Shown here piece by piece: positions 1 through 32,046 of a stretch of DNA of 32,046 bases; the first letter of the stretch is position 1; every line of letters begins with the position of its first letter. This stretch comes from Raineya sp. (GTDB lineage: Bacteria > Bacteroidota > Bacteroidia > Cytophagales > Thermonemataceae). Where the stretch lies: contig JANWZC010000005.1 of NCBI GenBank assembly GCA_025054975.1, positions 1 through 32,046 of the forward strand. The letters run 5' to 3'. Position numbers and translations under genes: made by a program. The notes under the pieces are model-generated. The model had not been told where the DNA came from. It saw nothing but the letters and a program-made list of their open reading frames with translations, and did no database searches.

Positions 1-419
1 CAGTATGGATTGGTGGAGGTAGAAATCATCGTTTTGGGCTGTATGATATGATTATGCTCAAAGACAACCACATTGACTATGCAGGAGGTATTCGCAAAGC
101 TATTGAAGCTACACATAAGTATCTGAAAAATAAAAATTTATCTTTACGGATAGAAGTAGAAACCCGAAATCTGCAAGAAGTTCAAGAGGTTTTGGAAGTT
201 GGCGGAATTGATGTAATTATGCTGGATAATATGAGTTTGGCAGATATGCGAAAAGCCGTTGAAATGATTGCAGGCAAATATCAAACAGAAGCCTCAGGAG
301 GTGTAACCGAAGAGACTATTGTTGGCATTGCCGAATGTGGCGTGGATTTTATTTCTGTGGGGGCATTGACACATTCAGTCAAAAGTTTAGACATTAGCCT
401 GAAAGCTGTGAAAGAGTAA
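1..419 (+). CDS. nadC: Nicotinate-nucleotide pyrophosphorylase (carboxylating), C-terminal part; 5' end outside window
   Basis: The frame is open upstream of the listed ATG and reads VWIGGGRNHRFGLYDMIMLKDNHI, then EVETRNLQEV, DVIMLDNMS, EASGGV and GVDFISVGALTHS. This is the QPRTase signature. Confidence 0.95.
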   Translation, partial: VWIGGGRNHRFGLYDMIMLKDNHIDYAGGIRKAIEATHKYLKNKNLSLRIEVETRNLQEVQEVLEVGGIDVIMLDNMSLADMRKAVEMIAGKYQTEASGGVTEETIVGIAECGVDFISVGALTHSVKSLDISLKAVKE

Positions 420-426
420 TTATCAG

Positions 427-2124
427 CTATGGAATTTGATACAAATGTACTTTTTCAAAACTGCTAATTTTTCGCCAATTTGAGGGGATTTTTTTTACCC
501 ATTCAGGAAATTGCGTGCCAATAAGCTCAAAATAAGCTATGCTGTATTCGTTGATAATTACGTATTTGTTGAATTTACTTTCTGCAAATTGAGGCAAGTC
601 TTCAAAATTTCTGAACAAAACTCCTTGTGGCACTTCAAAACGAAAATACCACCTATGCCCTGAAACAAGTTTATCATCGGTAAATACTACACAAGGTTGT
701 TGAAAAAGATTTTGGTAGGTTTGAAAAATTTGCTTTTCGTATTTGTAGCCTGTTTCGGTAGGTTTAAGCATCGTATAAACAGGATGTAAAAGCAAGAAAA
801 ACAAAAGTAAAACTTCTATTTTTAGAAATTTGAGCAAATTTTTGAGTTTTTGGAAATTATGTAATCTAAATGCTCTTTTTATTCCTATCAGTGAGATTAT
901 TGGGAGAGACCGCTCCCCCTCTCCTTTGGAGAGGGGGCTGGGGGGTGAGGTCATACACTCCCCCTCTCTTTTGGGGTTTGAGGTCAGCCACAACACAGCC
1001 AAACACGCATACAAAATAACCACTTTCCAACCCAAAGTTTGATAAGCAAGCACTGCGGAAATAAACATCAGAATAGCTGTGAAAATATTGTAAGGTTTTT
1101 TGCAAACAACTTCGGCAGAAACAATAGCCGATAGTGGCACTAAAAACAAAATATGACGAGGAAGTAGATAAATAGGAGTATAGTTTCTAAAATCCACAGG
1201 CATAAACCAAAAACTCAAAAGTGCCAAAGCAAAAAACCAAGTATTGAAAGTTGTAAAATTTTGTAAATTTCGGTTGAGAGCAAATATTCTGAGCAAAGCA
1301 CCTGCAAAAGAAACAATTAAACCTGTCTGTATAAACATCAAAAAAGGTGCATAGCTCAATCTTTCCAATAGAAAGTCTTCACTCCTAAACTGAACATAGT
1401 CGGTATGCCCTGCTTGAATAAGTGTGAATTTGAAAAAAGGAGTTTGCGTAAAATACGCATAAAAAATACTGTAAAGTGCAAAAAGAGCAAACCCTGAAAT
1501 AAATGCAGAAAGCCAAAAATGCAAATTTTGTCTTTTTAGCACATCATAGATACATACGCCTATGTAAAAAGGCATGGCAAAAAGGATAGTTTCTTTACAT
1601 AAAAAACCCCAAAAATTCAGGAAAGCAAATAGCAAACCTTTCCTAAAACTATTTTTTCGTTTCCAAAGCAAAATTATTGCCCCTAATATCAATGTAGTAA
1701 GTAAAACATCAGGATAAAGTTTGTTGGCAAAAAAGAGTGTATAGAAGTCAAGTGTGAAGAGTAGCAAGGCAATTTCTTTTTGCGGTGAATGGAGATTTTT
1801 TTTCACCCAAGTATAAAAAAGAAAAAAACTTGTAAGCGTAGCCAAAAAAGGTACAAGAATTGTAGCAAAATCGCTGACACCAAAAATTGTGTAGGAAAAT
1901 GCCAAAGGTACAATCAACCCCCAGCGATGGGCAAAAATATCAGGATTATCAATCTGGAAAGTGCCTTGCTTAATTTGATAAGCATAGTAGGCATAAGTGG
2001 TATCATCGTAAAAATAATAGCCATCAAAGTTTGTTACTGCAAAAATCAGCAGAAAAATTATTAGAAAAGCAAATAGCAAGTTCTGACGAAACAATAATGC
2101 AAAATTCATTTTTTTGAAGAACAT
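427..2124 (-). CDS. Multi-pass membrane glycosyltransferase, ArnT/PMT-like (GT39/GT83 type)
   Basis: 565 aa ORF with many hydrophobic segments. The N-terminal loop FYDDTTYAYYAYQI...HRWGLIVPLAFSYTIFG is typical of ArnT/PMT family proteins. Confidence 0.75.
   Translation of the reverse strand: MFFKKMNFALLFRQNLLFAFLIIFLLIFAVTNFDGYYFYDDTTYAYYAYQIKQGTFQIDNPDIFAHRWGLIVPLAFSYTIFGVSDFATILVPFLATLTSFFLFYTWVKKNLHSPQKEIALLLFTLDFYTLFFANKLYPDVLLTTLILGAIILLWKRKNSFRKGLLFAFLNFWGFLCKETILFAMPFYIGVCIYDVLKRQNLHFWLSAFISGFALFALYSIFYAYFTQTPFFKFTLIQAGHTDYVQFRSEDFLLERLSYAPFLMFIQTGLIVSFAGALLRIFALNRNLQNFTTFNTWFFALALLSFWFMPVDFRNYTPIYLLPRHILFLVPLSAIVSAEVVCKKPYNIFTAILMFISAVLAYQTLGWKVVILYACLAVLWLTSNPKREGECMTSPPSPLSKGEGERSLPIISLIGIKRAFRLHNFQKLKNLLKFLKIEVLLLFFLLLHPVYTMLKPTETGYKYEKQIFQTYQNLFQQPCVVFTDDKLVSGHRWYFRFEVPQGVLFRNFEDLPQFAESKFNKYVIINEYSIAYFELIGTQFPEWVKKIPSNWRKISSFEKVHLYQIP
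915..937. repeat. C-rich palindromic repeat (CCCCCTCTCC TTT GGAGAGGGGG) inside the glycosyltransferase CDS
   Basis: Perfect 10-bp inverted repeat with TTT loop. The flank GGCTGGGGGGTGAGG and a partial second copy CTCCCCCTCTCTTTTGGGGTTTGAGG (about 958-983) belong to the same family as 13610-13632 and 22658-22681. Confidence 0.9.
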
Positions 2125-2475
2125 TCAAGGTTTTGTACAAAAATAATGGAAAAAATCTACATTGTCATTTTAGTTTTTGGAGAAGCAAAAGTTAGCATAT
2201 TATAAAATCTTGGATTAGATAATGTTCTGCAAGTTAAAAAATTAAATATCAATATTTTGTGAAAATAGTTTATTTTTATAGGTTTTTATGCAGTTGAGTA
2301 TTCCAAACCTTATTAGAAAAAGAAAAGCTATATCAAAATGTCATTGAACTCAAAGGCAACTAAGTGTCTGTTTATCATACACTTGTATTCATAAAAAATT
2401 ATCTTACGTAATTTTAAGTGTGTAAGTTCTATGTATCTGTAAAAATTACATCAATTTAAGTTACAATGCTAAACT

Positions 2476-3726
2476 TTACAAATTTTCTATTCGTTTTTGT
2501 TTCTTTATATCACGTTTGAGTTGTCGTAATTCTTTGCGAGCAATTTTACGTTTTTTATTTTTTTTTTCGGCATAACGAGCTAATTTTTCCAAATACTCTC
2601 TGGCTTTTTCTAATTCACCTTTTTGGCGGTAGTGCCTGTAAAGCCATTCCAAGGTTGTTTGGTAGTAACCCGAGTCGTAAGCCTTGATGCTTTCAGCAAA
2701 ATAAATAACCTTCTCAAAGTATTCAATAGCCTTGCTAATATTTTTACCTGTGTGAGTTTGAGCCAGAATATATGCAGCAAAACGCCCACTAATAGCTTCA
2801 TAACCAAACTGTTTTTTCTCAATTCTTGCCAAAATTTCCTGAGCTAATTTTTCTGCCTCTTCACTATGCCCCATAAAAAAAGAACTAATTGCATGTATGC
2901 GATGAAAATAAGGATTATTTGGGTATGTTTCGTACATTCGCTTGGCAATAGGAGCAACTAAATGCGTTTTACCTTCGCCATTGTAAATAAACATCAAGAA
3001 ATAATTTGCCATAATGCGTGTATAAAAGGCTTTGCGAGCTACTTCATCAAGTTGTTTTAAGCCAAGTTCTTTATTACCTTTGGGAAAAGTAGCTACAATA
3101 GGAGCAAGAAAAGGATAATTTTCAGGTATCCATTCGGCAAAATAATTGTAAATTCCATCGCCAAACATAAATTCAGGACTTAATTCGTTGATTTCCTTTC
3201 CTCTACGCATATGTCGCAGAGCATTTCTACCTGCTGAAGCCGCTTTGAACCACTGCTCGCGGTCGGCATGAAACCTGCCCTTGAAACCATAAGCAGCAGC
3301 TAAAAAAAAGGAAGCCTCTACATTTTTCGGATTAGCTCGGTATAATTGTTCTGCTTTGGCAAGTGTGGTATCGATGTAGGCAAGAAAAATATCATCATAC
3401 GCCTGATTATCGGTGTTGGGCATAATTTTCCACCATTGGCTCAATGCCATTAAAAAATAAGGCAACGGATGCTGCGGATAACGCTTGCGAATTTGTAAAA
3501 ATTCTTTCTCTGCTATCTCAAACTCAAAATTATACATCTTATCAAGAGCATCGGCAAGTTCGGCTTGTAGGCTTTCGTCCATTAAGAGTATAGGAGGCAG
3601 TGTGTCCAAAGCAGGATTAGGTTTTTTCTGAGCCAACCCCCAGCCAAAACAAAACTGAAACATCAATACCCCCCCAAAAAACACAAGCCTTTGCTTCAAA
3701 GAAAGGTCGTAAGGCATAGTTATCAT
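2476..3726 (-). CDS. Exported TPR-repeat protein
   Basis: Within ORF 2476..3843. An internal Met at 3726 or 3717 (MITMPYDLSLKQRLVFFGGVLMFQFCFGWGLAQ) gives a signal-peptide-like start and avoids overlapping the divergent promoter. The body is rich in TPR-like helices. Confidence 0.7.
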   Translation of the reverse strand: MITMPYDLSLKQRLVFFGGVLMFQFCFGWGLAQKKPNPALDTLPPILLMDESLQAELADALDKMYNFEFEIAEKEFLQIRKRYPQHPLPYFLMALSQWWKIMPNTDNQAYDDIFLAYIDTTLAKAEQLYRANPKNVEASFFLAAAYGFKGRFHADREQWFKAASAGRNALRHMRRGKEINELSPEFMFGDGIYNYFAEWIPENYPFLAPIVATFPKGNKELGLKQLDEVARKAFYTRIMANYFLMFIYNGEGKTHLVAPIAKRMYETYPNNPYFHRIHAISSFFMGHSEEAEKLAQEILARIEKKQFGYEAISGRFAAYILAQTHTGKNISKAIEYFEKVIYFAESIKAYDSGYYQTTLEWLYRHYRQKGELEKAREYLEKLARYAEKKNKKRKIARKELRQLKRDIKKQKRIENL

Positions 3727-3753
3727 GTTTTCTAAAAGCTCAAAACTACAATT

Positions 3754-3785
3754 TTTGCAGTTAGCTTGCAAGTTTTTTATATTTG
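3754..3785 (+). promoter_or_regulatory. Bacteroidota-type promoter upstream of patatin gene
   Basis: TTTG (3754-3757), N20, TATATTTG (3778-3785), matching the TTTG/TAnnTTTG consensus. ATG at 3804. Confidence 0.6.
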
Positions 3786-3803
3786 CACACAAACTTAAAA
3801 TTG

Positions 3804-4814
3804 ATGAAGACATTAGATTTAGCTTTACAGGGAGGTGGCTCACACGGGGCTTTTACGTGGGGGGTCATAGAAAGACTCTTGGAGGACGAACGCATACAAA
3901 TAGATGGCTTATGTGGCACCAGTGCAGGAGCTATGAATGCCACCATAGTAGCGTATGGCTTAATGCAAGGAGGTAGAAAAGGTGCCATTGACCTGCTCTA
4001 CAAGTTTTGGAAAAAAATTTCTGATGAACAAAAATTTTCACCTATTCAACCCAGTTGGTATGAAAAATGGTTCGGGGATAGTGGTAAATTAGATTATTCT
4101 CCTGCCTACCAGATTTTGGATTTCTTTACAATGATGTTTTCTCCTTACCAATTCAACCTCTTGGACTACAATCCCATAGAAAGTATTTTGGAAAGTTTAG
4201 TAGATTTTGAGGCTTTGAAGTCATACAAGGGATGTAAGTTATTTGTTTGTGCTACTAATGTTTGTACGGGCAGGGCAAAGATTTTTTCAGGCGAGGAGAT
4301 TAGCCTGAAAGCTGTAATGGCTTCGGCTTGTTTGCCGTTTTTGTTCAAAGCCGTAGAAATTGACGGCAACTACTACTGGGATGGCGGTTATATGGGTAAT
4401 CCTCCGATTTTTCCACTTATCAACGATACCGAAACGTCAGATATTCTACTTATTCAAATCAATCCTATTCGTATCAAAGAAGTACCTCGCACCGCCGATG
4501 AAATTCGGGACCGTATCAATACATTGAGTTTCAATACCAGCCTTATGCATGAAATGCGGCGGGTAAATCTAATTCAAAGACTTTTGCAGTTGGGCTTGAA
4601 CTTGGATGGTAAATCACGAAAAATCAATATTCACCACATCAATCCCGAAGAATTGATGAGTGGAATGAGTGTTTCCAGTAAGCTCAATGCCGATTGGAAA
4701 TTTCTATTACGTTTGCGTGCTTATGGCAGAGAAGCCGCTGAAAAATGGCTTACTGAAAATTATGACAAAATTGGGGTAGAATCTACTTGTAATTTGAAGG
4801 AAGTGTTTTTGTAA
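3804..4814 (+). CDS. Patatin-like phospholipase family protein
   Basis: MKTLDLALQGGGSHGAFTWGVIERLLED (oxyanion motif), GTSAGAM (GxSxG) and WDGGYMGNPP (DGG). Start moved to M8 of the listed ORF. Confidence 0.92.
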   Translation: MKTLDLALQGGGSHGAFTWGVIERLLEDERIQIDGLCGTSAGAMNATIVAYGLMQGGRKGAIDLLYKFWKKISDEQKFSPIQPSWYEKWFGDSGKLDYSPAYQILDFFTMMFSPYQFNLLDYNPIESILESLVDFEALKSYKGCKLFVCATNVCTGRAKIFSGEEISLKAVMASACLPFLFKAVEIDGNYYWDGGYMGNPPIFPLINDTETSDILLIQINPIRIKEVPRTADEIRDRINTLSFNTSLMHEMRRVNLIQRLLQLGLNLDGKSRKINIHHINPEELMSGMSVSSKLNADWKFLLRLRAYGREAAEKWLTENYDKIGVESTCNLKEVFL

Positions 4815-4824
4815 TTCTTTTGAC

Positions 4825-6279
4825 TTGATTTCCAAAGCACACATACGGCTAATTTTTGGCTTAAAGGTCAAGCAGGCAAGACAAGAAAAAGGAATGTCCC
4901 TTTCTGAACTTGCTCATAAAACAGGTATTTCGGTTTCGTACCTGAATGAAATAGAAAAAGGCAAAAAATATCCGCAAAGTGAAAAAATCGCCTTACTTGC
5001 TGAGTCTTTGGGAGTAAGCTATGATTGGTTAGTTTCATTGAAATTACAAAAGAAACTTTTGCCTTTGAGCAAACTTTTAGCATCGGGCTTTTTTGAGGAA
5101 TTTCCTTTGGAAATTTTTGGCATTGAACCTGCTCAATTTTTAGAAATACTGGTCAATGCACCTGATAAAGTAACGGCTTTTATTAGTACGCTTGTGGAGA
5201 TTGCTCGCAGTTATGATATGCAAATTGAGGAATTTTATTTTTCGGCTTTGCGGTCTTACCAAGAAATGCACGAAAATTATTTCCCTGAACTGGAAGCAGA
5301 AGCTCATAAATGTAAAAACACCTTTTTCCCTGAAACTACTATTCCCGAGACTTTAACTTTGCAAAATATTTTAGAGAAAGAATTTGCAATACAAGTGCAA
5401 GAATATGATTTTGAAAAACCATTACAACATTTGCGTTCATTGCTGAAAGGGAAAACTTTGCTTATCAATCGTTTGCTCAATGAGGAGCAAAAACGTTTTG
5501 TATTAGCTCGTGAAATTGGTTATGCTTTGCTCAAACCTGCCAAGCGTACTTATACTTTTTCGTGGGTGGAAGTGAAATCTTTTGAAGAGGTTTTGAGTAA
5601 TTTTCAAGCCTCTTATTTTGCAGGGGCTTTGTTACTATCTGAAAATCAACTTATTGCAGACTTGCAAAATTTCTTCACCAAAGAAAATTTTGACTCTAAT
5701 TTCCTGCTGAATTTACTTGCCAAGTACCGAGTTAGCCCTGAAACCTTTTTGTATCGTTGTACCAATCTTTTGCCCAAACATTTTAGCTTACAAGAACTTT
5801 TCTTTTTACGCTTTGATAATGCTGAAAATCAATTCAATCTGACCAAAGAATTACATCTTTCAGGTTTGCACAATCCGCATGCTTCGGCTTTGGGAGAGCA
5901 TTATTGCAGACGTTGGATTTCTATTAGCATTTTGCAGGATTTACAGAAATTACCTAATCCACAGAAGGAAATTCTTTGCAAGTCTCAAATTTCTGAATAC
6001 TACAATTCGGATAATCGTTATTGGGTGTTGGCAATGGCTCGTTCGCTTTCGCCCACACCTGCGTTGAGTAGTGTAGCAGTAGGCATCAAGATTTCAGCAC
6101 AATCAGAAAAAATCATTCATTTCTTGCAAGACATAAACATTCCTACTCGCAAAGTAGGAGAAACTTGTGAGCGTTGTATAGCTCAAAATTGCCCTGAAAG
6201 AGTCGCCAAAGCTATTATTTGGCAAAAGCAAGAACAAAAGAAAAATAATAGAGAGGCTATCAGGAAACTGTTGCAGTAG
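4825..6279 (+). CDS. XRE-family HTH regulator with ImmA/IrrE-like domain and C-terminal Cys cluster (ScfR/RamB-like)
   Basis: N-terminal HTH (LKVKQARQEKGMSLSELAHKTGISVSYLNEIEKGKKYPQ). IrrE-like segment LLINRLLNEEQKRFVLAREIGYALL. C-terminal CERCIAQNCPERVAKA. TTG start. Confidence 0.8.
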   Translation: MISKAHIRLIFGLKVKQARQEKGMSLSELAHKTGISVSYLNEIEKGKKYPQSEKIALLAESLGVSYDWLVSLKLQKKLLPLSKLLASGFFEEFPLEIFGIEPAQFLEILVNAPDKVTAFISTLVEIARSYDMQIEEFYFSALRSYQEMHENYFPELEAEAHKCKNTFFPETTIPETLTLQNILEKEFAIQVQEYDFEKPLQHLRSLLKGKTLLINRLLNEEQKRFVLAREIGYALLKPAKRTYTFSWVEVKSFEEVLSNFQASYFAGALLLSENQLIADLQNFFTKENFDSNFLLNLLAKYRVSPETFLYRCTNLLPKHFSLQELFFLRFDNAENQFNLTKELHLSGLHNPHASALGEHYCRRWISISILQDLQKLPNPQKEILCKSQISEYYNSDNRYWVLAMARSLSPTPALSSVAVGIKISAQSEKIIHFLQDINIPTRKVGETCERCIAQNCPERVAKAIIWQKQEQKKNNREAIRKLLQ

Positions 6280-6483
6280 AAATTTAACTTATCCAGGACT
6301 CACACACTCTAAAATTACGTAAGATTTTGCTTGCGAAAACAAGCCAATAAACTTTCTCTAAATTGATACCAATTAGCGGTGGTAATTTTGAATTAAGTAC
6401 AAGTTAATGAATATTAGTTTTTTTGCATATTCAACGTGAATTACACGTAAAGTTTTGGATAAATCTAAAAAGCATCAACTCAA

Positions 6484-6536
6484 AGCATTAGGTGGTTGCT
6501 ATTTTTATTAAGCCACCACCCAAAAATAAAAATGCT
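6484..6536. terminator. Structured region, probably a bidirectional terminator between convergent genes
   Basis: AGCATT (6484-6489) / AATGCT (6531-6536), with inner GGTGGTT (6491-6497) / AGCCACC region (6511-6517). Lies between the regulator stop (6279) and the ychF stop (6587). Confidence 0.45.
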
Positions 6537-6586
6537 AAAAGAAGATCTTGTATTTGATTTTGGGGCATATAAATACCTTACGCATC

Positions 6587-7687
6587 TCACACATTAAACC
6601 GAAAATGCATAATATCTCCATCTTCTACGACATAATCTTTTCCTTGTATAGCTATTTTTCCTGCTTCTTTGCAGGCTTGCTCGGATTTATATTGCATAAA
6701 ATCCGCAAACTTGATAACCTCAGCTTTGATAAAACCTCTCTCAAAATCTGAATGAATGACCCCTGCGGCTTGGGGAGCTTTCCACCCTTTGCGAATTGTC
6801 CAAGCACGCACTTCCTTCTCGCCAGCGGTAAAATAAGTTATCAAATTCAGCAGTTTGTAAGCGGCACGTATCAATACATCTAAACCCGACTCCTCCAAAC
6901 CATATTCTTTCAGAAACATTTTACGTTCCTCTTTGTCGGAAATTTCAGCGATTTGAGCCTCCAAAGCCGCACAAATACGCAAAACTTCTGCATCCTCATC
7001 TTTGACAGCCTCACGTAAAGCCTTAACATGGTGATTATCTTCGTGTAAATAGGCTTCATCAACATTCGCCACATACAAAACAGGCTTCATCGTGAGCAAA
7101 AACAAATCCTTGATAGCTTCTTTTTCTTCTTCTGTGGCATCAGGCAAGGTTCGTGCATTTTTACCTTGCTCCAAGTGAGCCTTGTAACGCTTCAAAGCCT
7201 CAAATTCAACTTTCGCTTTGCTATCTCCTGATTTAGCGGCACGCTCTACTTTACCAATTTTTTTCTCTATACTTTCTAAATCTTTGAGTTGTAACTCCAT
7301 TTCTACAATCTCCTTGTCGGAAACAGGATTGACAGGACCCACTGAACGCACTATATTATCATCATCAAAACAACGCAAAACGTGAATAATAGCATCTACT
7401 TCCCGAATATTAGCCAAAAAAGCATTTCCCCGACCTCCTCCTTTGCTTGCCCCTTTCACTAAACCTGCAATATCTACAAACTCTACCGTAGTATGCACGA
7501 TTTTCTGAGGCTTTACAATTTCCGCCAAAGCATACAAACGACTATCAGGCACATCTACAATGCCAATATTGGGGTCAATAGTAGCGAATTCATAGTTTGC
7601 CGCAACATTCTGAATGCTAGTAAGTGCTGAAAATAAAGTAGATTTGCCCACATTCGGCAAACCAACTATTCCACATTTCAAAGACAT
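6587..7687 (-). CDS. ychF: Redox-regulated ATPase YchF (Obg-like GTPase family)
   Basis: MSLKCGIVGLPNVGKSTLFSALT (G1), FVDIAGLVKGASKGGGRGNAFL, and C-terminal TGS-like FTAGEKEVRAWTIRKG...GDIMHFRFNV. Start trimmed from 7717. Confidence 0.97.
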   Translation of the reverse strand: MSLKCGIVGLPNVGKSTLFSALTSIQNVAANYEFATIDPNIGIVDVPDSRLYALAEIVKPQKIVHTTVEFVDIAGLVKGASKGGGRGNAFLANIREVDAIIHVLRCFDDDNIVRSVGPVNPVSDKEIVEMELQLKDLESIEKKIGKVERAAKSGDSKAKVEFEALKRYKAHLEQGKNARTLPDATEEEKEAIKDLFLLTMKPVLYVANVDEAYLHEDNHHVKALREAVKDEDAEVLRICAALEAQIAEISDKEERKMFLKEYGLEESGLDVLIRAAYKLLNLITYFTAGEKEVRAWTIRKGWKAPQAAGVIHSDFERGFIKAEVIKFADFMQYKSEQACKEAGKIAIQGKDYVVEDGDIMHFRFNV

Positions 7688-7714
7688 ATTTTTGCAATTT
7701 TTGATAAAGGCTCG

Positions 7715-7746
7715 CAAAAATAGAGAGAAAAAGTCGTTTTCACAAA
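7715..7746 (-). promoter_or_regulatory. Bacteroidota-type promoter for ychF
   Basis: On the minus strand: TTTG, N20, TATTTTTG. Confidence 0.6.
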
Positions 7747-7765
7747 TACAGCTTGAAAAGAAAAG

Positions 7766-8611
7766 CTAAAAGTATTCTTTGCGTAATTTTTCAATTTGTT
7801 CAACAGGTAGGTTAGTTATTTCGGCAATTGTTTGGTCATCAAATCCTTTCTGAATAGCATTTCGGGCAATTTCAATACTGCGTTCTTGCTTGGCAGTGTA
7901 ACTAATACTACTTTCAATTCGCTTATTTTCTTGAAAGCGTTCATACATTTTTTTCTCTTCCTCAGAAAGTTGCTCGTAAAGTAATTTTTCTTTGGCTTTA
8001 TCTAATCCTTTAGCTTTGAAGTCGTCTTTGATTTCGCTGTTTTTCAAGAAATATATCCACTCGTCCAAAGTATCTCTGGCAACATCGTTGAAATTATTTA
8101 CTTTCAGAATGTAGTATTTAGGAAAAATATCTGAAACCTTTTGCACCTGATATTCCTGCTGCTGCATAAGGGTAGGAAGCAAAATATCATTTTCGTGCAA
8201 GCCGAAAAATTCGCCTCTGTATTCATAGACGTAGTCTTTGCCCTGCCCTAATCCAAAGTATACAATATTGATAGAATAAACTTTCTTGATAGTACCATAA
8301 GGCTCGCCTTGTTTGATGTATTCTGTAATTAGTTTGGAAACCCCATAAATCATCCTTTGGAAATAATCAATCTCAGACTCGTTCTGAATCTCAATGAGCA
8401 TCAATTCGTTATTTGAAGATTTGACAAGAATATCTACTTTGTTGTACTTGTCGTATTCATATTCTTTATTTCCTTCACTTTCTAAAATACTTTCAATGGT
8501 TACATCAAAACGAAGCAACTCGGATAAAAAACCTTCTAATATATCAAAATTTGCCTTGTTGCGTAGTAATTTTTTCAATGCCCAATCAAAACGAATGAAT
8601 TTCTTGTTCAT
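7766..8611 (-). CDS. Rpn/PD-(D/E)XK nuclease (transposase-like, PDDEXK_2) family protein
   Basis: FDWALKKLLRNKANFDILEGFLSELL; catalytic-type YNKVDILVKSSNNELMLIEIQNE; YFQRMIYGVSKLITEYIKQGEPY. Confidence 0.85.
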   Translation of the reverse strand: MNKKFIRFDWALKKLLRNKANFDILEGFLSELLRFDVTIESILESEGNKEYEYDKYNKVDILVKSSNNELMLIEIQNESEIDYFQRMIYGVSKLITEYIKQGEPYGTIKKVYSINIVYFGLGQGKDYVYEYRGEFFGLHENDILLPTLMQQQEYQVQKVSDIFPKYYILKVNNFNDVARDTLDEWIYFLKNSEIKDDFKAKGLDKAKEKLLYEQLSEEEKKMYERFQENKRIESSISYTAKQERSIEIARNAIQKGFDDQTIAEITNLPVEQIEKLRKEYF

Positions 8612-8645
8612 AGCAACTTTTTACAAATATAGCTAAAATTTTGTT

Positions 8646-10190
8646 TTATGCCCCCCAATTTTCCTTATCCAAATCGCGGTAACGAATAGCCTCAGCAAGA
8701 TGTTCTATAAGAATTTTATCACTACCTGCAAGGTCGGCAATGGTACGAGCTACTTTCAAAATTCTGTCGTAAGCTCTTGCTGAAAGTCCTTTTTTCTCCA
8801 TAGCGGCTTTGAGCAAGATTTTACCTGCTTCATCAATTACGCAAATCTCCTTGACAAGTTGCGAAGGTATCATAGCGTTGGAGTAAATATGCTTCATTCC
8901 GAGTTTTTCAAAACGTTCAGTTTGGCGTTCGCGTGCCTTAATCACTCGCTCGCGTATAGTGGCACTGCTTTCTGTCTTGACATTGGAACTTAACTCTTCA
9001 AAAGAAACAGGCGTAACTTCTACATGCAAATCAATTCTATCCAATAAAGGACCGCTAACTTTGTTCAAATACTTCTGCACCGTACCTGGTGGGCATACAC
9101 ATTCTTTTTCAGGGTGATTGTAGTAGCCACATGGACAAGGATTCATAGCGGCAATAAGCATAAAATTAGCAGGAAATTCAATGGAAACTTTGGCTCTGGC
9201 AATGCTTACTTTACGCTCCTCCAAAGGCTGACGCATTACCTCTAAAACACTTCGCTTAAATTCAGGAAGTTCATCAAGAAACAAAACTCCATTGTGAGCC
9301 AAAGAAATCTCACCAGGTTGTGGTACTGCTCCACCGCCTACCAGAGCAACATCACTAATCGTATGATGTGGAGAACGAAAAGGACGCGTAGAAATCAGCG
9401 AAGCGTTGCTATCTAATTTGCCTGCAACAGAATGAATTTTAGTAGTTTCAAGAGCTTCGTGCAAAGTAAGCGGTGGCAAAATAGTAGCAATTCGCTTGGC
9501 AAGCATAGTTTTACCCGCTCCCGGCGGACCAATCATGATTACATTATGCCCCCCAGCAGCCGCAATTTCCAAAGCTCGTTTCATGCTTTCTTGCCCCTGC
9601 ACATCTGCAAAATCTACATCATATTTATCCAAATTTTCGCTGAAAATCTTACGAGTATCTTTGCGTAAGGGTTCAATATGCTTTGTACCTGTAAGAAAAT
9701 CTATAGCTTCTTGCAAATTTTCAACTCCAATAATGTCCAAATTATTGACAATAGCGGCTTCGGAAGCATTATCTTTGGGCAGAATAAAGCCTTTGAAACC
9801 CTTTTTGCGAGCCTCAATGGCAATCGGTAATACCCCCCTGATAGGACGTAAAATGCCATCCAGAGCCAACTCTCCCATAATTACATATTTTTCGGCTTCT
9901 GCCGAAACTATTTGTTCAGAGGCAAGCAAAATACCCAAAGCGATGGTTAAGTCATAGGCGGCACCTTCTTTGCGTATATCCGCAGGAGCAAGATTAACTA
10001 CTACCTTTTGGCGAGGGAAAAAATAACCAATGTATTTCAAAGCAGATTCTACTCTTTGCGAGGCTTCTTTTACAGCACTATCAGGCAAACCCACCATAAA
10101 AAGTCCCTGCCCTTGCCCTACATTGACCTCCACGGTTATCGGAAAAGCATTTACTCCATATACAGCATACGCATACACTTTGGCTAACAT
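8646..10190 (-). CDS. comM: YifB/ComM family Mg-chelatase-like AAA+ ATPase
   Basis: MLAKVYAYAVYGVNAFPITVEVNVGQG, GPPGAGKTMLAKRIATILPP, SPHHTISDVALVGGGAVPQPGEISLAHNGVLFLDELPEF, NPCPCGYY. Confidence 0.95.
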   Translation of the reverse strand: MLAKVYAYAVYGVNAFPITVEVNVGQGQGLFMVGLPDSAVKEASQRVESALKYIGYFFPRQKVVVNLAPADIRKEGAAYDLTIALGILLASEQIVSAEAEKYVIMGELALDGILRPIRGVLPIAIEARKKGFKGFILPKDNASEAAIVNNLDIIGVENLQEAIDFLTGTKHIEPLRKDTRKIFSENLDKYDVDFADVQGQESMKRALEIAAAGGHNVIMIGPPGAGKTMLAKRIATILPPLTLHEALETTKIHSVAGKLDSNASLISTRPFRSPHHTISDVALVGGGAVPQPGEISLAHNGVLFLDELPEFKRSVLEVMRQPLEERKVSIARAKVSIEFPANFMLIAAMNPCPCGYYNHPEKECVCPPGTVQKYLNKVSGPLLDRIDLHVEVTPVSFEELSSNVKTESSATIRERVIKARERQTERFEKLGMKHIYSNAMIPSQLVKEICVIDEAGKILLKAAMEKKGLSARAYDRILKVARTIADLAGSDKILIEHLAEAIRYRDLDKENWGA

Positions 10191-10193
10191 AGC

Positions 10194-10517
10194 TCAACGC
10201 TTTTGAGAATTGAAATAGTTTGAAATCTTATCCATCAATTTTTTGCGAAAAGTAGGTAAAATTGCAATCACTAATCCGAAAATAAACAAGCAACCTATTA
10301 TCAGGAAACCTAAAAAAGCACTTTGTAAAAATTCGTTTAGGGCGAAAGCCAAAGCAAAACATACAAAAAGCAAGCCTGCTGAACCTAAAAAGAGCCAAAT
10401 AAGAGCTATCAAGGCTTTGGTAAAAAGTTGATGTAGTTCGTCTTGGAGATGATTTTCTATCAGTTGCAAGCGTACTTCTACATAACGCCGCATCAGTTGA
10501 TATAAGGTTTGAAACAT
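10194..10517 (-). CDS. Small membrane protein, holin-superfamily-III/YqjE-like
   Basis: 107 aa. Amphipathic N-terminal helix followed by two hydrophobic segments and a basic tail; downstream neighbour is comM. Confidence 0.55.
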   Translation of the reverse strand: MFQTLYQLMRRYVEVRLQLIENHLQDELHQLFTKALIALIWLFLGSAGLLFVCFALAFALNEFLQSAFLGFLIIGCLFIFGLVIAILPTFRKKLMDKISNYFNSQKR

Positions 10518-10570
10518 CGTGCCTTAGAAATTAAAGGCTTAAAAATAACATTCTTTCGTGGAAAACAAAA

Positions 10571-10594
10571 GTCTGTTTGAAAATTCAAACAGAC
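10571..10594. terminator. Perfect stem-loop overlapping the stop codon of the small zinc-ribbon gene
   Basis: GTCTGTTTGA AAAT TCAAACAGAC. Confidence 0.6.
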
Positions 10595-10734
10595 TTGGAC
10601 TTATTCATTCGGCACTTATCGCTGCAATACTTGACTTCATTCCAAACTTTTTCCCATTTTTTTCGCCAAGCAAAAGGTCTGCCGCAGGTTACACAAATTT
10701 TTTCAGGCAAATGCTCTTTTCTGACCTTCCGCAT
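10585..10734 (-). CDS. DUF2256-like small zinc-ribbon protein (49 aa)
   Basis: Reverse-strand translation MRKVRKEHLPEKICVTCGRPFAWRKKWEKVWNEVKYCSDKCRMNKSKSV*. CxxC...CxxxC pattern and FAWRKKWEKVW motif. Absent from the ORF track, probably because of its length. Confidence 0.88.
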   Translation of the reverse strand: MRKVRKEHLPEKICVTCGRPFAWRKKWEKVWNEVKYCSDKCRMNKSKSV

Positions 10735-10778
10735 AAATTTTTTTCAGAAAAACTAACCTATCAAGTTTTTGTTTGAGG

Positions 10779-11702
10779 TTACTTTTTATTTTTCTTGTCT
10801 TTCTTTTCTTCTTCGGCAAGGAGTATTTTTTTGGCTTCTTCCAGAGCGGCTTTTTGTTTGGCACTCACAGTAGGATAGCTTAAATTCAGTTTTTCAAATT
10901 GTTCATAAATAATGGTAGCAATCGCAAGACGAGCATACCATTTTGTATCAGCAGGAATGATAAACCAAGGGGCATTTTCAGTAGAAGTTTCAGAGATAGC
11001 ATCTTCAAAGGCTTTTTGATATTCGTCCCAAAAGGCTCTTTCTTTGACATCGGAAGCTGAAAATTTCCAGTTTTTCTCAGGATTTTCAATCCTTTCTAAA
11101 AAACGTTTTTTCTGCTCTTCCTTGGAAACGTGTAAAAAGAATTTAAGAATTATCATGCCATTTTCGGTGAGATTTTTTTCAAAGCGGCGAATTTGCTCGT
11201 AACGAGTTTGCCAAAATTTTTTATCAATTTTATCTACGCTATCAATACCGGGCAAATTTTCGTTCAAAATGTATTCGGGGTGAACTTTGGTTACGAGTAC
11301 ATTTTCGTAATGCGAACGATTGTGAATAGCAATTTCACCACGAGGCGGCAAGGCTTGCATGTGTCTCCAGAAATAGTCGTGGTCAAGTTCGTGAGGCGTA
11401 GGAGCTTTGAAGCTATACACCCGCACTCCCAAAGGATTTAATCCCGACATAACGTGCTTTACAGCTCCATCTTTACCTGCCGCATCCATAGCTTGAAAAA
11501 TAATTAACACACTATATTGGTTATGAGCGTAAAGTTTATCCTGCATTACTGCAAGTTGCTTTCTACCTTCTTCCAAAAGCATTTCAGCATCTTTTTTACT
11601 TAATTCTTTGCCTTTGTATTTGGTGGGAAAATCTTTGAGCGAAATTTTTTTACCCGGAGGAGCTATGAATTGGTTGATGTTGATTAGTTTTTCAATAAGC
11701 AT
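10779..11702 (-). CDS. Polyphosphate kinase 2 family protein (PPK2)
   Basis: FQAMDAAGKDGAVKHVMSGLNPLGVRVYSFKAPTPHELDHDYFWRHMQALPPRGEIAIHNRSHYENVLVTKVHPE: Walker A/B and lid motifs of PPK2. Confidence 0.93.
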   Translation of the reverse strand: MLIEKLININQFIAPPGKKISLKDFPTKYKGKELSKKDAEMLLEEGRKQLAVMQDKLYAHNQYSVLIIFQAMDAAGKDGAVKHVMSGLNPLGVRVYSFKAPTPHELDHDYFWRHMQALPPRGEIAIHNRSHYENVLVTKVHPEYILNENLPGIDSVDKIDKKFWQTRYEQIRRFEKNLTENGMIILKFFLHVSKEEQKKRFLERIENPEKNWKFSASDVKERAFWDEYQKAFEDAISETSTENAPWFIIPADTKWYARLAIATIIYEQFEKLNLSYPTVSAKQKAALEEAKKILLAEEEKKDKKNKK

Positions 11703-11865
11703 AGATTTGTATTTTAAGTGAAAATGAACAAAACTTTAACTCACAATGAAGCAAGTTAATAAAAAGATTTGGCAAAGCAAAAAATTAGAATTTATTTTTT
11801 CAAAAACCTTGTGTAACTATTTATAATTGAGGAAATTCAGTTTTGTATTGCTCTGGGTGCTTCGT

Positions 11866-11884
11866 TTTGCTCAAAGAGCAAAAG
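11866..11884. terminator. Stem-loop between ispE and ppk2
   Basis: TTTTGCTC AAA GAGCAAAA in the intergenic region 11703-11911. Confidence 0.4.
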
Positions 11885-11911
11885 AAAAACGAGGTAAAAC
11901 CAAATTTCTGT

Positions 11912-12724
11912 TTAGTATAATTCTCCTTGCCACACCCAAAAACTTTTAGAGAAGGAGATTTGGGCAGGGAAGTTTTCAAAAATACCATAAACCGCCGAAC
12001 CTGAACCTGTCATGGATGCGTACAAAGCTCCTTGTGCGTAAAGATTGGATTTTATTTCAGCCAAAATAGGATATTTTTCAAACAAATGTTCTTCAAACTG
12101 ATTTTTTAGCCAATATTTCCACTCTTGGATTGGAGATTTTTCTAATTTCTCTCTCAAATCAAAATCAAGCGGAGTGGGTTTTACTCCTTTGTAGGCTTCG
12201 GCAGTAGAAATCGCAAAGTTGGGATATACAACAACTATCTTTTTACCTTGCAGATTTAGCGAAGTAGGCATAAAAACATCGCCTTTGGCAAGACAAATTT
12301 TTGGCTTATTTTCTATAAAAAAAGCACAATCACTTCCCAAGCGACTTGCATAATTTTGCATTTGAAGGGTGCTTAAATGTAGATTAAAATATTCATTCAG
12401 CATTTTGATTAGAAAAGCTACATCAGCCGAACCACCACCCAAACCCGCTCCCATAGGAATATTTTTCAGTAAAATGATACGCACCGCAGATAAATTAAAA
12501 TCTTGGGCAAGTAGTTGATAGGTTCTGTAACAAAGATTTTCTTGAATTGGGGTATCAATGGGTAATCCTTTTATTGTTAAATCAAGTTCTTCGGCGGGAA
12601 GTATTTCTAAAACATCTTGCACCCCCACAGGATAAAAACACGAAACCAAATTATGATACCCATCAGGACGTTTTTCGGTAATATAAAGTCCTAAATTGAT
12701 TTTGGCATTAGGGAAAGTTATCAT
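11912..12724 (-). CDS. ispE: 4-diphosphocytidyl-2-C-methyl-D-erythritol kinase
   Basis: PNAKINLGLYITEKRPDGYHNLVSCFYPV, NIPMGAGLGGGSADVAFLI, MTGSGSAVYGIF: GHMP kinase motifs. Confidence 0.96.
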   Translation of the reverse strand: MITFPNAKINLGLYITEKRPDGYHNLVSCFYPVGVQDVLEILPAEELDLTIKGLPIDTPIQENLCYRTYQLLAQDFNLSAVRIILLKNIPMGAGLGGGSADVAFLIKMLNEYFNLHLSTLQMQNYASRLGSDCAFFIENKPKICLAKGDVFMPTSLNLQGKKIVVVYPNFAISTAEAYKGVKPTPLDFDLREKLEKSPIQEWKYWLKNQFEEHLFEKYPILAEIKSNLYAQGALYASMTGSGSAVYGIFENFPAQISFSKSFWVWQGELY

Positions 12725-12733
12725 TTTTTGCCG

Positions 12734-13396
12734 TTATTGAATTTCAAAACTTACATCTTCATAAATTCTATTGAGCGGGATTTCTATGTCAAAAAATGGT
12801 ACAAAAGCAGTTTTATTCAGACCTTCATAAATTCTTTCTTCCCAAATAAATTCTTCTTTTCGGCTGTAAATCAATACTTTGTATTTATCTTGCCATACAA
12901 CCATATATACTTGCACACTCGGAATTTTCTGATACTCCTCTAATTTATCCACTAAATCAATCTTTTCAGTAGATTTAGAAAGTACCTCTACAAGCATTAC
13001 AGGATTGAGAACTTGTTGAAAAGTATTGCGTTGCTCTCGCTTTTTCTCTACAACCACCAAATCAGGCTCACGATAATGTTTTTCTGTACATTCATTACAA
13101 ATAGCTGTTTTTTGCGAGTAAGTCATAAAGCCTCTACCTCTCAATAGTTCTAAAAGAATAAAAAGCAAATTAGAAATAATCAAGTCGTGGAATTGAGTTG
13201 GCATAGCGAAAATTGGCAAGTCATTCTCGTTGAAAGTATCCGATAAAATGCACTCAATAAAGCTTTCATCTACTATTTTTCCTGCATATTTGTCCCAAAT
13301 CTCTCCATCAACAAACTCAAAGCCTCCACGCTCGCCTATGCGTTCATAAAACTTAATAAAATCCTCAAAAGCATATTTTCTTGTCTGAACAAGCAT
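12734..13396 (-). CDS. Uma2 family putative restriction endonuclease
   Basis: FEFVDGEIWDK...H.LI..LL..LL, REPDLVVVEKKREQ, NPVMLVEVLSKSTEKIDLVDKLEEYQKIPSVQVYMVV. Confidence 0.88.
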   Translation of the reverse strand: MLVQTRKYAFEDFIKFYERIGERGGFEFVDGEIWDKYAGKIVDESFIECILSDTFNENDLPIFAMPTQFHDLIISNLLFILLELLRGRGFMTYSQKTAICNECTEKHYREPDLVVVEKKREQRNTFQQVLNPVMLVEVLSKSTEKIDLVDKLEEYQKIPSVQVYMVVWQDKYKVLIYSRKEEFIWEERIYEGLNKTAFVPFFDIEIPLNRIYEDVSFEIQ

Positions 13397-13436
13397 AAAA
13401 ACGAATTTTTCAAAAAGAAAAAATTAAATAGCAGAG

Positions 13437-13788
13437 GTAAAACAAAATACTGAAACGTGAATTATGAGTCCAATCTTAGATAAGTGCAATGCAGACTTAA
13501 TCATTAAAATTACCCCAAAAATTTTTCATAAATAACTGCATACAATTAACCAACAACTCACATTGTAGGTAAATTGCTCAAAATAACGTTTTTTTAACCT
13601 CACCCCCTACCCCCTCTCCAAAGGAGAGGGGGACTCACCTAACCCCCAAGCTATCAACTTACTCATTTGAATTGTATAGCTAAATCTTGGATAAGTACAA
13701 TACAAGTCCAATTATTTTTACAATTATCCTAATTTTTTTTCACAAATAACTGCATATCAAAAACTTAACTAATAACTCACGTTGAAAT
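13437..13788 (+). repeat. Composite interspersed repeat, copy 1: two ~115-bp AT-rich units flanking a C-rich palindrome
   Basis: Unit 1 AACGTGAATTATG...AATCTTAGATAAGTGCAAT...CATAAATAACTGCATA...CAACAACTCACATTG; palindrome at 13610-13632; unit 2 AAATCTTGGATAAGTACAATAC...CACAAATAACTGCATATCA...CTAATAACTCACGTTG. Inverted homologue at 22505-22855. Confidence 0.85.
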
Positions 13789-13794
13789 ACAAAT

Positions 13795-14619
13795 TCACAA
13801 AGTTTGAATTTTCTTTTGAATTTCCTGCTTGATTTCAGGAGCTATGTCTAAATCAAGCACTTTTTGAAGAGCTTCTTTGGCTTTCTGAGGCTTTTGTGTC
13901 TCTTCATAACATTGAGCCAAATAAATCCAAGCATCAGGATTTTTAGGATTTAGCTTCACAACTTTTTCAAAACGCTCAATAGCTTCTTGAAAAGCTCCTC
14001 TTTCAGCGTAAAAAGTTCCCAAGTAAAAAAGTGCTAATTCATTATTAGGGTCTTTTTTCACTACCGCAGCAACCATTTGAATTCCTTTCATAGGTGCTTG
14101 CGGATTGAGATTTTTATATAAGACTCCCATTTTAGTCTGAGCAAGCAAGTTTTCAGGCTCAAAACTTAAAACCTTTTCATAAGCCTGCAAACTTTTCTGA
14201 CCTAACTGGCGAATTTTGCTCGAATCCAAAGCAAAAGTAAAAGCCTCAAAATAACTTTCAGCAGTTTTGAGCCAAGTTAGTTTTTCGTTATATTGTTGGG
14301 CAACTTTTTCAGCGTAAAAAGCGGCACTATCCCACTGATTAAACTTTTTGTAGATTTTAGCAAGCGAATCTGTCCATTGTAATTTAGTTTTTACATCGCT
14401 TGCGGTCTGCCATTCTTTTTTGAAATAAGCAAAGATTTTTAGGTCGCTTTCGGTTATTTCAGGGTCGTGTTGTTTAGAAGAAGTCGTTTTATCTTTTTCC
14501 AAAACAGCCTGCTCTACAGTTTTTCCCGAAGGATTTTTCACTACTACTTTAGGCAAGAAAAAGAAGCCTATTACCAAACAAACCGCTCCCACGACCAAAA
14601 ATCCTTGCCATTTGAGCAT
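13795..14619 (-). CDS. TPR-repeat protein with N-terminal membrane anchor
   Basis: N-terminal hydrophobic segment FLVVGAVCLVIGFFFLP; TPRs such as NELALFYLGTFYAERGAFQEAIERFEKVVKLNPKNPDAWIYLAQCYEETQKPQKAKEAL. Confidence 0.85.
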   Translation of the reverse strand: MLKWQGFLVVGAVCLVIGFFFLPKVVVKNPSGKTVEQAVLEKDKTTSSKQHDPEITESDLKIFAYFKKEWQTASDVKTKLQWTDSLAKIYKKFNQWDSAAFYAEKVAQQYNEKLTWLKTAESYFEAFTFALDSSKIRQLGQKSLQAYEKVLSFEPENLLAQTKMGVLYKNLNPQAPMKGIQMVAAVVKKDPNNELALFYLGTFYAERGAFQEAIERFEKVVKLNPKNPDAWIYLAQCYEETQKPQKAKEALQKVLDLDIAPEIKQEIQKKIQTL

Positions 14620-14622
14620 ATA

Positions 14623-14946
14623 TTATTTCTTTTTACGCTTTTTAGCTTGTTTTGCATTCTTATCAGTTACATTCTTCTTAACTTCTGCTACAAAGGTTTT
14701 AGCAGGTTTAAAGGCAGGTACATAATGAGCATCAATAATAATAGCTGTATTCTTGGAAATATTACGAGCTGTTTTTTTAGCTCTTTTTTTATTGATGAAA
14801 GAACCAAAGCCACGAATGTAAATATTTTCGCCTTTGGTCATATTAGTTTTTACAACATTACAAAACTGCTCTACCACAGTTTGTACAATTAGACGTTCAA
14901 TACCCGTTTTTTCAACGATTTCTGCAACTACTTCTGCTTTTGTCAT
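14623..14946 (-). CDS. HU family DNA-binding protein
   Basis: MTKAEVVAEIVEKTGIE..IVQTVVEQFCNVVKTNMTKGENIYIRGFGSFINKKRAKKTARNISKNTAIIIDAHYVPAFKPAK. Confidence 0.95.
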   Translation of the reverse strand: MTKAEVVAEIVEKTGIERLIVQTVVEQFCNVVKTNMTKGENIYIRGFGSFINKKRAKKTARNISKNTAIIIDAHYVPAFKPAKTFVAEVKKNVTDKNAKQAKKRKKK

Positions 14947-15225
14947 TTTAGTATATGTTTAATGTAACTAATTATGTTTCACAAGTTTAAGTAAAATTTT
15001 GGAGGCACAAAGATAAAATATTCCATTTGAATAAAAAAATTTTTTTGTAAAATCTTTGTTGTAACAAGTTTTTCCTTTGCCTTCAAGTTATATTGAGAAG
15101 TTAGTTTCAGAAAAAAGTAGTTAAACTTTTCAGTAGTTAATGGCACTATTGATAACAAGCCGAAATGCCAAAGAGAGACGTGTAAAATCAAAAACTTTTA
15201 GTCATAATAAAATTTTGCAAAAAAT

Positions 15226-15256
15226 TTTGCAAAGCCACAAAAAAACCTTACCTTTG
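15226..15256 (+). promoter_or_regulatory. Bacteroidota-type promoter of the rplM-rpsI-rpsB operon
   Basis: TTTG (15226-15229), N19, TACCTTTG (15249-15256). Confidence 0.75.
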
Positions 15257-15314
15257 CGTTCCGTTTTTTAGAAACGGGAGTAGATTTGTTTTTTACATAA
15301 AAATCAAGGTCAAA

Positions 15315-15767
15315 ATGGATCATTTAAGTTACAAGACTATTTCGGCTAACAAAGGTACGGTGCAAAAAGAATGGGTCATTGTGGATGCTGACTCTGCCGT
15401 CCTTGGTCGTTTGGCGAGCCAAATAGCAAGCATCCTCCGAGGCAAACACAAAACCTATTACACGCCTCACGTAGATTGTGGTGATAACGTCATAGTTATC
15501 AACTGCGATAAGATACGCCTAACAGGCAAAAAATGGACGGAAAAAGAATATATCCGTTACACAGGTTATCCAGGTGGGCAAAGGATACGTACTCCTCGTG
15601 AAATTAAAGAGAAATTCTCAGGAGCTCGCTTGGTAGAAATGGCAGTGAAAGGTATGCTACCTCGCAATCGCTTGGGTAGAAAATTGTTTAAGAATTTGCA
15701 TGCTTACGCTGGTAGCGAGCATCCTCATCAAGCCCAACAACCTAAACCTATCACTTTACAATTCTAA
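15315..15767 (+). CDS. rplM: 50S ribosomal protein L13
   Basis: WVIVDADSAVLGRLASQIASILRGKHKTYYTPHVDCGDNVIVINCDKI...GMLPRNRLGRKLFKNLHAYAG. Confidence 0.98.
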   Translation: MDHLSYKTISANKGTVQKEWVIVDADSAVLGRLASQIASILRGKHKTYYTPHVDCGDNVIVINCDKIRLTGKKWTEKEYIRYTGYPGGQRIRTPREIKEKFSGARLVEMAVKGMLPRNRLGRKLFKNLHAYAGSEHPHQAQQPKPITLQF

Positions 15768-15773
15768 TTTGGT

Positions 15774-16160
15774 ATGGAAGTTATCAATACAATCGGAAGA
15801 AGAAAAACAGCCGTTGCACGTATCTACATGAAAAGCGGAAACGGCAACATCACCGTCAATGGCAGAGACTATAAAGACTACTTTCTAACAGAAGTATTAC
15901 AAACTATTATTCATCAGCCACTTGCATTAGTAGGCGAGCTTGGCAAATTTGATATTAAAGCTAATTTAGATGGCGGTGGTATCTCAGGACAAGCAGAGGC
16001 ATTGCGTTTAGCGATTGCTCGGGCATTGGTAGAATACAATCCTGAATATCGCACAGCTTTGAAAAAAGAAGGTTACCTTACTCGTGACCCTCGCATGGTA
16101 GAACGTAAAAAATACGGAAGAAGAAAAGCTCGCAGAAGATTCCAGTTCAGCAAGCGTTAA
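15774..16160 (+). CDS. rpsI: 30S ribosomal protein S9
   Basis: [32 protein letters not shown]...[25 protein letters not shown]. Confidence 0.98.
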
Positions 16161-16193
16161 TCTTTGGTATGTTCAAATCAAAATTTTGTAGAA

Positions 16194-16964
16194 ATGACTC
16201 AACCAATTGAATATAAAGACCTTTTGAACGCAGGGGTGCATTTTGGGCATCTCACGCGTAAGTGGGACCCTCGTATGGCTCCATATATTTTTATGGAGAA
16301 AAATGGTATCCACATCATAGACCTCAACAAAACCATTGCTTGCCTGCAAGAAGCAGCAGAGGCTTTGAAAAAAATAGTGCGTGCTGGTAAAAGAGTATTG
16401 TTTGTGGCTACTAAAAAACAAGCCCAAGAAATCGTTGCTAATGAAGCCAAACGTCTCAAAATGCCTTATGTTACAGAACGTTGGCTTGGCGGTATGCTCA
16501 CTAACAACGTTACTATCAAAAAATCTCTCAAAAAATTGGCATCCATTGAAAAACTTATCAAAAGTGAAGATTTTGAAAACCTCGCTAAACGTGAGCGTCT
16601 GCTTTTGATGAGAAAAAGAGATAAACTTGAAAAAGTTTTGGGGGGTATTTCAGATTTGAGAGGCTTGCCTTCGGCTATGTTTGTGGTAGATATTAAAAGA
16701 GAGCATATTGCTGTAAAAGAAGCTAATCGTTTGGGTATTCCTGTATTTGCTATTGTGGATACTAATTCTAACCCCAACGAAGTAGATTTTCCTATCCCCG
16801 GCAATGATGATGCCTACAAATCCATTGAAATCATCACCAAATACATAGGTGCCGCCATTGAAGAGGGACTTTTAGAACGTAAAACTGATAAAGAAGAGCA
16901 AAGATTGAAAGAAGAAGAAGAGAAAAAACGCGAAATGGACGAAAGCGAAAATTCTAACGAATAA
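16194..16964 (+). CDS. rpsB: 30S ribosomal protein S2
   Basis: LLNAGVHFGHLTRKWDPRMAPYIFMEKNGIHIIDLNKT...RWLGGMLTNNVTI...GIPVFAIVDTNSNPNEVDFPIPGNDDA. Start trimmed from 16164. Confidence 0.98.
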   Translation: MTQPIEYKDLLNAGVHFGHLTRKWDPRMAPYIFMEKNGIHIIDLNKTIACLQEAAEALKKIVRAGKRVLFVATKKQAQEIVANEAKRLKMPYVTERWLGGMLTNNVTIKKSLKKLASIEKLIKSEDFENLAKRERLLLMRKRDKLEKVLGGISDLRGLPSAMFVVDIKREHIAVKEANRLGIPVFAIVDTNSNPNEVDFPIPGNDDAYKSIEIITKYIGAAIEEGLLERKTDKEEQRLKEEEEKKREMDESENSNE

Positions 16965-17086
16965 TCTTATACTGAATGAAAAGTGGTTTTGAGTTTTGAG
17001 GAAAGTAATTCAAAAACACTCTTTTGGTTGTCGACCGAAGCCAAAATGCCAAAAGTAAGTAGTATAAACCCAATTCATTTGAGTAT

Positions 17087-17123
17087 AAAAACAGCGGTAA
17101 AAGTAATTTTTAGCGCTGTTTTT
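17087..17123. terminator. Stem-loop terminator between rpsB and the lipoprotein gene
   Basis: AAAAACAGCG (17087-17096) / CGCTGTTTTT (17114-17123), followed by a T-rich tract. Confidence 0.7.
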
Positions 17124-17137
17124 TATTTCATTAAAAA

Positions 17138-18037
17138 CTAATAGGAAATCTTACAAGAGTTAGGACAACCACTGCAAATGATTAATGTTGTACCGTTTGA
17201 ACCAGGAGCAGATGTTGATTTGCAAGTACCACCTGTACAAGAACCATAACATTTTATCACAGAGAAGTCATAATGAGGTAAAGTCCTGTATTCTAATGTA
17301 ATCAATCCATTATCGTTGGGAATTACCATAAAAAAATATTTTCCTGAAACCTCTAAAGGTAAAACACTATATTCTTTTGGAATTTTACCATTTGTGAAAT
17401 CAATTTTAGGGAAAGAAATTGTTTTTTCTGTTCGTAAATCTCTGTAGAACATATTTACTAAATCATTGATTTCATTTTGTACTCCAACGTCCAATAAATC
17501 TATTTCACTGGCGGCATAAAGACTTTGCAAGCGTGTAAATGATACCAAAGGTTTAATTTTCTTGTTTGCAAAATCAGTTTTTTGAAAAAGCTGTGATAAA
17601 TTTTTTACAAATTCTGCATTTCCAATTTCTATTTCCCAAGTTTCCAAAGTCATCTTTCCTTCTCTCCTATCATATACATAAATATTGCAATGCGAACAAC
17701 CCTCACTTAAACAAGAAGGTGTATATCCTTTAGGTCCAACACTCAAAACTGGATAGCAATTTCCTTGCTGAGAACAAGAGCAAGTGAAAGTCTTAACATT
17801 TCCTCCTACTTCTCCATTAACTCTAAAAAAATAACCTTCTGGCAATTCTACTTCAAATAGCTTAATCCCCTTATCTTCCAACTCTCTAAAAGTAGAACCC
17901 ACAGGAAATAGCAATTTTTCTTCATTCAGGTTCACTTGTTTCTTAAATACTTCCTTGCTATTAGAAATTTTACTTTCACAGCTAATTAAAATTACGCTAG
18001 CCCACAAAAGTAGGGAAAATAGAAATAAATTTTTCAT
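17138..18037 (-). CDS. Cysteine-rich lipoprotein of unknown function
   Basis: MKNLFLFSLLLWASVILISCES: signal peptide with lipobox-like LISC. Two Cys-rich modules near N- and C-termini. Confidence 0.75.
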   Translation of the reverse strand: MKNLFLFSLLLWASVILISCESKISNSKEVFKKQVNLNEEKLLFPVGSTFRELEDKGIKLFEVELPEGYFFRVNGEVGGNVKTFTCSCSQQGNCYPVLSVGPKGYTPSCLSEGCSHCNIYVYDRREGKMTLETWEIEIGNAEFVKNLSQLFQKTDFANKKIKPLVSFTRLQSLYAASEIDLLDVGVQNEINDLVNMFYRDLRTEKTISFPKIDFTNGKIPKEYSVLPLEVSGKYFFMVIPNDNGLITLEYRTLPHYDFSVIKCYGSCTGGTCKSTSAPGSNGTTLIICSGCPNSCKISY

Positions 18038-18076
18038 GGCTTTTACTTTTTAAGTGAAACATTATTTTAACATCAC

Positions 18077-18263
<187 letters not shown>

Positions 18264-18397
18264 CGCAAGTCTTTTTTGATTTTTTTTCCCAAAGAGTTTG
18301 CTTGTAATTTTAACAAATTTACAAAAATCAATTTTTCATTATTTTACATAAATTTTTATCAAGTAAAAGTTCAATCAAAAAATTTTCCCAATGAAAG

Positions 18398-18427
18398 TTG
18401 ATTAAAAGCCTGTTTTTACTAATTTTG
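18398..18427 (+). promoter_or_regulatory. Putative promoter of pdxH
   Basis: TTG (18398-18400), N19, TAATTTTG (18420-18427); ATG at 18441. Confidence 0.5.
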
Positions 18428-18440
18428 TCAAAAAAAGGTT

Positions 18441-19085
18441 ATGGAGATTAGTATTTCTCAGCTTCGCCGCGAATACAAATTAGCGTCTTTGGATATTCAA
18501 GATGTTCGCAAAACCCCAATAGAGCAATTTGAAATTTGGTTCAGCGAAGCTCTGAAAGCCGAAATTTTAGAACCGAATGCTATGTTTTTGGCAACCGTTT
18601 CTGCCACAGGACAACCTTCCTGCAGAGTGGTACTTTTGAAAGGTATTATAGATGGTGGTTTTGTGTTTTACACAAATTACCAAAGTCGTAAAGGGGTAGA
18701 AATTGCTCAAAACCAATCGGTTGCACTTACTTTTTTTTGGGCAGAATTAGAACGTCAAGTTCGTATAGAAGGCAAAGCCTCTTTTTTGAGTGCTGAACAA
18801 AGTACCCATTATTTTCTTTCACGCCCCCGCGAAAGTCAGTTAGGGGCTTGGGCTTCTCCTCAAAGTCAGGTCATTGAAAGCAGAAATGTTTTAGAAAATC
18901 TTTTTGCCAAATACGAAAAAGAATTTGAAAATAAAGAAATTCCTCGTCCTACGCATTGGGGAGGCTATGTGGTTCAGCCGCATTATGTAGAGTTTTGGCA
19001 AGGCAGAGAAAACCGCTTACACGATAGAATTTGCTATGTTTGGCAAGAAAATCAGACTTGGAAAGTTCAAAGATTAGCCCCTTGA
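18441..19085 (+). CDS. pdxH: Pyridoxamine 5'-phosphate oxidase
   Basis: ISQLRREYKLASLDIQDV...PNAMFLATVSATGQPSCRVVLLKGIIDGGFVFYTNYQSRKG...RPRESQLGAWASPQSQVI...EFWQGRENRLHDR. Confidence 0.97.
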   Translation: MEISISQLRREYKLASLDIQDVRKTPIEQFEIWFSEALKAEILEPNAMFLATVSATGQPSCRVVLLKGIIDGGFVFYTNYQSRKGVEIAQNQSVALTFFWAELERQVRIEGKASFLSAEQSTHYFLSRPRESQLGAWASPQSQVIESRNVLENLFAKYEKEFENKEIPRPTHWGGYVVQPHYVEFWQGRENRLHDRICYVWQENQTWKVQRLAP

Positions 19086-19086
19086 T

Positions 19087-20097
19087 ATGCGTTTAATCCG
19101 CAAACCTGTTCTATGCAACTATTACCTGACCTACCGCTGTAATGCCACTTGCAGTTTTTGTGATATTTGGGAAAAACCTTCTCCTTACGCTAATCTTGAA
19201 AATATCCGAGCTAACTTGCAAGATTTACGTAAATTGGGAGTCAAGGTTATTGATTTTACAGGGGGCGAACCACTTTTACACCGAGAAATTGATAAAATCC
19301 TTACGCTTGCCAAAGATTTGGGGTTCATTACTACTCTTACCACCAATTGCTTGCTTTATCCGAAATGGGCTGAAAAAATTCGTGGCAAAGTGGATATGCT
19401 TCATTTTTCATTAGACTCTCCCCTTGCCCACGAACACAATGCAATGCGAGGAGTTGCTTGCTTTGATTTTGTGATGAAATCTATTGAAATTGCCCGAAAT
19501 CTCGGTGAAAGACCTGATATTCTTTTCACTGCTTTTCAGCATAACTTACATCACATTGAAACCATTTGGAAAGAAATTTGCCTACCCAACAACTTAGTAC
19601 TTATTCTCAATCCTGTTTTTGAATACAACCAAGTACGAATAGGAAAAAAATTAGAAAATGAGCATTTAGACTATCTGCTCACTTGGGCAAAAAAGCCTAA
19701 TGTGTATCTGAACGAGGCATTTATATGGCTTCGCAAAGATGGTGGCAATCATATAGAAAAATCCGTATGCCGAGCAGGAAGTTCTACCATTGTAATTTCT
19801 CCCTTCAATACATTAGTTTTGCCTTGCTATCATTTGGGAATAGAGGAAATTCAAATTGAAAATAATTTGTTGCAGATTTATCAAAGCAAGAAAGCCCAAC
19901 AACTCATTGCTTTGGAAGGACGTTTGCCTGCCTGCGAAGGCTGTGTAATTAACTGCTACATGCAACCCTCTTTTGCCGTAGAAATCAATAAATATTGGTG
20001 GAAAGCCTTACCCTCTACTCTCAAATACAATCGTTTGAAAGGTACTTGGAAAAAGTTGTTTAGGTTGAGGTTTGGAAGTTCAAAGTTGAGAGTTTAG
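19087..20097 (+). CDS. Radical SAM protein with C-terminal SPASM-like Cys cluster
   Basis: CNYYLTYRCNATCSFCDIWEK (CxxxCxxC), VIDFTGGEPLLHREI, CRAGSSTIVISPFNTLVLPCYHLG...LPACEGCVINCYMQPS. Confidence 0.9.
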   Translation: MRLIRKPVLCNYYLTYRCNATCSFCDIWEKPSPYANLENIRANLQDLRKLGVKVIDFTGGEPLLHREIDKILTLAKDLGFITTLTTNCLLYPKWAEKIRGKVDMLHFSLDSPLAHEHNAMRGVACFDFVMKSIEIARNLGERPDILFTAFQHNLHHIETIWKEICLPNNLVLILNPVFEYNQVRIGKKLENEHLDYLLTWAKKPNVYLNEAFIWLRKDGGNHIEKSVCRAGSSTIVISPFNTLVLPCYHLGIEEIQIENNLLQIYQSKKAQQLIALEGRLPACEGCVINCYMQPSFAVEINKYWWKALPSTLKYNRLKGTWKKLFRLRFGSSKLRV

Positions 20098-20232
20098 GTT
20101 TAAGGTTCAAAATTGAAAGGTTTTACGTTGAGGGCTATTTATACTCCCTTCGGCTTCGCTCAGGGAGCGTATTATACTCATTACTTTGTACTCATTACTC
20201 TGTACTACCTCTGTACTCACTACTCTGTACCA
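20058..20232 (-). repeat. Three-module composite repeat, copy A (read on minus strand: GTACAGAGTAGTGAGTA array, hairpin, CTCAACTTTGAAC module)
   Basis: Array about 20168-20232; hairpin CTCCCTTCGGCTTCGCTCAGGGAG 20144-20167; module GTTTAGGTTGAGGTTTGGAAGTTCAAAGTTGAGAGTTTAGG... about 20058-20110. Confidence 0.8.
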
Positions 20233-21251
20233 TTTAAATATTTTTGCTTAAAACGTTTGATAGCCTCTTCTGTTCCTAGAATTATCAAAACTTTATCTTC
20301 GGAAAGTTGTGTATCACTTTTAGGATTGAGGATAAAGCCTTTATTTTTATCTTTGAAAGCAATAATATTCACCTCACATTCGTGGTCATTTTGTAGATCT
20401 TTAATAGAAAGATGCCTGCTTTCAGGTCTCATTTGTGTGAAGCGTATTTCATCTAATTTGAGTTTCATTTCATCCAGCCCGCTAATCAAATCCATAAATT
20501 CCACAATATAGGGTTTCACTACTAATTGAGCCATGTGGATACCCCCAAGAGCCTCGGGCATAACAACTTTGTTAGCTCCTGCTCGGTACATTTTTTTTTC
20601 GGAAAGAGGGTCTGAATAACGAGAAATGATAAAAATATCGGGATTCAATTCGCGTGCCGTAAGCGTAATGAAAATATTAGTAGCATCGTTGGGCAAAGCA
20701 ATAATCAATGCCTTTGCGTCTTTGATGTTTGCTTCTAAGAGAATCTCTTCGTGAGTGGCATCTCCTACAATTACTTGTTTATGCTTATCTACTTGAAAAT
20801 TTTGCAAATGCGACTCTACTTTTTCAATCAAAACATAAGGCATTTTGAGGCGGTCTAATTCACGGCATACATTATAGCCATTTCGTCCATATCCGCAAAC
20901 AATAATATGATTTTTCATTTTCTTGATGATTTTTTGCGTCCGATAACGTTTCAGTATTCGTTGTAATTCACCTTCAAACAAATAAGCTGTGAGTGTGGAA
21001 ATTACAAAGGCAAACAGAGCCAAATTAAGCAAAATGTAAAAAATATTGAAAGTTCTGCCCGCAGTGGAAAGAGGATGAATTTCTTGATAACCTATCGTAG
21101 AAATAGTTATTACACACATATACAGAGCGTCAAAAAAAGTATAATCTTCAATCCACATAAAACCTAAAATGCCCGCTGAAAAACTTATCAAGAGCATTCC
21201 CACTGCAATAAACAACCTCTGTAATCTATTTCTGAAAAAAAACTTTTCCAC
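20220..21251 (-). CDS. Two-TM potassium channel protein with TrkA-N (RCK) and TrkA-C domains
   Basis: Pore region YTFFDALYMCVITISTIGYQEIHPLSTAGRTF; Rossmann HIIVCGYGRNGYNVCRELDRLKMPYVLIEK; TrkA-C-like tail. Confidence 0.88.
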   Translation of the reverse strand: MEKFFFRNRLQRLFIAVGMLLISFSAGILGFMWIEDYTFFDALYMCVITISTIGYQEIHPLSTAGRTFNIFYILLNLALFAFVISTLTAYLFEGELQRILKRYRTQKIIKKMKNHIIVCGYGRNGYNVCRELDRLKMPYVLIEKVESHLQNFQVDKHKQVIVGDATHEEILLEANIKDAKALIIALPNDATNIFITLTARELNPDIFIISRYSDPLSEKKMYRAGANKVVMPEALGGIHMAQLVVKPYIVEFMDLISGLDEMKLKLDEIRFTQMRPESRHLSIKDLQNDHECEVNIIAFKDKNKGFILNPKSDTQLSEDKVLIILGTEEAIKRFKQKYLNGTE

Positions 21252-21557
21252 CTTTCAGAGTTTTGACAATAATAAAAAATTTCAAAAAAATTCAATCTAT
21301 CTGAATGAAAGATTTTTACAAAATTTGGTCGTAGTTTAGAATGCATAATAGTAGTAATTTCTGTGCTAAAACCTACTGACTCAATACTTCTCTTTACCAC
21401 GATTTTTTACAAAAAATTTTGCATCATGCACATTTGACAACACAATCCAAAGCCATCTATCACAATATATAAGTCTCTGTTTCCGTAGAATTTTTGGTAT
21501 AGAATTCACCTAATTACATTCTAAACCAATACAAAACAAGGAAATGCTTTTAATCAG

Positions 21558-22397
21558 TTACACTTCTTTCTGCTGATTCAATTTTGTAAAGTATAGGTTA
21601 GTAAGTATGTAACCTTCCAAGCGATAATTGTTGCTTTTAAGAAGATTAAAAATTGGGTGTTGTTCAGGTTTTTCTGGGTTAAAATCTTCTGCCTCTACTA
21701 TGATGAGTCGAGGTTGGTAGCGTTCAAGGTCTAATGAAAGTAGTACTTGGTAATCATGCTCTTCAACATCTATTGACAAAAAATCAAAATTTTTGGGACA
21801 TTGCTGTTCATCTAGGATTTCTGTGAGACTACGTGGTTGCATGATTTTTTTTGAAGCAATACGATTTCCCTGCTGTAAGCATTGTTGGATATACGCTTTA
21901 TCTGAAGACGAAAGTACATCGTTAGTAAATTCTACAAATTCGACGGGCAATAGGCTATTTGAAACAAAAGCACATACTGCTTTATCTTTGGGTCGTTGGT
22001 ACTGATACTTAGCGATAAGTCTTTCGTTGGCATCTATGCAAATGCCTCGCCAACCTCTCCTGTAAAATAAAAAAGAGTTTGAGATAAAAGTTGGGTGATT
22101 GCATCCAACTTCTACATAAAAACCTGTTTTGGTGATGCGGGGTTTCAAAATGCTTTCAATCAGCCTATCTTCGCCCTTAAAGGCATAGCTCAATCGGGCT
22201 GAACGTCCGAAACTAAGCCGATTCAGCGAAAGAAAAAGATACTTTAATACTCTCAAAAAAGATAAAATCGGTGAGCGAAAAGTAAAAAACTGGGTAAAAC
22301 TCATCTTAAACTCTTGAATAGCAATACCCCATATTGTAAAAAAAGCCCGATTGATAGCCTTTTCATAGAGCAGTTTTTTGATAATAGGTAAGTTCAT
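21558..22397 (-). CDS. FkbM family methyltransferase
   Basis: FYVEVGCNHPTFISNSFLFYRRGWRGICIDAN, PKNFDFLSIDVEEHDYQVLLSLDLERYQPRLIIVE. Confidence 0.88.
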   Translation of the reverse strand: MNLPIIKKLLYEKAINRAFFTIWGIAIQEFKMSFTQFFTFRSPILSFLRVLKYLFLSLNRLSFGRSARLSYAFKGEDRLIESILKPRITKTGFYVEVGCNHPTFISNSFLFYRRGWRGICIDANERLIAKYQYQRPKDKAVCAFVSNSLLPVEFVEFTNDVLSSSDKAYIQQCLQQGNRIASKKIMQPRSLTEILDEQQCPKNFDFLSIDVEEHDYQVLLSLDLERYQPRLIIVEAEDFNPEKPEQHPIFNLLKSNNYRLEGYILTNLYFTKLNQQKEV

Positions 22398-22504
22398 AGA
22401 ATTACGGATTGTAAGAATAATATTTCAGTTACACAATATTACGAATACTTTCAAAATTGCTTGCCGCAGTTCTTAACAAACCTTACACAAAAGGCTTTAT
22501 GATT

Positions 22505-22855
22505 AACGTAAGTTATTAGTTAAATTACTGATATACAAATATTTAAGAAAAATTTGTGATAATTGTAAAAATGATCGAATGTATATTGTACTTATCTAAT
22601 CTAAGATTTGGCTACATAATTCAAGTTACTAACGTTGATAGTTTGGGAGCAAGTGAGTCCCCTTCTCCTTTGGAGAGGAGGCAAGGGAGTGAGGTTAAAA
22701 AATTTCATTTTAAGCAATTCACCTTCTTTACAACGTGAGTTGTTAGTTAAATGATACGCAGTTATTTATGAAGAATGTTTGAAGTAATTGTAAAAATGAT
22801 TAAGTCCGTATTGTACTTATCTAAGATTGAGTTGCATAATTCACGTTATAATTAG
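22505..22855 (-). repeat. Composite interspersed repeat, copy 2 (inverted relative to copy 1)
   Basis: The reverse complement reads AACGTGAATTATGCAACTCAATCTTAGATAAGTACAATACGGACTTAATCATTTTTACAATTAC...CATAAATAACTGCGTATCATTTAACTAACAACTCACGTTG...CCTCTCCAAAGGAG...CTATCAACGTTAG...AAATCTTAGATTAGATAAGTACAATAT...TAACTAATAACTTACGTTA, collinear with 13437-13788. Confidence 0.85.
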
Positions 22856-23024
22856 TCTTTTCTACAACTATTTTTTGCTACCTTTATATCAAAACAATGA
22901 AAGTAATTCACTTTTATTCGTTCTTTTGATTAACGCAAAAATAAAATCTCATTATTTGTTTCGCCCAATATTCATCATACATTTTGGAGTACAACCTAAA
23001 CCATAATCCAAAATTTTACTATTT

Positions 23025-23055
23025 TTGGGTTATTTACTAGAAAAAACTAACTTTA
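23025..23055 (+). promoter_or_regulatory. Putative promoter of the histidine kinase gene
   Basis: TTTG (23025-23028), N19, TAACTTTA (23048-23055); ATG at 23077. Confidence 0.5.
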
Positions 23056-23076
23056 CGGCAAGCTACAAAATTATCT

Positions 23077-24936
23077 ATGCTTTTCAATTTAATCAATAAT
23101 ACCAAACTCAGACGTAAATTATTTATTGCTTTTTTTACTTTTACGCTCATCATTGTTTTTGTAGCAATCATGAGTTTTTGGTTTTATGCCAAAAGAGATG
23201 AAATTCATGAAATCACCAATGAAATAGAAGAAATTACCACAGATATTCTCAAATTGGTAAAAAATGAAAATAATTTCATTGAGAAAGAAAGCCTACAAGA
23301 TAAATTCTTTCAAACGGGTATAAGCGAAAATCAAAAAAGAAATAGAGCTATCTTACAAGATTTACGAACGCGTATCAGTAAGCTAATCCAAAATAAAGAA
23401 ATTCAAGAGTTCGGTGTGGATAATCGTTTGCAAGAGCTACAAAAAGATTTGAAAGAATATGAAGCTGCTTTCAAGAGTTTTATAGCAAAAACTTTTCAGA
23501 AAGGTAACAAAAATTTCGGTCTTGAAAACGAGCTACATAAAATTACTACCCAATTAGAAGAGAAAAATCAGGTTTCCCTTGTAGTGCTTTACACGCTAAA
23601 AAGTTTTGAAAAAGATTACTTGATGAGAAAAGATTCTGCGAGTTTCACTGATTTTCATAATGCCATTCAAGAAGCTATTCAAAGTACTACTCATACTGAA
23701 AGCAGAGATTTATTGGAAAAATACCAGCAAAAATTTATTCAAATTGCAACTTTAGATAAAGAACTGAATTTATTCAAAAATAGCAAAGATGGCATCTACC
23801 AAAAAATGCGAGAAAGTAGTGATATGGCTATCAAGAAAATAGAAAATATTAGCCGTATCGTAGAAAATAAAGTAAAAAGTATGCGAGGGCAATTCCAAAA
23901 TATCTTCGTAATTACTTTGCTAATAGTAGTAGTGGTGAGTTTGACATTTAGTTATTTCCTTTCGTTTTTTATTACTATCCCTGTAACAGAGTTGTCGAGA
24001 GCTATGCATAAAGCCATTGAAATGAACTTTTCAGAAGACCTGAAACCAGCCCGCAAATATACCAACGATGAAATCGGACAACTTACTGACGACTTCAACC
24101 TTATGATGAAACGTATTCAAATGCAGTTCCACGAAATTAAAGAAAATGCTCGCCTACTTTTAGAAAGTAATCAATTTTTACAAGAAGTCAATAAACAATT
24201 AGAAGACTCCGAAAAACGCCTTGAAAAACTTGCCGCTATCAAAGAAACTTTGTTCAACACTATTACTCAAGACCTTAAAAGCCCACTTAATTCATTAAAA
24301 GGTTTTTTAAGCCTTATGCAACATCACCCCGACACTTTCAGTCAGCAAGAACTTTCAGCAGTAGCTCATGATATGTATGTGGCTTTTGATAAAATTTCGG
24401 TGATGATAACTTCATTAGTACAATGGTCTCAACTGCAAACCGATGAATTAGATTTCAACCCTAACCATTTCAATCTCAGTACCTTGATAGAACAAGTAAT
24501 TGCTCAATTTTCTCCTATGGCTGAAAGCAAGCGTATTAAAATTTTCAATCATGCCAAAGCAGACTTCTTTGTAGATGCCGACAAAGATATGATAAATTTC
24601 ACCTTACGTAATTTGCTTTCCAATGCTATTAAATTTACTCACGAAGGCGGTAAAGTAGAAATTTTTGTGCAAAATCGCGGCAAAGATAAATACATGATAA
24701 GTATCAGCGATACAGGAGTAGGCATCAGCCAAGAACTTTTAGAAAAAATCTTTCAACCTGAAATTCACGTCTCTATGCTTGGTACAAAAAAAGAAAAAGG
24801 TTCTGGTTTTGGCTTAATGATGTGCAAAGATTTTATCCAAAAAAATGGAGGTAAATTGTATATTGATAGCGAACTCGGCAAAGGTACTACCGTGTACTTT
24901 ACACTCAAAAAAGCACAAAAAAATAGTAGTGAGTAG
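23077..24936 (+). CDS. Membrane sensor histidine kinase-like protein (HAMP, HisKA-like, HATPase_c) with Gln in place of the H-box His
   Basis: Two TM segments; HAMP ITIPVTELSRAMHKAIEM..TNDEIGQLTDDFNLMMKRI; FNTITQDLKSPLNSLKGFLSLM; N box NLLSNAIKFT; G boxes ISDTGVGIS and GSGFGLMMCKDF. Confidence 0.92.
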   Translation: MLFNLINNTKLRRKLFIAFFTFTLIIVFVAIMSFWFYAKRDEIHEITNEIEEITTDILKLVKNENNFIEKESLQDKFFQTGISENQKRNRAILQDLRTRISKLIQNKEIQEFGVDNRLQELQKDLKEYEAAFKSFIAKTFQKGNKNFGLENELHKITTQLEEKNQVSLVVLYTLKSFEKDYLMRKDSASFTDFHNAIQEAIQSTTHTESRDLLEKYQQKFIQIATLDKELNLFKNSKDGIYQKMRESSDMAIKKIENISRIVENKVKSMRGQFQNIFVITLLIVVVVSLTFSYFLSFFITIPVTELSRAMHKAIEMNFSEDLKPARKYTNDEIGQLTDDFNLMMKRIQMQFHEIKENARLLLESNQFLQEVNKQLEDSEKRLEKLAAIKETLFNTITQDLKSPLNSLKGFLSLMQHHPDTFSQQELSAVAHDMYVAFDKISVMITSLVQWSQLQTDELDFNPNHFNLSTLIEQVIAQFSPMAESKRIKIFNHAKADFFVDADKDMINFTLRNLLSNAIKFTHEGGKVEIFVQNRGKDKYMISISDTGVGISQELLEKIFQPEIHVSMLGTKKEKGSGFGLMMCKDFIQKNGGKLYIDSELGKGTTVYFTLKKAQKNSSE

Positions 24937-25170
24937 TGGGTACAGAGTAGTGAGTATAGAGTACAGAGTAGTGAGTACAGAATAGTGGGTACAGAGTGCA
25001 GAGTACAAAGTAGTGAGTACAGAGTACAGGGTATAACAATGCTCCCTGAGATTACCGAAAGGCAAAGTATAGAGTATAAAGCGGCGAGTTGAAGTATATT
25101 TGTTTGTTATCTCACTAAAATCATCATCACTCCTAAACTCAAACACTAAACTTGAAACATTCAACCTCTA
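24924..25170 (+). repeat. Three-module composite repeat, copy B
   Basis: Degenerate array AGTAGTGAGTAGTGGGTACAGAGTAGTGAGTATAGAGTACAGAG... about 24924-25035; GCTCCCTGAGATTACCGAAAGG 25041-25062; CTCCTAAACTCAAACACTAAACTTGAAACATTCAACCTC about 25130-25168. Confidence 0.75.
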
Positions 25171-25185
25171 CCCCTTAGACTCGTT

Positions 25186-25816
25186 ATGTTTTCGCTATTT
25201 GGCAAAAGGGATTTACCACTTGTTCGTATAGAAGACTCCGTCTGGATAAATCAAGAGGCTAAATGGACAGCACTTAGCCAAGATTTACAAAAAGCCGCTG
25301 AAAACAAACCTACTTGGGTGATTTATTTTTTTGAGCGAACTTTTACTACCTTGCAAACGATTTTGCAAAATCTCCAAAAGCCTTATGCGTGGGTACAGAG
25401 TGCCAAAAATTTGAAAGACCCAACTAAAATTTTAATTTTCTCGGCAAATGAATTTCGGCATTTAAGCAGTTATCTGAAAAAAGAATTTAATTTGCCGGCA
25501 AGGAAATAGCCGTATTTTTCGCTGAACATTATCCTATCGCCTATGAAGAAAATGAAATCTTAAAAAAATTGGCGATATTAGTCTCAAAGCCAAAGTGCTT
25601 GCTTACACAAGTTTTGAAGAACCCATCTTAAAAAAGTTTTCAGGTGATAAAGTTTTAGAGTTATTTCGCAAAATAGGAGCAAAAGAAACTGAAAGTTTTT
25701 CTCACAAGCTCATCACAAAGACTATCCGAGAAGCACAGAAAAAAATTGGTGAAACTGTAAGAAATGAACAAAAAGCAGTATCTATGGACGAATGGTTTGA
25801 TAAAAATTTCAAATAG
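25186..25816 (+). pseudogene. Conserved-looking hypothetical protein split by two -1 frameshifts (or two sequencing deletions)
   Basis: ORFs 25186-25509 and 25595-25816 are bridged by a middle-frame segment GKEIAVFFAEHYPIAYEENEILKKL. Frames shift 1, 0, 2. Restoring 2 nt gives a 633-nt (210-codon plus stop) gene. Confidence 0.7.
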
Positions 25817-25892
25817 TAAGGAAAAAATTGAATAAAAATACTTGCTAATTTGTAAAATTTTTAATTTTGAAAACCATTAAACCCTTAACCCA

Positions 25893-27071
25893 ATGAAAGA
25901 AGTATATGTAATTTCAGCAGTTAGGACGCCTATTGGAAGTTTCGGAGGCGTATTATCTCCTTTTTCGGCAACGCAATTAGGAGGTTTTGCCATCAAGGGG
26001 GCTATTGAAAAAGCAGGCATAGACCCCAAAGAAGTTCAAGAAGTATACATGGGCAACGTAGTTTCTGCGAATTTAGGTCAGGCTCCTGCTACACAAGCCG
26101 CTATTTATGCAGGTTTAGGCTATGATATTCCTTCTACTACCGTCAATAAAGTATGTGCTTCGGGAACGAAGGCTATCATGCTAGCGGCTCAAAGTATTAT
26201 GTTGGGGTTAGCTGATGTAATTGTAGCAGGTGGCATGGAAAGTATGACTAACATTCCGTTCTATGTTCCGAAGGCTCGTTTTGGGTATCGTTACGGCAAT
26301 GGCGAATTTTTGGACGGCTTAGTACGCGATGGATTAGAAGATGTATATGACAAAAAGGCTATGGGCGTATATGCCGATGCCACTGCTAAAAAGTATGATA
26401 TTTCTCGCCAGCAGCAAGATGAATTTGCTGTTCGCTCTTACGAACTTGCCGCAGAACATACTAAAAACGGGGCTTTCAAAAATGAAATTATTCCTATTGA
26501 AATTCCACAAAAAAAAGGCGACCCAGTCTTACTTACCGAAGACGAAGAGTACAAAAATGTAATCTTTGATAAAATCCCCACTCTGAAGCCAGCCTTTACT
26601 CCTGATGGTACGGTTACGGCTGCTAATGCTTCTAAAATCAATGATGGTGCTGCTGCTTTGGTGCTAATGAGCAAGGAAAAAGCTGAAAAATTAGGTGTAA
26701 AACCAATTGCCAAAATTGTAGCCTTCGCTGATGCTCAACAAGAACCCGCTTGGTTTACTACTGCTCCTACCAAAGCCGCTCCTATCGCTGCTAAAAATGC
26801 AGGTGTTTCTCTCAATGAAATTGACCTCTTTGAAGTAAATGAGGCTTTTGCAGTGGTTACACTGGCTTTCAACAAGGTATTAGAAGTTCCTTTGGAGAAA
26901 ACTAATGTCATGGGTGGTGCAGTAGCCCTCGGACACCCTCTGGGAGCCTCAGGAGCCAGAATTGTTACTACGCTTATCAATGCCTTACATCAAAAAGACA
27001 AAAAACGTGGTATGGTAGCTATCTGCAACGGCGGAGGTGGAGCTTCTGCTATGGTAGTAGAAAAAGTTTAA
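25893..27071 (+). CDS. Acetyl-CoA C-acyltransferase (thiolase)
   Basis: VYVISAVRTPIGSFGG, NKVCASGTKAIMLAAQSI, VAGGMESMTNIPFYVP, NEAFAVVTLA, GGAVALGHPLGASGARI, CNGGGGASAMV. Confidence 0.96.
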   Translation: MKEVYVISAVRTPIGSFGGVLSPFSATQLGGFAIKGAIEKAGIDPKEVQEVYMGNVVSANLGQAPATQAAIYAGLGYDIPSTTVNKVCASGTKAIMLAAQSIMLGLADVIVAGGMESMTNIPFYVPKARFGYRYGNGEFLDGLVRDGLEDVYDKKAMGVYADATAKKYDISRQQQDEFAVRSYELAAEHTKNGAFKNEIIPIEIPQKKGDPVLLTEDEEYKNVIFDKIPTLKPAFTPDGTVTAANASKINDGAAALVLMSKEKAEKLGVKPIAKIVAFADAQQEPAWFTTAPTKAAPIAAKNAGVSLNEIDLFEVNEAFAVVTLAFNKVLEVPLEKTNVMGGAVALGHPLGASGARIVTTLINALHQKDKKRGMVAICNGGGGASAMVVEKV

Positions 27072-27087
27072 TGCAGTTTACCTCAAT

Positions 27088-27126
27088 AAAAAATTAGAGA
27101 CGCTCTATTGACGTCTCTAATTTTTT
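27088..27126. terminator. Bidirectional terminator between convergent thiolase and subtilase genes
   Basis: AAAAAATTAGAGACG / CGTCTCTAATTTTTT around loop CTCTATTGA. Confidence 0.85.
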
Positions 27127-29627
27127 TAGTGTAACACTAATTTTTTCGTAACTTTTCTTTGTTGTTGCGTTTGAATTTCTACTAAGTATATTCCTTTGGG
27201 CAAATGGCTCACCTGAATTGGCTCATTAGTATAGGCAACCTGCATAACCTTTTGCCCCAACTGATTGAAAATCGTTACATGCTGAATTTTATCTCCACTC
27301 CCTAACTCCAATTGAATTTCAGTAGTAGCGGGATTGGGATAGAGTTGCACGTTTCGATTAAGTTCTTCGCTCAAATTGGTAATAAAACTTACGGTTAATA
27401 TAGACACTACATTAGAAGGAGCAGGCGTTAAAGAACCTTTGATAGCCCTGACGCGATACACATAATTTTTAGAGTCTTCAATGGTATTATCTGAGTAAGT
27501 GGTAGTATTAGCGGGCAAAGTGGCAATGGTAGTAAAAGGATTACCAACTTCGTTCAGACGGCGTTGGACTTCAAAATTAGTTTCATCGGAATTATCTTGC
27601 CAAGCTAAATCCGTTTGATTGATAACGTAGTTATGAGTGCCATTATTAAGCAAATTCGTTATTTGTAGATTGGTTGGGTTAGCCAAGCCAATATTTACAT
27701 TAGACGTAAAGACATCGGTATTTGTACCATTACTTACGGTAAGTCTTACTAAATAATTTTCAGATTTAGCAAAGGTTACCATAGGAGGGTTTTTGCCGCT
27801 AAATGTAGCAGGGGAAGCTCCTCCTACCCCATTAACATCAAAGTTCCAATTCCAGGTAGTAATGGCAGGCGAACCACAAGAAAACACCGACGAGGCATCT
27901 GTAAAACTTACTATTTCCCCATTTTTTCCTTCAGTTTTGCTTTGTGTAAATTTAGCAAATACTAAAGGCGGAGGAGTTGCCGTAGCTATTGCAAATCCTG
28001 TTCCTCCTGTAATTATCATTGAATAAGCCTGACTACCCCCTTGTAATGTTCCTTTGTGGCAAACCTGAATGTAGTAGGTTGCACCTGCCACAGGATTATC
28101 AATGATAATTTTTTCAACGTTATCTCTAAAATTATCACCACGCGTAGCAGGAGCAGAAGGATTAGCAGGGTCAAGCACCCAAGGGAAATGATAATCGGTG
28201 TTGTTTCGCCAAACTCTTACATCCAAATCATTTACTAACATCAGGTTAGGAGGATTTATAATATTTGCAGGAGCGGGCGTACCTTTGGGGTCTGTCCAAG
28301 CTATTGTGATTTCCAAAGGAATAGAACTACTTTGAGCAGTTATCTGAAAAGTTTGCGAAGTTCCATTATTCAAAGTTCTTTCTTCAATGAAAGCAGTAGT
28401 ACCTCTATTAGAAATCACTTGTGCGGCTTTGTTGGCATTCACCAATCCCCACCCAAAGCTATAGTCAGGTCCTGGGGCATTACCTGCTTCGTTTGCCGTA
28501 TGAATCACAAGAGCTTTCAGCGTAGCTGAACGCATAAACTGCCCTGCATTGAGATTTCTGTAATGTTGTTGCAAGAGAATAAGCGTACCTGCCACATTAG
28601 GAGTAGCCATGGAAGTACCATTGTAAGTAGCATAGGCATTGTCATTATCAGCAACCGAAGAGTAAATACCTACCCCAGCCCCTACTACATCAGGTTTGAT
28701 ACGTCCGTCATCGGTAGGTCCCCAGTTGCTAAAACTAGACATCACTACCGAAGAAGGTCCCGTATAGTTAGTTTGAATATTCACTGCCCCCACAGTAAGA
28801 ACATTTTTAGCAAGCCCTCTTCCTGTAATTAAATCATAGCCACCCGCACTGGGATTGGGATTGTTGTTACGGTCGTTACCAGCAGCAAAACAAGGTAAAT
28901 AAAAAGGAGCATTGAAACAAAGTTCGTCCCAGTTAGCAGAGTTGCTATCATAATAGCCAAACTGCCATTGCTGCAATGAGGTAACGTTATATCCATAGGA
29001 ATGATTGGAAATTAAAAGCCCATTATTAGCTTGAGAAGTAGCTTCACTCAAATCACTAGTCCAGTCATTTGCCCATAATGTTGCTTGATGAGCCATACCT
29101 TTGGCATTACTTTGCACACCACTTGCTATAAGCGTACCTGCTACGTGTGTTGCGTGGCTGGTATTGCTATTTACAGCGAAAGCGGCACCATCTTGCTGAA
29201 TTACTCTTGTGTTTAATTCTTGGTGAGTGGCTCTGACTGCTCCGCCGTCCCATTCTCCCACAATCATGCCCTGACCATTTACATTTAACCCTAAAACCCC
29301 TCCTGTCCATAAATCTGAAGCTTTGGTAGTAGCAGCAGCATTCAAGTTACTGGTAGTTACGAAATAAATAGGTACGCCATGCTCAAAATACTGCAATTCC
29401 GCTATTCTACCATCAGAAAGAGTTTTGAAAATAGGCAATCCTTGCTTACGTGCAAGTTCATAGGCTTCTTTTTTTGCCTGCACTTCCTGATTTCTGAATT
29501 TTTGTGCTAACTCTTGCAACTTAGCAGTGTTGCTGTGTTCTCTAATCCATTGCACTTGTTTTGCGTTTTGGGCAAAGCAAGCCACTGAAACACCTAATAA
29601 ATAAATTGTAAATGTTTTTTTGAACAT
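27126..29627 (-). CDS. Secreted S8 (subtilisin-like) peptidase with PKD/fibronectin-like domains and T9SS type A C-terminal sorting domain
   Basis: Signal MFKKTFTIYLLGVSVACFAQ; IVGEWDGGAVRATHQEL (Asp), SHATHVAGTLIASG (His), AAGNDRNN, GTSMATPNVAG (Ser); C-term VQLYPNPATTEIQLELG...LPKGIYLVEIQTQQQRKVTKKLVLH. Confidence 0.93.
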   Translation of the reverse strand: MFKKTFTIYLLGVSVACFAQNAKQVQWIREHSNTAKLQELAQKFRNQEVQAKKEAYELARKQGLPIFKTLSDGRIAELQYFEHGVPIYFVTTSNLNAAATTKASDLWTGGVLGLNVNGQGMIVGEWDGGAVRATHQELNTRVIQQDGAAFAVNSNTSHATHVAGTLIASGVQSNAKGMAHQATLWANDWTSDLSEATSQANNGLLISNHSYGYNVTSLQQWQFGYYDSNSANWDELCFNAPFYLPCFAAGNDRNNNPNPSAGGYDLITGRGLAKNVLTVGAVNIQTNYTGPSSVVMSSFSNWGPTDDGRIKPDVVGAGVGIYSSVADNDNAYATYNGTSMATPNVAGTLILLQQHYRNLNAGQFMRSATLKALVIHTANEAGNAPGPDYSFGWGLVNANKAAQVISNRGTTAFIEERTLNNGTSQTFQITAQSSSIPLEITIAWTDPKGTPAPANIINPPNLMLVNDLDVRVWRNNTDYHFPWVLDPANPSAPATRGDNFRDNVEKIIIDNPVAGATYYIQVCHKGTLQGGSQAYSMIITGGTGFAIATATPPPLVFAKFTQSKTEGKNGEIVSFTDASSVFSCGSPAITTWNWNFDVNGVGGASPATFSGKNPPMVTFAKSENYLVRLTVSNGTNTDVFTSNVNIGLANPTNLQITNLLNNGTHNYVINQTDLAWQDNSDETNFEVQRRLNEVGNPFTTIATLPANTTTYSDNTIEDSKNYVYRVRAIKGSLTPAPSNVVSILTVSFITNLSEELNRNVQLYPNPATTEIQLELGSGDKIQHVTIFNQLGQKVMQVAYTNEPIQVSHLPKGIYLVEIQTQQQRKVTKKLVLH

Positions 29628-29758
29628 AAACCTTTTGCGTTTAGATAAACTTTCTGAAAAAAATTTGGGAAAGACAAATTTATACAAAATTTTCAATTTT
29701 TTAAAACTTTGCTAAAAAAACAAGTTTTGCAAAATTTTATGCTGAAATTTTACAAGAT

Positions 29759-30235
29759 TTACTGAAAGACCTCCATCAAGGCTTGCCATATCAAATTTTT
29801 ATAACCTTTTTGGCTTTCAATTTCTTGCAAAGTATGAGCTACAAGTGTTTGCACTCCTCTCCAAGTGAGCCATTGATATTTTTCTATCTGCAAGCCTATA
29901 TTCTGGGCAGTATTTTCACCGAAAACAAAAAAATACCGAATTTGAGTATTTGCAAAATCCCAATAAATAATTTTTTTCTCAGGAAAAATTAAAATCTCTT
30001 TTGGTAACTCGGCAATAGTAGGTTGATTTGTTTGTTTTTGAGCTACTGCTTCAATCATACTACTCAAAACACTTTTCTTCTGTTTGTTTTGAATTTGGGC
30101 ATCGGCTTCGGAAGCAAAAATAAAAAGCATTTCTGCTTGTGGATTTTTGAGCATAGCAGAAATGCTATCTTCGTATTCAGGTACTAAAAACAGAGGAGTA
30201 TCTAAAAAAAGTGCTAATTCTTGCAAACTTGCCAT
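29759..30235 (-). CDS. Hypothetical protein (possibly DNA polymerase III psi/HolD-like; weak)
   Basis: 158 aa ORF with Bacteroidota-like composition and 9-nt spacing downstream of recQ. The segment AEMLFIFASEAD...LSSMIEAV...PKEILIFPEKK resembles only the general layout of HolD-type proteins. Confidence 0.5.
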   Translation of the reverse strand: MASLQELALFLDTPLFLVPEYEDSISAMLKNPQAEMLFIFASEADAQIQNKQKKSVLSSMIEAVAQKQTNQPTIAELPKEILIFPEKKIIYWDFANTQIRYFFVFGENTAQNIGLQIEKYQWLTWRGVQTLVAHTLQEIESQKGYKNLIWQALMEVFQ

Positions 30236-30244
30236 AAAAAACCT

Positions 30245-32046
30245 CTAATTTCCTACTTCTGAAATAAACTTAATTCTCATGAGTCGTATTTCTTCTTCGG
30301 TGAAATCTTCTGCGGCAAGTTCTCGGATAGCAGCTTGAATATCATCTTTTTCACTATTCATAAAGTATTCGTACAGTTCTTCCTGTCGTTCTTTTTCAAT
30401 CACCTGGTTGATGTAATAGTCTAAATTGAGTTTTGTACCTGAGTCGCAGATATGCTCAATTTCACTTAAAAGTTCATCAAAAGTAAGGTCTTTGGCTTCG
30501 GCAATTTCTTCCAAATCCACCTTTCTATCAATTTGCTGAATAATGAAAATCTTGGTTTTAGATTTATTCACGGTGGATTTGACTACCACATCAGAGGCTG
30601 TTTCAATTTCGTTTTCCTCCACATATTTAACAATCGCTTCTAAGAAAGGTTTGCCAAATTTTTGTACTTTTCCCATACCTACCCCATTGACTTTGGCAAG
30701 TTCTTCTTCGGTAGTGGGGTAAGTCGTTGCCATTTCTTCTAAAGAAGGGTCTTGGAAAATTACATAAGGAGGCAAATTTTTCTCTTTGGCGATACGTTTG
30801 CGAAGATTTTTGAGCAAGTCAAAAAGAACTTCATCATACGCTTTGCCCGAAGTTTGTGGAGTAGTTTCTTGCTCTAATTCTTCACTTTCTTCAGGGTTAC
30901 TGAAATCGTAATCTTTCGTAAGCGTAATGGCATGAGGATTTTTCAAAAACTTCTCACCTTTTGGAGTAAGTTTCAACACGCCATAGTTATCAATATCTTT
31001 TTTGAGATAATCAAAAATGAGAATATGACGAAGCAATGAAAGCCAATTGGTATCAGGGTAATCTTGTCCTTTGCCAAATACTTCTAATTTGTTGTGTTGA
31101 TAGCTTTTTACATAATCATTAGCAACCCCCATAAGCACATCAGCAATGTGTTTTGCTCCGAAACGCTCTCCTGTTTGTTTAACAGCTTTCAAAGCTAAAA
31201 GCACTTGTTCTTCGGCTTCATATTTTTTATGAGGATGCGAACAATTATCACATTGCCCACAATTATTCATTTTGAACTCCTCTCCGAAGTAATGCAGAAG
31301 TTGTTTTACTCTGCAAACTGAGCATTCTGCATATTCAGCGATTTCCTGCAAAAGATGACGAGCATTGTCTCTTTCGGTAACGGTCTTATCTTTACTGAAT
31401 TTTTCAAGTTTATAGATATCTTCTTTGTCAAAAAGCATCAGACAATGCCCTTGTAAGCCGTCTCTACCTGCTCTACCTGTTTCTTGGTAATAACCTTCCA
31501 AAGATTTAGGGGCATCGTAATGCACTACAAAACGAACATCAGGCTTATCAATGCCCATTCCAAAGGCAATCGTGGCAACAATCACATCCACATCTTCATT
31601 CAAGAAGGCATCTTGATTTTTCATTCTCACCTCAGCCTCCAAGCCTGCATGATAGGGCAATGCCTTGATATCATTTACATTAAGCAGTTCAGCGATTTCT
31701 TCAACGGTTTTTCTGCTCAAACAATATACAATGCCCGATTCGCCTTTATGTTGTTTAATAAAACGTATCAATTGTTTTTTGGGGTCTCTTTTGGGTTTTA
31801 CTTCATAGAAAAGATTAGGACGATGGAAAGAGGAAATAAAGACTTTGGCATCTTCCATTTGCAAATTTCGCTGAATATCTTGTTGCACTTTGGGAGTAGC
31901 CGTAGCTGTAAGTGCTATGATAGGCAGATTTTGGTTTAAGTTATCTACAATGCCACGAATCTTGCGATATTCAGGACGGAAGTCGTGTCCCCATTCTGAA
32001 ATGCAGTGAGCTTCATCAATAGCAACAAAAGAAAGTTTGGCTTTTT
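30245..32046 (-). CDS. recQ: RecQ family ATP-dependent DNA helicase, partial (N-terminus outside window)
   Basis: The frame continues past the listed Met: KLSFVAIDEAHCISEWGHDFRPEYRKI...PIIALTATATPKVQQDIQRNL...SFHRPNLFYEV; DKPDVRFVVHYDAPKSLEGYYQETGRAGRDG; CGQCDNCSHP (zinc site); HRDC-like VNGVGMGKVQKFGKPFLEAI. Confidence 0.97.
   Translation of the reverse strand, partial: KAKLSFVAIDEAHCISEWGHDFRPEYRKIRGIVDNLNQNLPIIALTATATPKVQQDIQRNLQMEDAKVFISSFHRPNLFYEVKPKRDPKKQLIRFIKQHKGESGIVYCLSRKTVEEIAELLNVNDIKALPYHAGLEAEVRMKNQDAFLNEDVDVIVATIAFGMGIDKPDVRFVVHYDAPKSLEGYYQETGRAGRDGLQGHCLMLFDKEDIYKLEKFSKDKTVTERDNARHLLQEIAEYAECSVCRVKQLLHYFGEEFKMNNCGQCDNCSHPHKKYEAEEQVLLALKAVKQTGERFGAKHIADVLMGVANDYVKSYQHNKLEVFGKGQDYPDTNWLSLLRHILIFDYLKKDIDNYGVLKLTPKGEKFLKNPHAITLTKDYDFSNPEESEELEQETTPQTSGKAYDEVLFDLLKNLRKRIAKEKNLPPYVIFQDPSLEEMATTYPTTEEELAKVNGVGMGKVQKFGKPFLEAIVKYVEENEIETASDVVVKSTVNKSKTKIFIIQQIDRKVDLEEIAEAKDLTFDELLSEIEHICDSGTKLNLDYYINQVIEKERQEELYEYFMNSEKDDIQAAIRELAAEDFTEEEIRLMRIKFISEVGN

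Follow-up and report, generated by a model that had tools for sequence, protein, structure and literature searches.

The spacers that follow the genes for a K+ channel and a histidine kinase in a contig of the Bacteroidota bacterium Raineya sp. each carry three kinds of repetitive sequence in the same order (copies A and B; Table 1). This raises the question of whether the three belong to one compound element of gene ends, as the earlier note on this DNA had proposed. The window analysed is a stretch of 32,046 nucleotides, and all three sequence types were indeed found at both loci, about where they had been placed. The reading favoured here, to which a probability of about 0.5 is assigned, is that the loci contain lineage-specific, polar AGTANNN heptamer arrays, each of which is anchored at one CDS edge and runs outward from it.

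Table 1. Features of the two loci, with positions within the window.
Feature	Position	Strand	Remarks
Copy A module 1, (AGTANNN)n heptamer array	20172..20234	-	Stop-edge (sense) type
Copy A module 2, CTCCCTGAGCGAAGCCGAAGGGAG, optional hairpin	20144..20167	-	6-bp outer stem
Copy A module 3, diverged AGTTNNN-type heptamer array	20058..20121	+	Outward from radical-SAM gene
K+ channel with TrkA domains	20220..21251	-	PF02254, PF07885, PF02080; its CDS edge anchors array A
Radical-SAM protein gene	19087..20097	+	Its CDS edge anchors the copy A module 3 array
Copy B module 1, (AGTANNN)n heptamer array	24921..25035	+	Stop-edge (sense) type
Copy B module 2, decayed hairpin TGCTCCCTGAGATTACCGAAAGGC	25041..25064	+	Degenerate heptamers run on to about 25090
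Copy B module 3, diverged heptamer array	25125..25180	-	Outward, antisense, from start codon at 25186
Histidine kinase	23077..24936	+	PF02518, PF00512; its CDS edge anchors array B
Small conserved ORF	25186..25509	+	Its start codon anchors the copy B module 3 array

Module 1 is made up of degenerate heptamers in tandem, (AGTANNN)n, and 31 such arrays were recovered from the Raineya sp. source genome (G000), of which stretches of about 480 kb were analysed, together with about 0.8 Mb of genome G002. A search of the 2.73-Mb genome with the GTACAGAGTAGTGAGTA array (≤2 mismatches) gave 82 matches against 1 for the reversed control, and four AGTA at 7-nt spacing gave 130 against 1; in the AGTA-family search, the reversed control yielded 0 in both G000 and G004. 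The units seen are AGTACAG, AGTAGTG, AGTATTG, AGTAGTT and AGTAATG, none of which contains a GGG tract; judging from the sequence, AGTANNN cannot form G-quadruplexes. The family is present across many bacteria, including Bacteroidota, Cyanobacteria and other lineages. As a tandem, degenerate 7-nt unit dispersed through intergenic regions, it resembles the repeats described in PMC4692102. Adjacent units are barely more similar than random in G000 and less similar than random in G004, the constancy of AGTA beside a variable NNN being partly built into the search pattern; in many other genomes, the arrays consist of homogeneous repeats. Since slippage alone would be expected to leave identical neighbouring units, simple slippage was rejected as the whole story. 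No Rfam 15 covariance model matched within 19900-25300 up to E = 1, and a literature search by hairpin sequence returned nothing relevant.

On the AGTA strand, it is the 5' end of the array that adjoins a CDS edge, which is either a stop codon, with the array in sense, or a start codon, with the array in antisense. With CDS edges taken from mechanical ORF calls, the 5' end lies within 20 nt of an edge in 23 of 25 arrays of this genome and the 3' end in 2 of 25; on named GTDB contigs, the same was found for 40 and 4 of 63 arrays, respectively (discordant pairs 39:2, p = 8e-10). If arrays were placed uniformly within these spacers, 7.8 would be expected at the 5' end for this genome and 11.1 for the GTDB-contig arrays. 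When only arrays that lie wholly outside both CDSs are counted, 27 are found at an edge against 8.2 expected. The 5' end is near an ORF whatever the orientation of that ORF, and the other end is distant, which is the geometry of the repeats in PMC4692102. Among the 28 edge-assigned arrays of G000, 14 stand antisense at start codons in a fixed orientation, and the remainder follow stop codons. The polarity relative to genes that the earlier note had noticed is real and very strong; its suggestion of a 3'-UTR or 3'-end element is contradicted by the 14 antisense arrays upstream of start codons. Start-edge arrays end a few nucleotides before the ATG (d5 3–22 nt in G000, one at 80), and stop-edge arrays may overlap the last codons of the gene. 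Recognition of a target sequence was rejected, as the junction lists, inspected by eye, share no motif beyond the stop or start codon. We regard the identity of the arrays and their polarity as highly probable.

A hairpin lies beside 4 of the 31 arrays, at all four 3' of the array and in the same orientation, and two of these four are decayed; the intact form has three matches genome-wide, two of which adjoin arrays. The hairpin is an optional companion of the arrays. Outside G000, no hairpin was found beside any array examined, which rejects it as a constant partner in other genomes. That of copy A (20144-20167) had been described as perfect, which it is not: a 6-bp outer stem encloses an imperfect GA-rich interior (-11.8 kcal/mol for 32 nt, z -3.2). 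That of copy B (25041-25062, z -0.4) is decayed, as had been said. No terminator-like site was called at either hairpin and no T-run lies 3' of either, which speaks against the proposed role in termination. Module 3 is at both loci a separate heptamer array (about AGTTNNN) on the strand opposite to module 1. Read outward, it is AGTT-like; in copy A it starts from the 3' end of the radical-SAM gene, and in copy B from a point just before the ATG at 25186. It was rejected as a dispersed family of its own, an AACY-heptamer model giving 23 matches against 22 in the reversed control. Convergent array pairs were seen in about five spacers (the two of the window, L018, L024 and L027), and for the majority of arrays no convergent partner could be recognised. 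Modules 2 and 3 are missing beside most arrays of the genome, on which ground one compound element of three modules was rejected as a general description; the conserved order amounts to convergent geometry, module 3 being the neighbouring gene's own outward array. The modules occur independently of one another, and their orientation is not random.

At the two loci, the arrays have rewritten the native stop codons of the K+ channel, radical-SAM and histidine kinase genes. The first units of copy A module 1 encode the last residues, GTE, and the stop codon of the K+ channel protein, which ends in RFKQKYLNGTE here versus RFKQKYLQ in the ortholog of the congener. Copy A module 3 encodes an aberrant extra C-terminal tail and the stop of the radical-SAM protein, the homologs of which terminate in ...KGTWKQLF or ...KGTWKQLLKV, and the histidine kinase takes its final residues and its stop codon from copy B module 1. 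The warning to draw is that a short tail at the C terminus of a predicted protein can be encoded by a repeat. TAG is the stop codon in 9 of 13 array-ended genes against a background of 22%. GTT or ATT units make up 32 of 88 units (36%) at starts and 5 of 116 (4%) at stops (p = 4e-9, although counts within one array are not independent). In the sense of the gene, start-edge units read TAACTAC-like, directly before the ATG. Arrays are absent at most of the congener spacers compared, and spacers are longer where arrays are present; the copy B spacer measures 249 nt versus 5 nt in the congener, as if about 240 nt had been inserted. On this sequence comparison, the arrays are recent, lineage-specific gains.

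In the explanation proposed here, arrays would originate in spacer DNA by repeated 7-nt growth and by copying between arrays, and selection would permit their extension only as far as the CDS edge and only in a translation-compatible orientation. Some loci have a further, diverged heptamer array, which runs outward from the other edge of the spacer. An array after a gene reads AGUANNN in the mRNA sense, with stop codons in nearly every frame, and can thus replace the native stop. An array before a gene reads NNNUACU, with almost no AUG, GUG or UUG, and its GTT and ATT units add UAA stops just before the AUG. The array would be a tolerated, translation-insulating spacer, and neither a terminator nor a discrete mobile element. 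That start arrays fall short of the ATG and stop arrays overlap the last codons is expected if selection sets the limit. Such selection-limited growth with translation-compatible polarity is, tentatively, the best bet for the mechanism. Translational selection does not readily account for polarity beside an intact stop codon or in convergent (stop-stop) spacers.

An unlikely alternative is that the arrays are multivalent binding sites, at which a putative protein would control expression by reading AGTA or, in leader RNA, UACU at 7-nt intervals. The constancy of AGTA while NNN varies and adjacent units are not identical would suit such a site, as would the start-edge units directly before the ATG, which are close to the TAACTGA repeats for which S1, cold-shock or CsrA-like proteins were proposed as binders (PMC4679880). 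However, most arrays are missing at the same genes in the congener, and arrays in many other genomes are homogeneous. Moreover, the mRNA sense is UACU at starts and AGUA at stops, so a single RNA-binding protein cannot read both.

It is less probable still that polarity comes from DNA synthesis itself, with a putative activity adding 7-base units 5' to 3' to the ends of spacer DNA, and two extended ends being joined to give convergent arrays that meet mid-spacer, sometimes with a hairpin at the junction. The polarity of the arrays is that of DNA synthesis proceeding outward from both flanking genes, spacers lengthen, and convergent pairs occur here and are frequent in Xanthomonas (PMC4692102). 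Yet no enzyme was identified, reverse transcriptase (PF00078) having 0 matches in this genome, most arrays lack a recognisable convergent partner, and synthesis by itself leaves anchoring in long spacers and edge-specific units unexplained. A slightly more speculative extension is that a widespread putative activity writes 7-base units 5' to 3' outward from gene edges or spacer breaks across phyla, the G-rich repeats of Xanthomonas and Nostoc, the TAACTGA repeats and the AGTANNN arrays all being its products and polarity its signature.

A non-autonomous mobile element, MITE- or REP-like and with heptamer-repeat ends, is very doubtful. The copy B spacer, with its succession of array, hairpin and inverted array, has the look of one, and the hairpin is enriched beside arrays. 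Against this, no fixed ends and, in the junction lists, no target duplication were recognised, and length and unit content vary. Inverted partner arrays occur in only about five spacers and are missing in most, which makes a MITE with heptamer ends improbable. The Y1 transposase is represented by one weak PF01797 match in G000 and none in G002 (genome 93% complete); this enzyme and a reverse transcriptase, absent or weak in the array-richest genome, were rejected as necessary partners. Least probable is that the arrays end transcription or direct 3' processing specifically at the ends of genes: in copy A as in copy B, a stop codon is followed by an array in sense with the hairpin 3' of it, and transcript starts and ends are somewhat commoner at quadruplex-forming repeats than at control repeats (PMC4692102), but half of the edge-assigned arrays lie antisense at start codons, the hairpin has no T-tract, and 27 of 31 arrays have no hairpin.

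The arrays share with REP/RAYT elements and MITEs that they are dispersed, intergenic, sometimes accompanied by a hairpin and lineage-specific; unlike these, they have no fixed boundaries, recognised target duplication or clear RAYT partner gene in the genome. The short tandemly repeated repetitive (STRR) heptanucleotides of cyanobacteria, cited in PMC4692102, are likewise dispersed 7-base tandem repeats, with different unit sequences. The heptamers of Xanthomonas (GGGAATC) and Nostoc (GGGGA(C/T)T) lie with their 5' end near the neighbouring ORF whatever its orientation, on the non-coding strand upstream of ORFs and on the coding strand downstream, where they overlap stop codons; they form convergent pairs and are not beside the same genes in related species (PMC4692102, 2015). 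The AGTANNN arrays are alike in their degenerate 7-nt tandem units, dispersed intergenic location and edge rule, and convergent pairs are less frequent here than in Xanthomonas. Whereas those repeats are G-rich and quadruplex-forming, AGTANNN is not; the units that it uses differ between start and stop edges, and the rule applies in many phyla. In Beggiatoaceae, Cyanobacteria and some Bacteroidetes, direct repeats of TAACTGA stand immediately before start codons, in one orientation (PMC4679880, 2015). In Flexibacter litoralis, a single reversed set that immediately follows a stop codon (PMC4679880) fits the outward rule. Read outward, TAACTGA becomes AGTTATC, which is similar to AGTAGTT. In contrast to those repeats, the unit here is TAACTAC-like rather than TAACTGA and is confined to start edges, stop-edge arrays are as common, and units are mixed within an array.

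As far as was found, edge polarity had been described in two genera only and was tied to G-quadruplexes (PMC4692102). What is new is the same polarity rule in an unrelated, non-quadruplex family; the rule needs no quadruplexes. Its presence in such a family of Bacteroidota, Cyanobacteria and other lineages points to a more general cause, which may be a strand-polar mutational process or translational selection. The recent gains, rewritten stops and edge-specific units make both of these general causes directly testable.

The window's contig belongs to a 2.73-Mb Raineya assembly of 353 contigs. Two heptamer arrays lie in the window in opposite orientations, preceded by a K+ channel/TrkA gene (minus strand, copy A) and a histidine kinase gene (plus strand, copy B), and each reads (AGTANNN)n on its own strand. 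The arrays described earlier at both loci were recovered as a family far above background: genome-wide, a 17-mer of the array gave 82 matches (≤2 mismatches) and four spaced AGTA gave 130, against one for each reversed control. Their identity as a heptamer family is well supported, and 31 AGTA arrays were recovered from the examined stretches of the genome.

The AGTA strand has its 5' end at a CDS edge. Arrays in sense immediately follow a stop codon, and arrays in antisense immediately precede a start codon. Among the 25 arrays of this genome with both edges known, the 5' end was ≤20 nt from the edge in 23 and the 3' end in two; all 21 discordant pairs favour the 5' end. The corresponding counts were 12 versus 5 of 16 and 9 versus 0 of 21 in two related genomes (G004 and G009), and 6 versus 3 of 7 in a same-genus set, too few for significance alone. 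An independent set came from GTDB contigs scanned for five spaced AGTA, the matches listed including many Bacteroidota and Cyanobacteria, as well as Chloroflexota, Vibrio, Desulfobacteraceae and others. Among these listed matches, the 5' end was near an edge in 40 and the 3' end in 4 of 63, with 11 expected by uniform placement in the same spacers, and discordant pairs split 39:2 (p = 8e-10). Listed arrays wholly outside both CDSs had the 5' end near an edge in 27 cases versus 8.2 expected; the effect is therefore not created by arrays merely giving a running frame its stop. The polarity relative to genes reported in the earlier note is real and unusual in strength.

The AGTANNN pattern is a variant of a class already described. 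A 2015 study (PMC4692102) of two Xanthomonas strains, with GGGAATC repeats, and of Nostoc, with GGGGA(C/T)T repeats, placed them near the 5' neighbouring ORF, whichever way this ORF points: upstream of ORFs they are on the non-coding strand, downstream on the coding strand, where they overlap stop codons, and convergent pairs are numerous. Distances were measured to annotated ORFs there and to mechanical ORF calls here, with the same rule. TAACTGA heptamers immediately precede start codons, and Flexibacter litoralis also has one set in reverse immediately behind a stop codon (PMC4679880, 2015). The AGTANNN arrays share this positional class, but cannot form the G-quadruplexes through which the G-rich Xanthomonas and Nostoc repeats were interpreted.

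Both loci had been read as one compound element of array, hairpin and third repeat (module 3), and most of this reading does not hold. The hairpin core CCCTGAGCGAAGCCGAAGGG has three matches in the genome (≤3 mismatches), two of them a few nucleotides 3' of an AGTA array in shared orientation (copy A and C287:12055); decayed hairpins follow arrays at copy B and at locus L014. The hairpin-array association exceeds chance, but the hairpin is missing from 27 of the 31 arrays, and its interior sequence recurs in other stems distant from arrays. Module 3 is, on the opposite strand, a diverged heptamer array (AGTTCAAAGTTGAGAGTTTAGG...). In copy A it starts at the expected end of a radical-SAM gene, whose homologs end ...KGTWKQLF or ...KGTWKQLLKV; the window's frame continues into the array to RLRFGSSKLRV and then TAG. 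In copy B it extends outward from a gene start (ATG at 25186). Since module 3 arrays are anchored on the neighbouring genes, both spacers hold two inward arrays with a hairpin between, and the order shared by the two loci reflects this convergence. In most AGTA spacers no partner array could be recognised, and the compound element is not supported as a general rule. A model of module 3 as its own family was no commoner than its reversed control.

Other repeats were also observed (table below). The CCCCTCTCCTTTGGAGAGGGG palindrome is reminiscent of palindromic elements inserted in genes. A second hairpin family often has the TGAGCGAAGCCGAA interior of the window's hairpin on a different, longer stem. 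Several arrays of a second heptamer family also adjoin CDS edges. The radical-SAM homolog of G009 has a heptamer-like tail too (GGAAATA).

Coordinates of further repeats and of the radical-SAM gene (L, loci examined in the genomes compared)
Feature	Location	Remarks
Radical-SAM gene	window 19087-20097, in the region 18441-20097 compared with the congener	between pdxH and K+ channel
Direct duplication upstream of histidine kinase	window 22505-22628, 22732-22848	imperfect; about 225 nt apart, about 80-90% alike; CTCC...GGAG palindrome between
Tandem duplication between two genes	window 18031-18345	161 bp; rich in poly-A/poly-T (31 consecutive A)
CCCCTCTCCTTTGGAGAGGGG palindrome, dispersed in spacers	including window 13614-13628, 22660-22676; L028, L045, L084	
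CCCCTCTCCTTTGGAGAGGGG, once in frame	window 894-954	membrane-protein ORF 427-2124 (minus); encodes MTSPPSPLSKGEGERS
CCACTCTTTTGG...CCAAAAGAGT hairpins	L012:7414, L023:15888, L029:8246, L032:5383, L034:7138, L040:9325; L017:3930	L017 weaker
(AGACACA)n / (TGTCTTG)n	L025:2064-2119, L031:1593-1637, L039:1051-1141, L046:16895-17023, L047:16033-16108, L048:441-513	window's genome
AGTAAAA, GACTGCC, GAATTAC, AGTTTCG/GGATTTC	L108-L122	G009; some mixed within one array

Array units in the window's genome come from a small vocabulary (CAG, TTG, GTT, ATG, GTG and others). Neighbouring units are barely above random likeness there and below it in G004; in many other genomes arrays are homogeneous. AGTA is constant across units, a constancy partly imposed by the search pattern, and the reversed control was empty in the window's genome and in G004. 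Unit choice in the window's genome varies with the edge: GTT/ATT units make up 32 of 88 at starts versus 5 of 116 at stops (p = 4e-9, units taken as independent), and stand first in 9 of 13 versus 1 of 14 arrays. In the mRNA sense, these start-edge units give UAA stops adjoining AUG, and the AGUA strand downstream of genes is rich in stops. On these two grounds we favour translation-based selection, which would act as a filter on heptamer growth, although it accounts neither for the tight polarity beside intact stops nor for how arrays grow. A putative role as multivalent binding sites is placed second and polar DNA synthesis at breaks third, a ranking that follows from several negative results: the genome (about 93% complete) has no reverse transcriptase match and a single weak one to Y1-transposase, Rfam gave no matches, the arrays have no well-defined fold (the centroid of array B is unpaired), and no shared junction motif was seen by eye. 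A mobile element ranks low. So does the 3'-end or termination element suggested earlier: no terminator-like site was called at either window hairpin, and arrays also stand directly before start codons in antisense.

The history of the arrays was followed in orthologous spacers of a congener (protein identity at these genes mostly about 75–97%). Most of the congener spacers examined lack an array, and three (L016, L018, L039) carry one at the matching edge. Congener spacers are short, 19–28 nt at four sites, and that of copy B measures 5 nt (TAA AATTT ATG) versus 249 nt in the window. On contig C15 of the congener, pdxH and the K+ channel gene are direct convergent neighbours; a radical-SAM homolog was not found in that genome. 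The K+ channel ends in RFKQKYLNGTE* in the window's genome and RFKQKYLQ* in the congener, and the stop is TAG in 9 of 13 array-ended genes of the window's genome versus a 22% background. The absences, the spacer lengths and the changed end of the K+ channel show the arrays to be recent gains: they usually make the spacer longer, and they overwrite stop codons.
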